A stretch of 64,000 nucleotides of DNA, from assembly GCF_016925615.1 (NCBI RefSeq), contig NZ_CP070499.1, positions 2,108,001 through 2,172,000 on the forward strand, given 5' to 3'. Shown piece after piece: positions 1 to 64,000 of the stretch; positions within the stretch are counted from its first letter, which is position 1; the number at the start of each line of letters is the position of its first letter. This DNA is from Natronosporangium hydrolyticum (GTDB lineage: Bacteria; Actinomycetota; Actinomycetes; Mycobacteriales; Micromonosporaceae). The position numbers and the translations under genes were made by a program. Below the pieces are notes generated by a model that saw only the letters and a list, made by a program, of their open reading frames with translations, made no database searches and had not been told where the DNA came from.

Positions 1-164
1 GCGAGCAGATCCGGCGGCGGCGGCAGCGCCCGCCACTGGTCCGGGGGGAGCTCCACATCGAGCTCCAGGTCGGCGTTGCTGGGGGTGGCCGGACCCGCGT
101 CGGCTCCGTCGAGGTAGGCCGGATCCCAGGCGTCCACCCACAGTCCGGCCGGCGGCGCGTTCAC
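1..164 (-). CDS. Partial gene downstream of sbcC, possibly NurA-like
   Basis: Only the first 54 codons are in the window; the gene runs off the left edge. It begins with GTG (162-164) in a GTGA overlap with the sbcC stop, so it is translationally coupled to sbcC. The visible peptide starts MNAPPAGLWVDAWDPAY and has no domain I can name. It is the fourth gene of a HerA-Mre11-Rad50 series. In archaea and some bacteria the nuclease NurA occupies this position, so NurA is the leading guess. That rests on gene order, not on sequence motifs. Confidence 0.5.
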   Translation of the reverse strand, partial: MNAPPAGLWVDAWDPAYLDGADAGPATPSNADLELDVELPPDQWRALPPPPDLL

Positions 165-2653
165 AACCCCACCCGGGTCACCCGCGCCGACCGGACATCC
201 TTCGACACCTCGTACCGGACCGGGATGCGTTCGGCCAGCGCCGGCACGTGGGTGACCACCCCCACCACCCGGTCGCCGCGGGCGGCGAGATTTTCCAGCG
301 TCGCGGCGACCGCGTCGAGCGTGGCAGCGTCCAGGGTGCCGAAGCCCTCGTCGAGGACGATCGACTCCAGGCTCGCCGACGCGGTCGACACCCCGGCGAG
401 CTGCTCCGACAGCGCCAGCGCCAACGCCAACGAAGCCTGGAAGGTCTCGCCGCCGGACAAGGTACGCACCGGTCGGCGCAGGCCGGCGTCGTGGTGGTCG
501 ATGACGAAGAAGTCGCGGCCCTGATGTACCAGGTCGTACTGGCCGCCGGAGAGCTCCCGGAGGATCGCCGACGCGCCGGCCACCAGCCGGTCCAGCGCCT
601 CCGCGAGCAGCCATGCCTCAAAGTTGTTGGCCCGCAGATGCTGCGCCAACGCCCGGGCCACCTGCGCGGCGCGAACATGATCGGCCCGCTGCTCCAGCAG
701 CCGTTGCGCCTGGTCCCGCCGCTGCTGCAGCCGGTCCAGCTCGGCCCGGGCGCGTTCGGCGGCGACCGACGCGGCCCCGCTCGCCGCCGCTGCGTCCGCC
801 CCCAGGGCGGGGGTGGGCAGCCCCGCCCCGGTGAACGCCTCGGTCAGCTCGGCCCGCAGCTTCGCCACCGCCGCCTCAGCGTCGGCCACCGCCGCAGTCG
901 CCGCCGGTTCGCCCGCCGCCAGCTCATCCGACCGGCCGCTCGCCCATGCTGCCAGCGTCCGCCACGCCGTCTGCAGATCCTCCCGGTCGGCCGGCGGCGG
1001 CCCGAGCGGCGCGAGCGAGTCCCGGGTCGACTCGAAGCTGCGCCACGCCGTGCTCAGCTGCGCATCGGCCTGCTCGGCCTCGGTCACCGCCCGGCGGTAC
1101 GCCTCCCGGGCCTGGCGGACAGCGGTGGCGGCCTCCTGCACCCGCTGTTCGGTGGCGGCGATCGCCGCCAGGTCGGCCCGCAGCGTCGCCACCGGCGGCG
1201 CGTCGGCCAGCGTCGCCGCCAGCTCCGCCACCTGGGCGTCGAGCGACTCCGCCCGGGTACGCGCGGCGGTCGACGCCCGGTCGAGGTCGCGTACCGCGAC
1301 GTCCCGCTCCGCCAGCCGCCGCTCGGCCCGGTCGGCCGCGGCCCGCGCCTGCTTGCCCGCCGCCTCCGCCCGGGCCACCGCCGAATCCTCAGCCAGCGGC
1401 GGCACCTCGGCCACCGGTTGAGTACACACCGGACAGGGGTCGCCCGCGTGTAGTTGGGCGCGCAGCGCCGTCGCCTGGTCGGCGGTCTGCGCCCGGGTGT
1501 ACTCCGCCCGGGCCGCCTCCAACTCGGCGTCGGCCTGCCGAGCCTCGGCCTGCGCGGTCGTCAGCGCCTCGGTCGCCGCCTCGAACTCCCGCTCCGCCTG
1601 CGTCGCCTGCCCCCGCAGCTCATCCCGTTGCCCGGTCAGCTGCTCGTGCTCCTGATGCTGGCCGAGCAACGCCCGCAGGGTAGCCGGGTCACCGGCGGCG
1701 GCCAGCTCGCTGCGCAGCTTCTCCTCCTGCTCCTCGGCGGCGGTCACCACCTCGCTGGCCTGCGACCGGGCCTGCCTGGCGGTGGTCGCCGCCGCGGCCA
1801 GCACGGTCGCCTCGGCCGGTGGCCGCACCTGCCCAAGCTGCCGGATCTGCCGCTGCCGAAGCTGCAGCTCATCCTCGGCGCGCGCCTGCTCGTCCCGGGC
1901 GGCGGCGAGCCGCGGCAACACCTCCGCCACCCGCGCCGTCAACTGCTCGGCGTCGGCCACCCGCTGCTGCGCCGCGGTCAGCTCCGACTCCTCGACCACA
2001 CCGAGGTCGTCGAGCAGCCGGTCGGTCGCGGCGAGCTCCGCCTCCGCCCTGGTCGCCCGGGTAGTGGCCTGCTCCCGCACCCGCTCGTAGACGTGCAGGC
2101 CCAACAGATTGACCAGAATCTGCTGCCGGGTGGCGGGCTTGGCGTGCAGAAACTCGGCGAACTCGCCCTGCGGCAGGATCACACAGGTGACGAACTGGTC
2201 GTACGGCAGGCCCAGCACCTCCGGCACCGCCTGGTCCAGTTCGGTCGGCGTGCCGGCGAGCACCTCGCCGAGGTCGTCGGGGGTCAGTCCGGTGTCCAGC
2301 CGGCGGACGTCGAAGCCGTCGGGCATCCGCTGCAGCCCGGCGGCGGCGGTCTTGACCCGCCCCTTGCCGTCCCGGCGCACCACCCGGGTGGCGACGTAGC
2401 GGGCGCCGGCGGTCTCGAAGACCAGCCGCACCCGAGCCTCCGTGGCCGACGGAGCCAGCGCGTTCGCCACCGACCGAGGATCCCGCCACCGGGGGACGGT
2501 GCCGTAGAGCGCGAAACAGATCGCGTCCAGCAGCGTCGACTTCCCGGCGCCGGTGGGCCCGACCAGCGCGAAGAAGTCGGCGTCGGTGAAGTCGACACTG
2601 GTCTCGTCGCGGAAGACCGCGAACCCGGCCAGGTCCAGCCGCAACGGCCTCAT
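161..2653 (-). CDS. sbcC: SbcC/Rad50-like exonuclease ATPase subunit
   Basis: ATPase subunit of the SbcCD (Rad50-Mre11) nuclease, which opens and trims blocked or hairpin DNA ends in the cytoplasm. The 830-aa protein has an N-terminal P-loop GPTGAGKS (about residues 32-39), long Ala/Glu/Arg-rich coiled coils, a zinc-hook CPVC near residue 404 that splits the coil in two, an ABC signature LSGGE near 733 and a Walker B IVLDEG near 765. I chose the ATG at 2653 because it overlaps the sbcD stop (ATGA) and places the usual N-terminal strand just before the P-loop. A longer in-frame extension is Arg/Gly-rich and not protein-like. Length is in the shorter range for the family. Confidence 0.95.
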   Translation of the reverse strand: MRPLRLDLAGFAVFRDETSVDFTDADFFALVGPTGAGKSTLLDAICFALYGTVPRWRDPRSVANALAPSATEARVRLVFETAGARYVATRVVRRDGKGRVKTAAAGLQRMPDGFDVRRLDTGLTPDDLGEVLAGTPTELDQAVPEVLGLPYDQFVTCVILPQGEFAEFLHAKPATRQQILVNLLGLHVYERVREQATTRATRAEAELAATDRLLDDLGVVEESELTAAQQRVADAEQLTARVAEVLPRLAAARDEQARAEDELQLRQRQIRQLGQVRPPAEATVLAAAATTARQARSQASEVVTAAEEQEEKLRSELAAAGDPATLRALLGQHQEHEQLTGQRDELRGQATQAEREFEAATEALTTAQAEARQADAELEAARAEYTRAQTADQATALRAQLHAGDPCPVCTQPVAEVPPLAEDSAVARAEAAGKQARAAADRAERRLAERDVAVRDLDRASTAARTRAESLDAQVAELAATLADAPPVATLRADLAAIAATEQRVQEAATAVRQAREAYRRAVTEAEQADAQLSTAWRSFESTRDSLAPLGPPPADREDLQTAWRTLAAWASGRSDELAAGEPAATAAVADAEAAVAKLRAELTEAFTGAGLPTPALGADAAAASGAASVAAERARAELDRLQQRRDQAQRLLEQRADHVRAAQVARALAQHLRANNFEAWLLAEALDRLVAGASAILRELSGGQYDLVHQGRDFFVIDHHDAGLRRPVRTLSGGETFQASLALALALSEQLAGVSTASASLESIVLDEGFGTLDAATLDAVAATLENLAARGDRVVGVVTHVPALAERIPVRYEVSKDVRSARVTRVGL

Positions 2654-3843
2654 CCGCTCACCACCTCGTCGTACAACTCCTCGAAGAGCGCCTGCACCGG
2701 GGCGTCGTCGTGGCCGCGGACGTTGAGATACTCGGCGAACAGCTCCGACGGGGAACGGCCGGCCCGGGCGGCGACCTGCCCGCCGCCACCGCCGGCCGGC
2801 AGCAACTCCGGGTCGATGCGCACCTCCAACGCCCGGGGCAGCAGGTCCTGGACCTCCTCCCGGAGCCCGGCGCGGGGCTGTTCCCGCACGAACACCCGCA
2901 GCCACGCGTCGCCGGGCGTCAGCTCGGCCAGCTCCGCCAGCGTGCCCCGGACCGTCCGGAGCGGCAACGCAGCGGTCACCGGCACCTCCCGGGTGCGGGC
3001 GGCCCGGTCGGCCGCCACCTCCACGATGGTCACGCTCGAGCTGGGCTCGCCCGCGCCACCAGAACCCGCCGCCAGCTGCTGGCTGAGCTCCCCGCCTTCC
3101 CCAAAGTCGACCGCGAGCGGGCTGCCGCTGTAGCGCACCGGCGCCGGGCCGGGCACGGTCTGGGCCCGGTGCAGGTGGCCCAGCGCCACATAATGGGCGC
3201 TCGCTGGGAAGATGGTCGCCGGCACCGCGTACGCCAGGATGGTGTGAGCCTCCCGCTCGCCGCCGCCGGTGGTGGCGCCGACCACGGTGAGATGGGTGGT
3301 GATCAGGTTGACGTGGTCGTCGCTGGCGAAGCCGGCGGTCAACGCGGCCAGCAGCCGGCTCAGGTGGTCGGCGTAGGTCTGGGTCGCCTCGGCGGCCGAC
3401 AGCTCAAACATCTCGGTCGCCCGCACCGCGTACCGCTGGGACAGGAACGGCAACGCCACCAGCCGCCAGCGCTCACCGCCGCTGGTCTCCCCGGTGATCA
3501 GATGGTCTTCGGCGCGGCGGACCGTGCCGCGCAGGACGATCCCGGCGGCGTCGGCCCACGGCCGCAACGCGTCCAGCGCGGCGCCGTTGTCGTGGTTACC
3601 GGCGATCGCGACCACCTCGGCGCCGGTGCCGCGCAGCGCGGTCAGCGCCCCGGTCACCAGCCGGGTGGCCGCCGGGGTGGGTGCGGCGGTGTCGAACAGA
3701 TCACCGGCGACGATCACCAGGTCGGGCGCCTCGGCGCGGGTGATCTCGACCAGCTCCGCCAGCACCGCGGCGTGCTCGTCCGCCCGAGACGCTCCCTTGA
3801 GCACCTTGCCGACATGCCAATCCGACGTATGCAAGATCTTCAT
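2650..3843 (-). CDS. sbcD: SbcD/Mre11-like exonuclease subunit
   Basis: Nuclease subunit of SbcCD, a calcineurin-like metallophosphoesterase of 397 aa. The metal-binding motifs are in order: D8-x-H10, GD at 47-48, GNHD at 82-85, TTHL and GHLH. It overlaps the herA-like gene upstream (TGATG) and sbcC downstream (ATGA), so the three are almost certainly one transcript with coupled translation. The ATG at 3843 is chosen because it starts the canonical MKILHTSDWH N-terminus. Confidence 0.95.
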   Translation of the reverse strand: MKILHTSDWHVGKVLKGASRADEHAAVLAELVEITRAEAPDLVIVAGDLFDTAAPTPAATRLVTGALTALRGTGAEVVAIAGNHDNGAALDALRPWADAAGIVLRGTVRRAEDHLITGETSGGERWRLVALPFLSQRYAVRATEMFELSAAEATQTYADHLSRLLAALTAGFASDDHVNLITTHLTVVGATTGGGEREAHTILAYAVPATIFPASAHYVALGHLHRAQTVPGPAPVRYSGSPLAVDFGEGGELSQQLAAGSGGAGEPSSSVTIVEVAADRAARTREVPVTAALPLRTVRGTLAELAELTPGDAWLRVFVREQPRAGLREEVQDLLPRALEVRIDPELLPAGGGGGQVAARAGRSPSELFAEYLNVRGHDDAPVQALFEELYDEVVSG

Positions 3844-5612
3844 CAGAAGGGGAACTCCTGCTCCTGATCTGCCCCGACCACTGTGAACGGGTCGGCGGCC
3901 TGGGTGATCGAACGCATCGTGGCCGCTGGCGCCGCCCCGGCCTCCTGCGGCCGGGTGGCCCAGGCCGGGAACGGGAACTCGACACACAGCGGCACCGGGA
4001 TCTCCGGCTGGCTGACGAACATCGTCCCCGGCTTGGCCAGCAGCACCCGCTGCCGTTGGGCCGGCGGCAGGAAACCATACTCCGGGCGGGAGGCCTCGGC
4101 CGGGTCGAGCCGGCCCACCACCTTCACCGCCGAGTTCGCCACGATCCGCCGCTCCACCTCGCTGGCGGTCTGCTGCGCCCCGATCAACACGACCCCAAGT
4201 GAGCGGCCCCGTTCGGCGATGTCGAGGAGCACCTCCTTGATCGGGCTGTCGCCCTCCCGCGGGGCGTACTTGTTGAGCTCGTCGAGCACCACGAAGAGCA
4301 GCGGCCGGGCGGTGCCGGACTTCTCCTTCCGCTCGAACTCGCTCCGCAGCGTCACCCCGACCACGAACCGCTGCGCCCGGTCCGGCAGATTGTGCAGGTC
4401 GACGACGGTGACCCGGGCGCTCTCGGCGGTGTTTATGGTGTGCGGCCGGCGGCTGGTCAGATCGCCCCGGATCAACCGGGCCAGGTCCCGCTTGCTGGCG
4501 ATCAGCCGCCGGGAGAAGGCGTTGACGGTGCCGAGCCCGAACGACGAGCCGGCCCAGGTCGCCCGGGTCTCCTCATCGGCGAGCTGGTCGACCAGATAGT
4601 CGACCAGATCCGGGTAGCTGTGCAGCGACGCGCCTTCGATCGCCACCCCGCCGGAGTCCAGCGGCTGCGCCAGCTTCGCCAGCGCCGCGGCGACCGCGTG
4701 CACCACCATGGTGTACTGCTGCCGCTCGTCGTCGGCGTCGGCGAAGACGTAGGGCAGCAGCCGTTCCTGGCAGAACTGCGCCAGCGTCCAGTAGAAGGCG
4801 TCCACCCCGGCGGTGCGGCTGGCCACATCCGGCGTACCGGTGGGGTCCCCGGCCCGGGCCGGGGCGTAGACATGCACATCGGCGAACGGCTTCGCCGGCA
4901 ACCCAAGCGTTCCGTACGTGGCGGCGGTCGGCTCGTCGAGGTGGCTGTTCGGGTAGTCGAGGAAGTTCAGATCCTCACCCTTGACGTTGAAGATCAACGC
5001 CCGGGAGTTGACCCGGTCGGCGCCGAGCGCCTCGGAGTGGAACGCCGAGTAGAGCAGGAACGTGGCGAAGCTGGTCTTGGTGGCGACGCCGGAGACGCCG
5101 GAGATCGACACGTGCGCGCCGGAGGTGCCGTCGAGAAAGTCAGCGTTGAGGAAGACCGGCAAGCCGTCGCGGCCGGTGCCGAGCGGGATCTGCCGGGCCA
5201 TCCGGTCGAAGTGCAGCGCCGCCGCACGGGCCTCGCCGGTGGCCCGGTGCACCGGGCCACCCGGGCTCGGCGGCACGTAGATCTCCGGGGTGACCCGGGT
5301 GGTGGTGATCTCGGCCGCCTCCTGCACCTGCGCGGGCAGCATCCCCTCGGCGATGGCGAACACGTCCGAGTCGAACTGGGCACCCTCGTGGCGGGCCCGG
5401 ATGGCGGTGACCACCCCGGCGATCGTCACCGGCTCGGGCGCATCCGGCAACCGCCGGTGGGTGACGACGACATCGTCCAGCTGGAGCCACGCATCGGGGT
5501 CCACCGCGGTCCAGAACTGCAGCGGGGTGGCGTCGGCGGTGCCGAGGACCCGGCCAACCGGCGGGCCGGAATCGGGTGAGAGCGTGGGGTCGTCAGGGGT
5601 CACCCTGAGCAT
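3843..5612 (-). CDS. HerA-like (FtsK/HerA superfamily) ATPase
   Basis: A 589-aa ATPase of the HerA type, first gene of the end-processing operon. HerA proteins are ring translocases that drive DNA into the Mre11-Rad50/NurA machinery. Visible features: a Walker A-like stretch GVSGVATKTS, where the Gly before the catalytic Lys is Thr; a Walker B VVLDELNKYAPR; and a later QTASEVERRI followed by VKVVGRLDPAEA, as in HerA sensor regions. I chose ATG at 5612 (MLRVTPDD) with GGTGGCGAG upstream. ATG at 5639 is also possible. A still longer reading would translate through the DnaA-box cluster and looks non-coding. Confidence 0.82.
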   Translation of the reverse strand: MLRVTPDDPTLSPDSGPPVGRVLGTADATPLQFWTAVDPDAWLQLDDVVVTHRRLPDAPEPVTIAGVVTAIRARHEGAQFDSDVFAIAEGMLPAQVQEAAEITTTRVTPEIYVPPSPGGPVHRATGEARAAALHFDRMARQIPLGTGRDGLPVFLNADFLDGTSGAHVSISGVSGVATKTSFATFLLYSAFHSEALGADRVNSRALIFNVKGEDLNFLDYPNSHLDEPTAATYGTLGLPAKPFADVHVYAPARAGDPTGTPDVASRTAGVDAFYWTLAQFCQERLLPYVFADADDERQQYTMVVHAVAAALAKLAQPLDSGGVAIEGASLHSYPDLVDYLVDQLADEETRATWAGSSFGLGTVNAFSRRLIASKRDLARLIRGDLTSRRPHTINTAESARVTVVDLHNLPDRAQRFVVGVTLRSEFERKEKSGTARPLLFVVLDELNKYAPREGDSPIKEVLLDIAERGRSLGVVLIGAQQTASEVERRIVANSAVKVVGRLDPAEASRPEYGFLPPAQRQRVLLAKPGTMFVSQPEIPVPLCVEFPFPAWATRPQEAGAAPAATMRSITQAADPFTVVGADQEQEFPF

Positions 5613-5661
5613 GGTGCCGTACTCGCCACCCGAACGCATGTACGCCGCGCGGATCTTCGGG

Positions 5662-5713
5662 CTATCCACCGGCTGTCCACAGCTACGGCGAGTTGTCCAC
5701 AAGTCTGTCCACA
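5662..5713 (+). promoter_or_regulatory. Cluster of four DnaA-box-like 9-mers
   Basis: Four same-orientation matches to the DnaA box (consensus TTATCCACA; TTGTCCACA is favoured in GC-rich actinomycetes) lie within 52 bp: CTATCCACC 5662-5670, CTGTCCACA 5673-5681, TTGTCCACA 5693-5701 and CTGTCCACA 5705-5713. They lie 50-101 bp before the ATG of the HerA-like gene, in the gap after the reductase gene. Likely DnaA-responsive control of the repair operon, or a DnaA-titration site. No AT-rich unwinding element is present, so this is not an origin. Confidence 0.6.
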
Positions 5714-5724
5714 GGTACGGGGGA

Positions 5725-6486
5725 TTAGCTCCCGGAGCTGCGGAGGTACCGCAGGAGCAGGGCATCACCGGCGGTGATCAGCTGGTGCAAGGTCATGTCG
5801 CGGACCGGGCTGGCTGCTCCGGCGGTGATCCGGCCGGCGCCCGGCCCGGCCAGCAGCGGTGAGAGCGTCAGGCAGAGTTCGTCCACGAGGTCAGCGGCGG
5901 TGAGCGAGCCGAGCAACTGCGGCCCGCCCTCGCTGAGCAGCTGCCGCAGCCCGCGGTCGTGCAACGTCGCCACGCCGGCGGCCAGGTCGACGGTGGTGTC
6001 GCCGACCGTGAGCACGTCGGCGACCTCGGCCAGGGCGGCGCGGCGCTGCGGCGGCGCGCCCTCGTGGGTCAGCACCACCGGCCGGCGCGGAGCCTCGGTG
6101 AAGAGCGGATGTGTGGGGTCCAGCGCCAACCCGCCGGAGACCACCACCAGCAGCGGATCGTCGGGGAGCCCGTGCCCGCGCCGCCACTGCCGGCGTTCCG
6201 CCGACATCCGCATCGGCCCATACCCCTCGACCCGTACGGTACCGGCGCCGACCAGCAGCGCGTCGCACCGCATCCGGAGCAGCCCGAGCAGCCGCTGGTC
6301 GGTCGGGCTGGACAGCCCGCGGGAACGGCCCTCGATGGTCACCGCCCCGTCGAGGCTGCTCACCATGTTCGCCCGCAGCATCGGAGCGGCGGGGTCGACC
6401 GGGGCGTAGAGGTCGGCCAGCTCGTCCGGTGAGAGCTGCTCACCACCGGTGATGATGCGAGCGCCGCTGGTCGGGTGTGTCGTCAT
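5725..6486 (-). CDS. RibD C-terminal/DHFR-like pyrimidine reductase family protein
   Basis: A 253-aa NAD(P)H-dependent reductase of the RibD C-terminal domain (DHFR-like fold) class. Typical signs are an early RANMVSSLDGAV segment (substrate/NADPH region), LLGLLRMRCDALLVGAGTV, and near the end LLSEGGPQLLGSL followed by VDELCLTLSPLLAGPG. In riboflavin synthesis such domains reduce the aminopyrimidine intermediate. Here there is no deaminase domain and no rib neighbour, so the substrate is unknown. Stand-alone genes of this type are common in actinobacteria. Confidence 0.82.
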   Translation of the reverse strand: MTTHPTSGARIITGGEQLSPDELADLYAPVDPAAPMLRANMVSSLDGAVTIEGRSRGLSSPTDQRLLGLLRMRCDALLVGAGTVRVEGYGPMRMSAERRQWRRGHGLPDDPLLVVVSGGLALDPTHPLFTEAPRRPVVLTHEGAPPQRRAALAEVADVLTVGDTTVDLAAGVATLHDRGLRQLLSEGGPQLLGSLTAADLVDELCLTLSPLLAGPGAGRITAGAASPVRDMTLHQLITAGDALLLRYLRSSGS

Positions 6487-6608
6487 CCGGACAGCACACC
6501 ATGACCGGGGGTCGGTGCCCCCTCCGACCTGGCCAAACCCGTGATACCAAGCGCCAACCGCGCCGAGTGAGCACGTAGTACTAGCCAGTTACACTGACTT
6601 CGCCGGGA

Positions 6609-6637
6609 GTTACATCGATCTCTGTCATGATTATGAT
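6609..6637 (+). promoter_or_regulatory. Sigma70-like promoter for the lipoprotein gene
   Basis: GTTACA (6609-6614) and TATGAT (6632-6637) are separated by 17 bp, a close match to a housekeeping promoter. The predicted start point is about 12 nt before the TTG start codon, so the leader would hold little beyond the Shine-Dalgarno GGAGGG (6645-6650). Confidence 0.5.
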
Positions 6638-6655
6638 CAGTTTTGGAGGGTCCTC

Positions 6656-7282
6656 TTGAACGTGGTGAGGCGGAGCGGGTTGGCACTGCTGACGGCGTCG
6701 TTGCTGGTGGCGACGAGCGCCGCGTGTGGCGACGACACGGATGACCTGCCCCCAGCACCGGCGTCCCCGGCCCCGCAGGGCACATCGGAGCAGGAGCCGG
6801 TGGAGCTGGAGCTGACGGCGGAGGAGCAGGACGCGGTCGATGAGGTGCGGGAACGCTTCGACGAGTTCATGACCGCCTACGTCGACGTCCTGACCGCCGG
6901 CGAAGGCGCCGACATCGACACCATCTTCCAGGTCAACCGCTACGCCGCCGATCAGGCTTCGATCGACGTTCACGAGCAGATCGTTGACAACTTTCTGGCC
7001 GACCAGGTCGCCGACGGTACGCTGGACTGGGAGTTCCTCGAGGTGGTCGAGGTCGATTTCGACCGGATAGTGGCGGATCGCGAGTCGCCACAGATTCAAC
7101 TTCGCTACTGCCTCGACGCCACCGATTGGCGAGTGGTGGAGAGAGACGGCGGGGCGACCGTCACCGAGCCCCTCGGGCAGCACACCGCGCTCATCACCGG
7201 CAGGTACTCCGAACAACGGAGCGACACCGGGGCACAGGGCTGGCGAATCGCGGGCTGGGACAACGAGGAGACACCGTGCTAG
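6656..7282 (+). CDS. Secreted lipoprotein of unknown function
   Basis: A 208-aa protein with a lipoprotein signal peptide: a VVRRSGLALLTASLLVA core and a SAAC lipobox with Cys24. An acidic spacer rich in Asp, Pro and Glu follows. The mature part has no family I recognise. The TTG start is supported by a strong GGAGGG five bases upstream and by the signal peptide beginning there. Its stop overlaps the GTG of the next gene, so the two products, both exported, probably act together at the cell surface. Confidence 0.75.
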   Translation: MNVVRRSGLALLTASLLVATSAACGDDTDDLPPAPASPAPQGTSEQEPVELELTAEEQDAVDEVRERFDEFMTAYVDVLTAGEGADIDTIFQVNRYAADQASIDVHEQIVDNFLADQVADGTLDWEFLEVVEVDFDRIVADRESPQIQLRYCLDATDWRVVERDGGATVTEPLGQHTALITGRYSEQRSDTGAQGWRIAGWDNEETPC

Positions 7283-8316
7283 GCAGCGCGCTGCTAAGCG
7301 GGTCGATTGCGGTCACCGTGGCGCTGGCACTCGCAACATCTCCGGCGGTGCCGCGGGTGCAGCCCGGCGGCGTCGAGTGCGCGGCCGGCACTAGCGTGGT
7401 CATTGATGGCGAGGCGGAGTGCATCCCTTGGGTAACCGGACCGGTGACGCACGGCGAAGCGGCCCAGCTGGGCGAGCCAGGTGGCGGCGGAGGCGGGGGC
7501 CGAAGCATGTGCCCCCGACCGATCGGCGGCCAGCAATACCACGGCCCGACCGAGGTGCGGTGCCATAGCAACATTGGTTGGTACAGCCATGACTGGGATT
7601 GCTTCCTCGACTCAGCCGATGACCTACCGGCGGCGGGGATGCCCGGGTACGAGCGGCACGGTGACGACGGGCAGGTCTTCAGGGCACTGTGTTGGGCGGT
7701 CACCACGAACCCGCACGGGTTGCAGCACTGGCATCCGTCGGCGGGCATCTGGTTGGCGCCGACGCTGGTGGTGTTGGCTGAGCCGCCGGAGGGGTTCGGG
7801 GAGGCGGGGCCGGACATTGTGGCGCTGTGGGTGGAGGCGGTCAACGCGCTCGGGATGCTCGGGCCGGAGATCGGCACGGCGCCGCCGGTGACCGGGTCCG
7901 CGCTGGTCAACCTGCCGGTGTGGCTCTGGACCGAGACCGGCGGCGCGGTCTGGCCGCAGGACGGTCCGCTCGCCGCCACCGCCAGCGACCCGGTGCTGCC
8001 CGACTGGGTGGACGCGTTCGCCGAGCCGGTGGGGATGGAGTGGGACATGGGCGACGGGCGCGACCCGGTGGTGTGCCGCGACCCTGGCCAGGCCTGGGAG
8101 CCCGGGCTGGACCTGCGGGTGCCCGGCGAGTGCCACCACGTCTATGTCCGGGCCAGCCGGCATCAGCCCGACGGCCAGTACGAGATCACGGCGGTGACCA
8201 CATGGCGAGTCTGGTGGGACATCAACGGGGTCTTCGACGGAGAGGTCGAGCTGCCGGTGGGGTCGACCACCGCATACCAGGTCGATGAGGTGCAGGTCCT
8301 CACCGGCACCGGGTGA
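7276..8316 (+). CDS. Exported protein with PKD-like segment
   Basis: A 346-aa protein starting at a GTG inside the end of the lipoprotein gene (Shine-Dalgarno GAGGAG at 7265-7270). A signal peptide is visible (LLSGSIAVTVALALA, then an Ala/Pro region), then a Gly-rich stretch and a Cys/Trp-rich domain. Near residue 255 MEWDMGDGRDPVVC resembles the WDFGDG core of PKD beta-sandwich domains. Function is unknown, probably a wall-associated or secreted structural protein. Its last ten codons and stop are duplicated 203 bp downstream. Confidence 0.7.
   Translation: MLGSALLSGSIAVTVALALATSPAVPRVQPGGVECAAGTSVVIDGEAECIPWVTGPVTHGEAAQLGEPGGGGGGGRSMCPRPIGGQQYHGPTEVRCHSNIGWYSHDWDCFLDSADDLPAAGMPGYERHGDDGQVFRALCWAVTTNPHGLQHWHPSAGIWLAPTLVVLAEPPEGFGEAGPDIVALWVEAVNALGMLGPEIGTAPPVTGSALVNLPVWLWTETGGAVWPQDGPLAATASDPVLPDWVDAFAEPVGMEWDMGDGRDPVVCRDPGQAWEPGLDLRVPGECHHVYVRASRHQPDGQYEITAVTTWRVWWDINGVFDGEVELPVGSTTAYQVDEVQVLTGTG
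8287..8316 (+). repeat. 30-bp direct repeat, copy 1 (3' end of CDS)
   Basis: The last 30 bp of the PKD-like gene, encoding EVQVLTGTG plus the stop, are identical to 8490-8519. This copy is the functional gene end. Confidence 0.9.
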
Positions 8317-8360
8317 CTACGCGAGAGTGCGCACCACCGAGAGCGGGCCTGTTATTTCGG

Positions 8361-8405
8361 GGCCACATACTCACCGTTGTGGCCCACAACGGTGAGTATG
8401 TGGCC
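8361..8405. terminator. Perfect 21-bp-arm hairpin
   Basis: Arms 8361-8381 and 8385-8405 are perfect inverted repeats around a 3-nt loop (GCC). The left arm starts GGCCACATACTCACCG. It lies 44 bp after the PKD-like gene stop, so it would form a strong terminator hairpin, but no T-run follows. It sits inside the segment bounded by the 30-bp direct repeats, so it could equally be part of a small inserted element. Confidence 0.6.
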
Positions 8406-8489
8406 ACCCGTACGAAGGTCCCCTTACCGGTAGGCCACATCGAGGTCTGGCCAGCCGCGAAGATTCGAGGGAGCAGCGGGAGTTCGGCG

Positions 8490-8519
8490 AGGTGCAGGTC
8501 CTCACCGGCACCGGGTGAT
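8490..8519 (+). pseudogene. 30-bp direct repeat, copy 2 (orphan gene end)
   Basis: Identical to 8287-8316 and still readable as EFGEVQVLTGTG plus stop when read from 8481. There is no start or body in front of it, so it looks like the 3' stub of a second copy of the PKD-like gene left after a deletion, or a target duplication. Confidence 0.55.
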
Positions 8520-8543
8520 CAACGCTGCCGTAGCCTGACAGGT

Positions 8544-9590
8544 ATGGACCAGGAGGAGCGGATCGCGCTGTTTCTCGACTACGAGAATCTGGCGCTGGGT
8601 GCGCGGGACCATCTCGGCGGCGCCGCGTTCGACCTGCGGCCGATCGCCGATGCGCTCGCCGAACGAGGCCGTGTGGTGGCCCGCCGGGCGTACGCCGACT
8701 GGTCGTACTTCGACCAGGACCGGCGGGCGTTGACCCGGTCGCATGTCGAGCTGATCGACATTCCGCAGAAGATGGGCGCTTCCCGCAAGAACGCCGCCGA
8801 TATCAAGATGGCGGTGGATGTGCTGGAGATGGCCTTCGAGCGGGGGTATATCTCCACGTTCGTGCTCGGCACCGGCGACAGCGACTTCACCCCGCTGGTG
8901 CACAAGCTGCGGGAGCTGAACAAGCGGGTGATCGGGGTGGGGGTGGCGGCCTCCACCTCTGGGTTGTTGCCGCCGGCCTGCGACGAGTTCCTCTACTACG
9001 ACCGGCTTGAGGGGGTCGGGCCGCCGGAGCCCGCCACCGTCGATGAGGAGCGGCCGGCGACCGACGACGCCCCGGTCAAGCAGCAGATCAGCGGCGACCA
9101 GCTGGCGAAACTCGTCGCGCAGACCGTCGCCGGGGTGCAGCGCAGCAGCGGTGAGGTCACCGCCTCGACCTTGAAACGGACCTTGCTCCGCAAAGATCCC
9201 ACCTTCAGCGAGGCCGATTATGGCTTCCGGGCCTTCGGCGAGTTGCTGCGGCATCTGGCGGAGCGGCGGGTGATCGAGCTGTCGGATGGCCCGGCCAAGG
9301 GCGACCCGGAGGTCGGCCTGCCAGAGCACGGCGACCGCGAGGTGGCGTTCGGCCTGCTGGCGACGGTGGTGGCGGAGCTGACCGAGCCGGATCGGCCGGT
9401 GGCGCTCTCCGGGCTGAAGGATCAGCTGCGCCGGGTGCGGCCGGAGTTCAGCGAGAAGAAGCTGGGCTACAGCAGCTTCCTCCAGTTCTGTAAGGCCGCC
9501 GCGACCAGCGGTGCGGTGGCGTTGCAGTGGCGTTCGGACGCGGGTGACTATCTGGTCACGGCTGCCGAGTCGGCCGAGCCGGTGGGCTGA
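8544..9590 (+). CDS. NYN-domain putative RNase with two OST-HTH/LOTUS domains
   Basis: A 348-aa protein. The N-terminal NYN (PIN-like) nuclease domain covers about residues 1-155, with acidic positions in ALFLDYENLALG, NAADIKMAVDVLE and LGTGDSDFTPLV, which would bind catalytic metal. Two winged-helix OST-HTH/LOTUS domains follow (about 190-255 and 265-340), each with the typical F-S-x-x-x-Y/L-G-[FY] core (TFSEADYGFRAF; EFSEKKLGYSSF). LOTUS domains bind RNA, so this is probably a sequence- or structure-directed endoribonuclease. It is followed after 3 nt by a HAD phosphatase gene. Confidence 0.85.
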   Translation: MDQEERIALFLDYENLALGARDHLGGAAFDLRPIADALAERGRVVARRAYADWSYFDQDRRALTRSHVELIDIPQKMGASRKNAADIKMAVDVLEMAFERGYISTFVLGTGDSDFTPLVHKLRELNKRVIGVGVAASTSGLLPPACDEFLYYDRLEGVGPPEPATVDEERPATDDAPVKQQISGDQLAKLVAQTVAGVQRSSGEVTASTLKRTLLRKDPTFSEADYGFRAFGELLRHLAERRVIELSDGPAKGDPEVGLPEHGDREVAFGLLATVVAELTEPDRPVALSGLKDQLRRVRPEFSEKKLGYSSFLQFCKAAATSGAVALQWRSDAGDYLVTAAESAEPVG

Positions 9591-9593
9591 CCC

Positions 9594-10256
9594 ATGCCGT
9601 TGGCGATCTTCGATCTGGATAACACCCTGGTCGACCGGGCCGGGTCGTTCACCCGCTGGGCGCGGGCCTGGGTGACCGAGCAGGGGCTGGATCCGGCCGA
9701 GGTCGAGTGGTTGACCGAAGCCGACGGGGACGGGTTTGTCCCGCGTGCGGAGTTCATGGCCGCGGTGCGCCACCGGTACGGACTGGCCACCCCGGTTTCG
9801 AGGCTGGTCGCCGACTATCAACCGCGCATAGTCGAGTCGTTGGTGCCTGATCCCGGCGTGCCGGCGGCGTTGGCGGGTCTGCGTACCGCGGGGTGGCGGG
9901 TGGCGATCGCGACGAACGGCGGGACGTACCAACAACAAGCCAAGATCGAAAAGGCTGGGCTGGCGGATGCCGTCGACGCGATCGCGATCTCGGAGGAGGT
10001 CGGCGTGAAGAAGCCGGACCGGCGGATGTTCGAGGTGGCGGCGGCGCGGTGCGGGGCGGAGCTGGTGGACGGCTGGATGGTGGGGGACTGCCCGGCCCGG
10101 GATATCGCGGGTGGTCACGCGGTCGGGCTGAAGACGGTGTGGTTGCGGCGGGGCCGGCCCTGGGTGCCTGGGCAGCCGCCGCCGCAGGCGGCGGTGGACG
10201 ATGTGCCGACCGCGGTCGCCGCGATCGTCAACTGGCCCGGGGCAGCTGCGGGCTAG
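9594..10256 (+). CDS. HAD-superfamily hydrolase
   Basis: A 220-aa haloacid-dehalogenase-type phosphatase. Motif I is FDLDNTLVD (nucleophile D7, acid D9), motif II is ATNGGT, then KKPD supplies the Lys and GDCPARD the metal acid. The cap is small and helical (subfamily I). Substrate unknown. It starts 3 nt after the NYN gene and is probably cotranscribed. Confidence 0.85.
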   Translation: MPLAIFDLDNTLVDRAGSFTRWARAWVTEQGLDPAEVEWLTEADGDGFVPRAEFMAAVRHRYGLATPVSRLVADYQPRIVESLVPDPGVPAALAGLRTAGWRVAIATNGGTYQQQAKIEKAGLADAVDAIAISEEVGVKKPDRRMFEVAAARCGAELVDGWMVGDCPARDIAGGHAVGLKTVWLRRGRPWVPGQPPPQAAVDDVPTAVAAIVNWPGAAAG

Positions 10257-10480
10257 GGCCCGAGTAACGGCCGAGGACGGGCCGGAGTCGGATACATGTC
10301 CGGCCGGCTGCGGTCAGTCTCCCGGGGGTCCGGTGACCGGTGGGGTCGGGGCCGGTGGACGGTGCTGGCAGTCGCACCAGGAACGGCCGCGGCATCGATC
10401 ATGACGTTGCTCGCGACACGCTGAGCAGATCATGGGGAAACTCTATGTGCGGCCGCCGGTGTTCCGCTAAGAATGGGACC

Positions 10481-11026
10481 ATGCCTCGCCAGATCTACGA
10501 CCTGCGGATCACGTTGACCGAGGTGACGCCGACCGTGTGGCGCCGAGTGCTGCTGCCCGGCGCCTTCACCCTGGACCGGGTCCACCGGGTGGTGCAGCTG
10601 GCCATGGGTTGGCGGGATGCGCACCTGCACTCGTTCGACATCGATGGTAAGCAGTACGGCCCCGGTGAGCTCATCGATGACCTGGACATGTGGGATGAGA
10701 TCGAGCTCCGGTTGGATCAGCTCGTCGGCAAGGGCGACGGCTTCACCTACACCTACGACTACGGTGACTGGTGGGAGCACGACCTGGTGGTGGAGGACGT
10801 GTTCGGCGCCGAGCCGGACCAGCGGTACCCGCTCTGTGTCGAGGGTGCCCGCGCGTGCCCGATCGAGGACGTCGGCGGACCGGAAGGTTACCGGGATTAT
10901 CTGGAAGCGATGGCCGACCCCGCGCATCCGGAGCATGACCGACTCCTTAACTGGTACGGGCCGGGGCACGATCCGGAGCACTTCGATCCCGGTCCGGTTA
11001 CGACTTTGTTGCGCCGGCTCGTCTGA
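10481..11026 (+). CDS. Plasmid pRiA4b ORF-3 family protein
   Basis: A 181-aa cytoplasmic protein that matches the pRiA4b ORF-3-like family from end to end: opening YDLRITLTEVTPTVWRR, then LHSFDIDG, YDYGDWWEHDL and CVEGARACPIEDVGG. The family's molecular role is unknown. ATG 10481 is chosen because the family starts here; an ATG at 10445 would add 12 residues. The 224 bp before it contain nothing I recognise. Confidence 0.85.
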   Translation: MPRQIYDLRITLTEVTPTVWRRVLLPGAFTLDRVHRVVQLAMGWRDAHLHSFDIDGKQYGPGELIDDLDMWDEIELRLDQLVGKGDGFTYTYDYGDWWEHDLVVEDVFGAEPDQRYPLCVEGARACPIEDVGGPEGYRDYLEAMADPAHPEHDRLLNWYGPGHDPEHFDPGPVTTLLRRLV

Positions 11027-11117
11027 CCTGCTAACCGCTGCGCTGCGCCATCGACGCTGCTGCTGAAGCTGCTGGTCGGGGCGACCGGAAATACGCGTCG
11101 GCCGGCAGGTAACGAAA

Positions 11118-11131
11118 TGGGAACGCTCCCA
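11118..11131. promoter_or_regulatory. LacI-type (CebR-like) operator 1
   Basis: TGGGAACGCTCCCA, a 14-bp palindrome one base pair away from the CebR box TGGGAGCGCTCCCA known from Streptomyces cellobiose operons. It lies upstream of a TTGACA -35 candidate (11140-11145). Probably bound by the LacI regulator at 14898-15971. Confidence 0.8.
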
Positions 11132-11172
11132 AGAAGCTATTGACAAGCCGTTAACCTCACGGGAGAGTCCAG

Positions 11173-11186
11173 TGGGAGCGCTCCCG
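11173..11186. promoter_or_regulatory. LacI-type (CebR-like) operator 2
   Basis: TGGGAGCGCTCCCG differs from the CebR box only at the last base. Its centre is 55 bp from operator 1, about five helical turns, and it lies over or just after the expected -10 region of the TTGACA promoter. This arrangement suits repression by occlusion with possible looping. Confidence 0.8.
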
Positions 11187-11268
11187 TGTCAGGTGTGGCG
11201 TACGCCACGTTTGCGCGGTCAGCGCCTAGATCCCCCAATAACGACATCAAGACCTGAGAGGGGTCACG

Positions 11269-12585
11269 ATGAGAGTCCTCACGCGCCACGGGCGGACGGC
11301 CGTGGCTGTGTTGGCCGTCGGCGGGCTGCTGGGTGCCGCAGCCTGCGGTAACGATGATTCAGACAGCGGTAGCAGCGGCGACAACGGCGACATCACGTTG
11401 GTCATCGACGTCTTCGGCGAGCAGGGCTTCGGCTACGACGCGCTCTACGCTCAGTTCGAGGAAGAGCACGGGGTCACGATTCAGGAGCGGGGCCGTGGCC
11501 TCGGAGTCGGTGACTACGACGACCGGCTGTTCCAGCAGATCATCGCCGGTGAAGGCGCCGGTGACGTAGTGGCGCTGGAGGACGGCACGATCCCGCTCTA
11601 CTACGCCCAGCTGGAGCGGTTCGTCAACCTCGCCGACCACGGCCTGGACGCCCGCCAGGCCGACTTCCCGGACTGGAAGTGGGACAAGGGCGTCGTGGAC
11701 GACTTCGTGCTCGGGCTCGGGACCGACGTCGGGTCGATGGCGCTCTGCTACCGGGGCGACCTCTTCGAGGAGGCGGGTCTGCCCGGCGACCGGGATGAGG
11801 TCTCGGCGCTCTACGACAGCTGGGAGGACTTCCTGGAGGTCGGTCGGGACTTCGCCGCCGCGGGCACCGACGCCAGCTTCCTGGACGCCGCCACCAACTT
11901 CTTCAACGCGGTGTCGCTCGACATCGCCGGCGGCAGCTCCGGCTACACCTACTTCGACCTCGATGACAACCTGGACGTCGACAACCCGGATCTGCGGACG
12001 ACCTGGGACCTGACCATCGAGATGATCGAGTCCGACCTCTCGGCGAACCTGAACACCTTCTCCGATGAGTGGAACGCCGGCATCCAGCAGAGCCAGTTCG
12101 CCGCGGTGGCGTGCCCGGCTTGGCTGGCGGGCGTGATCCAGGGCGGCGCCGACGGCGCCGTCGAGCCGGGCCTGTGGGACATCGCCGACGCGCCGGGCAG
12201 CGGCGGTAACTGGGGCGGTTCCTGGCTGGCGGTGCCGGCCGAGACCGACCACCCGGAGCTCGCGGCCGAGCTGGTGAACTTCCTGAGCTCGCCGGAGGCC
12301 CACATCGTGGCCTTCGAGGAGCTCGGCAACCTGCCGTCGACCCTGGAGGGTCTCGCCAGCGAGGAAGTGCAGGAGTCGACCAACGAGTACTTCAGCGACG
12401 CCCCGGCCGGCGCCATCTTCGCCGCCGGCGTCGAGGAGTTCCGGGCGGTCCACTTCGGTCCTCAGCACGAGGCCGTGCGTGCTGAGTTCGAGGGCGCGCT
12501 GCAGGCCGTCGAGCAGGGCGAGATGACCCCCGACGAGGCGTGGGAGGCGGCGACTTCCAACGCCCAGCTCGCCGCTGGCGGCTAG
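11269..12585 (+). CDS. Sugar ABC transporter substrate-binding lipoprotein (CebE-like)
   Basis: A 438-aa extracellular solute-binding protein (family 1). The signal peptide ends in a lipobox GAAAC (Cys26), followed by a Ser/Asp/Gly spacer and the bilobed domain, including an FEEEHGVTIQERG strand-helix and GTDVGSMALCYRGDLFEEAG. Shine-Dalgarno GAGAGGGG. It leads an importer operon with two permeases; no ATPase is encoded, as is usual where one MsiK-type ATPase serves many systems. CebR-type operators upstream suggest a cello-oligosaccharide or other beta-glucoside substrate. Confidence 0.85.
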   Translation: MRVLTRHGRTAVAVLAVGGLLGAAACGNDDSDSGSSGDNGDITLVIDVFGEQGFGYDALYAQFEEEHGVTIQERGRGLGVGDYDDRLFQQIIAGEGAGDVVALEDGTIPLYYAQLERFVNLADHGLDARQADFPDWKWDKGVVDDFVLGLGTDVGSMALCYRGDLFEEAGLPGDRDEVSALYDSWEDFLEVGRDFAAAGTDASFLDAATNFFNAVSLDIAGGSSGYTYFDLDDNLDVDNPDLRTTWDLTIEMIESDLSANLNTFSDEWNAGIQQSQFAAVACPAWLAGVIQGGADGAVEPGLWDIADAPGSGGNWGGSWLAVPAETDHPELAAELVNFLSSPEAHIVAFEELGNLPSTLEGLASEEVQESTNEYFSDAPAGAIFAAGVEEFRAVHFGPQHEAVRAEFEGALQAVEQGEMTPDEAWEAATSNAQLAAGG

Positions 12586-12595
12586 GCATCAGGGT

Positions 12596-12635
12596 GGTTG
12601 CGGTGGCGCCCGGTTCCCCGGGCGCCACCGCAACC
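12596..12635 (+). terminator. 18-bp perfect hairpin between binding protein and permease
   Basis: Arms 12596-12613 and 12618-12635 pair perfectly around a TTCC loop, 11 bp after the binding-protein stop, with no T-run. Such hairpins commonly stabilise the 5' message or partly stop transcription, so the binding protein is made in excess of the permeases. Confidence 0.75.
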
Positions 12636-12695
12636 GCGGATTGAACCCCACGTGCCCACCCACCGCGACGCACCCCGCAGGAGAGATCGAAGGCG

Positions 12696-13691
12696 ATGAC
12701 CAAGCTGGATGTCACGGAGCCGCCGCCGACCGACACCGGTCGGCGGGCTGGCTCAGCGCCGTCAGGCAAGCCCCCCAACGGCGGCTGGCGCCTGACGTTG
12801 AACAGGCTCGACCTCAAAGGGTCCCCGTACCTCTACATCGCGCCCTTCTTCATCCTGTTCGGGATCTTCGGTGCGTACCCGATCATTTATACGATCTGGC
12901 TCTCGGCCACCAACCGGTCGCCGCTGCGGGCCGAGACCGAATTCGTCGGATTCGACAATTTCATTACGCTGTTGGGCGATGACCGCTTCTGGGGTTCGGT
13001 CATCAACACGCTCGGCATCTTCGTCATCGCGACCGTGCCCCAGTTGGTGCTGGCGTTAATGCTGGCGAACTGGCTCAACCGGCAGATGCGGGGGATGGGC
13101 TTCTTCCGGATGGCGATCGCGGTGCCGATCGTCACCTCCACCGCGGTGGTGGCGCTCATCTTCGGCATGTTCTTCGCCCGCGACTACGGTCTGGTCAACT
13201 ACCTGCTGGAGACGATCGGGCTGGACCGGGTGGATTGGCGAGCCAGCCAGGGTCATTCCTGGTTGGCGATCGCCAGCATGGTCGACTGGCGCTGGACGGG
13301 CTACAACGCGCTGATCTACCTCGCGGCGATGCAGGCGATCCCCAAAGACCTCTACGAGTCGGCGGAGCTGGACGGCGCCTCCCGTGGGCGGCAGTTCTGG
13401 ACCATCACGATCCCGCTGCTTCAGCCGACCATCATCTTCACGGTCATCATCTCCACTATCGGTGGGTTGCAGCTCTTCGTTGAGCCGCTGATGTTCACCA
13501 GCGGCTCCGGAGCGCTGCGCGGCGGCTCCACCGGTCAGTTCCAGACCATGAATATGTACCTGGTGCAGACGCTGCGAGATTTCCATGAGTGGGGCCGGGC
13601 GGGCGCGATCGCGCTGTTGCTCATATTGCTGACCGTGGTCGTCTCGGCGATCAACTACTGGCTGATCCGTCGGATCAGCTCGGATAAGTGA
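12696..13691 (+). CDS. Sugar ABC transporter permease (MalF/CebF-like)
   Basis: A 331-aa membrane protein with a Pro-rich cytoplasmic N-terminus and about six helices starting near residue 45 (YLYIAPFFILFGIFGAYPII). The ATPase-contact EAA motif is seen as YESAELDGASRGRQFWTIT. It pairs with the next gene as the two halves of the channel. Shine-Dalgarno GGAGAG upstream of ATG 12696. Confidence 0.9.
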   Translation: MTKLDVTEPPPTDTGRRAGSAPSGKPPNGGWRLTLNRLDLKGSPYLYIAPFFILFGIFGAYPIIYTIWLSATNRSPLRAETEFVGFDNFITLLGDDRFWGSVINTLGIFVIATVPQLVLALMLANWLNRQMRGMGFFRMAIAVPIVTSTAVVALIFGMFFARDYGLVNYLLETIGLDRVDWRASQGHSWLAIASMVDWRWTGYNALIYLAAMQAIPKDLYESAELDGASRGRQFWTITIPLLQPTIIFTVIISTIGGLQLFVEPLMFTSGSGALRGGSTGQFQTMNMYLVQTLRDFHEWGRAGAIALLLILLTVVVSAINYWLIRRISSDK

Positions 13692-13702
13692 GAGGGGGGC
13701 CG

Positions 13703-14614
13703 ATGGCGACTACGACACTGAGCGAGCGGGCCACCGAGGCCGAGCCGGACAGCCCCCGTCGGCGGGGGAGGCAGGGCCCCGGGCCGCGGGTGATGCGGGC
13801 CGGCCCGCTCACCGTGATCGGGCTGATCTTCGCCGCGATCCTGTCGTTCTTCCCGCTCTACTGGATGGTGGTGGTGGCCTCCCGGACCAGCGCCGCCGCC
13901 TACCAGTGGCCGCCGGCGTTCCTGCCCGGCGGCAACCTGGGCGAGAACATCGAGCGGGTCATCAGCAACCCGGACGCCGCGATCCTCAAGGGGATTCTGA
14001 ACTCCTTCATCGTCGCCGGCACGATCACCGTCGCGACGGTCTTCTTCGGGGCGCTCGCCGGGTTCGCCTTCGCGAAGCTGCGCTTCAAGGGCCGCAACGC
14101 GCTGTTGCTGTCGGTGCTGTTGACAATGATGGTGCCGATTCAGCTCGGCGTGGTGCCGCTCTACATTCTGATGATCCAGTTGGGCTGGCTGAACGACATC
14201 CGGGCGGTGATCGCGCCGTTCCTGATCAGCGGCTTCGGCATCTTCCTGATGCGGCAGTACACCATCCAGTCGGTGCCGGACGAGCTGATCGAGGCCGGCC
14301 GGGTGGACGGCTGCTCGACCTGGCGGATCTTCTGGCACATCGTCTTCCCGGCGCTGCGGCCCGCCGCCGGGGTGCTGGGCCTGCTCACCTTCATGCAGCA
14401 CTGGAACGAGTTCTTCTGGCCGTTCATCGTGCTGGCCGATCCCAGTAACCCGACGGTGCAGATCTCACTGCGGTCGCTCAACTCCGCGTACCACCAGGAC
14501 ATGTCGCAGATCTTCGCCGGCATGTTCATCGCGACCGTACCGTTGGTGGTGATCTTCGTCCTGTTCTTCCGCCACATCATCAGCGGGATCATGGAAGGCG
14601 CCGTCAAACAGTGA
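13703..14614 (+). CDS. Sugar ABC transporter permease (MalG/CebG-like)
   Basis: A 303-aa permease with six predicted helices, the first at about residues 30-50, and the EAA loop IEAGRVDGCSTWRIFWHI. ATG 13703 is preferred because AGAGGGGGG lies just upstream; a GTG at 13688 overlaps the previous stop. It completes the importer begun at 11269. Confidence 0.9.
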   Translation: MATTTLSERATEAEPDSPRRRGRQGPGPRVMRAGPLTVIGLIFAAILSFFPLYWMVVVASRTSAAAYQWPPAFLPGGNLGENIERVISNPDAAILKGILNSFIVAGTITVATVFFGALAGFAFAKLRFKGRNALLLSVLLTMMVPIQLGVVPLYILMIQLGWLNDIRAVIAPFLISGFGIFLMRQYTIQSVPDELIEAGRVDGCSTWRIFWHIVFPALRPAAGVLGLLTFMQHWNEFFWPFIVLADPSNPTVQISLRSLNSAYHQDMSQIFAGMFIATVPLVVIFVLFFRHIISGIMEGAVKQ

Positions 14615-14644
14615 GCGACCTACGGTCACCGGGCCGCAGCCGAG

Positions 14645-14658
14645 CGGTAGCGCTCCCG
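14645..14658. promoter_or_regulatory. Weak CebR-like operator before the LacI gene
   Basis: CGGTAGCGCTCCCG keeps 11 of 14 positions of TGGGAGCGCTCCCA. It lies between the permease stop and the regulator gene, suggesting weak autoregulation. Confidence 0.4.
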
Positions 14659-14761
14659 TCACGAGGTAAGGACCGGCTGGTCTGGTTCTGCCGGTGCGCT
14701 TCAGTAGCGCGGACGGGTGGGGTGTCGGCGCGGTCCGGTGACCGTGGGGCAGGCCATTTGA

Positions 14762-14784
14762 CACCGTCAGGCACCCTGACGGTG
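14762..14784 (+). terminator. 10-bp-arm hairpin after the importer operon
   Basis: CACCGTCAGG (14762-14771), loop CAC, CCTGACGGTG (14775-14784). It is a perfect stem without a T-run in the 283-bp gap before the LacI gene, and a probable terminator. Confidence 0.55.
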
Positions 14785-14897
14785 GGTAACGGATGGGCTG
14801 TTCGGAGGGTCGGGTGCAACGGAGTGGCTGCGGATCAATGACACCGGTGGACCCGTTACGCTTCCCAGTTAGGGCTGGTGGGCGACGGGAGCAGGAG

Positions 14898-15971
14898 ATG
14901 ACGACGCAGCGGGCGCGGTCAGCGGGGCGCCCCACCCTCGACGAGGTCGCGGCGCTGGCCGGGGTCGGCCGGGGCACAGTGTCGCGTGTGGTCAATGGTT
15001 CGCCACAGGTTAGCCCGGCCGCTCGAGCGGCGGTCGAACGAGCGATCGTGAAGCTCGGTTACGTGCCGAACCGCGCCGCGCGGGCGCTGGTGACCCGCCG
15101 GACCGACTCGGTGGCGTTGGTGGTCTCCGAGTCGGAGGAGCGGGTCTTCGGTGAGCCGTTCTTCGCCGGGATCGTGCGGGGCATCAGCTCCGGCCTGCAG
15201 GACACCCCGTTGCAGCTCTGGCTGGCGATGGCCCAGTCACCCGCCGAACGGGAGCGGGTCGAGCACCACCTGACCAGTCAGCACGTCGACGGGGTGTTGC
15301 TGCTTTCGTTGCACGACGACGACCCGCTGCCGCATCTGCTGGAGCAGCGGGAGCTGCCGGCGGTGCTGGGCGGCCGGCCCGCCCGGATGATGCCGGAGCA
15401 GTTCGCGCCCGACTCCGGCGAGCCGACCCGTAACGGCGGTTGGTTCGTCGATGTCGACAACGCCGGCGGTGCCCGGCAGGCGGTGGCCCATCTGGTGGCG
15501 GCGGGCCGGCGCCGGATTGCCACCGTGGCCGGTTCGCAGGACATGGGCGTGGGGGTGGCCCGACTCGCCGGTTACCGGGAGGCGACCGCCGCCGCCGGCC
15601 TGCCCGCCGACGAGGCGCTGATCGCGTACGGGGATTTCAGCGAACCCAGCGGCGCGGCGGCGATGCGGCAACTGTTGGCGCGGCGCCCCGATCTGGACGC
15701 GGTCTTCGTCGCCTCCGACCTGATGGCCGCCGGCGCGTTGCGGGTGCTCCGGGAGACCGGGCGGCGGGTGCCGGAAGATGTCGCGGTGGTCGGTTTCGAA
15801 GATTCGGCGGTGGCCCGGCAGACGGATCCGCCGCTCACCACCGTGCACCAGCCGGTGGAGGAGATGGGCCGCGAGATGGCCCGGCTGCTCGTCTCGCGGA
15901 TCCGTCGCGAGCAACCCCCTCGCCCGTACTCGCTGCTCGAAACCCACCTGGTGGTACGCAAGTCGGCGTGA
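14898..15971 (+). CDS. LacI-family transcriptional regulator (CebR-like)
   Basis: A 357-aa repressor. The N-terminal helix-turn-helix and hinge helix are clear (RPTLDEVAALAGVGRGTVS, then VVNGSPQVS and LGYVPNRAARAL). A periplasmic-binding-like sugar domain follows, with VDVDNAGGARQAVAHL and PEDVAVVGFEDSAVA. ATG 14898 has GGAGCAGGAG upstream. Placement after the importer and the CebR-type palindromes before it imply that it represses the importer and is released by the imported sugar or a derivative. Confidence 0.88.
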   Translation: MTTQRARSAGRPTLDEVAALAGVGRGTVSRVVNGSPQVSPAARAAVERAIVKLGYVPNRAARALVTRRTDSVALVVSESEERVFGEPFFAGIVRGISSGLQDTPLQLWLAMAQSPAERERVEHHLTSQHVDGVLLLSLHDDDPLPHLLEQRELPAVLGGRPARMMPEQFAPDSGEPTRNGGWFVDVDNAGGARQAVAHLVAAGRRRIATVAGSQDMGVGVARLAGYREATAAAGLPADEALIAYGDFSEPSGAAAMRQLLARRPDLDAVFVASDLMAAGALRVLRETGRRVPEDVAVVGFEDSAVARQTDPPLTTVHQPVEEMGREMARLLVSRIRREQPPRPYSLLETHLVVRKSA

Positions 15972-16117
15972 TCGGCCGGGTGGGTCGGCGGCGGTTCGCG
16001 CCGCTGCGTAATCTTCGTCGCCGGGTTATGTCACCGAAATCAACGAGAAACGCTCCTCGGCCAGCATAGTCAGCACGGGCCGCCACGGCCGACGCTGCTG
16101 GTGAGGGGAGACCGGGG

Positions 16118-16849
16118 ATGCTGCTACGGGTACGGGTGACGCTGCCAGACCGACCAGGGGCGCTGGGGCAGGTCGCTCGCACGCTGGGGGTCTCCGGGGC
16201 CGACATCGTGCAGGTGGTGGTCCTGGAACGGTTGGGCGGTCGGGCGGTGGACGACTTCACCGTGGTCTGGCCGCAGGCCGCGCGGGTGGAGCGGTTGCTG
16301 GCGGGCCTGGGCGCGGTGCCCGGCGTGCGGGTCGACGGGCTGTGGAGTGTGTCGGGAGCGCCGATGGCGGGCGGGCACGACGCGCAACTCCTGGCCCAGC
16401 TCGCCAGCAACCCCACCGACGGGGTGGCGACGCTGGTCGACGCGGTGCCCGGGCTGTTGGCCGCCGACTGGGCGGCGGCGGTGGCGGTGCCGCCGGACTG
16501 GGCAGACCGGTACCGGACCGCCGGCTCGGTGGTGCTGCGGGCGAGTTGGCAGGCGGCGGAGCCGTTGCCGATCCCGGAGGTGTCGCCGTTGCGGTCGCGG
16601 GCGCTCGCCGGCCCGGGCGGGGTCCGGTATGCGGTGGCGCCCTTTGAGCGGGCCGGCATGGTGCTGGTCGCGGCCCGAGCCTACGGTGACCACCTGCCAC
16701 CGGCCTCGTTCCACCGCAGCGAGGTGGATCGGCTGGCGCAGCTGGTGCGGGCCGCCGCGGTGGTGCTCGGTGATCACCTCGATGCGGTGCAGCTCGAAGC
16801 GGCGGGGCTCGATCCGGTGCCGGCAGCGCCGCCGGCGCTTTCGCGTTGA
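16118..16849 (+). CDS. ACT-domain protein
   Basis: A 243-aa protein with an N-terminal ACT domain (residues 1-75, LRVRVTLPDRPGALGQVARTL), a fold that usually binds amino acids to control enzymes. The remaining 165 residues have a GAF-like look with no motif I can name. Shine-Dalgarno GAGGGGAG. A second ACT protein follows at once on the same strand, so the two probably sense the same metabolite. Confidence 0.75.
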   Translation: MLLRVRVTLPDRPGALGQVARTLGVSGADIVQVVVLERLGGRAVDDFTVVWPQAARVERLLAGLGAVPGVRVDGLWSVSGAPMAGGHDAQLLAQLASNPTDGVATLVDAVPGLLAADWAAAVAVPPDWADRYRTAGSVVLRASWQAAEPLPIPEVSPLRSRALAGPGGVRYAVAPFERAGMVLVAARAYGDHLPPASFHRSEVDRLAQLVRAAAVVLGDHLDAVQLEAAGLDPVPAAPPALSR

Positions 16850-16893
16850 CCGGACGGCCGAGCTGGCCGTCGAGACACCACGCCGAGGAGGAG

Positions 16894-18015
16894 ATGGCCG
16901 TGGCGTTGTGGCAGGTACGGGCGACAGTCGATGATCGCCCCGGGTTTCTGGCGGTGCTGGCGGCGAGCTTGGCGCTGCGTTCGATCAACATTCTGTCGGT
17001 CGGGGTGCACGTCACCGAGGCCGGTGCGATTGACGACTTCCTGGTCGATGCGCCGGAAGAGGTCACCGAGGCGCAACTGTTGGCGGCGATCGAGCGGGGC
17101 CGGGGGCGGGACGCTTGGGTGGCTCCCGCGCACGCCCACCGGCTGGTCGACGCACCGACCCGGGCGTTGGACCTGGCCACGCTGGTGGTGCGCCGGCCGA
17201 GCGCGGTCGCCGAGGCGTTGGCGGAGCTGCTCGACGCGTCGGTGACCTGGCAGCCGGCGACCGGCCCACTGGCCAGCGAGGGTGACGGCGCACCCGAGTA
17301 TGGGCTGGCCGGGACGGTGATGCGGGTGCCGGCGCCGGGTGGGGGCGGCTGGTCGGCGACGCGCGACGCGCCCGACTTCACGCCGGCCGAGTACGCCCGG
17401 GCCCAGGCGTTGCTGGCGTTGACGGCGGCGTGCGCCGACCCGGGGCCGGCGGCGCTGGTGTTGCCCGACGGTCGGGAGTTGACGGTCCGCCGGGCAGGCG
17501 CGGGCGATGTCGACGCGGTGCGCCGGATGCATGATCGGTGTAGCCCGACCACCCGTCACCTTCGGTATCTCACCGGTGCCCGGGGCCCGACCGAGGCGCA
17601 GGTCGCCCGGTTTCTGACCCCGGCGCAGGGCTGGACGTTGCTGGTCGAGACCAGCTCCGGGGGAGAGGAGCCAGCTGGTGCCGGACCGGCCGGGCGGGGT
17701 GCTCCGCCGGGGCAGGTGGTGGCGATGGCGAACGTTTTCGAGGAGGGCGCGCAGGCCGAGTTGGCGCTGCTGGTGGAGGACGGGTGGCAGCGGTGCGGCA
17801 TCGGGACCGCGCTGCTGCGGCGGTCGGTCCGGCTGGCCCGCGCGGCCGGGCTGGACGCGTTGCTGGTCCATAGCCACACCCACAACCTGGCGATGCAGCG
17901 TACGCTGCGGCGGCTGCCCGGGCCGCGGCGGCGCGAGACCGACGGTGACCTGGTGACGGTGACCTTGCCGCTGCTGGTCAGCGAAGCTGCGCCGCAAGCT
18001 CCTCGACCGCGGTGA
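16894..18015 (+). CDS. ACT-GNAT fusion acetyltransferase
   Basis: About 373 aa. An N-terminal ACT domain (WQVRATVDDRPGFLAVLAAS) is joined to a C-terminal GNAT domain (about 195-360) with the acetyl-CoA loop WQRCGIGTALLRR. This pattern matches amino-acid-regulated protein or metabolite acetyltransferases of actinobacteria. GAGGAGGAG abuts ATG 16894, so the in-frame GTG at 16900 is a plausible true start. The last 38 nt overlap the convergent hydrolase gene. Confidence 0.8.
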   Translation: MAVALWQVRATVDDRPGFLAVLAASLALRSINILSVGVHVTEAGAIDDFLVDAPEEVTEAQLLAAIERGRGRDAWVAPAHAHRLVDAPTRALDLATLVVRRPSAVAEALAELLDASVTWQPATGPLASEGDGAPEYGLAGTVMRVPAPGGGGWSATRDAPDFTPAEYARAQALLALTAACADPGPAALVLPDGRELTVRRAGAGDVDAVRRMHDRCSPTTRHLRYLTGARGPTEAQVARFLTPAQGWTLLVETSSGGEEPAGAGPAGRGAPPGQVVAMANVFEEGAQAELALLVEDGWQRCGIGTALLRRSVRLARAAGLDALLVHSHTHNLAMQRTLRRLPGPRRRETDGDLVTVTLPLLVSEAAPQAPRPR

Positions 18016-18820
18016 CGAGCCGGTCGCCGCTGAACATCGCCGGGTCGTTGTGGTCGGCCGCCGGGATCTCGACCACCGTGGTGGGCCCCGCCGCCTGGTC
18101 GGCGACGCTGCGACTCTGCTCCGGCGGCACGATCGTGTCCTGCGTCCCGTAGATCACCGTGACCGGGACGTCGACGTCGGCGATCTGCTCGGCGACCGGG
18201 AACCGGTCCCAGAGCATGGTGCGCACCGGCAGGAAGGGGTAGTGGGCGGCGCCGGCTTCGGCCAGGTCGATGAAGGGTGAGCGCAGCACCAGCCCTGCTG
18301 GCGGGTGTTCGGTGGCGAGCCCGGTCACCACACCGGCGCCCAAGCTCTCTCCAAAGTAGATCATCTGCCGGGGTTCGACCCGGGCCTCGGTCACCAGGTA
18401 CTCGCGGGCGGCCCGGGCGTCGGCGCGCAGGCCGGTCTCGGTCGGCCGGCCCGGGTTGCCGCCGTACCCGCGGTACTCCAGGAGCAGGACGTCGAAGCCG
18501 GCCCGGGTCAGGGCCTGCGCCAGCGGCACCCGAGACTCCCGGTTGCCGGCGTTGCCGGGGGCGACGAGGATCGTGTGCTCGGCCTCGGCTCGCTCCGCGG
18601 GGACGAACCAGGCTTCGATTTCCAGGTCGTCGTCGGTGTGGAGCGTGACCTCGCGGCCAGCCGGGAAGTACTGCTCGACCGGCGCCACCGCCGAAGCGTC
18701 CGGCAGGTAGACCAGGCGCCGCTGCGCCAGCACCGCCAGCGTCACCAACAGCGCGCAGAGCAACACCAGCACCAGCAGCACCACCAGCGCGGGTCGGATC
18801 ACCGCCGTCACTCTGTTCAT
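17978..18820 (-). CDS. Membrane-anchored alpha/beta hydrolase
   Basis: A 280-aa hydrolase with one N-terminal transmembrane helix (about residues 10-32). The catalytic triad is visible: nucleophile elbow GESLG, acid in YGTQDTIVP, base in ADHNDP. It resembles the BEM46/ABHD13-type 'alpha/beta hydrolase' group; substrate unknown. ATG 18820 has GGAGGAGGCG upstream. Its 3' end overlaps the ACT-GNAT gene. Confidence 0.85.
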   Translation of the reverse strand: MNRVTAVIRPALVVLLVLVLLCALLVTLAVLAQRRLVYLPDASAVAPVEQYFPAGREVTLHTDDDLEIEAWFVPAERAEAEHTILVAPGNAGNRESRVPLAQALTRAGFDVLLLEYRGYGGNPGRPTETGLRADARAAREYLVTEARVEPRQMIYFGESLGAGVVTGLATEHPPAGLVLRSPFIDLAEAGAAHYPFLPVRTMLWDRFPVAEQIADVDVPVTVIYGTQDTIVPPEQSRSVADQAAGPTTVVEIPAADHNDPAMFSGDRLVTAVEELAAQLR

Positions 18821-18903
18821 CGCCTCCTCCGGATCGCGCCAGGTTTGCCACACCAGGAGGGTGGCTACTGACAGGGAACTGTACGGCCCGATAACGTGAA
18901 AGA

Positions 18904-20193
18904 ATGGCCGACGAGTACGTACTTGACCACGAGGGTCAGCAGCTGCCCCTGCCGATGCGGGAGGCCGTGGAAGGCCCCTCCGGGCTGGACATCAGCGAGC
19001 TGCTCCCGCAGACCGGACGCGTGACCCTCGACCCGGGCTTCGGTAACACCGCCGCCTGCACGTCTGAGATCACCTATATCGATGGCGACGCCGGGGTGCT
19101 GCTGTACCGGGGATACCCGATCGAGGAGCTCGCGGAGGGGTCCTCGTTCCTGGAGGTCTCCTATCTGCTCATCTACGGTGAGCTGCCCAGCCGAGAACAG
19201 CTGGACCAGTTCACCGACCGGATCGGCCGACACAGCATGCTGCACGAAGACCTGCGGCGGTTCTTCGACGGCTTCCCCCGCGACGCTCATCCGATGGCGG
19301 TCCTCTCCTCGGCGGTCAGTGCGCTCTCCACCTTCTACCAGGACAGTCTCGACCCGTTCGATCCGGAGCACGTGGAGGCGTCGACCATCCGGCTCATGGC
19401 CAAGGTGCCGACGATCGCCTCGTACGCGTACAAGAAGTCGATCGGCCAGCCCCTGCTCTACCCGGACAACTCCCTGGAGTATGTCTCGAACTTCCTCCGC
19501 ATGACCTTCGGGGTGCCGGCTGAGACCTACCAATCCGACCCGGTGCTGAGTCGGGCGCTGGATGTGCTCTTCGTGCTGCACGCCGACCACGAGCAGAACT
19601 GCTCCACCTCGACGGTGCGGCTGGTCGGTTCCAGCCAGGCGAACCTGTTCACCTCGGTGTCGGCGGGTATCGATGCGCTCTCCGGCCCGCTGCACGGCGG
19701 TGCCAACCAGGCGGTGCTGGAGATGCTGGAGCAGATCCGCCAGGAGGGTGGGGACGTCGCCAGCTTCGTCCGGCGGGTGAAGGACCGGGAAGCCGGTGCC
19801 CGGCTGATGGGCTTCGGGCACCGGGTCTACAAAAATTACGACCCCCGGGCCAAGATCGTCAAACAGGCGGCGCAGGATGTGCTGGCCCGGCTCTCCCAGT
19901 CGGATCAGCTGCTCGACCTGGCGATGGAGCTGGAGGAGGTCGCGCTGAAGGACGACTTTTTCGTCTCCCGCAAGCTCTACCCGAACGTCGACTTCTACAC
20001 CGGGCTGATCTATCGGGCGATGGGCTTCCCCGCGAAGATGTTCACGGCGCTGTTCGCGATCGGGCGGCTGCCTGGCTGGATCGCCCAGTGGCGCGAGATG
20101 ATCGACGATCCGGCTACCCGGATCGGCCGGCCCCGTCAGGTCTACGTGGGCCCGCAGCGCCGGCCGTACCAACCCTTGGAGAAGCGAGGCTGA
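18904..20193 (+). CDS. gltA: Citrate synthase
   Basis: A 429-aa type II (hexameric-type) citrate synthase that condenses oxaloacetate and acetyl-CoA at the entry of the TCA cycle. Active-site segments are in order: LHADHEQN, GPLHGGAN, GFGHRVYKNYDPR and LYPNVDFYTG. The length is typical of GltA. Divergent from the hydrolase. Aconitase, the next enzyme of the cycle, is encoded 13 kb away in this window. Confidence 0.96.
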   Translation: MADEYVLDHEGQQLPLPMREAVEGPSGLDISELLPQTGRVTLDPGFGNTAACTSEITYIDGDAGVLLYRGYPIEELAEGSSFLEVSYLLIYGELPSREQLDQFTDRIGRHSMLHEDLRRFFDGFPRDAHPMAVLSSAVSALSTFYQDSLDPFDPEHVEASTIRLMAKVPTIASYAYKKSIGQPLLYPDNSLEYVSNFLRMTFGVPAETYQSDPVLSRALDVLFVLHADHEQNCSTSTVRLVGSSQANLFTSVSAGIDALSGPLHGGANQAVLEMLEQIRQEGGDVASFVRRVKDREAGARLMGFGHRVYKNYDPRAKIVKQAAQDVLARLSQSDQLLDLAMELEEVALKDDFFVSRKLYPNVDFYTGLIYRAMGFPAKMFTALFAIGRLPGWIAQWREMIDDPATRIGRPRQVYVGPQRRPYQPLEKRG

Positions 20194-20219
20194 CCCGCTT
20201 CTTCCCATCGATCGAGGTC

Positions 20220-20243
20220 GCCGACGCGGTCGCCGCGTTCGGC
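20220..20243. terminator. Convergent terminator hairpin after gltA
   Basis: GCCGACGCGG (20220-20229), loop TCG, CCGCGTTCGGC (20233-20243), with one bulged T. It lies between the convergent ends of gltA and the small Cys-rich gene, with no T-run. Confidence 0.5.
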
Positions 20244-20261
20244 GGCCTCGATCTGGACCGG

Positions 20262-20480
20262 TCAGGCGCCGGTGAGTTCGCCGTGGGCCACGCAGCTGGC
20301 GCGCCAACCGCCCGGTAGCACCTGCACCTTCATCCGGCGCCGGCAGGCGGTGCAGAACCGGGGCGGCTCCAGCGTGAGCGCCGCGGCGCACCCCGGATGC
20401 GGGGCACCGGACTCCGGCTCCCCGCACCGGCCGCACCAGCGAGCCGCCGCCGTGGCCTCCGCCCTGGTAACCTCGTTCAC
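20262..20480 (-). CDS. Small six-Cys protein, BsaP-like
   Basis: A 72-aa protein with cysteines at 16, 19, 31, 43, 46 and 63, arranged CGRC...HPGC...EPPRFCTACRRRM...W...SC..HG. This layout fits my memory of actinobacterial BsaP (biotin synthase auxiliary protein), which carries an Fe-S cluster for BioB; a zinc-ribbon-like protein is the alternative. The GTG start at 20480 is supported by a GTGA overlap with the preceding phosphotransferase gene. No bioB is in the window. Confidence 0.55.
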   Translation of the reverse strand: MNEVTRAEATAAARWCGRCGEPESGAPHPGCAAALTLEPPRFCTACRRRMKVQVLPGGWRASCVAHGELTGA

Positions 20481-21598
20481 GATTGCGTACGATACCCGGC
20501 CGTCGCGTGCGTGAGGGCGGCGACCAGCCGACCGTCGCCGATCGCGGAGGTCACCAACGCCCGTTCCCGCCCGGCCAAGTGGTCGAGGTCGACCGTCGCC
20601 AACCAGCCGACGACCAGCGCCAACCGGTGGCGTAGCGCGAGCCGGAAGTCGTGCCACAGCTGCGCCATGGGGTAGCCGGTGGCGCCCTGGTTGGCGACCG
20701 CGGCGGCGTAGCTCGCCAGCACCGCCGACCGGGCAGCGCCGTCGGTGTCGCGGTGCAGCGTGCTCCCCAGCACGCTCGCCAGGTCGACCACGGCCGGGCC
20801 GGTACGGGGACCCTGCCAGTCGAGCAGCACCGCCGCCCGGTCGCCCGGTGAGCCGGTGAAGATGACGTTGTCCAGGTGCAGGTCCGCGTGGATCACGGTC
20901 TTCGGTGCCTGGTTGAGTTCGGTGAGCACGTGGGCGTACTCGTCGGCGAGTCGGCGGACCTCCTCGACTATCGGAGCCGGCAACGCGGCACCGTAACGGG
21001 TGAGAAAGGGCGTCACCCGCTCGGCGTACCGCTGTTGATGCTGGCCGGGATCGGTGATGAACGGGGGGAGCCAGTCGGGGGTGGGGCGTGCCCAGTGCCG
21101 GCCGTGGACCCGCGCGATCGCGGTGAGCACGGCGGTGGCCTGCCCCGGGTCGGCGCCGGCGAGGTTGTCGCCCGGCAGGCCGCGATCGAGGTCGGCTAGG
21201 ACCAGCACCAGTCGCCGCTGATCCGGATCGGCGCTGGCGAAGTAGCACCAGGGAGCTGTGTCGCCGGCGATCGCCAACTGCCGGTAGCTGTGGACCTCAG
21301 TGCTGGACCGGTCGAAGTGTGCCTGCTCCGACACCCGGGACCGGTACGCGGAGGCGCTGGCGCGGGTGGCCATCGGCAGCTTCACCACCACCGAGGCTGG
21401 TGGGGCCCCGCCATCGGCCAGGTCGCGGTAGTGGAGCCGGACCCGGACTACCACGCCGGTGAATCCGTGATCGGCGCCGATGACCTGGCGATCGACGCGG
21501 CTGACCCGGCCGTGCGGAAGGTCCCCGCTGTCTTGGAGGACCGCCGTGAGCCAGCCGGCGGTGACATCGGCCGGCGCGGCCGGGATGGGGATCGCCAT
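20477..21598 (-). CDS. Aminoglycoside-phosphotransferase/choline-kinase-like protein
   Basis: A 373-aa small-molecule kinase with a protein-kinase-like fold. The Brenner motif HADLHLDNVIF (catalytic Asp and metal Asn) and LLDWQGPRTGPAVVDLA are clear; SVVVKLP supplies the ATP Lys. The EcKinase/APH-like family acts on varied alcohols, so the substrate is unknown and antibiotic resistance should not be assumed. No clear Shine-Dalgarno precedes ATG 21598. The stop overlaps the Cys-rich gene. Confidence 0.82.
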   Translation of the reverse strand: MAIPIPAAPADVTAGWLTAVLQDSGDLPHGRVSRVDRQVIGADHGFTGVVVRVRLHYRDLADGGAPPASVVVKLPMATRASASAYRSRVSEQAHFDRSSTEVHSYRQLAIAGDTAPWCYFASADPDQRRLVLVLADLDRGLPGDNLAGADPGQATAVLTAIARVHGRHWARPTPDWLPPFITDPGQHQQRYAERVTPFLTRYGAALPAPIVEEVRRLADEYAHVLTELNQAPKTVIHADLHLDNVIFTGSPGDRAAVLLDWQGPRTGPAVVDLASVLGSTLHRDTDGAARSAVLASYAAAVANQGATGYPMAQLWHDFRLALRHRLALVVGWLATVDLDHLAGRERALVTSAIGDGRLVAALTHATAGYRTQS

Positions 21599-21608
21599 CG
21601 CGGTCAGG

Positions 21609-21836
21609 TTACGTCGGGCGGTCGGCGTAGGCCGGCGGGTCGAGCCCGCCGATCAGCGCGCAAACGAAGTATCGCCAGTCGTCGCAGGTCATCGAGAGCT
21701 GCGGGCCGTCCGGGCACTTTGAGTCGCGGACCAGGATGTGGCGCCGGTCGGCGGCACGGGCCACCTCCACACAGTCGAGGTGGCTGCTGCGTGAACTCTT
21801 GCGCCAGGTCTGTACCGGCCAGCCGGTGTCGCTCAT
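21609..21836 (-). CDS. DUF397 domain protein
   Basis: A 75-aa protein matching DUF397 (WRKSSRSSHLDCVEVA...ILVRDSKCPDGPQLSMT). In Streptomyces and relatives these are usually next to an XRE/DUF5753 regulator and form a regulatory or toxin-antitoxin-like pair. No such partner is present here, so it is an orphan copy. GGGAGGA precedes ATG 21836. Confidence 0.88.
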   Translation of the reverse strand: MSDTGWPVQTWRKSSRSSHLDCVEVARAADRRHILVRDSKCPDGPQLSMTCDDWRYFVCALIGGLDPPAYADRPT

Positions 21837-21935
21837 GCCAGTCCTCCCATCAGCAGCGAGGTCGGTCGCGGACACGGCGTCGCTGCCGTATGGGTGAGGG
21901 CCATGGAGTGTCGGTGTGGCGTGCCTCACGTCCAC

Positions 21936-21941
21936 ATTATA
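21936..21941 (-). promoter_or_regulatory. Consensus -10 TATAAT upstream of DUF397
   Basis: On the minus strand TATAAT lies 100 bp before the DUF397 start within TTTATAATG, a perfect housekeeping -10 that stands out in this GC-rich DNA. The -35 is poor (TTCAAA or TCAAAC, 18-19 bp upstream). Confidence 0.45.
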
Positions 21942-22077
21942 AAGGCAGCGGCCAAACGAGTTTGAATTCACGCCAGGGCTGTTGATCCGCGAACAAGGCA
22001 GCTGGTTGCATCGAAGTACGGGAATGTCCCTTAATCGCCGGATCCGGGGAGCGCCCGGTCGTGCGAGAATCGTTCGT

Positions 22078-22857
22078 ATGCTGCCATCCCCGCAGGCCCT
22101 GCTACTCGACTTCGGCGGTGTGATCGCCGATGGCCCGACCCACCCCGAGTGGCGGACGCGCCTGGCCGAGGATGTGAACGAGGTGTTGGCCGAGGCCGGA
22201 GTGACGCCGCTGCCGCCGGCGGAGATCCTCGCGGCGGTCGACGGCGAGGAGGCGGCGGATCACTTCTGGCAGGAACCGGCGCCGGAGCAGCCAGACCACG
22301 CCACCATGTGGGGCGAGATCGTCGCCGCCGGATGGTCGGCGGCTGCCCGTACCGCGCTGGCCGACTCCGGTGAGCTGCTCTCCCGTCGGTTCATCGAGCA
22401 CAAGCATGCCCTGACCTGGCAGCTGCGCCCCGGGATGGCCGAGCTGCTGGCCAACGCGGATCAGCACGGGTTGCCGGTGGCGATCGTCAGCAACACGCTC
22501 TGCGCCGGGCCACACCGGGAGTTCCTGACCCGGCTGGGGCTCGATGACCGGTTCACCGGGCAGTTCTACAGCGACGAGCATGGTGTCCGGAAGCCGAATC
22601 CGGAGCTGGTGGCGAAGGCGGTGGCGGCGGTGTCGGTCCCGCCCGAAGGGTGCTGGTTCGTGGGGGACACGCTCACCCGGGACATCCTGGTCGCCCGCCG
22701 GGCCAACCTCGGGGCGGCGGTGCTGATGCGCTCGCAGCGCAGCGAGCCGGCGGCGCCCCCGGACGGGGTGGCGCCCGACGCGGTGGTCGCCGATCCGGTC
22801 GAGCTCAGCCACCTCCTCGACCAGCATGGTTGGGCTGGCGAGCCGGAGACTGCATAG
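22078..22857 (+). CDS. HAD-family hydrolase
   Basis: A 259-aa HAD protein. Motif I is LLDFGGVIADG, where the usual second Asp is Gly, as in the 'DFGGV' subgroup. Motif II is IVSNT, the Lys is in GVRKPNPE and the metal acid is in FVGDTLTRD. It resembles sugar-phosphate or epoxide-hydrolase N-terminal phosphatases. Start ATG 22078 is chosen for the motif position. Confidence 0.82.
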   Translation: MLPSPQALLLDFGGVIADGPTHPEWRTRLAEDVNEVLAEAGVTPLPPAEILAAVDGEEAADHFWQEPAPEQPDHATMWGEIVAAGWSAAARTALADSGELLSRRFIEHKHALTWQLRPGMAELLANADQHGLPVAIVSNTLCAGPHREFLTRLGLDDRFTGQFYSDEHGVRKPNPELVAKAVAAVSVPPEGCWFVGDTLTRDILVARRANLGAAVLMRSQRSEPAAPPDGVAPDAVVADPVELSHLLDQHGWAGEPETA

Positions 22858-22937
22858 CGGGCCGACTCTGCCTGCCACCCGCCGGCAGCTCACGACGCTT
22901 CGGTTGGTGGTTGCGGGTGGATCGGGGCTCGTGTCCT

Positions 22938-23184
22938 GGCCTACGAGACCTGCTAGCACAAACGGGGCAGTGCCCGGCCAGCGCCAGCCAGCTTCCCGCG
23001 GTGACCCCTTGGGCAACCGCGCCTGGCCAGCACCGGCGGACCCGAAGCGTTGGCGCTTCTGACCTGGTCACCTACCGCGGCATCGCCGCAGCCCTCGGGT
23101 GGATCGAGGCGGGTGCCCGGGCGGCGGCGCGGTCCCGCCACCCGGCCGGCGCCGCTGCGTTTGTGCTAGCAGGTCTCGTAGGCC
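22938..23184. mobile_element. 247-bp segment bounded by 27-bp perfect inverted repeats
   Basis: Arm 22938-22964 (starting GGCCTACGAGACC) is repeated perfectly in inverse orientation at 23158-23184. The interior is GC-rich and carries no gene. No matching target-site duplication is seen at the outer edges. It could be a MITE or a decayed insertion sequence. The rest of the 416-bp gap (22858-23273) holds only a TAGTAT-like -10 near 23233 and a Shine-Dalgarno GGAGAG for the next gene. Confidence 0.5.
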
Positions 23185-23273
23185 CCGAACCGGGGTCCAC
23201 ACCCAAGTACGCCGATCGCCTGCGTACCGTCGGTAGTATCTCGCATGCTGGCAGCTATGGAGAGGGCTGGCTG

Positions 23274-24101
23274 ATGGCGGCGTGGTTCGCTGAGCGGATC
23301 ATCGATACCGGCCGGCTGCCGCTGTTCTGCTTTTTCGCCGGCATGGTGGTCGGGTTCGTCTTCATCCGGACCTCCACCCGGCTGATCCGGGCGCAGGTCC
23401 GCTGGTGGCCGGGGAATGTTGAGCCGGGCGGGCTGCATATCCACCACGTGGTCTTCGGCGTCGCATTCATGATCTTCTTCGGGGTGGTGAGCCTCGCGGT
23501 CCCGGACGACCTGGCGGGGTGGCGGGCGGTGGCCGCCGCCGGGTTCGGCGTCGGCACCGCCCTGGTTCTCGACGAGTTTGCGCTGATCCTGCACCTGCAG
23601 GATGTCTACTGGAGCGAGGAGGGCCGGGCCTCGGTCAACGCGCTCTTCGTGGTGACGGCGGTCACCGGCCTGTTGCTGGTCGGGTTCCAGCCGTTTGTGG
23701 TCGAAGATCTCAACCTGGTGCTCCACGATGCACCGGCCGCCCGATTCTGGGCCGCGGCGCCGCTGCTGGGCCTGCTGGCGCTCGCGGTGGTCACCGTGCT
23801 GAAGGGCAAGACCTGGACCGGTCTGGTGGGGCTGTTCGTGCCCATCCTGCTGATCGTGGGCGCGGCCCGGCTGGCGCGGCCCAGGTCGCCGTGGGCGCGC
23901 TGGCGGTACCGAGATGGGCGGCGGCGGGGCACGCAGAAGCTCACTCGCGCGCAGCGGCGGGAGGCGCGCTGGCGGGAACCGGTCAACCGGGCCTGGGACC
24001 GGGTGCAGAACGTCATCGCCGGGGCGCCAAACCAGCCCGACCCGCCGCCCCCGACCCCACCGAACGGGCCGGAGCCGCCGACTCGCTCCGGCCGGTCGTG
24101 A
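23274..24101 (+). CDS. Integral membrane protein of unknown function
   Basis: A 275-aa protein with about six or seven hydrophobic segments from residue 15 to 200. The second half of the first loop contains PGGLHIHHVVFGVAF, with clustered His that could bind metal. The last 70 residues are basic then Pro-rich and cytoplasmic. I recognise no named family; similar proteins are widespread and uncharacterised in actinobacteria. GGAGAG precedes ATG 23274. Confidence 0.75.
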   Translation: MAAWFAERIIDTGRLPLFCFFAGMVVGFVFIRTSTRLIRAQVRWWPGNVEPGGLHIHHVVFGVAFMIFFGVVSLAVPDDLAGWRAVAAAGFGVGTALVLDEFALILHLQDVYWSEEGRASVNALFVVTAVTGLLLVGFQPFVVEDLNLVLHDAPAARFWAAAPLLGLLALAVVTVLKGKTWTGLVGLFVPILLIVGAARLARPRSPWARWRYRDGRRRGTQKLTRAQRREARWREPVNRAWDRVQNVIAGAPNQPDPPPPTPPNGPEPPTRSGRS

Positions 24102-24213
24102 CGAGCGGCCGCGGCCGGCCGCGCTGGTGGCCGGCGGCGACCGGGTACCGTGGCGGCCGGCCGGTGGTTATTCGCCTCGTCGAGCCCGACGGCGGCCGAT
24201 AGGATGGTGACCC

Positions 24214-25812
24214 GTGATCACAACGACCGGCCTGGAGCTGCGCGTCGGCAGCCGGATCCTCCTCGACGGGGCCGAGCTGCGCGTCCAGCCGGGCGACCGG
24301 ATCGGGCTGGTCGGGCGCAACGGTGCGGGTAAGACCACCTCGCTGCGGGTGCTGGCCGGCGAGGGTGCGCCCTACGCGGGTGAGGTCACCCGCCGCGGGC
24401 CGGTCGGCTATCTCCCGCAGGACCCCCGCACCGGCGACCTCTCCGGGCTGGCCCGCGACCGGGTGCTCTCCGCCCGCGGGCTGGACACGTTGCTCGCGGA
24501 GCTGCGTGAGCTGGAGGCCCGGCTGGAGACCAGCGAGGAGCCGAAGCTGCTGCGCCGCTACGGGGCGTTGGAGGACCAGTTCGCGAGCCTCGGCGGCTAC
24601 GCGGCGGAGGCCGAGGCTGCCCGGATCTGCGCCAACCTTGGACTGCCGGACCGGGTGCTCAACCAGACCCTGGGCACCCTCTCCGGCGGGCAGCGGCGCC
24701 GGATCGAGCTGGCCCGGCTGTTGTTCCGGGATGCCGGCGCCACCGGCACGCTGTTGCTCGACGAGCCCACCAACCACCTGGACAGCGACTCGATCTCCTG
24801 GTTGCGAGGGTTTCTCGCCGGCCACAAGGGTGGGCTGGTGGTGATCAGCCACGACACCGAGCTGCTCGCGGCGGTGGTCAACAAGGTGTGGTATTTGGAC
24901 GCCACCCGGGCGGAGCTGGACGTCTACAACGTCGGTTGGCGGGCCTACCTCGATCAGCGGGAGACCGATGAGCGGCGTCGGCGGCGGGAACGCGCGAACG
25001 CCGAGCGAAAAGCGGGCGCGCTCAAGTCGCAGGCTGACAAGCTCCGGGCCAAGGCGACCAAGGCGGTGGCGGCGAAGAACATGGCCCGCCGAGCCGATGC
25101 GCTGCTCGCCGGACTGGCCGACGAGCGGGTGGCGGACAAGGTCGCGAAGGTCCGGTTGCCGACGCCGGAGCCGTGCGGACGTACCCCACTGACCGCGGCC
25201 GGGCTATCCAAATCGTACGGTTCGCTCGAGGTGTTCTGCGATGTCGATGTGGCGATCGACCGGGGCTCCCGAGTGGTGATCCTCGGCCTGAACGGTGCCG
25301 GCAAGACCACCCTGCTGCGGATGCTCGCGGGTGAGTTGACACCGGACACCGGCACGGTCGAGGCCGGGCACGGGCTGCGGATTGGCTACTACGCCCAGGA
25401 GCATGAACACCTCGATGTCGATCGGTCGGTGTTGGAGCATCTGCGGTCGGCAGCGCCCACCCAGACCGACGGCGAGTTGCGAAAATTGCTCGGGGCTTTT
25501 CTCTTCTCCGGGGAGGACGTCAACAAACCGGCCGGTGTGCTCTCGGGCGGCGAGAAGACCCGGTTGGCGTTGGCGTCGCTGGTCTGTTCCGGCGCCAACG
25601 TCCTGCTGCTGGACGAGCCAACGAACAATCTGGATCCGGCCAGCCGGGAGCAGGTGCTCGACGCCATCGCCCGCTACCCTGGCGCGATTGTGCTGGTCAC
25701 CCACGACCCGGGGGCGGTGGGCGCGCTTAAACCCGATCGGGCGATCCTGTTGCCGGACGGGGCCGAGGACGCCTGGAGCGACGACCTGTTGGAGCTGGTG
25801 GAGCTCGCCTGA
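24214..25812 (+). CDS. ABC-F family ATPase
   Basis: A 532-aa tandem ABC ATPase without membrane domain. NBD1 has GRNGAGKT and LSGGQRRR and NBD2 has GLNGAGKT and LSGGEKTR, with LLDEPTNHLD and LLDEPTNNLD. Between them is a charged 80-residue linker (about residues 245-325, rich in Arg, Lys and Ala), the ABC-F hallmark that reaches into the ribosome. It probably acts in translation; whether it protects against a ribosome-targeting antibiotic cannot be read from sequence. GTG start 24214. Confidence 0.9.
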   Translation: MITTTGLELRVGSRILLDGAELRVQPGDRIGLVGRNGAGKTTSLRVLAGEGAPYAGEVTRRGPVGYLPQDPRTGDLSGLARDRVLSARGLDTLLAELRELEARLETSEEPKLLRRYGALEDQFASLGGYAAEAEAARICANLGLPDRVLNQTLGTLSGGQRRRIELARLLFRDAGATGTLLLDEPTNHLDSDSISWLRGFLAGHKGGLVVISHDTELLAAVVNKVWYLDATRAELDVYNVGWRAYLDQRETDERRRRRERANAERKAGALKSQADKLRAKATKAVAAKNMARRADALLAGLADERVADKVAKVRLPTPEPCGRTPLTAAGLSKSYGSLEVFCDVDVAIDRGSRVVILGLNGAGKTTLLRMLAGELTPDTGTVEAGHGLRIGYYAQEHEHLDVDRSVLEHLRSAAPTQTDGELRKLLGAFLFSGEDVNKPAGVLSGGEKTRLALASLVCSGANVLLLDEPTNNLDPASREQVLDAIARYPGAIVLVTHDPGAVGALKPDRAILLPDGAEDAWSDDLLELVELA

Positions 25813-25973
25813 GCGGGAGTCCCATCGATTAGTCGGTTACCAGACACAAAGAGCGTGTCGGTTGGCGTGTGGGTCACAACTGGCGCATGATCGTCGTAGG
25901 TGGTCCAATAGATAGGGACTACTTCCGCACACCAACGTGATGTAGCCGCATGTCAGGGACGTGAGGAAGAAAG

Positions 25974-26201
25974 ATGACAGCCACCGGCACCACAACCAGT
26001 TCCGAAAAGGGCCGCCGGATCATCGGTTCGGAGCGGCAGACGCTCGCGAAGGATTTGGTCAAGCGTTACACGGACGGCGAGAGCATCCGTGCGCTCGCCT
26101 CCTCCACCGGTCGGTCGTACGGCTTCGTACATCGGGTGTTGACCGAGTCCGGAGTGCAGCTTCGGCAACGCGGTGGCGCCCGCCGCCGTAAGAAGGCGTG
26201 A
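25974..26201 (+). CDS. Small helix-turn-helix protein
   Basis: A 75-aa basic protein (LAKDLVKRYTDGESIRALAS, then TGRSYGFVHRVLTESGVQL). It is a single HTH of the sigma/Hin type, conserved across actinobacteria next to an enoyl-CoA hydratase, as here. It is probably a DNA-binding regulator; targets are unknown. GAGGAAG precedes ATG 25974. Its 161-bp upstream gap contains no promoter I can place confidently. Confidence 0.85.
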   Translation: MTATGTTTSSEKGRRIIGSERQTLAKDLVKRYTDGESIRALASSTGRSYGFVHRVLTESGVQLRQRGGARRRKKA

Positions 26202-26244
26202 CGCGGCCCGACGCGTACCCTCGCCCCCGGTCACGGACCCGCAC

Positions 26245-27027
26245 GTGACGTCGCCGGGGGTGCGGGCGGGCCACGACGAAGCGGCGGCCGTCCGACTGGA
26301 CCGTGACGGGCCAGTAGCGACGGTCACGTTGTGTCGACCGGAGGTGCGCAACGCCCAGACCCCGCAGATGTGGCAACGTCTTCGGCGGATCGGCCGGGAC
26401 CTCCCCGGTGATGTGCGGATAGTAGTGGTGCGCGGCGACGGGCCGGTCTTCTCCGCCGGCCTGGATCGGACGGTGCTCACCTCGGGCCTGGCGGCGGAGC
26501 TGGCCAACACCCCACCGGCGGCCGCGGCGGCGCGGATCGCCGAGTTCCAGGGCGCCTTCAGCTGGCTGCGTCGACCCGACCTGATCACGGTGGCGGCGGT
26601 GCACGGCCACGCGGTCGGGGCGGGGTTTCAGCTGGCGCTCGCCTGTGACCTCCGGGTGCTCGCCGAGGACGCCCAGCTGGCCATGGCCGAGGTGACCCTC
26701 GGCCTGGTGCCGGATCTCGGCGGCACCAAACGCCTGGTCGAGCTGATCGGCTACGCCCGGGCCCTCGAACTGTGCGTCACCGGCCGCCGGGTCGACGCCA
26801 CCGAAGCCCACCAGCTGGGGTTGGCGAACCTGGTCGTCCCCGGCGCCGAACTCACCCCGGCGGTCGCCGACCTGACCGCCGCCGTGCTGGCCGGTCCCCG
26901 GGACGCGGTGATCGAGATCAAGGCCCTGCTCAGCGCGGCATCCGGCCGCTCGTACCCTGAACAGGAGAGCGCAGAGCGGCAGGCCCAGGTCCGCCGGCTC
27001 CGCGAGTTGGCCGGATCCGGGGAGTAG
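26245..27027 (+). CDS. Enoyl-CoA hydratase/isomerase family protein
   Basis: About 260 aa, crotonase fold. The oxyanion-hole segments are RGDGPVFSAGLD and HGHAVGAGFQLALACDLR, and the acid-containing helix is MAEVTLGLVPDLGG. It would hydrate or isomerise an acyl-CoA. The start is uncertain: GTG 26245 or GTG 26260, neither with a strong Shine-Dalgarno. A GTG/ATG upstream would overlap the HTH gene. An ABC exporter follows 8 nt downstream. Confidence 0.85.
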   Translation: MTSPGVRAGHDEAAAVRLDRDGPVATVTLCRPEVRNAQTPQMWQRLRRIGRDLPGDVRIVVVRGDGPVFSAGLDRTVLTSGLAAELANTPPAAAAARIAEFQGAFSWLRRPDLITVAAVHGHAVGAGFQLALACDLRVLAEDAQLAMAEVTLGLVPDLGGTKRLVELIGYARALELCVTGRRVDATEAHQLGLANLVVPGAELTPAVADLTAAVLAGPRDAVIEIKALLSAASGRSYPEQESAERQAQVRRLRELAGSGE

Positions 27028-27034
27028 ACACGCA

Positions 27035-28948
27035 GTGGCCCCACCAATGGGCGGCATGGGTGGCGGCGGGGGTTGGGGTACCCTCCGCTCGCTGCGCCGT
27101 GAAGATGAGCTGAGCGGGCACCAGACCCGCCGCGGGACGATACGCCGGGTGATCGCCTTCGCCCGGCCATTCCGCGGCACCATCACGGTCTTCCTGCTGA
27201 CCGTGATGATCGCGGCCGGCGCCGCGGTCGCCACCCCGGTGCTCGCCGGCCGGGTGGTCGACACCATCGGCGGTGGCGGTCCGGAGGCCGGGCGGACGGT
27301 GATCATCCTCGCCGCGGCGATCGCCGGGCTGGCGCTCGCCGACGCGTTGCTGCAGTTGGCGCAGCGGTTCTTCTCCGCCAAGATCGGCGAGGGGGTGATC
27401 CTCGACCTCCGCTCCCGGGTCTACGACCACATCCAGCGGATGCCGCTGCAGTTCTTCAGCCGTACCCAGACCGGGGCGCTGGTGAGCCGGCTCAACAACG
27501 ACGTACTGGGGGCGCAACGGGCGTTCACCACCACCCTCTCCGGGGTGGTCAGCAACGTGATCCAGCTGACGCTGACCGCGGTGGTGATGTTCACCCTGTC
27601 GTGGCAGATCACCACCTTGTCGCTGCTGCTGCTGCCGGCGTTCATCATCCCGGCGCGGCGGGTCGGGCGCCGGCTGGCCGAGATCACCCGCGAGTCCTAC
27701 AACCTGGACGCGAAGATGAACGCGACCATGACTGAACGGTTCGCGGTGGGCGGGGCGCTGCTGGTGAAGCTCTTCGGCCGCCCGGAGACCGAGTCGGCCC
27801 GCTTCACCGACCGGGCCGCCCGGGTCCGCGACATCAGCATCCGGCAGGCGATGTACGCCCGTACCTTCTTCGTGGCGCTACTGCTGGTCGCCTCGCTGGC
27901 GCAGGCGCTCACCTACGGCCTGGGTGGCTGGCTGGCGGTCAACGAGCAGCTCTCGGCCGGCACCGTGGTCACCCTGGCGCTGCTGCTGGTCCGGTTGTAC
28001 GGGCCGCTCACCGAGTTGGCCAACGTCCGGGTGGATGTGCAGAGCGCGCTGGTCTCGTTCGACCGGGTCTTCGAGGTGCTGGACCTCGCCCCGGCGATCT
28101 CGCAGCGCCCGGACGCGGTGCCGCTGCCGGCGGCGGCCGGACGGATCGAATTCCGGGATGTCCACTTCCGCTACCCGTCGGCGGCGGAGGTGTCGCTCGC
28201 CTCGCTGGAGGACGTGGCGGTGCTGGACCGGACCGTCTCCGACCCGGTGCTCCGGGGGGTGTCGTTCACGGTCGAGCCGGGCCAGTTGGTTGCGCTGGTG
28301 GGCCCCTCCGGTGCTGGGAAGACCACCACCTCGATGCTGGTGCCGAGGGTCTATGACGTCACCGACGGGCAGGTCTCGATCGAAGGGATCGACGTCCGGG
28401 ACGTAACGTTGGATTCGCTGCGGGACGCGGTCGGGGTGGTCACCCAGGAGGCGCACCTGTTCCACGAGACGCTCGCCGAGAATTTGCGGTACGCCCGGCC
28501 CGAGGCCAGCGACGACCAGCTGTGGGAGGCGCTGGCCGGTGCCCACATCGCCGACCTGGTCCGGACTCTCCCAGAAGGGCTCGACACCGTGGTGGGGGAG
28601 CGGGGGTACCGGTTCTCAGGCGGCGAGAAGCAACGGATCGCGATCGCCCGGCTACTGCTCAAGTCCCCGTCGATCGTCATCCTCGACGAGGCCACCGCCC
28701 ACCTTGACTCCGAATCCGAGGCGGCGGTGCAGCGGGCGCTGTCGGTGGCGTTGACCGGCCGCACCTCGCTGGTCATCGCCCACCGGCTCTCCACGGTCCG
28801 CAACGCCGACCAGATCCTGGTGTTGGAGGCCGGCCGGATCGTGCAACGGGGCCGGCACGAGGAGCTGGTCGCCGCTGGCGGGCTCTACGCTGAGCTCTAC
28901 CGGACCCAGTTCGCGACCGACGCTTCCCCCACCCGGGCGGTGGGCTGA
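27035..28948 (+). CDS. ABC exporter (fused membrane and ATPase domains)
   Basis: A 637-aa MsbA/LmrA-type half transporter. A Gly/Met-rich N-terminus is followed by six helices (about 45-345) and an ATPase domain (about 370-625) with GPSGAGKT, FSGGEKQR, IVILDEATAHLD and the switch His in IAHRLST. An insert between the first two strands of the ATPase domain (PSAAEVSLASLEDVAVLDR) is slightly unusual. Works as a homodimer or with an unseen partner; substrate unknown. GGGGAG precedes GTG 27035. Confidence 0.92.
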   Translation: MAPPMGGMGGGGGWGTLRSLRREDELSGHQTRRGTIRRVIAFARPFRGTITVFLLTVMIAAGAAVATPVLAGRVVDTIGGGGPEAGRTVIILAAAIAGLALADALLQLAQRFFSAKIGEGVILDLRSRVYDHIQRMPLQFFSRTQTGALVSRLNNDVLGAQRAFTTTLSGVVSNVIQLTLTAVVMFTLSWQITTLSLLLLPAFIIPARRVGRRLAEITRESYNLDAKMNATMTERFAVGGALLVKLFGRPETESARFTDRAARVRDISIRQAMYARTFFVALLLVASLAQALTYGLGGWLAVNEQLSAGTVVTLALLLVRLYGPLTELANVRVDVQSALVSFDRVFEVLDLAPAISQRPDAVPLPAAAGRIEFRDVHFRYPSAAEVSLASLEDVAVLDRTVSDPVLRGVSFTVEPGQLVALVGPSGAGKTTTSMLVPRVYDVTDGQVSIEGIDVRDVTLDSLRDAVGVVTQEAHLFHETLAENLRYARPEASDDQLWEALAGAHIADLVRTLPEGLDTVVGERGYRFSGGEKQRIAIARLLLKSPSIVILDEATAHLDSESEAAVQRALSVALTGRTSLVIAHRLSTVRNADQILVLEAGRIVQRGRHEELVAAGGLYAELYRTQFATDASPTRAVG

Positions 28949-28962
28949 AACCGGCCGGTGCG

Positions 28963-29733
28963 CTAGAGCCCGCGGCCGGCGCCGCCGTCGACCGGCACGG
29001 TGATCCCGGTCAGGTAGCTAGCAGCGGGGGAGAGCACGAACGCCGCGACCCGACCGAACTCGGCCGGCTCCCCGAGCCGCCCCATCGGGATCTGGGCCTC
29101 CACCTGTGCCTGCGCCTGCGCCGGGTCACCGGTGGCGGCGAACAGCTCCCGGTTCCGGTCGGTCATGATCCGGTGCGGGAGCAGGCTCACCACCCGGATC
29201 CCGGCTGGGGCGTACTCGTCGGCGAGGTCTTTGGCCGCCCCGGCGAGCCCCGGCCGGAGCCCATTGGACAACCCCAGGCCGGGCACCGGCGCCCGCACCG
29301 ACGAAGACAGCACCAGCGCGATCGCGCCGCCGCTCCCCAGCTCCGCGGCGACCGTCCGGGCGGTGCGCACCACCGACAGGAAGACCGACTCGAACGCCTG
29401 CCGCCACTGCGCGTCGTCGGCCTGGGCGACGCTGCCCGGCGGCGGCCCGCCGACCGACAGCAACGCCCCGTCGAGCCGCCCGAACTCGGCGGTGGCGGTG
29501 GCCACCAGCCGGCCCGGGGTGGCCGGGTCGGCCAGATCGGCGGTGACGCCGACGGCGCAGCCGGCGCCGCCGCGCTGCTCCAGTGTCGTCACGGCCGCGG
29601 CCACCCGCTGCTCGTCGCGGGCGGAGACGACCACCCGGGCGCCGTCGGCGACCAGCTGCTCGCCGGTGGCGAGGCCGAGGCCGCGGGACGCGCCGGTCAG
29701 CAGATACACCCGATCACGCAGTCCAAGGTCCAT
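28963..29733 (-). CDS. SDR-family protein lacking the Tyr-Lys catalytic pair
   Basis: A 256-aa Rossmann-fold short-chain dehydrogenase/reductase. The NAD(P) motif TGASRGLG and the Asp in TADLADP are intact and the Ser stretch VLSSS is present. The YxxxK motif is replaced by SNGLR within GLGLSNGLRPGLAG. It may use another mechanism or bind cofactor without catalysis. It is transcribed divergently from a MerR regulator 76 bp away and its start codon overlaps a dyad. Confidence 0.82.
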   Translation of the reverse strand: MDLGLRDRVYLLTGASRGLGLATGEQLVADGARVVVSARDEQRVAAAVTTLEQRGGAGCAVGVTADLADPATPGRLVATATAEFGRLDGALLSVGGPPPGSVAQADDAQWRQAFESVFLSVVRTARTVAAELGSGGAIALVLSSSVRAPVPGLGLSNGLRPGLAGAAKDLADEYAPAGIRVVSLLPHRIMTDRNRELFAATGDPAQAQAQVEAQIPMGRLGEPAEFGRVAAFVLSPAASYLTGITVPVDGGAGRGL

Positions 29734-29754
29734 AACTGGCCATCCTGCCAGTTA
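29733..29754. promoter_or_regulatory. 8-bp-arm dyad at the SDR start codon
   Basis: TAACTGGC (29733-29740), 6-bp spacer, GCCAGTTA (29747-29754). The dyad begins at the first base of the SDR ATG, so a bound protein would block transcription or translation start. Confidence 0.5.
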
Positions 29755-29772
29755 CCCCAGAAAGTGGCATCC

Positions 29773-29794
29773 TTGACTTCGAGTCCGCTCGAAG
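29773..29794 (+). promoter_or_regulatory. MerR-type promoter/operator
   Basis: TTGACT (-35, 29773-29778) runs into the dyad CTTCGAG-TCCG-CTCGAAG (29777-29794). This is the layout of MerR-family promoters, where the dyad fills an overlong spacer. A clear -10 is not visible before ATG 29810. Likely autoregulation. Confidence 0.65.
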
Positions 29795-29809
29795 AGAAGG
29801 CGAGGCGTC

Positions 29810-30205
29810 ATGACCCAGATGGCGGCAGAGCAGGTGTGGTTGAGCGTCGGGGAGGCGGCGGCCCGGGTTGGCCTGACCACCCACACCCTGCGCTGGTATG
29901 AGCAGGAGGGCCTGGTCGCGCAGATCGGCCGGGACAGCGCGGGCCGCCGCCGTTACAGCGAGACCGACCTGGGCTGGTTGGAGTTGCTGATCAAACTGCG
30001 GCGTACCGGCATGCCGGTACGCGAAATGCGCAGGTACGCGCAGCTGGCCCGGGAGGGTGAGCACACGCTGCCGGAGCGGCTGCAGCTGTTCGAGGAGCAC
30101 CAGGAGCGGGTGCGGGCCCGAATGTCGGAGCTGCAGCGGGACCTCGACACCATCACCTACAAGGTCGATATCTACCGCAAGATCGTTGCCGACCAGGAAC
30201 CATAG
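29810..30205 (+). CDS. MerR-family transcriptional regulator
   Basis: A 131-aa regulator. The N-terminal winged helix begins LSVGEAAARVGLTTHTLRWY, then RRRYSETDL, followed by a dimerising coiled coil (about 85-125). There are no conserved Cys for metal sensing, so it belongs to the organic-ligand-type MerR proteins that often control the divergent oxidoreductase, here the SDR gene. Confidence 0.9.
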   Translation: MTQMAAEQVWLSVGEAAARVGLTTHTLRWYEQEGLVAQIGRDSAGRRRYSETDLGWLELLIKLRRTGMPVREMRRYAQLAREGEHTLPERLQLFEEHQERVRARMSELQRDLDTITYKVDIYRKIVADQEP

Positions 30206-30260
30206 CGGCCCGCGCACCCGCCAGCGCCGCGCCGCGCCCCACCGCGCCGCCTTACCCCCG

Positions 30261-30312
30261 TGATCAAGGTGACTGAGTGGTCGCTATAGCAGCCACTCGC
30301 TCACCTTGATCT
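30261..30312. repeat. GATCA-tipped palindrome, copy A
   Basis: Outer arms GATCAAGGTGA (30262-30272) and TCACCTTGATC (30301-30311), inner arms GAGTGG/CCACTC. The right arm contains the stop codon of the AbiEi-like gene. It may end transcription of both the MerR gene and the AbiEi-like gene. Closely related to 31353-31408. Confidence 0.75.
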
Positions 30313-31287
30313 CCGACGATTGGGCGCCCGGGTGGGCAAGGGATCTGACTCCGCAAACCGGATCGCGGCGGTCGCCCCGGTGGCGCGTCGGGTCAGGTAG
30401 ACCTGCTCCACCTCGGCAAGGACGGAAGCTGGCGCGCCCCGAATCCGCGAAGGCGGCAGGTGAATCACTACCGCGCCGTGGCGGGCGAGCAGGTTGTGTC
30501 GGGCCATCGTTCGGCTCCAGGCCCCGGGTGAGGTGTGAAACTCTCGCGAGTCGACCTCCAACGCCACCCCGACATCCGCGAGGTAGCCGTCGGGCGTCGG
30601 TAATGTCTCGCCGCCCTCGGCGGAGACGAGGTGCGGATTCCAGTGGATCGGCGGCCGGATGCGGGAAGCCCCGAGCACCTGCCGGAGCTCGGACTCGGCG
30701 ACCGAGCGGACCCCGTCGGCCATCTCGGCTACCGCCGCGCGCAGCAGCGCCGAATGCTGCCGCGCGGCGCGAGCAGTCTCCTCCTGCAACGCGGCGACAG
30801 TGGTGAGGCGCCGCTGGACGGCGTCGGCGACCATCGCCCGGACCTGCCGCCGGCTCCGGCACCAGCGGGCGGCGTCGGCGACGGCCCGAGCGGGCGAGGC
30901 GAGCAGGAGCGGGTCGACGCGTACCGGTCGGGGATCAGGCCGGTCGGTACGGTGGAGCGCCACGAAGCTCACCGACCGGCGCTGCTGCCCGCGTGGCACC
31001 AGGATCCGCACGTACGGGTCGGTCGGCAGGTAGCGGAAGCCGTGCGCGCGTAGCGCAACGCCGCCGGTCAGCTGCGCCCCGGCGCCGCCGTACAGGAGAC
31101 CGGCGAGGGCGCGTTGGCGGGCGGTCGGGTCGCCGGTAACGGTCGCATAGATGTGCGGCAAGATCTCCCGCCAGTCGCCGCTGGCGAGCCGCCACCGGAG
31201 CGCCGCCCGGGTGAGCCCACACTGGTACGCCTGCGCCTGGGTGATGAGGCCGTCCTGGGAGGCTACGAGCCGCGCGAAGGTGTCCAC
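30301..31287 (-). CDS. AbiEi-like antitoxin/DUF559-type protein (orphan)
   Basis: A 328-aa protein. The N-terminal winged helix resembles the AbiEi antitoxin domain (LVASQDGLITQAQAYQCGLT, then WRLASGDWREILPHIYATV). The C-terminal third (about 235-310) resembles a Vsr/DUF559 endonuclease fold (GVALEVDSREFH...RHNLLARHGAVVIHL). No AbiEii toxin is adjacent, as is usual for these actinobacterial proteins. GTG 31287 is a weakly supported start; a longer reading begins inside palindrome B. It is bracketed by palindromes A and B. Confidence 0.7.
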   Translation of the reverse strand: MDTFARLVASQDGLITQAQAYQCGLTRAALRWRLASGDWREILPHIYATVTGDPTARQRALAGLLYGGAGAQLTGGVALRAHGFRYLPTDPYVRILVPRGQQRRSVSFVALHRTDRPDPRPVRVDPLLLASPARAVADAARWCRSRRQVRAMVADAVQRRLTTVAALQEETARAARQHSALLRAAVAEMADGVRSVAESELRQVLGASRIRPPIHWNPHLVSAEGGETLPTPDGYLADVGVALEVDSREFHTSPGAWSRTMARHNLLARHGAVVIHLPPSRIRGAPASVLAEVEQVYLTRRATGATAAIRFAESDPLPTRAPNRRRSR

Positions 31288-31352
31288 GAATATCGAGGAT
31301 GACTGTTCCGTCGCAACCAACGCCGGACCCGAACCAACCGCTGACGCTCGCC

Positions 31353-31408
31353 CGTGATCAAGGTGACCGTGCGGCTGCCATAGCAGCCAACCAATCACTT
31401 TGATCACG
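31353..31408. repeat. GATCA-tipped palindrome, copy B
   Basis: Outer arms CGTGATCAAGGTGA (31353-31366) and TCACTTTGATCACG (31395-31408) with one mismatch; inner arms GGCTGC/GCAGCC around CATA. It shares TGATCAAGGTGAC and TAGCAGCCA with copy A and lies just after the TetR gene and before the AbiEi-like gene. Confidence 0.75.
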
Positions 31409-31423
31409 GAAGCGGGGGAAGGG

Positions 31424-32008
31424 TCACGGAGCTGGGGGTCTGCGGACCGCTGCCTCGATCAGGTCGAGCACCTGGGTCAACTCCGGGCTCGGGGGGTGGT
31501 CCATCGCCAGGTGGAGCACCAGCCCGTCGTAGGTCAGCTGGAGGAACTGGGCCAGCACCGGGATGGGCACATCGTCCCGGAGGACTCCGGCCTCTCGCTG
31601 CCGCGTCAGCCGGTCGCGGGTCGCTTCGGCGATCGCTTCACTGCGGGCGGCCCAGCGTTTGGCGAACGCCGGGTCGGTGCGCAGCCGGCGGGCCACCTCC
31701 AGTTGGGTGCCGAGCCAGCCCACCGTGTCGGTCGTGCCGGCGCGCGCCAGTAGTTCCCGCATCACCTGTACCAGGCCGTTGCGGGCTACCGTCGCCACCA
31801 TGGCGGCCGCGTCGTCCTCGGCCACCGCGAGGAACAGTGACTCTTTGTCGCGAAAATGGTGGAAGATGGCGCCGCGGGAGAGGCCGGTCTCCTGTTCGAG
31901 CCGCCGGACGGTGGCGCCTTCGTACCCGTGGCGGGCGAAACAGGCGCGGGCGCCGGTGAGGATCTCCCGGCGCCGGGCATCGAGTTGGTCCTGGCTCACT
32001 CTCGGCAC
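31424..32008 (-). CDS. TetR-family transcriptional regulator
   Basis: A 194-aa repressor. The HTH region is ILTGARACFARHGYEGATV then LSRGAIFHHFRDKESLF. The ligand domain is generic. GTG 32008 or GTG 31999 starts the protein; neither has a clear Shine-Dalgarno. A perfect 56-bp palindrome begins 16 bp upstream and is the obvious operator. No target gene is adjacent on the opposite strand, so it may control itself and distant genes. Confidence 0.88.
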   Translation of the reverse strand: MPRVSQDQLDARRREILTGARACFARHGYEGATVRRLEQETGLSRGAIFHHFRDKESLFLAVAEDDAAAMVATVARNGLVQVMRELLARAGTTDTVGWLGTQLEVARRLRTDPAFAKRWAARSEAIAEATRDRLTRQREAGVLRDDVPIPVLAQFLQLTYDGLVLHLAMDHPPSPELTQVLDLIEAAVRRPPAP

Positions 32009-32023
32009 ACCGAGATCGTGCCA

Positions 32024-32079
32024 GCTCAGGCCGGTGGGATGCAATCCGTACGTACGGATTGCATCCCACCGGCCTGAGC
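32024..32079. promoter_or_regulatory. Perfect 56-bp palindrome (TetR operator and/or terminator)
   Basis: Arms 32024-32051 and 32052-32079 are perfect reverse complements with no spacer; the centre reads GCAATCCGTACGTACGG. The inner 20-22 bp look like a TetR operator. The full palindrome starts 2 nt after the stop of the Gln/Gly-rich membrane-protein gene, so as RNA it would form a 28-bp hairpin and could end that transcript. Confidence 0.85.
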
Positions 32080-32081
32080 GG

Positions 32082-32783
32082 TCAGGCAGAAGTCGACACC
32101 AGGAGGCTGAGGCAGCAGCAGCCACAGATGAAGACGACGAACGCGATCAGCAGTCCGATCGTGATGCCGGCGGCTGGGTACTTCTGGGGCGGCGGGCCGA
32201 GCGCGCCACCGCTGAAGACCCACAGCGGGGCTTTGTACTCCACCTCGACGGTCTGCCCCGGGCTGACCGGTACGGTGACGTCAGCCTTCCCGATCTGGGA
32301 GGGAATGATATAGGGCACGTGGACGTGCAGCTGGTGCTGGCCCGGCGAGACTGTCCAGACCTGTCGGCCCCAGGCGTTGGTGGCGATCTCCTGGCCGTTG
32401 AGGAAGACCTTCGGCTTGAAGAAGGCCAGCATGAAGAAGGCCCACTGGTACTTGGTGGTCAGTGCGATCGCGGACTGACCGTCGCCGGCCTGTCCGTACG
32501 GCGGCTGCTGCCCGTAAGCCGCCTGCTGTTCAAACTGTCCTGGTTGGCCATACTGGCCCGATTGCCCATACTGGCCGGCCGGTTCTTGCCCGTACTGGGG
32601 TTGCTGGCCGTACTGCGGCTGCTGCCCGTACGGAGGCTGCTGGCCCGGTTGCGGTTGCTGGCCGTACTGGGGTTGCTGCGGATACTGGCCCGGTTGCGGC
32701 TGACCGCCGTGTGGCGGCGGCGCCGACTGCCCGTACACACCGGGCTGCTGGCCGTACTGGCCCGGCGGGTGGGGGTTGGTCAC
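32082..32783 (-). CDS. Gln/Gly/Pro/Tyr-rich tail-anchored membrane protein
   Basis: A 233-aa protein. The first 100 residues are low-complexity repeats of the type GQQPQYGQQP. A folded domain of about 100 residues follows (FFKPKVFLNGQEI, then WTVSPGQHQLHVHVPY), suggesting a beta-sandwich. A C-terminal helix near 205-230 contains the cluster CGCCC. The protein would sit with its bulk in the cytoplasm. Function unknown. GTG 32783 has GAGGAGGG upstream. Confidence 0.75.
   Translation of the reverse strand: MTNPHPPGQYGQQPGVYGQSAPPPHGGQPQPGQYPQQPQYGQQPQPGQQPPYGQQPQYGQQPQYGQEPAGQYGQSGQYGQPGQFEQQAAYGQQPPYGQAGDGQSAIALTTKYQWAFFMLAFFKPKVFLNGQEIATNAWGRQVWTVSPGQHQLHVHVPYIIPSQIGKADVTVPVSPGQTVEVEYKAPLWVFSGGALGPPPQKYPAAGITIGLLIAFVVFICGCCCLSLLVSTSA
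32487..32780 (-). repeat. Degenerate in-frame tandem repeats
   Basis: The 5' third of the Gln/Gly-rich gene is made of imperfect tandem units of the form CCGTACTGxGGxTGCTGxC (plus-strand reading), encoding GQQPQYG-type repeats. Such repeats can change number by slippage. Confidence 0.7.
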
Positions 32784-32906
32784 GCGTACCCTCCTCGATT
32801 CTAAAAGACCAGTGGGAGTATGCCCGGTCTGCGCAACTGTCCGACCGGGCCCGGACCGGTCAGCCGTTCCGGCAGTCCTGCGAACCACATGCAACCGCCG
32901 ACGCCC

Positions 32907-32949
32907 TCCCACATAGTGGGAGCGGCGCCGGCGGTCGGCTTCGGCAAGA
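32907..32949 (-). terminator. Compound hairpin after acnA
   Basis: Inner stem CTCCCAC (32916-32922), loop ATA, GTGGGAG (32926-32932); outer arms GCCGAC (32907-32912) and GTCGGC (32944-32949). It lies 6 bp past the acnA stop on the minus strand, with no T-run. Confidence 0.6.
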
Positions 32950-32955
32950 AACAGG

Positions 32956-35748
<2,793 letters not shown>

Positions 35749-35831
35749 GGCTTCTCCCTGGTGTGTTCGGAGGTGGGACGGATCGGACTGGTCACGGCAA
35801 AGTCTGTCGCATCCAGCCGGGTGCGGCCGGG

Positions 35832-35850
35832 TTAGGCGAGGCTTACCCCA
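35832..35850. promoter_or_regulatory. IdeR/DmdR-like iron box upstream of acnA
   Basis: TTAGGCGAGGCTTACCCCA matches 14 of 19 positions of the actinomycete iron box TTAGGTTAGGCTCACCTAA. It lies about 85 bp before the acnA start and downstream of the candidate promoter, where a bound repressor could block elongation. Confidence 0.5.
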
Positions 35851-35890
35851 CTTCGTGGGCGTTACCCCCGACCCCGGTGCCGCTAACCAA

Positions 35891-35920
35891 ACCGTACGTC
35901 CGTCTTGCTATCTACGTCAA
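35891..35920 (-). promoter_or_regulatory. Candidate acnA promoter
   Basis: On the minus strand TTGACG (35920-35915) and TACGGT (35896-35891) are 18 bp apart, giving a leader of about 140 nt that contains the iron-box-like sequence. Confidence 0.4.
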
Positions 35921-35961
35921 GGCCCCCCGGTGAGTTGATCATGGGCTTAGGGGTCCAAAAA

Positions 35962-35997
35962 AGCGCCGATCATGGACCTAGGTCCATGATCGGCGCT
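35962..35997 (-). terminator. Perfect 36-bp palindrome with T-run: MMPL gene terminator
   Basis: AGCGCCGATCATGGACC and its reverse complement meet at TA (35979/35980). On the minus strand the palindrome is followed directly by T6, and it lies 15 bp beyond the MMPL stop. This is the clearest rho-independent terminator in the window. It also carries the GATCA arm motif of the other palindromes. Confidence 0.85.
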
Positions 35998-36012
35998 CGG
36001 GGTGACGTGGGG

Positions 36013-38241
36013 TCAGCGGGTGCCGACCGGTTCGGCCTCCCGCTCGGAGAGTTCGTGCCGCAGCTTCTCGCCCTCGATGTCCACGTTGGGGAGGATCTTG
36101 TCCAGCCAGCGGGGCAGCCACCACGCAGCCCGGCCGAGCAGCGCCAGCAGTGCTGGTACCAGGGTCATCCGCACCACGAACGCATCCAGCGCGATCGCGA
36201 TCGCCAGCGCCAAGGCGATCTGCAGGATGAAGTCCATGCCGGAGAGGGTGAACCCGGCGAAGACGCTGATCATGATGATCGCTGCGGCCGCCACCACCCG
36301 GGAACCGTGCTGGAAACCGGTCACCACCGCTGCCTTGGGTGCCGCGCCGTGGACGTACTCTTCCCGCATCCGGGTGACCATGAAGACCTGGTAGTCCATG
36401 GCCAGCCCGAAGACCACGCCGATCAGGATGATCGGAAGGAAGCTGACGACCAGGTCGGACTGCGTCACCGGCAGCAGGTCGGTCAACCAGCCCCACTGGA
36501 AGACCGCGACCACCGCACCGAAGGTCGCGCCCATGGTGAGCAGGAAGCCCAGCGCCGCCTTGATCGGCACCAGGATCGACCGGAAGACCAGCAACATCAG
36601 CAGCAGCGACAGCCCGACCACCACGCTGAGGTACGGCAGCAGCGCCTGGCCCATCTGCTCGTTGAAGTCGATGATGATCGCGGTCTGGCCGGTCACCGCC
36701 ACGGCGACACCGGCCTCCTGCTCGATCGCGGTGGTGCCACCCCGGATCGCCTCGACCAGCTCCTCGGTCGCCTCGCTGCTGGGGCCGGTCTGCGGGATCA
36801 CCGTCACCAGGGCGGTGTCGCCGGCCTGGTTGAAGACCGGAGGCTGCGCGAACACCACGTTGTCCAGCTCGCTGACGGTCTGGAAGACGCGTTGGGCGGC
36901 CGGCTCCGGGTCAGGGCTGCCGAGGGTGTCGACGACCACCATCAGTGGGCCGTTCGCCCCGGCCCCGAAGCCCTCCGCGATCAGGTCGTACGCCTGCCGT
37001 TGGGTGGTGTCCTCGCCCATCTGTCCGTCGTCGGGCAGGCCGAGCCGCAGGTCGGCGGCGGGGATCGCCAACGCCACCATGCCCACGCCGACCAGCAGCA
37101 GCACCGGCAGTGGCCGACGGGTGATGAACTTGACGTAGCGGGTGCCGAGGCTGGGGTTGCCGTCGGCCTCCTGCGCCTCCGGGTCGCGGGCGCGCAGGCC
37201 GGGCACCTGGCCGCCGGTGATCCGGCGGCCGACCATCCCGCAGAGCGCCGGAAGCATCGTCAGCGCGATCAGCACCGCCATGGCGACCGCGAACGCCGCC
37301 GCCAGGCCCATCTCGGTGAGCATGTCCAGGCCGACCACCGAGAGGCCGAGCAGCGCGATCATCACCGTGAGGCCGGCGAAGACCACCGCGGAACCAGCCG
37401 TCCCGAGCGCCCGGCCCATCGCCTCCGGGCCCGGGTCCTGGTCTCCCGAATCGGCGAGGACTCTGCGCTCGTGGCGGTAGCGGGAGACGATGAACAGGGA
37501 GTAGTCGATCGCCAGCGCCAGCCCCAGCATCAGCGCCAAGGTGGGGCTGGAGCTGGAGAGATCGAAGAATCGGGTCGCCGCGGTGAGCGCGGCGATGGTG
37601 ATACCGATGCCGATGATCGCGTTGAGCAGCGGCAAGCCGGCGGCGACGAACGAGCCGAAGGTGATCACCAGAACGATGGCCGCCACCCCGAGTCCGATCA
37701 GCTCGGCGGCGTGGTTCTCGAACTCCTCCATCAGTGCTTCGCCGGCGAGTTCCACGGTCATCCCGGCGTCTCGCGCGGGCTCGACCGCCTCGGTCAGCTC
37801 CTCGTTCGCGGCCGGGAAGGAGTTGTTGAAGGCCACCTCGGCGTAGGCGATCCGCAGGTCCGGCGCGACCGTCTGCGCCTCGAACGGATCGGTGACCGCC
37901 ACCACGTCGCGCACCTGCGCCAGCTCCTGCAGGGTGGCGGCGAGGGTCGCCTGGTGCTCTGGGTCAGTAAGGGCTTCGCCCTCGTCGACCGCGAACACCA
38001 CCCGGGCGGTGGCGCCGTCGTTCGCCGCCTCCGGGAACCGCTCCTGCAGCATCGCGAGCGCGTCCACGGATTCGGTGCCCGGCACGTCGAAGGAGTCGGT
38101 GGTCTCCTCGGCGAGGGTGGCGGCGGCGACGCCCATCAGCACCAGCAACGCCAACCAGAGGGCGGCGACCGTCTTTCGCCGTCTGAACGCGGACCGGCCG
38201 AGCCGGTAGAGCAGCGTGGACAACCGAGAATCTCCCGTCAC
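36013..38241 (-). CDS. MMPL-family (RND) transporter
   Basis: A 742-aa membrane transporter with twofold RND organisation: helix 1 at about 24-44, an external loop, a block of five helices (about 185-335), another helix and loop, then a second block (about 530-705). LALAIDYSLFIVSRYRHE and GVVFGLAMDYQVFMVTR carry the Asp-Tyr pairs of the proton relay. MMPL proteins export lipids or drugs; the substrate is unknown. No regulator adjoins it. Confidence 0.92.
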   Translation of the reverse strand: MTGDSRLSTLLYRLGRSAFRRRKTVAALWLALLVLMGVAAATLAEETTDSFDVPGTESVDALAMLQERFPEAANDGATARVVFAVDEGEALTDPEHQATLAATLQELAQVRDVVAVTDPFEAQTVAPDLRIAYAEVAFNNSFPAANEELTEAVEPARDAGMTVELAGEALMEEFENHAAELIGLGVAAIVLVITFGSFVAAGLPLLNAIIGIGITIAALTAATRFFDLSSSSPTLALMLGLALAIDYSLFIVSRYRHERRVLADSGDQDPGPEAMGRALGTAGSAVVFAGLTVMIALLGLSVVGLDMLTEMGLAAAFAVAMAVLIALTMLPALCGMVGRRITGGQVPGLRARDPEAQEADGNPSLGTRYVKFITRRPLPVLLLVGVGMVALAIPAADLRLGLPDDGQMGEDTTQRQAYDLIAEGFGAGANGPLMVVVDTLGSPDPEPAAQRVFQTVSELDNVVFAQPPVFNQAGDTALVTVIPQTGPSSEATEELVEAIRGGTTAIEQEAGVAVAVTGQTAIIIDFNEQMGQALLPYLSVVVGLSLLLMLLVFRSILVPIKAALGFLLTMGATFGAVVAVFQWGWLTDLLPVTQSDLVVSFLPIILIGVVFGLAMDYQVFMVTRMREEYVHGAAPKAAVVTGFQHGSRVVAAAAIIMISVFAGFTLSGMDFILQIALALAIAIALDAFVVRMTLVPALLALLGRAAWWLPRWLDKILPNVDIEGEKLRHELSEREAEPVGTR

Positions 38242-38424
38242 TGAGTGGGTCAGCGTCAGCCTAAGCCGGAGCTGGATAGCTGCGACCGTCGCTTAAAGAC
38301 GTTGTGGCCTATGGCACCCTGGTGTACCCAGCCGGTGCTGAGAGCTTCCTGAGAACCAGGACCCACTATGCTGGCCCGGATGGCAGACCACGAGCGGGGG
38401 CGCCGTGGCGGCTAGGAGGCCAAG

Positions 38425-39045
38425 GTGCGTAATCAGCCCATAAGCGAGTTCTTGAGTCAGCTCGCCGCCCGGATGCCGGCTCCCGGTGGCGGCGCGGCGG
38501 CCGCGTTGCACGCCGCACAGTCGGCGGCGCTGCTGGCGATGGTCGCCCGTTACAGCGAAGGCGCGAAGTACGCCGACCATGAGCCGGTGATCACGCGGGT
38601 GCGGGAGACCGCCGACCGGCTGCGCGATACCGCACTGTCGTTGGCTGAGGCGGATGCCAAGGCCTTCAGCGCGGTCGCCGAGGCGTACGCGATGCCGAAG
38701 GCGACCCCGGGCGAGCAGGCGGCCCGGTCGGCGGCGATCGCCCGGGCGCTCGCCGGCGCCGCCGAGCCGCCGGCTGAGGTCGCCACGCTGGCCGGCCAGC
38801 TGATCGGTCTCGCCGATGAGCTGCTCCCGGTCGGCAACCCGAATGTGCTGCCCGATGTCGCCGCGGCCGCGGAGGCGGCCCGGGCGGCGGCCAGCACCGC
38901 CCGGGTCAATGTCGAGGTCAACTTGGCGGGCGTGACCGACGACGTGTTGCGGGTCAAGCTCGCCACCGAGATGGCGGTGGTCGACACCGTGGCGGCCCGG
39001 GCCGAGCGGATCACCGCCGCAGTGCGGGTGCGGATCTCCGCGTGA
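38425..39045 (+). CDS. Cyclodeaminase/cyclohydrolase (FchA-like) family protein
   Basis: A 206-aa all-helical protein of the formiminotransferase-cyclodeaminase/FchA family (FLSQLAARMPAPGGGAAAAL; VNVEVNLAGVTDD). Members act on formimino- or methenyl-tetrahydrofolate. GTG 38425 has TAGGAGG upstream. It overlaps the FolD-like gene by 4 nt, so the natural role is methenyl-THF cyclohydrolase working with that dehydrogenase. Confidence 0.85.
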   Translation: MRNQPISEFLSQLAARMPAPGGGAAAALHAAQSAALLAMVARYSEGAKYADHEPVITRVRETADRLRDTALSLAEADAKAFSAVAEAYAMPKATPGEQAARSAAIARALAGAAEPPAEVATLAGQLIGLADELLPVGNPNVLPDVAAAAEAARAAASTARVNVEVNLAGVTDDVLRVKLATEMAVVDTVAARAERITAAVRVRISA

Positions 39046-39878
39046 GCGCACGGGAGCTGGCCGGGCGAGCCCTCGCCCGCGCGATCCGCGAGGAGACCGC
39101 GGCGCAGGCGAGCGCGTTGGCCGCGGCCGGGCGGCCCGCCCGGCTGGTGATCGTGACGGCCACCGACGACGACGCCAGCGGCTGGTATGTCCGATCGTTG
39201 GCGAAGGCGGCGAGCGGGGTCGGGGTGGAGTGCGAGGTGGTCGACCTCGGGCCCGCCGCCGACGCCGCCACGATCCGCCGCGAGCTGACTGGGCGCAGCG
39301 CCGACCCGCAGGTCAGCGGGGTGATGCTGCAGACTCCGCTGCCGCCGGGCGCATCCGCCGCCGAGCTCGCCGAGGCGATCGCGGTCGAGAAGGACGTCGA
39401 CGGTGCGAATCCGTGGTCGCTGGGCCGGCTCGCCGCCGGCCGGCCGGCCTTCGCCCCGGCGACCGCCGAGGCGGTGGTCCGGCTCCTGGCGCATTACGAG
39501 GTGCCGCTGGCGGGGCGGCCGGCGGTGGTGGTCGGGCGTTCCACAGTGGTGGGAAAGCCGCTGGCGCAGCTGCTGCTGGACCGGGACGCCACCGTGACCG
39601 TGTGCCACTCGCGCACCGCGGATCTGGTGGCGGTGACCCGTTCCGGGGAGCTGGTGGTGGCCGCGGTCGGCCGGACCCACCTGATCGGACCCGAGTATGT
39701 GTCGCCGGGTGCGGTAGTGGTGGACGTCGGGACCAACCCGACTCCCGACGGCGGGTTGGCCGGAGACGTGGACCCGGCGGTGGCGGCGCACGCGGACGCG
39801 CTCAGCCCGGTGCCGGGCGGGGTCGGCCCGGTCACCACCGCGCTGCTGCTCGCCCACACTGTGACCGCCGCGATCTGA
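39042..39878 (+). CDS. folD: FolD-like methylene-THF dehydrogenase lacking the catalytic Lys
   Basis: A 278-aa FolD-type protein. Tyr49 of the active-site helix, the Q-x-PLP loop (LQTPLPPG), KDVDG and the cofactor motif GRSTVVGKP are all present. At the position of the conserved YVxxK lysine it has Leu (Y49-V-R-S-L53), and the usual PCTPxG is replaced by FAPATAE. In characterised FolD enzymes that Lys is needed for the cyclohydrolase step, so this may be a dehydrogenase-only form whose missing step is done by the overlapping FchA-like gene. Confidence 0.85.
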   Translation: MSARELAGRALARAIREETAAQASALAAAGRPARLVIVTATDDDASGWYVRSLAKAASGVGVECEVVDLGPAADAATIRRELTGRSADPQVSGVMLQTPLPPGASAAELAEAIAVEKDVDGANPWSLGRLAAGRPAFAPATAEAVVRLLAHYEVPLAGRPAVVVGRSTVVGKPLAQLLLDRDATVTVCHSRTADLVAVTRSGELVVAAVGRTHLIGPEYVSPGAVVVDVGTNPTPDGGLAGDVDPAVAAHADALSPVPGGVGPVTTALLLAHTVTAAI

Positions 39879-39893
39879 CCCGCCCCCGGCTGG

Positions 39894-40736
39894 TCATGAC
39901 CGTCGGCTGCGGTAGGCGCGCTGCCGGCAGGCCGGTGAACAGTACGCCCGGCGCCGGCCGTTGGTCGGCTGAGCTACCGGACCACCGCAGGTCGGGCAAG
40001 TTTCGTTACGCGTTTCGTCACGTCGATTGACCAACACTTCGACGCCGTCGAGCACCCGCTCCAGGCCGAACTCGAACGGGTCCGCCGGTTCGTCGTACGC
40101 GCCGGCCTCCCACAGCCAGCTCAGGGTGGGGTAGCGGTCCATTCGCGCGAAGAGCGTCTCCCGTGAACTCCACCATTCCTGCTCGGTCACCCCGCTGCGG
40201 CGCTCCTCCTGTGCCGCCTCCACCAGCCGCAGCGCCTCCGCGTCCACGAACCGGCCCACCAGCTCCACGGCGGCGACCATCTCGGACGGGGTGAGGTTGG
40301 TGTCGGCGACGACGCTCAGCATGTGCTCGAAGTACGCGACGGCGCGGGGGCCGGGTACGTGCCGGGTGCCCCGCACCTCGGCCAGCCACGGATGGCGCCG
40401 GCGCAGCTGCCAACCGGCGCGGGCGCAGGCCGCCAGTTGGGGCCGCCAGCCGTCCGCGGTCTTCGCCGGTGGTGGCTCGATCACGGCGTCACACATCAGG
40501 TTGACGAGCTGGTCCCGGCCCGGGACGTGGCGGTACAGCGACATGGTGGTGAAGCCGAGCCGGTCGGCGACGCGGCGCATCGAGAGCCCGGCGAGCCCGT
40601 CGGCGTCGGCGACCGCGATGGCGGCCGGCACGATCTGGTCGAGGGTGAGCCCTCGCCGTGGCGCGGCTGGCCGCGGTCGGTCACCCCAGAGCAGCTCAAC
40701 CCCGTGATCCGGGTCTCCCGCTAAACCCCTCGCCAT
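39894..40736 (-). CDS. TetR-family regulator with C-terminal Cys motif
   Basis: A 280-aa TetR/AcrR-type regulator. The HTH is AVADADGLAGLSMRRVADRL then TTMSLYRHVPGRDQLV, followed by a TetR_C domain. A C-terminal tail (about 245-278) has CPTCGGPV and YCSPACRQRAYRSR, a probable zinc-binding treble clef seen in some actinobacterial TetR proteins. AAGGAGG precedes ATG 40736. Divergent from the beta-helix gene with an operator between them. Confidence 0.87.
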   Translation of the reverse strand: MARGLAGDPDHGVELLWGDRPRPAAPRRGLTLDQIVPAAIAVADADGLAGLSMRRVADRLGFTTMSLYRHVPGRDQLVNLMCDAVIEPPPAKTADGWRPQLAACARAGWQLRRRHPWLAEVRGTRHVPGPRAVAYFEHMLSVVADTNLTPSEMVAAVELVGRFVDAEALRLVEAAQEERRSGVTEQEWWSSRETLFARMDRYPTLSWLWEAGAYDEPADPFEFGLERVLDGVEVLVNRRDETRNETCPTCGGPVAQPTNGRRRAYCSPACRQRAYRSRRS

Positions 40737-40751
40737 CGTCGCCTCCTTGGT

Positions 40752-40764
40752 GTGTACTGTACAC
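40752..40764. promoter_or_regulatory. TetR operator GTGTAC-T-GTACAC
   Basis: A perfect 13-bp dyad in the 58-bp gap between the divergent TetR and beta-helix genes, with another half-like GTGTAC at 40768-40773. Such a position allows one repressor to control both genes. Confidence 0.7.
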
Positions 40765-40794
40765 CTTGTGTACGCCATAAACAGGGAGGCATCA

Positions 40795-42522
40795 ATGCAG
40801 GACTTCTACGTGGCGGTCGGGGGCGACGACTCCGGCCCGGGCAGCCTGGACCGGCCGTTCGGGACCCTCACCCGAGCCCGCGATGCGGCGCGGGACGTCG
40901 GCGGCGAGGTCGTCGTCCACCTCCGCGGCGGAGTCCACACCATCTCCGAGCCATGGGTGCTGACCGGCGACGACTCAGCGAGCGAGGGCCGCCGGATCGG
41001 CTACCAGGCGTACGGCTTCGGCACCGCGGACCAGGAGGAGGTGGTGATCAGCGGGGGCCGAGAGATAAGCGACTGGCAGGTGGTCGACGGGGTGTGGCTG
41101 GCAGAGATTGGCGATCTGGCCCCCCGTCAGCTCTCCGTCGCCGGCCGCCGGGCCGAGCGGGCGGGCATCGACGGCCTGCCGCCGGACGCTGCCAGGACCG
41201 AGACCGGCTACACCACCGAGAGCGCCGCGCCCCGCTCCTGGCGGAGCCCGGCCGACGTCGAGTTCGTCTATCGGGGGGTCTACCCCTGGACGGAGGCCCG
41301 GTGTCCAGTCGCCGAAGTCTCGGGCGAGGGCCCGGTGGCGATCACTATGGTGCAGCCGGCCTTCGCCCTCGCCATCGACCTCTACAACTTCTCCTACGGG
41401 GAGGTGACCCAGTACGGGCCGGGACTGCCCAGCCGGGTGGAGAACGACCCCACCTTCCTCACCGAGCCGGGCACCTTCGTGGTGGAGCGCGCTCGCCCCG
41501 GCCGGCACCTGCTTCACTATCTGCCGAGGCCGGACGAGGACCCCGAGCACACTCCGGCGGTCGTACCGGCGGTGGCGACGCTGCTGCGCGCCGAGCGGCT
41601 GCGCGGTGTCTCCTTCCGTGGCCTGACCTTCGCCGACGCGACCTGGTCCGGCCCCGGAGACCGGAACGGGTTCCTGCACTATCACGGCAACTCGTTCTAT
41701 GAAGGTGGGCCGGTCGAGCAGGTGACATTAGGGGAGGGCGCGTGGGTGACGGTCCCCGGCAAAGCCAGCACCATCCCGGCCGGGGTGGTCTTCACCGATT
41801 GCCGCCACGTGAAGATCGAGGGCTGTCGGTTCACCCGGATCGGCGCGGCCGGTCTGGCGATCGAAGCCGGCGCCGACCTGACGGTCCGCGGCTGTGACTT
41901 CGAAGGGCTGTCGGCCGGTGCGGTCACCATCACCGCTGCCGCCACGGTCCACTTCGAGGAGAACCGGATCCGCCACGTCGGGCTCGACTACTCCGGTAGC
42001 CCCGGGATCCAGTTGACCGACACCCGTGACTGCGTGGTGGCGCAGAACGAGGTCAGCGAGGTGCCGCACTGTGGCATCGTCGCCGGGCCGGGCGAGGGGA
42101 CCCGCATTCTCCGCAACCGCACCACCGGCACCATGAGCGTGCTGGCCGACGGTGGCGGCATCTACCTCGCCGGAGACCAGGGGGGCTCGCCCGACCGGGC
42201 CGCGGTGATCAGCGGAAACGTCATCGCGGACACCCGCACGCCGTACAACTTCGGGCTCTACACCGACTACGGTGCTGCGTGGGTCACGATCGAGGAGAAC
42301 GTGGTCACCGGGGCGGACAACTCGGCGGTGCTGGAGGTCTCGCCGCCGCTGGAACACGTCGTCTACCGGGGTAACTTCTGGGACGCCGACCCGGTCGGGG
42401 CAGCGGCGCCACCCGCCGGGGTCCGCTATGAGGGCAACACCACCCTCACTGATCCGGCGGAGCTGGCCGCCGCCACGGCCACGATCCAGCAACGGGCAGG
42501 GCTGCGTGGCCCTCGCCGGTGA
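40795..42522 (+). CDS. Right-handed beta-helix protein (GH141/pectate-lyase-like)
   Basis: A 575-aa protein. It opens FYVAVGGDDSGPGSLDRPFG then LTRARDAAR, the typical start of parallel beta-helix carbohydrate-active proteins, and continues with LRGGVHTI, ISGGREISDW and many beta-helix coils (GCRFTRIGAAGLAIEAGADL). The pattern recalls GH141 and polysaccharide-lyase-like families. There is no signal peptide, so it would act in the cytoplasm on an imported oligosaccharide unless exported by another route. GGGAGG precedes ATG 40795. Probably repressed by the divergent TetR. Confidence 0.72.
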   Translation: MQDFYVAVGGDDSGPGSLDRPFGTLTRARDAARDVGGEVVVHLRGGVHTISEPWVLTGDDSASEGRRIGYQAYGFGTADQEEVVISGGREISDWQVVDGVWLAEIGDLAPRQLSVAGRRAERAGIDGLPPDAARTETGYTTESAAPRSWRSPADVEFVYRGVYPWTEARCPVAEVSGEGPVAITMVQPAFALAIDLYNFSYGEVTQYGPGLPSRVENDPTFLTEPGTFVVERARPGRHLLHYLPRPDEDPEHTPAVVPAVATLLRAERLRGVSFRGLTFADATWSGPGDRNGFLHYHGNSFYEGGPVEQVTLGEGAWVTVPGKASTIPAGVVFTDCRHVKIEGCRFTRIGAAGLAIEAGADLTVRGCDFEGLSAGAVTITAAATVHFEENRIRHVGLDYSGSPGIQLTDTRDCVVAQNEVSEVPHCGIVAGPGEGTRILRNRTTGTMSVLADGGGIYLAGDQGGSPDRAAVISGNVIADTRTPYNFGLYTDYGAAWVTIEENVVTGADNSAVLEVSPPLEHVVYRGNFWDADPVGAAAPPAGVRYEGNTTLTDPAELAAATATIQQRAGLRGPRR

Positions 42523-42549
42523 GCCGGCGCGGCTGACGGCGGTCGGCGA

Positions 42550-46263
<3,714 letters not shown>

Positions 46264-46421
46264 GTCGCCCGCCAGAATATGCGGGCGACATCTGGTGGCC
46301 AAACTATTTCGGCAGGTGGTCGCGGCGGGCCCGGCTACCGGGGGCCGCCGCCCGGATCAGGTCTTGTGAAGTAGGGCTGGACATCGTAAGTGTCGCGTCG
46401 ATCACCGCGCCCTTTTCGCGT

Positions 46422-46478
46422 CGATCATGAGCGTGGCAGCCGACACGCCCGGCGTTTCTGTCAACTCGCTCATGATCG
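46422..46478. repeat. GATCA-tipped compound palindrome in the hrpA-gntR gap
   Basis: Outer arms CGATCATGAGCG (46422-46433) and CGCTCATGATCG (46467-46478) with inner ACGCC/GGCGT. A direct repeat CGCGTCGATCA occurs at 46394-46404 and 46417-46427. The 398-bp gap 46264-46661 otherwise holds only the dre-like sites and the Shine-Dalgarno of the GntR gene. Confidence 0.65.
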
Positions 46479-46508
46479 GCGCGGTGGGTGGCGGGGTCTG
46501 GTGGGCTG

Positions 46509-46524
46509 TGTGGGCTAGACCAAT
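46509..46524. promoter_or_regulatory. dre-like (DasR) site 1
   Basis: TGTGGGCTAGACCAAT resembles the DasR-responsive element ACTGGTCTAGACCAGT, with the CTAGACCA half intact. Confidence 0.55.
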
Positions 46525-46564
46525 TGGCCGTTCGTGGGGGTGAGGTCCAGGATCACAGTTTGAT

Positions 46565-46580
46565 AAATTCCTAGACCAGC
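46565..46580. promoter_or_regulatory. dre-like half site 2
   Basis: AAATTCCTAGACCAGC keeps the CTAGACCAG half of the dre consensus; the left half is degenerate. Confidence 0.4.
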
Positions 46581-46607
46581 GGCGTTCTACAAGGAGGTAG
46601 CGCCGGT

Positions 46608-46623
46608 ACTGTCCTAGACCACT
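46608..46623. promoter_or_regulatory. dre-like (DasR) site 3
   Basis: ACTGTCCTAGACCACT keeps 13 of 16 consensus positions and lies 38 bp before the GntR start, where binding would autorepress the operon. Confidence 0.6.
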
Positions 46624-46661
46624 GGCTCGCTGGTTCGGCGGGCGCAGGACCGGGAGGCGCG

Positions 46662-47420
46662 GTGCGCAACGCCAAGTATCACTCTATCCGTGACGAGATC
46701 CTCGATCTCGTCGAGGAGCTCAACGTCGGAGACGCGTTGCCCCCCGAACGGGTGCTGGCACCGCGATTCGCCGTCTCCCGGATGACGCTGCGGAGGGCGG
46801 TGGAGGAGCTCGTGCGAGAAGGTCGGTTGGAACGCCGGCACGGCGCCGGCACCTTCGTCGCCGAGCCCAAGATTGCGCAGGGGCTTGCGGTCACCTCGTT
46901 CTCGGAGGACATGCGGCAGCGCGGTTCGGTGCCGGCGAGCCGCACCCTCGCCGTGGACGAGGTGCTCGCCGGGGCCCAGCTGGGCCGCCGGTTGGAGATC
47001 TCCCCCGGCGACCGGGTGACCCGGGTGGCGCGGCTGCGGCTGGCCGACGACGCGCCGATGGCGCTGGAGACGCTGCATGTGCCCCAGTCGGTCGCCCCCG
47101 ACCTGACCGGCGAGATGCTCGACAACCAGTCCTTCTACGAGCTGCTCGGCGCCCGGTACGGAGTGGCGTTGGCGCGGGGTCGGCAGACCATCGAGGCGAC
47201 CGTCACCGACGAGGCGGAGTCGGAGATCCTTGAGGTGCCGCTGCACTCGCCCGCCTTCCTTTTCGAGCGGATCTCCCACGCCACCGACGGTCGGGTGGTG
47301 GAGTTCGTCCGGTCGGTCTACCGGGGCGACCGGTACCAGTTCGCGCTGGATCTGCACCCGGACCGGGGGCGGCTGGAGCGGGCCGACCGGTCGCCGGCCC
47401 CCGCGGCTGGGGGGCCCTGA
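46662..47420 (+). CDS. GntR/HutC-family regulator (DasR-like)
   Basis: A 252-aa regulator with an N-terminal winged helix (LPPERVLAPRFAVSRMTLRRA) and a UTRA ligand domain (about 85-235, FLFERISHATDGRVVEF). DasR-type proteins bind GlcN-6-P or GlcNAc-6-P and control aminosugar genes. The dre-like sites upstream and the amino-sugar genes downstream support that role. GGGAGG precedes GTG 46662. Its stop overlaps the kinase start (TGATG). Confidence 0.85.
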   Translation: MRNAKYHSIRDEILDLVEELNVGDALPPERVLAPRFAVSRMTLRRAVEELVREGRLERRHGAGTFVAEPKIAQGLAVTSFSEDMRQRGSVPASRTLAVDEVLAGAQLGRRLEISPGDRVTRVARLRLADDAPMALETLHVPQSVAPDLTGEMLDNQSFYELLGARYGVALARGRQTIEATVTDEAESEILEVPLHSPAFLFERISHATDGRVVEFVRSVYRGDRYQFALDLHPDRGRLERADRSPAPAAGGP

Positions 47421-48529
47421 TGCCGGTGCTCGCGGTGGATGCCGGCCGCACGCACTGCCGGGCGGCGTATTTTCCCACCCCGGACGCGTGCGACCCGGAG
47501 TCGGTGGTGACCGTGGCCAGCGAGGGCACGCTCGCCGACCCGGCGGGGGCAAGCCGGGTCGCGGCGAGAGTCGTGACCGCGTTGGCGACCCTCGGGCGGT
47601 GGCCGCACGAGACCCCGAGCACCCTGGTGGTGGCGGCCGCCGGCTGCCTCTCGCGGCCGGCCGCGGCGGCCGGGCTTGCCGAGCAGCTGGCGGGGGCGCT
47701 GGCGACCCCGTCCCGGTGGGGGCTGGGCGCCGGCACGGATCGGCTCGTGGTTGCCGACATCGTGGTCACGAGCGATGTGGTCGCCGCCCACGCCAGCGCC
47801 TTCGCGGGCGCCGCCGGTGTGGTGCTGGCGGTGGGCACCGGGGCGGTGGCGCTGGCGGTGGCGGAGAACGGGGAGCACACGGTGGTCGACGGCGCCGGCT
47901 ACCTGTTCGGCGATGCCGGCGGCGGTTTCTGGATCGGTCGGTCGGGTCTGGCGGCGGCGCTACGCCACGGTGAGGGCCGGGCTGGCGGGTCGGCGGCGCT
48001 GGCCGAGGCGGCTACGGCCTCGTTCGCTCCGCCCGGTGGCACGCTGCGGGACGGGGTGACGGCGCTGTACGGGGAGGCTGACCCGACGAGCCGGGTGGCT
48101 CGGGTGGCGTCGTTCGCACCGGCTGTCGCCGTCGCTACTCGGGGCGGGGACGAGGTGGCGGCCGCGATCTGGCGGGACGCCGTCGCCGAGCTGGCGGAGA
48201 CCGCGGCGGCCGGGTGCGTGGTGCTGCCGGCGGAGCAGCGCCGGGTGGCGTTGGTCGGGTCGATGTTCGAGGTTGCGGATCTGCTCACCGCGCCGCTGCG
48301 GCGGCGGCTGGCGGAGCGGGTCGGCGACGTCGAGGTACGTACGGGTGCCGGTGATGGCCTGGCCGGCGCGGCCCGGCTTGCTCGGCGTCCGGTGGGTGGG
48401 TACGACCCGCTGTTGCGTTCTTGTGCGGTCGGCGCCCCCGCCGACCCGGATGGGGCGCCGGCTCTCGGGCTGGACGTGCCGGGGCGGGCAGCGGCCGGAA
48501 CTGCGGAATCGAGGAGGGAGATCGGGTGA
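47420..48529 (+). CDS. BadF/BcrA-type amino-sugar kinase (GlcNAc/MurNAc kinase-like)
   Basis: A 369-aa ASKHA-fold ATPase of the BadF/BadG/BcrA/BcrD family (VLAVDAGRTHCRAA; VLAVGTGAVALAV; GYLFGDAGGGFWIGR). Relatives include human GlcNAc kinase and the clostridial MurNAc/GlcNAc kinase MurK. With the importer and MurQ next to it, phosphorylation of imported MurNAc or GlcNAc is the likely reaction. The stop overlaps the binding-protein GTG. Confidence 0.82.
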   Translation: MPVLAVDAGRTHCRAAYFPTPDACDPESVVTVASEGTLADPAGASRVAARVVTALATLGRWPHETPSTLVVAAAGCLSRPAAAAGLAEQLAGALATPSRWGLGAGTDRLVVADIVVTSDVVAAHASAFAGAAGVVLAVGTGAVALAVAENGEHTVVDGAGYLFGDAGGGFWIGRSGLAAALRHGEGRAGGSAALAEAATASFAPPGGTLRDGVTALYGEADPTSRVARVASFAPAVAVATRGGDEVAAAIWRDAVAELAETAAAGCVVLPAEQRRVALVGSMFEVADLLTAPLRRRLAERVGDVEVRTGAGDGLAGAARLARRPVGGYDPLLRSCAVGAPADPDGAPALGLDVPGRAAAGTAESRREIG

Positions 48530-49779
48530 ATTACCGACGGAGAACCGGGGCAGGGCTGGTCAGCGGCGCCGCCGCGCTGGCCTTGGTGCTGGCGGGCTGC
48601 GGCGACGGTGACGGTGGTGACAGCGACTCGTTGACCGTTTGGATCATGGAGCCGGGCAACCCGGAGGTGCAGGCGACCATCGATGGCTTCGGCGAGACTT
48701 TCGAGGAGGAGCACGGGGTCAGCGTCACCATCGAGTATGTCCCCTGGCCGGACGCGCATACGCAGCTGACCACCGCGATCGCCGGTGGCCAGGTGCCGGA
48801 TGTGGCCGAGTTGGGCAACACGATGACGCCGGAGTTCGCCGAGGCGGGCGCGTTCGCAGAGGTGGAGTCGCCGGACGGGGCCGAGTATGTGGACGGGCTG
48901 GCCGCGTCGAGCGTCGTCGACGGCGTGAACTACGGCTACCCGTGGTACGCCGGGGCCCGGGCGCTGATCTACCGCACCGACGTCTTCGAAGAGGCCGGGG
49001 TGGACGTGCCCCAGAGCTGGGACGAGGTGCTCGAGGTCGGCGACACGATCGCCGACGAGGTGGATGACATCGCCCCGATCCACGTGGCCGGTGCCTACCA
49101 GCACATGAACCAGCCGCTGGTGTGGGGCGCCGGTGGCGAGATCGCCGCCCAGCAGGGCGACGAGTGGGTGCCGGGCTACGACTCCCCGGAGGGCCACGAG
49201 GCGCTGGAGTTCTTTGTGGAGCTGTGGGAGCGGGACTGGTCGCCGGAGGGCGCGGTCACCTGGAACTCCGCAGATGTCCGGGAGGCGTTCGCCAACGAGC
49301 AGTCGGCGATGATGGTCGGTGGCGGCTGGGACCTGCGGGTGATCCTGGACGACAATCCGGATCTGGACGGCAACGTCGGGGTGGCGTTGATGCCGGCCGG
49401 CCCGGGCGGCAGCCGGGATGTCTTCGCCGGCGGCAGCCACCTGGCGGTCTTCGAGGAGTCGGAGAATCAGGACCTGGCGAAGGAGTTCGCCGAGTTCATG
49501 ATCGAGACTGAGCAGGCGACCGAGTTCGCCGACCAGATCGGGTTCCTGCCCGGAACGGTGGAGGGTGTCGACGCGGCGGTCGGCGGCGACCCGCTCTTCG
49601 GGGTCTTCGGCGAGCAGTTCGTCGACCACTCCCGGGCCTACCCGGTCGCCGGCTGGTGGGGCAGCGTGGAGGGCACCGGCGCCATCCCGGATGAGTTCCA
49701 GAAGCTGATGCTCGGCGACGTGACGGTGCCGGAGGCGGCGGCCAACATCGACGCCGCGCTGGCCGGCGCCATCGGGTAG
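48526..49779 (+). CDS. Amino-sugar ABC transporter substrate-binding lipoprotein
   Basis: A 417-aa solute-binding protein with a lipobox LAGC and Gly/Asp spacer. The mature part begins LTVWIMEPGNPEV and has the family-1 fold, like NgcE/DasA proteins for GlcNAc or chitobiose. GAGGAGGGAG precedes GTG 48526, in a GTGA overlap with the kinase gene. No ATPase gene is in the operon. Confidence 0.88.
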   Translation: MNYRRRTGAGLVSGAAALALVLAGCGDGDGGDSDSLTVWIMEPGNPEVQATIDGFGETFEEEHGVSVTIEYVPWPDAHTQLTTAIAGGQVPDVAELGNTMTPEFAEAGAFAEVESPDGAEYVDGLAASSVVDGVNYGYPWYAGARALIYRTDVFEEAGVDVPQSWDEVLEVGDTIADEVDDIAPIHVAGAYQHMNQPLVWGAGGEIAAQQGDEWVPGYDSPEGHEALEFFVELWERDWSPEGAVTWNSADVREAFANEQSAMMVGGGWDLRVILDDNPDLDGNVGVALMPAGPGGSRDVFAGGSHLAVFEESENQDLAKEFAEFMIETEQATEFADQIGFLPGTVEGVDAAVGGDPLFGVFGEQFVDHSRAYPVAGWWGSVEGTGAIPDEFQKLMLGDVTVPEAAANIDAALAGAIG

Positions 49780-49786
49780 TCGACTG

Positions 49787-50764
49787 GTGAGTACGACCCT
49801 GCGGAAGGGTGGTCGGCGGAGCCCCGCCGGCCACCCGGACGCCCCACCTCGCGCCCGCCGCCGCTGGTCGGCGCAGAAGCTCTTCGACGACAAGCTGCTG
49901 CCGTTGCTGCTGGTGGCTCCGGCGGTGGTGGTCATCGCCGGCCTGGTCGGCTACCCGGTGATCCGTACGGCGGTGCTGTCGTTCACCGACGCGGCGGGCC
50001 TCTCCGCGCTCACCGGTGGTGAGATCAACTTCGTCGGGTTGGCGCAGTACCGCGAGATCATCGGCGATCCGATTCTGCGCCGGTCGGCGATCGTCACGGT
50101 GGTGTTCGGCCTGGCCTGCGTCGCCGGCACCATGCTGGTCGGGATCGCGGTGGCGTTGCTGCTCAACCGCAAGTTCCACGGCCGCGGTGTGTTGGCGGTG
50201 CTGGTGCTGCTGCCGTGGGCGATCCCGCACGTGGCCGCCTCGTACGTCTACAAGTGGCTCTTCAACGACCAGTACGGGATCCTCAACTGGGCGTTGACCC
50301 AGCTACCGGGGGTGGACTTTACCGGGTTCGCGTGGTTCAACCGGTGGTATACCGCGTTCATCGTGATCGGGCTGGTGGTGATCTGGCAGTCGTTCCCGTT
50401 CGTGTCGATCGCGTTGCTGGCGGGGTTGCAGACGGTCCCCAGCGAGGTGATCGACGCCGCCAAGGTGGACGGTGCCAGCGCCTGGCAGCAGCTGCTGTTG
50501 ATCCGGTTGCCGATGCTCAAGCCGTTGCTGCTGGTGCTGGTCGTGATCTCCACCATCTGGAACTTCAAGATCTTCGACCAGGTCTGGGTGTTGACCGAGG
50601 GCGGGCCGGCTAGACAGAGCGAGATCCTGGCGATCAGCGTCTACCGGGAGGCGATCCTGCAGCTCGACTTCGGGCTCGGTTCGGCGTTGGCGATGGTGCT
50701 CTTCACCATCCTGATTCTGTTCACCGTCGTCTACGTGCGAATGGCGCGAGAGGAGCAGCCGTGA
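49787..50764 (+). CDS. Amino-sugar ABC transporter permease 1
   Basis: A 325-aa MalF-type permease. The basic N-terminus is followed by six helices from about residue 40 (LLPLLLVAPAVVVIAGLVGY). The EAA loop reads IDAAKVDGASAWQQLLLIRL. It begins 7 nt after the binding-protein stop and overlaps permease 2. Confidence 0.9.
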   Translation: MSTTLRKGGRRSPAGHPDAPPRARRRWSAQKLFDDKLLPLLLVAPAVVVIAGLVGYPVIRTAVLSFTDAAGLSALTGGEINFVGLAQYREIIGDPILRRSAIVTVVFGLACVAGTMLVGIAVALLLNRKFHGRGVLAVLVLLPWAIPHVAASYVYKWLFNDQYGILNWALTQLPGVDFTGFAWFNRWYTAFIVIGLVVIWQSFPFVSIALLAGLQTVPSEVIDAAKVDGASAWQQLLLIRLPMLKPLLLVLVVISTIWNFKIFDQVWVLTEGGPARQSEILAISVYREAILQLDFGLGSALAMVLFTILILFTVVYVRMAREEQP

Positions 50765-51651
50765 CCACGACCGAGCGGCCGGCCCGCCGGGACCGGGTGC
50801 GGATGATGACCTCGGCGCAGGCGCGCCGCCGCCGAGTGACCGCGAGCGTCTTCACCTACCTGGCGGCCGGGCTGGTGGCGCTCTTCGCGCTCTTCCCGGT
50901 CTACTGGATGGTGATCACCTCGTTGAAGCCCACCGCCGAGATCATCACTCCGCAGCCGGTGTGGTGGCCCTCGGAGTTCGAGTGGGGCCGCTACCAGCGG
51001 GTGATGGACGCCGGGTTCACCACCTACCTGCGCAATTCGTTGCTGGTGGCGGTCGGCACCACCGGCCTCGGACTGCTGGTGGCGATCTTCGCCGGGTACG
51101 CGCTGGCCCGGTTCCGGCTGCCGCTGCGGCGGTATCTGGTGCTGGTGGTGCTCGCCACCCAGATGTTCCCGGTGGTCGTGCTGTTGATCCCGTTCTTCAT
51201 CGTGATGCGCAACCTCGGTTTGCTGGGCAGCCTGTGGGGGCTGATCATCGCCTACCTGGCGTTCATCACCCCGCTGATGATCTGGATCCTGCGCGGCTTC
51301 TTCCTCTCCATCCCGAACGAGCTGGAGGACGCCGCGTTGATCGACGGGTGTACCCGGTTCGGGGCGATGTGGCGGGTGATCATGCCGTTGGCCGGGCCCG
51401 GGGTGGCGGCGGTGTCGATCTTCGCGTGGATCGCCGCCTGGAACGAGTTCCTCTTCGCGTTGACCTTCATCCGCAGCGACTCGCTCCGCACGCTGCCGGT
51501 CGGCCTCACCCAGTTCGCCGGCCGGGACGCCACCGACAACGGCGCGATCATGGCCGCCAGCGTCATGTTCACGCTGCCGGTGGTGATCTTTTTCCTATTT
51601 GTCCACAAAAAACTGACCACCGGTCTGGTCGCCGGTGCGGTCAAGGGTTGA
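50761..51651 (+). CDS. Amino-sugar ABC transporter permease 2
   Basis: A 296-aa MalG-type permease with six helices (first at about 30-50, ALFALFPVYWMVITS) and the EAA loop LEDAALIDGCTRFGAMWRVI. GTG 50761 lies in a GTGA overlap with the previous stop. Confidence 0.9.
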   Translation: MTTTERPARRDRVRMMTSAQARRRRVTASVFTYLAAGLVALFALFPVYWMVITSLKPTAEIITPQPVWWPSEFEWGRYQRVMDAGFTTYLRNSLLVAVGTTGLGLLVAIFAGYALARFRLPLRRYLVLVVLATQMFPVVVLLIPFFIVMRNLGLLGSLWGLIIAYLAFITPLMIWILRGFFLSIPNELEDAALIDGCTRFGAMWRVIMPLAGPGVAAVSIFAWIAAWNEFLFALTFIRSDSLRTLPVGLTQFAGRDATDNGAIMAASVMFTLPVVIFFLFVHKKLTTGLVAGAVKG

Positions 51652-51685
51652 TCAGCAGCCATACGACGATCGTGAAGGTGGGACG

Positions 51686-52609
51686 GTGAGCACGCGCAAC
51701 GACGGGACCCTCAACGGGTTGGCTACCGAAGGGCGACTACCGGAGGCGGCCGACCTGGACCTGTTACCGACCAGCGCCCAGGTGGCGCTGCTGTGCGAGC
51801 AGGACCACCGGGCGGTGCGGGCGGTGCAGGCGGCCAGCGAGCAACTGGTCACCGCGATCGACGCCGCCGCGGTACGGCTGCGGCGCGGCGGCCGGCTGAT
51901 CGAGGTGGGGGCGGGCACCCCGGGGCGGCTGGCGGTGCTGGACGCGGCCGAGTGCGGCCCCACCTTCGGCGTCGAAGAGGGCCAGGTCATCGGGGTCATG
52001 GCCGGTGGTAGCGACGCGGTGCCCAAGGCGGCGGAGAACGGCGAGGACGACCACCGGGCCGGCGCCACCGACCTGGTCGCGGCCTCGCTCACCAGCGACG
52101 ATGTCGTACTCGCGGTCAGCGCCTCCGGTCGTACGCCGTACGTCCGGGGGGCGATCGCCGCCGCGTCGGCGGTGCGGGCGCTCACCATCGCGGTGGTGAA
52201 CAACCCGGACTCGCCGATCGCCGCCGAGTGCGACCTGGCGGTCGAGGCGCTCACCGGCCCCGAGGTGATCTCGGGCTCGACCCGGCTGAAGGCGGGCACC
52301 GCCCAGAAGCTGGTGCTGAACACCTTCTCCACGTTGCTGATGGTGAAGCTCGGCCACACCTACGGCGACCTCATGGTCAACGTCCGGGCCAGCAACACCA
52401 AGCTGCGATGGCGCAGCCAGCGGATCGTCGCGGAGGCGGCCGGGGTCGACACCGAACAGGCGGCCGAGGCCCTGACCGAGGCCGGCGGCCAGGCGAAGGT
52501 AGCGACCGTGATGCTGCTCGCCGGGGTGGACGCGGCGACCGCCCGTTCCCGACTGACGGCCGCTGCCGGCCACGTCCGCGCGGCGGTGGCCGGCAGCGCC
52601 GCGCCGTGA
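51686..52609 (+). CDS. murQ: N-acetylmuramic acid 6-phosphate etherase
   Basis: A 307-aa SIS-domain enzyme that splits MurNAc-6-P into GlcNAc-6-P and D-lactate in peptidoglycan recycling. The family motif appears as IEVGAGTPGRLAVLDAAECG, where Pro replaces the usual Ser of GAGTSGR, and the catalytic Glu region is AENGEDD. Later segments SGSTRLKAGTAQKLVLNT and GDLMVNVRASNTKL are typical. It overlaps anmK by 4 nt. Confidence 0.93.
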   Translation: MSTRNDGTLNGLATEGRLPEAADLDLLPTSAQVALLCEQDHRAVRAVQAASEQLVTAIDAAAVRLRRGGRLIEVGAGTPGRLAVLDAAECGPTFGVEEGQVIGVMAGGSDAVPKAAENGEDDHRAGATDLVAASLTSDDVVLAVSASGRTPYVRGAIAAASAVRALTIAVVNNPDSPIAAECDLAVEALTGPEVISGSTRLKAGTAQKLVLNTFSTLLMVKLGHTYGDLMVNVRASNTKLRWRSQRIVAEAAGVDTEQAAEALTEAGGQAKVATVMLLAGVDAATARSRLTAAAGHVRAAVAGSAAP

Positions 52610-53835
52610 CCCCGGTGGGTGGGCCGGCGCCGCCGGTCCGCACCACCCCGATTCGGGTGCTCGGGCTGATGTCCGGCACCTCAGCCGATGGCGTGGACGC
52701 CGCGGTCGCCCAACTCGCGCTCGCCGGCGACACACTGGAACTCACGCCGCTGGCTGCGCACACCGACCCGTGGCCGCCGGAGCTGCGGCGACGGATCCTG
52801 GCCGCGCCCGAGGCCGGGGCGGCGGAGCTGTGTCGGCTGCACCGCGACCTCGGGGCGGCGCTCGGCGAGGTGGCGGTCGGCGCCATCGACCAGTACGGGC
52901 CGGTCGACCTGCTGGTCAGCCACGGCCAGACCATCCACCACGAGGTCGGCCCCGACGGCGCCGTCCACAGCACCCTGCAGCTGGGGGCGGCGGCCCAGCT
53001 GGCCGAGCAGACCGGCGTCCCGGTCGTGGCCGACCTGCGTACCCGGGATGTGGCGGCCGGTGGGCAAGGCGCGCCACTGGTGAGCATAGTGGACGAGCTG
53101 CTGTTGGTGGGGTCGGCGGACGCGGGCGGGCCGCCCGGCGGCGACGAGCCGGTGGCCGCGCTGAACCTCGGCGGGATCGCCAACCTCACCGTGGTCCGGC
53201 CGGCCGCGCCTACCCTCGCCTTCGACTGTGGCCCGGCCAACGCGCTGCTCGATGTGGCGGTCGCCCGCGCCACCGGCGAGCCGTACGACGAGGGTGGTGC
53301 GCTGGCCGCCCGCGGCACCGTCGACGACCGGCTGCTGGCGGTGCTGCTCGCCGACCCGTACCTGGCGGCGGCGCCGCCGAAGTCCACTGGCCGCGAGCGG
53401 TACCACGCCGGCTACCTGGACGCCGCGCTCGCGGTCGCGCCGGTCCTCGCGCCGGCCGACCTACTGGCGACCCTGGCCGAGTTCACCGCCGCCGCGGTCG
53501 CCGCCGATGTCGCCCGCTACCGGGTGCGCCGGGTCTTCGCCGCCGGTGGCGGGGTGCACAACGCCGGGTTGCTGGCGGCGCTGCGGCGCCGGCTCGCCGC
53601 CGCCGGGGCGCAGCTGTTGACGACGGCGCAGTGGGGGTTGCCGGTCGACGCCCGCGAGGCGTACGCGTTCGCGGTGCTCGGCTGGCTGACCTGGCACGGG
53701 CTGCCGGGAACCATCCCCAGCTGTACCGGCGCGACCGGTGCCCGGGTGTTGGGGTCGATCACCCCGGGCCGGGAACCGCTGCGGCTGCCGCCGCCGCTGC
53801 CCACCCCGCCACGGCGGGCGCTGGTCCGGCGCTGA
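52606..53835 (+). CDS. anmK: Anhydro-N-acetylmuramic acid kinase
   Basis: A 409-aa kinase that converts anhydroMurNAc to MurNAc-6-P, the MurQ substrate. VLGLMSGTSADGVDAA is the ATP/phosphate signature, followed by HGQTIHH, LNLGGIANLT and DCGPANALLD. The GTG start at 52606 overlaps the murQ stop. It closes the recycling operon that starts at 46662. Confidence 0.95.
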   Translation: MTPVGGPAPPVRTTPIRVLGLMSGTSADGVDAAVAQLALAGDTLELTPLAAHTDPWPPELRRRILAAPEAGAAELCRLHRDLGAALGEVAVGAIDQYGPVDLLVSHGQTIHHEVGPDGAVHSTLQLGAAAQLAEQTGVPVVADLRTRDVAAGGQGAPLVSIVDELLLVGSADAGGPPGGDEPVAALNLGGIANLTVVRPAAPTLAFDCGPANALLDVAVARATGEPYDEGGALAARGTVDDRLLAVLLADPYLAAAPPKSTGRERYHAGYLDAALAVAPVLAPADLLATLAEFTAAAVAADVARYRVRRVFAAGGGVHNAGLLAALRRRLAAAGAQLLTTAQWGLPVDAREAYAFAVLGWLTWHGLPGTIPSCTGATGARVLGSITPGREPLRLPPPLPTPPRRALVRR

Positions 53836-53905
53836 CCGCCCGTCACCGGTGACCTGGCCACCGACCGTGCCAGAATGATCTAGCAGCGCAAACGGGGAGG
53901 GCACC

Positions 53906-54811
53906 CTGCGGGACATTCTGGCGGCGTTCGCGGCCCTCTGGGTGATCACCTTGGTGGGGTGGCTGGTCGGCCGGTCCGGACTGCTCGGCGCCGGCGCGGA
54001 GACCGTGCTGGCGCGAGTGGTCTACTTCGTCGCCGCCCCGGCGCTGCTGTTCGCCACCGTCGCCACCACCCCGGTCGGCGGCGTCTTTACCCCGGCGTTC
54101 GTGCCGTTCCTGGCCAGCACGGTGGTGGTGGCGATCGCGGCCGCCGCGGTCGCCCGCTGGCGGTGGCGGCTCGACCGGGGCGACGGCACAGTAGCCACCC
54201 TCTGCGCCTCCTACGTCAACGGCGGCTACCTCGGCATCCCGATCGCCGCGTTCGTGCTCGGTGATGTGTCGTTCGCGGTACCGGTGCTGCTGTTCCAGAC
54301 GCTGCTGTTCAGCCCGGTCGCGCTGTGGCTGCTCGACTCTCGGCCGGGGCTCCGAGGCCTGCTGTCGTTGCCGTTACGCAACCCGATCATCCCCGCCTGC
54401 GTACTCGGATTCGTGGTGACCGCGGTGGGCTGGACCCTGCCGGCGGAGGTGCTGCGGCCGTTTGAACTGACCGGCTCGGCGGCGGTGCCGTTGGCGCTGC
54501 TGGCGCTGGGGCTCTCGCTCGGCGGCGCCCGGCCGTGGGGCGGTGGCGCCGACGCCGAACCCCGGTACGCGGTGGTGGCGGCGAAGGTGGTGCTGCAGCC
54601 GCTGGTGGCCTACCTGGTGGCGTTGCTGCTCGGCTTGGAGGGGGAGCTGCTGCTCGCGGCGGTGGTGATGTCGGGCCTGCCGACGGCGCAGAACATCTTT
54701 GTCTACGCCGCCCGGTTCGGCAAGGGCACCCGGCTGGCCCGGGATGCGGTGACCCTCTCCACCGTCCTGGCGGCGGTGACGCTGGTGCTGGTGGCGCTCT
54801 GGCTCGGGTGA
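53906..54811 (+). CDS. AEC-family transporter, probable CTG start
   Basis: About 301 aa, auxin-efflux-carrier-type permease with some nine or ten helices and a mid-protein cytoplasmic loop. A start at GTG 53942 would cut the first helix. CTG 53906 instead follows GGGGAGGG with a normal spacing and gives MRDILAAFAALWVITLVGW, a complete first helix. Carries organic acids or amino acids in known members; substrate unknown here. Confidence 0.78.
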   Translation: MRDILAAFAALWVITLVGWLVGRSGLLGAGAETVLARVVYFVAAPALLFATVATTPVGGVFTPAFVPFLASTVVVAIAAAAVARWRWRLDRGDGTVATLCASYVNGGYLGIPIAAFVLGDVSFAVPVLLFQTLLFSPVALWLLDSRPGLRGLLSLPLRNPIIPACVLGFVVTAVGWTLPAEVLRPFELTGSAAVPLALLALGLSLGGARPWGGGADAEPRYAVVAAKVVLQPLVAYLVALLLGLEGELLLAAVVMSGLPTAQNIFVYAARFGKGTRLARDAVTLSTVLAAVTLVLVALWLG

Positions 54812-54845
54812 ATTGACCCGCTGGCGGTCGCGGCGGCGCCGGTGG

Positions 54846-55763
54846 CTACTGCGGCGGTTGCTCGCCCGGCCCGGACTGCTCGGCGAGGAACCGCTCCAGC
54901 TCCGCGCCCAGCTCCTCGGCGGTGGGCAGCCCGGATGGGTCGGCGAGCAGGCTCGGCCGCTGCCGCGACTGCAGCATCGAGTCGTACTGACTCTCCAACC
55001 CCTGAACGTGGCTGGCGACCTCATCCGACTTGGCCACCTGGGCGTCGATGTTGGCGCGCATCGTCTCCGCCGCCTGATGCAGCTCGTCGGTGGGCAGCGC
55101 CAGCCCGGTCAACCGGGACACCGAGGTGAGCAGGATCTCCGCCGCCGCCGGATAGTCGTTCTGGGTCAGGTAGTGGGGCACGTGGGCGGCGAACCCGGCG
55201 GCGGCGTGCCCGGCCTGACCGAGCCGGAACTCCACCAGGTTGCCGACGCTCGCCGGCACCTCCACCCGCTGCAGCCAGGGCTGATAGTCGGCGATCAGCT
55301 CCGTACGGGTGGCGTGGGCGGTCACCCCCGGCGGCCGGGTGTGCGGCACCGCCATCGGAATCGCGGTCATGCCGACGGTTAGCCGGACCCCGAGGTGCTC
55401 CACCAGGGCGGTCACCGCCGCAGTGAAACGGTCCCACTGCAGGTCCGGCTCGGGCCCGCTGAGCAGCAGGAACGGTGTGCCGGCGTGGTCATGCAGCAGC
55501 TGCAGGGTCAACGACGGCGCGTCATAGGACTCCCAGTGGTCCTCGACGAAGTGCATGGTGGGTCGGCGGGAACGGTAGTCGAAGAGCTGGTCCAGGTCGA
55601 AGCTGACGGCCGGGGCGGGGTCGCCGATGCTGAGCAGGTGCTCGCGGGCGAGCTTGGCCGCGTTGCCGGCGTCGACGAAGCCGCTCATGCCCTGGATGAG
55701 CACCGGCTCCGAAAGCTCTGCAAGCTCCCCGACCATCTCGTACAGCTCGTGCGGATCGCGCAC
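54846..55763 (-). CDS. PAC2-family protein
   Basis: A 305-aa PAC2 (proteasome assembly chaperone 2-like) protein: MSGFVDAGNAAKLA, HVPHYLTQNDYPAAAEILL. Found throughout actinobacteria, where its role is still unclear; the C-terminal 60 residues are an acidic, Gln-rich tail. GTG 55763 with a GGGGG Shine-Dalgarno. The 181-bp gap upstream to the Fic gene shows nothing I can name. Confidence 0.88.
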   Translation of the reverse strand: MRDPHELYEMVGELAELSEPVLIQGMSGFVDAGNAAKLAREHLLSIGDPAPAVSFDLDQLFDYRSRRPTMHFVEDHWESYDAPSLTLQLLHDHAGTPFLLLSGPEPDLQWDRFTAAVTALVEHLGVRLTVGMTAIPMAVPHTRPPGVTAHATRTELIADYQPWLQRVEVPASVGNLVEFRLGQAGHAAAGFAAHVPHYLTQNDYPAAAEILLTSVSRLTGLALPTDELHQAAETMRANIDAQVAKSDEVASHVQGLESQYDSMLQSRQRPSLLADPSGLPTAEELGAELERFLAEQSGPGEQPPQ

Positions 55764-55944
55764 CGGTGATGCCCCCTGTTCCCGTGTTCGACCAGACCCT
55801 CCATTGATACCCCATTCCGGTGGCGACCGCCGACCGCCGGACAGCGGTGGCGCCGACTGGAACAGACGTTCGCACCATGGTACGTCGTGGCAGATGTCGG
55901 GCTGGGTGGCGACCGCGGCGGTGGCCGACTAGGCGCGCCGCCGG

Positions 55945-57441
55945 TCAGCCAAGACTCGCGGTGAACCGAGACAGCGCCTGAGCTAGCGTCGCGTCGAGCA
56001 CATGCTCGACATTGTCCCATTGGGCGCTGGGAGGGTCGGTGTGAACCCAGGTGACTGTCTCGGTAGGGGTGGACACCACCGCTAGTTCGGGTTCACCTCG
56101 GCTGTCGTCGTTGCGGGCGCCAAGGATCTCCGCATAGGCGGTAAGGGTCAGCACTCCGGTCTCACCGCGGCCCACCTTCTGGAGGAAGGTGAGATAGCGC
56201 AGCGTCTGACCGAGCACGTCCACTTGAAGTCGGGTCCACCACACCCCCTCCTGAAGATTCGCGTAGAAGTCAACGCTGTTCGCGGCCTGGACTACCTGTC
56301 GCCGCCAGTAACGGGCTTCCTCCTCCGGAGGGGCGGCGGAGAGCACCGATGTCCGGGCGGCCGGGTCGATACCCTCGCGGAGCCGGTTCTCAATCCGACC
56401 CGCCATCTCCGACAGCCAGGTCACGACTTGGTCCTGCACGCTGCTACCGAGCCGCTGCACGGCCGCGGCCCGTTCGGCCGCCCCAGCGGTGCCACGTAGC
56501 CCGCGAAGTCGTTCGATGCCGGCGTCGAGGACGCCGATGGCGCCCCGTCCGGCATCGGCGAGTTCGGCGGCGACCGGCTGCTCCAGCTCGCTGCGCAGCG
56601 CGACGATCTCCAACTCTGCGAAAAACCGCACCAGCGGTCGGAGATCCCCATCGTTGGCCCGGTCGAGGACTCGCAGGTAACGATCGCGCTCGCGGCGGTC
56701 GATCACCATCGGTGCGAAGTCGTGCCGCAGCAGGCCCAACAGGGTCAGGCAGCGCGCTACCCGCCCATTGCCGTCCTCGAACGGATGAATGCGGACGAAT
56801 CTATGGTGCAGCCAGGCCTCACGAACTACCGGGTCGACGTGCCGGTAGCGGTGGTAAAACTCGACCAGTCGCTCGATCTGCGGCTGGACCTGCTCCGGTG
56901 GCGTGTAGTCCAGCACGGACCCATCAGATCGCTCTACCCAGTTTGCCTGTCGTTTCCACTCGCCATGATGGAGGGTGGCTTCGAAGACCATACCGGCTGG
57001 CGACATCGCGGTGAACGTGGACTGGTTTCGAGTGAGCGCGACGTGAAGCTCCCGGATCAGCGAGGTGGACAGCTCCCGGCCTTGCCTAGCCACATCCGCA
57101 AGGAACTCTAGCGCTTCATACTGGGTCCGGATGAGCCGCAGCACGTCCTCGGATATCGAGCCATCGACAGACCGGTTTACGGCGTCAGCGGTCAGTCCTT
57201 CGGCTACGAGCGCATGGGTTACGCCCCAGTCGACATCGTACAGGCGCTCGATGATCCCGGTCTCGATCGCGTGCCGGCGCAGCGACCGACGGCGGGCCTC
57301 GTGAAAGGCGTCGGTGTTCGCCGAGACCACCGCCTGCCACGCCCGCTGGAGGGAATGCACTGGAGCCAGCACCGAGTCGAGGGCACCGTTGACCTCAGGC
57401 AACGGCTCCACGTCAACCCACCGGGCGGCCTCCACCGACAT
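55945..57441 (-). CDS. Fic-domain protein (putative AMP/UMP transferase)
   Basis: A 498-aa Fic protein with the complete motif HPFEDGNGRVAR (about residues 215-226), so it is probably active in transferring a nucleotide monophosphate to a target. The N-terminal stretch ETGIIERLYDVDWG looks like the class II inhibitory helix (S/TxxxE-G/N), with Arg in the last position. The C-terminal 250 residues are helical with no known domain. Start uncertain (ATG 57441; GTG 57435 or TTG 57459 possible). Codon use is less GC-extreme than in the neighbours, a hint of transfer. Confidence 0.88.
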   Translation of the reverse strand: MSVEAARWVDVEPLPEVNGALDSVLAPVHSLQRAWQAVVSANTDAFHEARRRSLRRHAIETGIIERLYDVDWGVTHALVAEGLTADAVNRSVDGSISEDVLRLIRTQYEALEFLADVARQGRELSTSLIRELHVALTRNQSTFTAMSPAGMVFEATLHHGEWKRQANWVERSDGSVLDYTPPEQVQPQIERLVEFYHRYRHVDPVVREAWLHHRFVRIHPFEDGNGRVARCLTLLGLLRHDFAPMVIDRRERDRYLRVLDRANDGDLRPLVRFFAELEIVALRSELEQPVAAELADAGRGAIGVLDAGIERLRGLRGTAGAAERAAAVQRLGSSVQDQVVTWLSEMAGRIENRLREGIDPAARTSVLSAAPPEEEARYWRRQVVQAANSVDFYANLQEGVWWTRLQVDVLGQTLRYLTFLQKVGRGETGVLTLTAYAEILGARNDDSRGEPELAVVSTPTETVTWVHTDPPSAQWDNVEHVLDATLAQALSRFTASLG

Positions 57442-57509
57442 TCCCTGAGTGTAGGTCAATGGCAGAGCGGGACAGCGGAGCAGGTCTGCGAGGAGGAAAC
57501 CAAGTTAGA

Positions 57510-57561
57510 GATCTGGGCGACTTACTGCCCGCGCCGGTGCCGGACAGGAAGTCGCCAGATC
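57510..57561 (-). terminator. Hairpin between the coiled-coil gene and fic
   Basis: GATCTGGGCGACTT (57510-57523) and AAGTCGCCAGATC (57549-57561) pair with one bulge around a 25-nt loop. It lies past the stop of the 57592-58383 gene and before fic, so fic may be a separate or attenuated transcription unit. Confidence 0.5.
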
Positions 57562-57591
57562 CAGCTACGCACTCGGTTGCGGGTCCCAGCG

Positions 57592-58383
57592 CTAGGTGTG
57601 GCCTGCCAGCGGGCCGTTCGGGGTGGGCGGTGCTGCCGTCATCTGCCCTACGGTTCCGAGCCGATCGCCCAGGTCGCTGCGCCGGAAGGCCGCGAAGACC
57701 GCCGCCAACTGGTCCAGCAGGTACCGCCGTTCCTCCTGGCCCAACCCGGTGAGGAACTCCCGGAGCAGGGTGGCGATGGTCTGCTGCGGGTCCTCAGGGG
57801 TCTGCCCGAGCCGCTCGGCGATCTGTTCGAACCGGTCGCTGAGCAGCTCGTCGAGGGCCTCGGGGTGGTGCCGGAGCCAGTAGCTGCGGGCCACCTCCGG
57901 ACGGGTGAAGACCTCTCGCAGGTAACGGAGCTCGTTGCGTTCGACCTCCCGGCGCAGCCGATCCAATGCCAGCTCCCGGTGCAGTTCCTCCCATTGCAGG
58001 GCGGCACGCCTGCTCGCTGCTGGCGCATCCAACGTCACCGATCCGGCGACCAGGACAAGGTCGGTGCCGGGCAGCGAGCGGGTAGCGGCGAGCCGCTGCG
58101 CAAGTCGAGTCTGCACCGCTGGCACGTCGCTCGGCACGTCCCGGGCGGTGATGGCGGCGGCCCATGCTCGGACCGCTTCGGCGAGCTGCTCATGGTCCGT
58201 TGCCTCCGCCGGGGTGGTGTTGTACCACTCGACGGTGAACCACGCCTCGAACGGCGCTCCCGGCAGCGCGCTGGGCAGCCTTGACTCGAAACTGGACGCG
58301 CTTAGTTGCCGGGTGGGGGTCGGCTCGGCGACCGGCGGCGACCACCAGTCATGCCACCACTGTCGCCACGTACTCTGCGTCAT
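57592..58383 (-). CDS. Unknown protein with central coiled coil (conflict module)
   Basis: A 263-aa protein that I do not recognise. Residues 1-30 are Trp/Pro-rich; residues 40-120 may form an alpha/beta domain (WFTVEWYN, LVLVAGSVTLD). Residues 125-170 are a charged amphipathic helix (ELALDRLRREVERNELRYL) suited to oligomerisation, and the C-terminal part is helical. It overlaps the NTPase-like gene by 35 nt, so it is the third gene of that operon. A GTG at 58392 is an alternative start. Confidence 0.7.
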   Translation of the reverse strand: MTQSTWRQWWHDWWSPPVAEPTPTRQLSASSFESRLPSALPGAPFEAWFTVEWYNTTPAEATDHEQLAEAVRAWAAAITARDVPSDVPAVQTRLAQRLAATRSLPGTDLVLVAGSVTLDAPAASRRAALQWEELHRELALDRLRREVERNELRYLREVFTRPEVARSYWLRHHPEALDELLSDRFEQIAERLGQTPEDPQQTIATLLREFLTGLGQEERRYLLDQLAAVFAAFRRSDLGDRLGTVGQMTAAPPTPNGPLAGHT

Positions 58384-60481
58384 CGATTCCACCTTCCTTG
58401 TCGTCGGGGCCAGCGTTTGGTAGTCGGTCGGTCAGCCGCAGCGTGGTGAGCAGCCGTTCCCGCAGCCGATCGCGGGTGGCTCGCTGCGCGGCGGGCGTGC
58501 CGGGGTCGGTGCTGGCGTGCCAGCGAAGCACCAGGGTGTAGAGCCGGGCGGTGCGCGGGGCCGCCGTCGTCCCCTGTGCCGCCTCCCGCCACAACGCCGC
58601 CACTGCTCGCCAGCAGGCGCCGTCGCTGATAGCCAGCTCTAGCCAGGCGAACGCCGCGTCGGCCAGGTCGGCAGTGGTCCCGGGGCGGTCCAGCGTGGTG
58701 GTGATCGCGGTCACCAACGCGTGCCAATCCGGTCGATCGGCGGCGGCCACCACGAGCGGGCAACCGGCGGGTTCCGGGGACTCACCGATGCGGGCCAGCG
58801 CCGTCGCCGCCGTCGCGGCGGCGGGTTCGTCGCCGGTCGTCAGCCACCGGCACAGGCGGCGGAGCACCGGCCGGCGCAGCGGCGGCCGGCGCCACAGCTG
58901 CGCCACCGCCGCGGCCACCCGCTCGCGGGTGGCCGGGTCGTCGCGGCCGGCGAGGTGGCCCAGCCGGGTGAGCGCGATCTCCGGGTACGCGTCGGCGAGA
59001 TCGCCCTGGCAAACCTCGATGACGGCCTGGTGGACGGGCAAGGGCCGGTTGGAGCGCGCCAACTCGTACAGCAGCGAGCGGGTCGTCCGCCCCACCTCCC
59101 GGCTCAGGCCCGCGGTGGTGAGCAGTTGCACCAGGGTGGGGCGTAGCTGGTCGTTGCCCGACCATTCCCCGATCACCAGGTGCAGCAGTCGCTCGTGCCG
59201 ATCCTGGTAGAGCCCGTGTAGGAGGGAACCGGCGATCGGGGCGGCCACCTCCGCCCGAGCCACCGCGGGTAGCTCCAGCGGAAACTCGATCGCCGCCCGC
59301 CAGGTGCGGTAGGCGCAGACCTTGGTGCGGTCGGTACGCACGAAGTCGAGCACCGCGGGGCCGTAGCCCGGTTTCGGCAGGCTGACCCGGCCCGCCGTGT
59401 CGATCCGCGCTCCGGCTGCGCTGGCGAGGGCGTGCAGCCCGTTGCCGCCGAGGCCGTCCCACTCGGCCCGGGTGGCGAGCGCCCGGCCGATGAACTCCCC
59501 GAGGTGCAGGATGAGCTGCCCGTGGCAGCCGGCCAGGAAGGCGGTCGCCACCAGGAACAGTCGGCTGCGCTGGTCGGGGTGGTCGCGGAACCATTCGGTG
59601 AGCTGGCGGTACCAGTGGCTGAAGGCGTCCGCAACCTCCTGGGCGAGTGCGGCGGTCGACCGGTCCGCGTCCTGGCTGGTAGCTACGACCAACTCGGCCA
59701 GCCGGGCCACCTCGCGCGGTGGCGCGGCCGTCACCAGCGCGGTGACGGTGGCGTGGCGGCCCACCGCCCGGGCAGCGGAGTCTGGGTTGAGCCGGGACAC
59801 CTCCGTCGCCAGCAGGGCCAGCGGGTCCGGGGGCTGGACCGACAAGACCGTCTTGTCCCGCTGACCGCCGATCATGCGCCAGGTCTCCGGGCTGGCGACG
59901 ACCACCAGGTAGGAGCTGTGCGTGGCTAGCTCTTCGCGGTACGACTGGAGGTCGCGCGCGAAGCTGTCGCCCAGGGTCCGGCCCCCGCTGTCGGGGAGCT
60001 CCAGCAGGTAACCGTGGGCGCTCTCGGTGGGCAGCTCGGTGACGGACAACCACTGTGTGCCGTACGGCTCGATCGGGATCTCCTGTATCGGCAGGTCGAG
60101 CGTGGCGAGCACCCCGACCGCCGCGGTGTGCCGCCCGGTGCCGGGCTCACCGAGCAGCACCAGCGACCCGGCGGCGGCGAGTAGTTCGCCGGCACCGACC
60201 CGGTCGAGGCACGCTCCCGCGTCGCTGCGGTACTCCCGCGCCACGAAGGTAGCCGCCACCGTCGCCAGATACGCGCGCCCTCGCGGGGTCGGGCGTGCCC
60301 GGGCTGCTTGCTGGTAGACGTTGGTGATGGTCTGGCGGTGCAGGTGCATGCCGCCGTGGACCGTGTTGGCCGCCTGCCCGAGGTTGTCCCGGGCCACGGT
60401 CGGGGCGAGCGTCGGTACGTGACTGGCGGCTGGTTCGTCGATCCACTCGGCCGGTGGGTAGGCGAGCGAGGTGGAGGTCAT
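58349..60481 (-). CDS. NTPase-like protein with atypical P-loop and VHGGM motif
   Basis: A 710-aa protein. Residues 31-49 carry a short motif (N-L-G-Q-A-A-N-T-V-H-G-G-M-H-L-H-R) also found in the upstream protein. A P-loop-like GEPGTGRHT at 111-119 has Arg117 where Lys is expected; GYLLELPDSGG may be the Walker B counterpart. Residues 330-710 are Ala/Arg/Leu-rich helices resembling HEAT or TPR-type repeats. The architecture recalls STAND-type sensors of bacterial conflict systems, though no family is certain. ATG 60481 overlaps the cyclase-like gene (ATGA). Confidence 0.75.
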   Translation of the reverse strand: MTSTSLAYPPAEWIDEPAASHVPTLAPTVARDNLGQAANTVHGGMHLHRQTITNVYQQAARARPTPRGRAYLATVAATFVAREYRSDAGACLDRVGAGELLAAAGSLVLLGEPGTGRHTAAVGVLATLDLPIQEIPIEPYGTQWLSVTELPTESAHGYLLELPDSGGRTLGDSFARDLQSYREELATHSSYLVVVASPETWRMIGGQRDKTVLSVQPPDPLALLATEVSRLNPDSAARAVGRHATVTALVTAAPPREVARLAELVVATSQDADRSTAALAQEVADAFSHWYRQLTEWFRDHPDQRSRLFLVATAFLAGCHGQLILHLGEFIGRALATRAEWDGLGGNGLHALASAAGARIDTAGRVSLPKPGYGPAVLDFVRTDRTKVCAYRTWRAAIEFPLELPAVARAEVAAPIAGSLLHGLYQDRHERLLHLVIGEWSGNDQLRPTLVQLLTTAGLSREVGRTTRSLLYELARSNRPLPVHQAVIEVCQGDLADAYPEIALTRLGHLAGRDDPATRERVAAAVAQLWRRPPLRRPVLRRLCRWLTTGDEPAAATAATALARIGESPEPAGCPLVVAAADRPDWHALVTAITTTLDRPGTTADLADAAFAWLELAISDGACWRAVAALWREAAQGTTAAPRTARLYTLVLRWHASTDPGTPAAQRATRDRLRERLLTTLRLTDRLPNAGPDDKEGGIDDAEYVATVVA

Positions 60482-61317
60482 CGGTGGCTCCCCGTCTCGG
60501 GCCGGTGCATCGACATGCCGCCGTGGACCACCCCCGCCACTTGGCCATAGTTGGAGCCGGACTGGACCGCGCCCTCCGGCGTTGCCACCGGCTGCTCGGG
60601 TGCGCCTGGATCGGCAGCCGGGGGCGGCGCGCACGGCTCGGGGGCCACCGCGGGTGAGCCGACCGTCAGCAGGTTCCCCGACGGCGCGGGCACCCGCAGC
60701 CAGGCCCGTTGGGTGAACCCTTTGCCTGGGACGGTCGCCGGGACCTCGATGAAGTGGTCCGGGTGCAGGCTGGTGTAGCCGGCGGCCACCACATCCTGGA
60801 AGATCCGGTCGGAGAGGATGGCGGCGACGAAGGTCACCCGCGGGCTGGCGGCCGAGAGGATCGCGCGGACCGGCGTCGAGTCGAGTAGCCGGTGGGTGTC
60901 GTTGCGGGGGGTGCCGCCCCCGCCGGTGAAGGGCTGCGCCGGGTCGGCCGGCAGCGGCCCGACATGCAGACTCACCCGCAGCCGCAGTAGCGCCTCCGCG
61001 CGGCGAGAGCCGCTGTTGTGGGCGGCCAGCACCTGTTGCAGCTCGGCGAGCAGCGGGTCTACCAGGTACGGCAGCGCCCGGGGCGGGACCCCGACGGCGA
61101 ATCCGTCGCCGGTGGGGCCGAAGAAGGCGGGCTGGTTCCACACCTCTGCCAGGCCGATGTTCTCGAAGGCGGTGCCGGTCAGTCGCGGGATTAACCCGCT
61201 GATCGGCTGGTGCGCGACGCTCGGCTCGGCCGTGAAGTCCTTCGCGTCCACTGCCAGGATTCCCAGGTAGTCGGGTAGGTCCCGAGCACCGGAGAACGGG
61301 GGGAGTTCGGTCGCCAT
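60478..61317 (-). CDS. Class III nucleotidyl-cyclase-like protein
   Basis: A 279-aa protein whose first 190 residues follow the class III cyclase fold. AVDAKDFT gives metal Asp24, GPTGDGFAVGV gives the second metal Asp71, LRVSLHVGPL is the core strand and RNDTHRLLD gives Asn139 and Arg143 of the transition-state pair. The purine-selecting Lys is not evident, so the base used is open. A Pro-rich linker leads to the C-terminal motif N-Y-G-Q...V-H-G-G-M-S-M-H-R (255-272), shared with the next protein. ATG 61317 has AGGGG upstream; GTG 61320 is possible. Confidence 0.72.
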   Translation of the reverse strand: MATELPPFSGARDLPDYLGILAVDAKDFTAEPSVAHQPISGLIPRLTGTAFENIGLAEVWNQPAFFGPTGDGFAVGVPPRALPYLVDPLLAELQQVLAAHNSGSRRAEALLRLRVSLHVGPLPADPAQPFTGGGGTPRNDTHRLLDSTPVRAILSAASPRVTFVAAILSDRIFQDVVAAGYTSLHPDHFIEVPATVPGKGFTQRAWLRVPAPSGNLLTVGSPAVAPEPCAPPPAADPGAPEQPVATPEGAVQSGSNYGQVAGVVHGGMSMHRPETGSHR

Positions 61318-61428
61318 CACGTACCCCTATCTGTCGATAGTGTCTGGTGTGGCTAGCATGGGCCCCTTCGGGAGCCGCTTCCGCCCATTACTGGGCAGAT
61401 CTGCTGTGACCTATCGCATCGAGGAGCG

Positions 61429-62094
61429 TTACGGCTGTGCGTACCCGGCGAGCCCGGAGCGGTCGCGAATGATGATCGTTTTGCGGTGGGTGGTGAGCAA
61501 CCCGGCGGTGCGAAGCTCAGCCAGCGCCACCACTACCGCGTTACGCGAGGCGCCGACGAGTTGTGCCAGGTCCTGCTGCGACAGCTGCACCTCGGGCCGG
61601 TCACCCGGACCGTTGCCCGCTCCGAGCCGCAGCAGCGCCCGGGCCAACCGGGACCGGACCGGCAGCAACGCGAGTTCCCCGCGCAGCTCGGCGGACTCCC
61701 GGACCCGAGCCATGGTGTAGTGCAGAAAACTGGCCGAGACCGCCGGGTCGGCGGTGAACCGGCGCAGTTGTTCACCGGTGAGTAGGCGGGCGGTCACCGC
61801 GCTGATCGCGGTCACGGTGGCGGAGCGCGGTTGACCGTCCAGCGCCGCCAGCTCCCCGATCACGTCTCCGCCGGCGCGGACCGTAAGGATGGTCTGGCCC
61901 CCGGTGGGTTCCGAACGTTGGATCTTCACCGCGCCTCGGAGCAGCACGTACGCGTGTCTGCCCGACTCGCCTTGCTGAAAGAAGATCTGCCCTTGGCGGA
62001 AGGACACCCCGACCCCGAGGCGGGCGAGCGCCGACCACTGCGCTGCCGGCAGCAGGCCAGCGAGCCCGCGCTCGCCCGCTGACTCACCGCGCAC
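61429..62094 (-). CDS. Crp/Fnr-family transcriptional regulator
   Basis: A 221-aa regulator with an N-terminal cyclic-nucleotide-binding domain and C-terminal winged helix (LSQQDLAQLVGASRNAVVVAL). The phosphate-binding cassette GELAALDGQPRSATVTA keeps the Glu and Arg that hold a cyclic nucleotide. It lies 111 bp upstream of the cyclase-like gene on the same strand, so it may sense that protein's product and control the module. No Cys cluster for Fe-S or heme. GTG start at 62094 is likely but not certain. Confidence 0.88.
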   Translation of the reverse strand: MRGESAGERGLAGLLPAAQWSALARLGVGVSFRQGQIFFQQGESGRHAYVLLRGAVKIQRSEPTGGQTILTVRAGGDVIGELAALDGQPRSATVTAISAVTARLLTGEQLRRFTADPAVSASFLHYTMARVRESAELRGELALLPVRSRLARALLRLGAGNGPGDRPEVQLSQQDLAQLVGASRNAVVVALAELRTAGLLTTHRKTIIIRDRSGLAGYAQP

Positions 62095-62153
62095 GCCCGC
62101 TCACGGGGACAGGATAGTGTCCGCCGGGCACCCCGGCGACCCGAACCGGGCCG

Positions 62154-63587
62154 CTAGGAGTTCACCCCGCCCGGCCGCCGCCTCACCAGCGACGAGGCCG
62201 GTGCCGGGCGCTTCGGGCGGTAGACCAGCAGCGTGCCGGGGAGCTTGCCGAAGCTCAGCGTGTCGGTGCGACCACCAGCTTCGCCATCGTGGGCCACCGG
62301 CAGCGCGCCGTCGAGCGAGTCCACATGCACCGTCTTAGCGAGGCGGGCGTGGTAGAGCCCGTCGCGGCCGCTGAGGCCGGCCAACGTCGACAGCACCGCG
62401 CGGGCTCGGGAGAAGCGGGCGTCGGCGCGCAGAAACTGCACGTCGAGCCAGCCGTCGTCGAGCCGCGGTCGCCACGCCGGGGTATTGCCCTGTGGCCGGT
62501 ATTCACCGTTGCCGACGAACAGGGTCCACACGGTGGCCGGTTCGCCGTCGATCCGTAGCCGCAGCGGTTCGTGCCGGCGGAGCACCTGGCCGGCCGCGAC
62601 CGCCATCGCCAGCCACTTGCCCCATTGTGGCTCCAGCTGCTCCCGGCGGCGGACCATCTCCGGGTAGGCGCCGATGACCGCGGTGTTGAGGAAGGGCCGG
62701 CCGTTGATCGTGGCGACATCGACCGCCACCGCCTCACCGCTGGCGAGCGCCTGCAGCGTGTCCTGGACGGCTGAGATGTCGGCGTCCCGGGCGAAGTGGT
62801 TGAGGGTGCCGGTGGGGAAGACCGCTAGTGGCAGGCCGTGCCGCAGCGCCGCCGCCGCCACCGAGGCCACGGTGCCGTCGCCGCCGGCCGCGCCGAGCGC
62901 CCGGGCGTCCGGTGCCTGGCCGGCGAGTTCGGCGTCGAGGTCGACTTCGTCGGTGAGTTCGATGAAGCTCGCCGCCGGCAGTGCCGCCTTGAGCTGGGGG
63001 CCGGGGTCCCCGTTCGGGCCGGAGCGGGGATTGAGCACCACCACGAGACCTTCGCCCTGCTCTATCCGGGGAGCCGGCAGGTAGGGGCGGAGCCGGGGCG
63101 GGCCGGCGACCGTCAGCGGCCACCAGCGACGGGTGGCGAGGGCGAGGCCGGCGCCGAGCGCGGCCCCGGCGACCACGTCGCTGGCGTAGTGGACTCCGAC
63201 GTGGACCCGGGAGTAGCCGACTGCGGCGGCGAGCGGCGCCACCGCGGCGCCGGCGAGCGGGCTCTCCAGGGCTACTCCGGTGGCGAAGGCGGCGGCCGAG
63301 GCGGCGTGGCCGCTCGGGAACGAGCCGCTGGTCGGGGTGCGGCGCAGTTGCCGCACCACCGGGGTCCGGTCCACGGCTGGGCGTTGCCGCTGGGCGAGCG
63401 GCTTGAGGACGGCGTTGGTGATCAGGCTGGTGGCGGCGAGGGCTCCGAGTCCGCGGATGGCGGCGCGGCGGGTGCGGCCAGGGATCAGCAGGCCGGCGGC
63501 GGCCACCGCCAACCAGAGCCGGCTGTAGTTGGCTGAGTTGCTCAGCATTCGCATTGTGTGGTCGAGCCGGGTTCCGGTGGCGGTCAT
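62154..63587 (-). CDS. PAP2 phosphatase-diacylglycerol kinase fusion
   Basis: A 477-aa bifunctional lipid enzyme. The N-terminal PAP2 domain (about 20-165, four or five helices) has KPLAQRQRP, PSGHA and SRVHVGVHYASD. The C-terminal DAGK/sphingosine-kinase-like domain (about 180-465) has VVLNPRSGPNG and GGDGTV. It may interconvert phosphatidic acid and diacylglycerol-type lipids at the membrane. Confidence 0.92.
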   Translation of the reverse strand: MTATGTRLDHTMRMLSNSANYSRLWLAVAAAGLLIPGRTRRAAIRGLGALAATSLITNAVLKPLAQRQRPAVDRTPVVRQLRRTPTSGSFPSGHAASAAAFATGVALESPLAGAAVAPLAAAVGYSRVHVGVHYASDVVAGAALGAGLALATRRWWPLTVAGPPRLRPYLPAPRIEQGEGLVVVLNPRSGPNGDPGPQLKAALPAASFIELTDEVDLDAELAGQAPDARALGAAGGDGTVASVAAAALRHGLPLAVFPTGTLNHFARDADISAVQDTLQALASGEAVAVDVATINGRPFLNTAVIGAYPEMVRRREQLEPQWGKWLAMAVAAGQVLRRHEPLRLRIDGEPATVWTLFVGNGEYRPQGNTPAWRPRLDDGWLDVQFLRADARFSRARAVLSTLAGLSGRDGLYHARLAKTVHVDSLDGALPVAHDGEAGGRTDTLSFGKLPGTLLVYRPKRPAPASSLVRRRPGGVNS

Positions 63588-63759
63588 GTAGGCACACTAC
63601 CCAGTCAGTGGGCGGTTCTCACCTGTCCCGATCAAGGCGTTGATGTTGGCAGCGCCGCGAGAGGAGGAATCTTCGCTAAACACCATAAACCGGATAAACC
63701 TTGTGAAAAGCTGTCTGACGTTGCGGCGGGATCGAGTTCACAAGAGACGGAGTAAACCG

Positions 63760-64000
63760 ATGGGAGTCAGACGGATTGGCGGCGTCGCCGCCGCGTCCAT
63801 GTTGGGGGTGGTCGCCGGGTTGGGGCCGGTGGCGCCGGTCTTCGCAGCGGAGTCTGCCGATGCCGAGGTTGCCGACGACGCCGTGGTGGTCGAGGAGAGC
63901 ACCACCCTCGCGGAGCTGATCGAGCAGCTCGACCTCGAGGTCCTGGTCCAGAACGATGTGCGTCGCAGCGATCAGGCGACCGCCGTGGAGTGGGCCCCGC
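63760..64000 (+). CDS. Secreted protein, 5' part only
   Basis: Eighty codons before the right edge. MGVRRIGGVAAASMLG then VVAGLGPVAPVFAAE is a signal peptide with a likely cut after VFA-A. The mature start is very acidic (SADAEVADDAVVVEES) followed by LAELIEQLDLEVL. Family not identifiable. GGAG precedes ATG 63760. The 172-bp leader is AT-richer than usual, with a short ATAAACC tandem; I see no known riboswitch. Confidence 0.7.
   Translation, partial: MGVRRIGGVAAASMLGVVAGLGPVAPVFAAESADAEVADDAVVVEESTTLAELIEQLDLEVLVQNDVRRSDQATAVEWAP

What the first reader, a model, noticed from the sequence alone, without database searches (positions are those of the whole stretch)
57592..62094. Candidate cyclic-nucleotide conflict/defence module: Crp regulator, cyclase-like, NTPase-like, coiled-coil protein
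Four same-strand genes, three with overlapping ends, combine a class III cyclase-like protein with intact catalytic residues, a large P-loop-variant repeat protein sharing a tag motif with it, an unknown coiled-coil protein and a Crp/Fnr regulator whose cNMP cassette is intact. The pairing of messenger maker, messenger sensor and STAND-like switch is typical of bacterial conflict systems. I know of no described system with exactly this set. The link to defence is inference.
Basis: partly seen in the sequence, partly recalled or inferred. Interest (0 to 1): 0.85.

Follow-up and report, generated by a model that had tools for sequence, protein, structure and literature searches.

The report
Tag-paired cyclase, sensor and regulator operon
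Four bacterial genes form a widely shared, little-annotated cassette in which a messenger-making enzyme and an immune-receptor-like protein carry matching tags, and many relatives add a known anti-virus membrane effector, so it looks like an undescribed way of triggering cyclic-nucleotide immunity.

Summary
57592-62094 encodes, on one strand, a Crp/Fnr regulator, a class III nucleotide-cyclase-fold protein (CYC), a 710-aa STAND/NLR-like protein (NTP) and a 263-aa protein (CC). Crp precedes CYC in 79 of 80 named homologous loci; NTP and CC follow in 70 of 80. Distribution is patchy: 21 of 61 genomes, own included; 0 of 2 congeners.

First, the shared "tag" is a matched pair: CYC tail and NTP head resemble each other within a locus but differ between loci (own partner best in 16 of 17 representatives; 0 of 20,000 permutations). 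Second, a PycTM-family (Pycsar effector) gene often follows CC: it is near CYC in 36 of 80 loci, and 20 of 62 class-wide PycTM genes lie within 6 kb of CYC against 0.1 expected. The window's genome has no PycTM match.

Best reading: an NLR-like sensor switches on a cyclase by tag-tag assembly; the messenger drives Crp and, where present, PycTM. Defence is suggested, not shown. NTP lacks the Walker A lysine in 82 of 84 members, so it is probably no NTPase.

The parts
61429..62094 (-). Crp/Fnr-type regulator (221 aa), cNMP-binding domain plus Crp wHTH
   Evidence: Pfam cNMP_binding E 2.6e-19 and HTH_Crp_2 E 5.7e-16; adjacent upstream of CYC in 79 of 80 named loci (the stricter rule counts 78); cassette conserved
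61382..61397 (-). Candidate Crp operator TGCCCAGTAATGGGCG in the Crp-CYC gap
   Evidence: One mismatch from TGCCCA-N4-TGGGCA (with 2 mismatches the window has 3 matches, 3.7 expected by chance, so the evidence is its place, not its rarity). Palindromes in the same gap of relatives: relaxed TGCCC-type in 21 of 81 loci (shuffle mean 0.49), strict TGYSC-N6-GSRCA in 6 of 81 (0.61), GTGRC-N4-GYCAC in 28 of 81 (0.18); 0 of 81 upstream of Crp for each; none of these three script patterns matches the window site itself. No genome-wide excess
60478..61317 (-). CYC: class III nucleotide cyclase-fold protein (279 aa) with a tag at its C-terminus
   Evidence: AlphaFold model, 152 residues with pLDDT 90 or more; Foldseek and VIA-align matches are class III cyclases, best Z 15.2, rmsd 3.8, 175 aligned; catalytic residues conserved
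60502..60555 (-). CYC C-terminal tag SNYGQVAGVVHGGMSMHR (residues 255-272)
   Evidence: Window CYC tail scores best with its own NTP head among 17 representatives; pLDDT under 50 over residues 237-267
58349..60481 (-). NTP: STAND/NLR-like protein (710 aa), degenerate P-loop domain followed by a HEAT-like solenoid
   Evidence: AlphaFold pLDDT 81.9, pTM 0.80; Foldseek top 50 includes NOD2 (first), NLRP3, NAIP5 and AVAST5 among many solenoid proteins; Pfam nSTAND3 weak in 3 of 34 members; weak PADLOC OloA match E 0.0016
60335..60388 (-). NTP N-terminal tag DNLGQAANTVHGGMHLHR (residues 32-49)
   Evidence: residues 1-67 have pLDDT under 50
60119..60151 (-). Degenerate Walker A motif GEPGTGRHTAA (residues 111-121)
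   Evidence: Lys position is R in 55, A in 19, L in 5, K in 2 of 84 proteins
57592..58383 (-). CC: conserved third operon protein (263 aa), no known family, Trp-rich N-terminus
   Evidence: Same family by iterated HMM in 70 of 80 named loci; no Pfam match in 33 members; N-terminal membrane-helix-like stretch in 2 of 84 homologues by hydropathy, not in P0003

Best explanation
The operon is the sensing and messenger-making core of an undescribed, Pycsar-like conflict system. Proposed sequence: (1) NTP, an NLR-like protein with a pseudo-P-loop and a HEAT-like solenoid, senses an invader or damage signal (inferred). (2) Its short N-terminal tag assembles with the matching C-terminal tag of CYC, bringing CYC domains together; PycC cyclases are reported to have their active sites at a dimer interface (pairing shown statistically; assembly inferred; a prion-like cross-beta state is one possibility). 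(3) CYC makes a 3',5'-cyclic mononucleotide of unknown base (predicted fold and conserved residues shown; product not). (4) The messenger binds Crp, which acts on a palindrome in the Crp-CYC gap and so adjusts expression of the operon (palindromes in the gap of many relatives shown; binding and direction of effect inferred). (5) In just under half of related loci (36 of 80) the messenger also opens a PycTM membrane effector encoded close to CYC, usually just after CC (gene linkage shown; action inferred from published Pycsar work). CC may place the complex at the membrane (weak inference). In the window's genome PycTM was not found, so step 5 is missing or done by something unrecognised.
For: Operon conservation: Crp next to CYC in 79 of 80, NTP and CC in 70 of 80 each. 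Tag pairing: own partner ranks first in 16 of 17 representatives, 0 of 20,000 permutations; controls with another NTP region or the catalytic domain show nothing; repeated with the last 60 aa of CYC (15 of 17 rank 1, 0 of 20,000) and with the window as the one locus of its tag class (11 of 12, 0 of 20,000); partial Mantel r 0.53 controlling for cyclase domain (0 of 2000) and 0.20 controlling for NTP body (2 of 2000), n 43. Cyclase fold and residues. NLR-like matches. PycTM after CC: 37 of 77 callable fifth genes, 33 of them starting 4 nt inside the CC stop; near CYC in 36 of 80 named loci; 10 of 14 PycTM genes in 19 genomes lie within 6 kb of a CYC match (compared by eye, positions; 17 of the 19 genomes had been chosen for having CYC); 20 of 62 class-wide versus 0.108 expected. 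RefSeq annotation of a Streptomyces plasmid reads Pycsar effector, Crp/Fnr, hypothetical (CYC). Gap palindromes.
Against: No PycTM match in the window's genome. No PADLOC model, PycC included, matches CYC in 16 members at E 0.01. Walker A Lys missing in 82 of 84, so a classical STAND nucleotide switch is unlikely. Resemblance to two published RHIM-like amyloid peptides reaches z over 4 in 4 of 336 comparisons, none from the window. Once NTP-body relatedness is controlled, tag covariation is modest (r 0.20). The TGCCCA-N4-TGGGCA motif shows no genome-wide excess, 16 sites against 14 for the control, so no wider regulon is evident. Of 62 class-wide PycTM genes, 38 are not within 10 kb of a listed CYC match (the CYC list was truncated). 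No phage record carries a match. No infection phenotype or nucleotide was measured.
Confidence: 0.55

Rival explanations
1. A developmental or stress signalling cassette of filamentous actinomycetes: CYC makes cAMP or a similar messenger and Crp switches genes in hyphal differentiation; NTP is a scaffold. PycTM-linked loci would be an offshoot.
For: The 80 named loci are mostly Streptomyces, with Actinoplanes, Micromonospora and Salinispora; Crp is the most constant partner (79 of 80); loci without a recognised PycTM are common, 44 of 80, and include the window.
Against: Patchy occurrence; 0 of 2 congeners; window flanks shared with no other locus compared; matches on 12 plasmid records, all below 60 percent identity; link to PycTM, and remote homologues combined with CATRA or ThsA macro domains; no excess of operator-like sites.
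Confidence: 0.2
2. A member of the actinobacterial EAD-coupled conflict systems of Kaur et al. 2020 (VMAP or iSTAND types) in which the tag merely replaces an EAD: ordinary apart from the tag.
For: That work describes cNMP cyclases and effectors tied to core components by a duplicated adaptor domain in adjacent genes, and CRP-like factors linked to some systems (passages seen). Remote CYC relatives include a CATRA-containing protein.
Against: No EAD, VMAP, vWA or MoxR family was reported by Pfam for the window proteins or for the NTP, CYC and CC alignments; the tags are short, Gly/Asn-rich and differ between loci rather than being a folded domain. The passages seen do not describe the Crp-CYC-NTP-CC order; the whole papers were not read.
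Confidence: 0.15
3. The tags pair by an ordinary folded contact (for example a small beta-solenoid or strand exchange) that holds a constitutive CYC-NTP complex, with no prion-like templating. The rest of the pathway is as in the best explanation.
For: Some Streptomyces tails continue with GDxxxGNK-like repeats after the tag; the window tag shows no clear match to published amyloid peptides; both tags are low-confidence stretches in the monomer models, which does not discriminate.
Against: Matching C-terminal and N-terminal motifs in adjacent genes is the layout reported for bacterial NLR-associated amyloid motifs (PMC8086366, passages seen); 15 Streptomyces-group loci add a small tag-bearing protein and a second tagged NTP-like protein, which would suit a polymerising system.
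Confidence: 0.35
4. The locus in the window is a decayed or orphan remnant that lost its effector and no longer functions.
For: No PycTM match in the genome; 10 of 80 named loci lack an intact NTP frame, two of them because the contig ends, and on one plasmid an IS701 transposase gene appears to interrupt NTP.
Against: All four window genes are open with intact catalytic and ligand residues; close relatives L033, L035, L036 and L052 also show no PycTM next to CC.
Confidence: 0.12

Closest known systems
[quoted passage not shown]
   Same: Class III cyclase-fold enzyme beside a cyclic-nucleotide sensor; many homologous loci carry the same effector family, PycTM (PF18967). The Crp protein resembles the PycTIR sensor part (PADLOC PycTIR E 1.9e-12).
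   Different: CYC is not matched by PADLOC PycC models; the operon adds an NLR-like protein, CC and a Crp transcription factor, and tags join cyclase and NLR-like protein. The window genome has no PycTM match. Product base unknown.
Bacterial NLR-associated amyloid signalling motifs (BASS; Dyrka et al. 2020, known here only through PMC8086366)
   Same: Matched short motifs at the C-terminus of one protein and the N-terminus of the neighbouring NLR-like protein, diverse between loci but matched within a locus.
   Different: The partner is a nucleotide cyclase rather than a Bell-domain effector; amyloid nature untested; BASS profiles were not available here.
EAD-coupled conflict systems (Kaur et al. 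2020, PMC7159879; 2021, PMC8195603; passages seen)
   Same: Adaptor copies in adjacent genes proposed to couple cNMP cyclases to STAND or other core proteins; actinobacterial, variable.
   Different: No EAD or VMAP domain reported by Pfam; short tags instead; fixed Crp-CYC-NTP-CC order.
NLR/NACHT STAND proteins (NOD2, NLRP3, NAIP5, AVAST5)
   Same: Foldseek places NOD2 first (E 1.4e-4), with NLRP3, NAIP5 and AVAST5 in the top 50; P-loop-like domain followed by a solenoid.
   Different: Walker A Lys missing in 82 of 84; sequence families barely match (nSTAND3 in 3 of 34); TM-scores are low.

Membership tests
Pycsar | Class III cyclase fold with both metal Asp, transition-state Arg and phosphate Lys | tested here: met
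   VIA-align Z 15.2 (rmsd 3.8, 175 aligned) to an adenylate cyclase; uridylate cyclases 7r65 Z 13.4 (4.4, 177) and 8jsz Z 13.2 (4.9, 183); D24, D71, R143, K199 in 84 of 84. Residue roles are recalled.
Pycsar | Cyclase recognised by PycC family models | tested here: not met
   0 of 16 CYC proteins matched any PADLOC model at E 0.01; P0001 none at E 1
Pycsar | PycTM or PycTIR effector with the cyclase, in the window's locus | tested here: not met
   No PF18967 match at E 0.001 in the window genome; no TIR family in the five window proteins scanned
Pycsar | PycTM effector with the cyclase, in homologous loci | tested here: met
   36 of 80 named loci; 20 of 62 class-wide PycTM genes within 6 kb of a listed CYC match, 0.108 expected
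Pycsar | Makes cUMP or cCMP; abortive infection | not testable with these tools
   Needs enzymology and phage tests
NLR-associated amyloid signalling (BASS) | Matched motif pair at effector C-terminus and NLR N-terminus in adjacent genes | tested here: met
   16 of 17 rank 1, 0 of 20,000 permutations; repeats
NLR-associated amyloid signalling (BASS) | Motif similar to known BASS or RHIM-like motifs | tested here: inconclusive
   4 of 336 comparisons with two published peptides above z 4, none from the window; BASS1-10 profiles not on hand
NLR-associated amyloid signalling (BASS) | Cross-beta fibres and seeding | not testable with these tools
   Needs peptides
STAND NTPase | P-loop NTPase fold with superstructure-forming repeats | tested here: inconclusive
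   NOD2 Foldseek E 1.4e-4 with TM-score about 0.2; VIA rows are mostly HEAT-type solenoids and AAA+/ORC proteins, AVAST5 Z 10.9 at rmsd 26.2 over 381 residues; nSTAND3 weak in 3 of 34
STAND NTPase | Functional Walker A lysine | tested here: not met
   Lys in 2 of 84 only
Crp/Fnr regulator | cNMP-binding domain with intact phosphate cassette and Crp HTH | tested here: met
   Pfam; G80 91 of 91, R90 89 of 91
EAD-coupled conflict system | EAD, VMAP, vWA or MoxR domain in the operon | tested here: inconclusive
   None reported by Pfam; whether all EAD models are in this copy was not checked

The most novel reading that the evidence does not exclude
A form of immunity not found in our literature searches (of an open-licence library): an NLR-like pseudo-NTPase nucleates a second-messenger cyclase through a locus-specific, prion-like matched tag, so that receptor assembly is converted directly into cyclic mononucleotide, which then drives both a Crp transcription factor and a membrane-opening effector. 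The tag works as a private address, changed as a pair, and in some Streptomyces it is shared with a tag-only adaptor and a second receptor. This CYC family would be the missing cyclase for many PycTM genes annotated without one.
Probability: 0.35. Interest if true: 0.92.

Novelty: new variant of a known kind. Interest (0 to 1): 0.8.

Why it matters
It links three themes usually kept apart: NLR-like sensing, matched (possibly amyloid) tags between receptor and output, and cyclic mononucleotide immunity. It gives a concrete candidate cyclase for actinobacterial Pycsar-effector genes that sit beside 'hypothetical' neighbours, and a natural series of matched tag pairs with which receptor-to-enzyme signalling specificity can be tested directly. 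It also raises an open question: whether a cyclic nucleotide made in defence is read by a transcription factor as well as by a killing effector.

Tried and rejected
Housekeeping operon: disfavoured because the distribution is patchy, the window's flanks are unshared, and the gene upstream of Crp and the Fic gene downstream of CC have only weak, partial matches in the 10 relatives tested (6 of 10 and 3 of 10); no clean empty site was shown. Fic gene as part of the module: no Fic match beside CYC in the 20 loci; the 80 named loci were not tested for it; left out. Wide Crp regulon: 16 operator-like sites against 14 in the reversed control; not supported. Amyloid identity of the window tag: not supported by comparison with two published peptides. 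Other tag-bearing genes in this genome: one extra pattern match against one control match, so chance level. Phage carriage: no match in 50,697 phage records. NTP also has one weak PADLOC match, OloA (E 0.0016, 15.8 bits, residues 431-609), which I take to be a solenoid resemblance and did not follow.

Defence neighbours: of 130 proteins sampled (from 196) around 20 loci, 6 matched PycTM with PADLOC at E 1e-15 and with Pfam at E 1e-6; 0 of 130 control proteins (sampled from 210 in random regions of the same kind of genomes) matched PycTM with PADLOC at E 1e-15; the control was not scanned with Pfam. In all, 49 PADLOC families were hit in flanks and 7 in controls, but at least 20 of the 25 flank families shown are reverse-transcriptase models hit by one member each, so no general defence-island claim is made. 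The flank sample includes genes at module ends (PycTM itself). Of 24 random control regions drawn, 20 were printed; two of these held or lay next to CYC matches and were moved by hand before fetching.

Rows dropped: the duplicate L032 (same locus as L052), L055 (the script chose a start downstream of its tag), L046, L048, L049, L107 (downstream gene not of the NTP family) and loci with a downstream gene under 400 aa were left out before counting (84 kept; 17 greedy representatives below 62 percent identity in the cyclase domain). L041 is the one representative that failed to rank first; L047 ranks first but its matching stretch is proline-rich, not a clear tag. In one search, 81 of 91 loci had a gap stretch of at least 100 nt and were counted; many are related Streptomyces, so counts are not independent. 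Gene starts and neighbours come from a simple GC3-based script, not a full gene caller. CC and NTP membership at remote loci rests on iterated HMMs (20 to 85 and 56 to 86 members over four rounds) and could drift.

Full report
What is there. The window is 2108001-2172000 of a 5.70-Mb single-contig genome. The four genes are real, on one strand and in the order Crp, CYC, NTP, CC. CYC and NTP overlap by 4 nt and NTP and CC by 35 nt; Crp lies 111 nt upstream of CYC. Of the four, only Crp matches a Pfam family above its cut-off; CYC and CC match none at E 1, and NTP only HEAT_2 below its cut-off. PADLOC has nothing for CYC or CC and one weak match for NTP, OloA at E 0.0016. NCBIfam has nothing for NTP or CC and a chance-level match for CYC at E 0.67.

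How widespread. In 61 genomes (own included) 21 have a CYC match at E 0.001; eight of these, own included, are close (48 percent identity or more), and neither of the two other members of the genus, both drafts, has one. A scan of one genome per species gave 94 related places, of which the best 80 were kept: Actinoplanes, Micromonospora, Salinispora, Plantactinospora, Streptomyces, Kitasatospora and others. In those 80 loci a Crp-family gene lies directly upstream in 79; the stricter script counted 78, missing L079, where the CYC frame was extended over Crp; L068 has none. An intact NTP-family gene follows in 70 and a CC-family gene in 70; of the 10 misses, two are contig ends. In a class-wide sample, 108 of 393 genomes have a CYC-family match at E 0.001, including remote ones. 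Twelve plasmid records, all below 60 percent identity, and no phage record have a match.

The tags. Across loci this is a matched pair: the C-terminal tail of CYC and the N-terminus of the next protein carry the same short Gly/Asn-rich motif, while the motif itself changes between groups of loci. Examples: NxGQVAGTVHGGMHQ-like in the window and in Actinoplanes, Micromonospora and Salinispora loci; GNINTGTVHGGQSV or NTQHVGEGAAVMGNVGRDITY in Streptomyces; MNFSGASGTFVGVNQNSTNHGKQNY with MDFSSASGMFSGINQNSPNHGTQNY in a remote locus. Among 17 representatives below 62 percent identity in the cyclase domain, the own partner scores best in 16, and none of 20,000 re-pairings reaches the observed mean; CYC tail against another NTP region, and catalytic domain against NTP N-terminus, show nothing. 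With all 84 loci, where relatives share a class, the own partner is first in 21 and the median rank is 7, still 0 of 20,000. With the last 60 residues only, 15 of 17 rank first; with the window as the one locus of its class, 11 of 12. Partial Mantel correlations over 43 loci are 0.53 controlling for the cyclase domain and 0.20 controlling for the NTP body, so part of the signal is shared ancestry and part is not. Both tags lie wholly or largely in low-confidence stretches of the monomer models.

The proteins. CYC is predicted as a class III cyclase: the 38 Foldseek matches at E 0.001 or better are class III cyclases, except one entry titled only a hypothetical protein, and VIA-align gives Z 15.2 (rmsd 3.8, 175 aligned) to a photoactivated adenylate cyclase and 13.4 (4.4, 177) and 13.2 (4.9, 183) to two uridylate cyclases. 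So the fold does not say which base is used. The residues I recall as metal, transition-state Arg and phosphate Lys ligands are invariant in 84 sequences, and the Asn is kept in 77. NTP has a P-loop-like domain and an alpha solenoid; Foldseek puts NOD2 first and lists NLRP3, NAIP5 and AVAST5, although TM-scores are low and most other rows are solenoids. Its Walker A Lys is replaced in 82 of 84, so I read it as a pseudo-NTPase sensor. CC is unknown; two remote homologues have an N-terminal membrane-helix-like stretch. Crp has an intact phosphate cassette. At the C-helix position that I align by eye, from recalled E. coli numbering, with the base-contact Ser128, most members have Asp (65 of 91) and the window has Ala, which hints at a ligand other than cAMP but does not identify it.

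Link to Pycsar. Among 130 proteins sampled around 20 loci, 6 matched PycTM, the Pycsar membrane effector; 0 of 130 control proteins did (PADLOC, E 1e-15; Pfam agrees for the flanks). Looking directly with an HMM built from 14 genome matches, PycTM is found in 45 of 100 sources scanned (99 loci plus the window; one of these lies 7.3 kb upstream), near CYC in 36 of the 80 named loci, and in 33 of 77 callable cases it is the fifth gene with its start 4 nt inside the CC stop. In 19 whole genomes, 17 of them picked for having CYC, 10 of 14 PycTM genes lie within 6 kb of a CYC match (compared by eye). In the class-wide sample, 20 of 62 PycTM genes are within 6 kb of a listed CYC match and 24 within 10 kb, against 0.108 expected within 6 kb under uniform placement (the CYC list was truncated). 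A Streptomyces plasmid record carries the series Pycsar system effector, Crp/Fnr regulator, hypothetical protein (CYC), hypothetical protein, IS701 transposase. PycTM was not found in the window genome. Published work describes PycTM and PycTIR as receptors of cyclic pyrimidines made by PycC (PMC11224242, abstract and passages seen). Remote CYC-family matches lie in proteins that also carry CATRA domains or a ThsA macro domain.

Variants. Fifteen loci without a recognised PycTM have instead a small tag-bearing protein followed by a second protein that looks like NTP and carries the tag (an NTP HMM match to this second gene was seen in L092; the others were judged by eye).

Regulation. In 81 loci with a gap stretch of at least 100 nt between Crp and CYC, 28 hold GTGRC-N4-GYCAC, 21 a relaxed TGCCC-type palindrome and 6 the strict TGYSC-N6-GSRCA form, against shuffle means of 0.18, 0.49 and 0.61, and none upstream of Crp; related loci are counted separately. 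The window has TGCCCAGTAATGGGCG there, one base from a symmetric form, but it matches none of the three script patterns. There is no excess of this site in the genome, so I infer local control only.

Mechanism and level of proof. Shown by computation: operon, conservation, tag pairing, predicted cyclase fold and conserved residues, intact Crp cassette, PycTM linkage in relatives. Inferred: sensing by NTP, tag-driven assembly, cyclase activation, messenger identity, Crp and PycTM activation, defence.

Novelty. The ideas of adaptor pairs joining cyclases to core conflict proteins (PMC7159879, PMC8195603; passages seen), of NLR-associated amyloid motifs (PMC8086366; passages and one section seen) and of Pycsar (PMC11224242) are known. 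I found no description of this four- or five-gene set in searches of an open-licence library, which lacks most subscription papers; I did not see the original Pycsar and BASS papers. I therefore call it a new variant of a known kind and do not file the window locus as Pycsar, because two tested features are not met there.

Noticed in passing
55945-57441 (-): A Fic-domain protein (Pfam Fic E 5e-16; PADLOC SoFic and PDC-S04 models) starts 150 nt downstream of CC on the same strand; no Fic match beside CYC in the 20 loci.
   Followed up: partly
62154-63587 (-): The gene just upstream of Crp looks from its sequence like a PAP2 phosphatase fused to a diacylglycerol-kinase-like lipid kinase (my reading, not searched against families); only weak partial matches in 6 of 10 relatives.
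   Followed up: partly
L077, L087, L090, L092, L094-L097, L099, L100, L109, L111, L113, L117, L126: A small tag-bearing protein (58-274 aa open frames) is followed by a second NTP-like protein with the tag: a possible tag-only adaptor with a second receptor.
   Followed up: partly
L050:6716-8719 and L051:7826-9412: Remote CYC-family matches lie in proteins that also carry a ThsA macro domain (Thoeris) or CATRA-N/CATRA-C domains.
   Followed up: partly
L201 (NZ_CP108260.1 176129-188686): On a mobilizable Streptomyces plasmid the cassette has PycTM before Crp, and an IS701 transposase gene appears to sit within the NTP region; an N-6 DNA methylase is nearby.
   Followed up: no
Flanks of the 20 loci sampled (individual locus not identified): A flank protein matches reverse transcriptase models strongly (PADLOC RT_III-A, best E 2.7e-151).
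   Followed up: no
L047:5061-8156: A locus with two Crp-like genes and a PycTM gene between them upstream of CYC.
   Followed up: no
58349-60481 (-): NTP has a weak match to the PADLOC OloA model (E 0.0016) over its solenoid.
   Followed up: no
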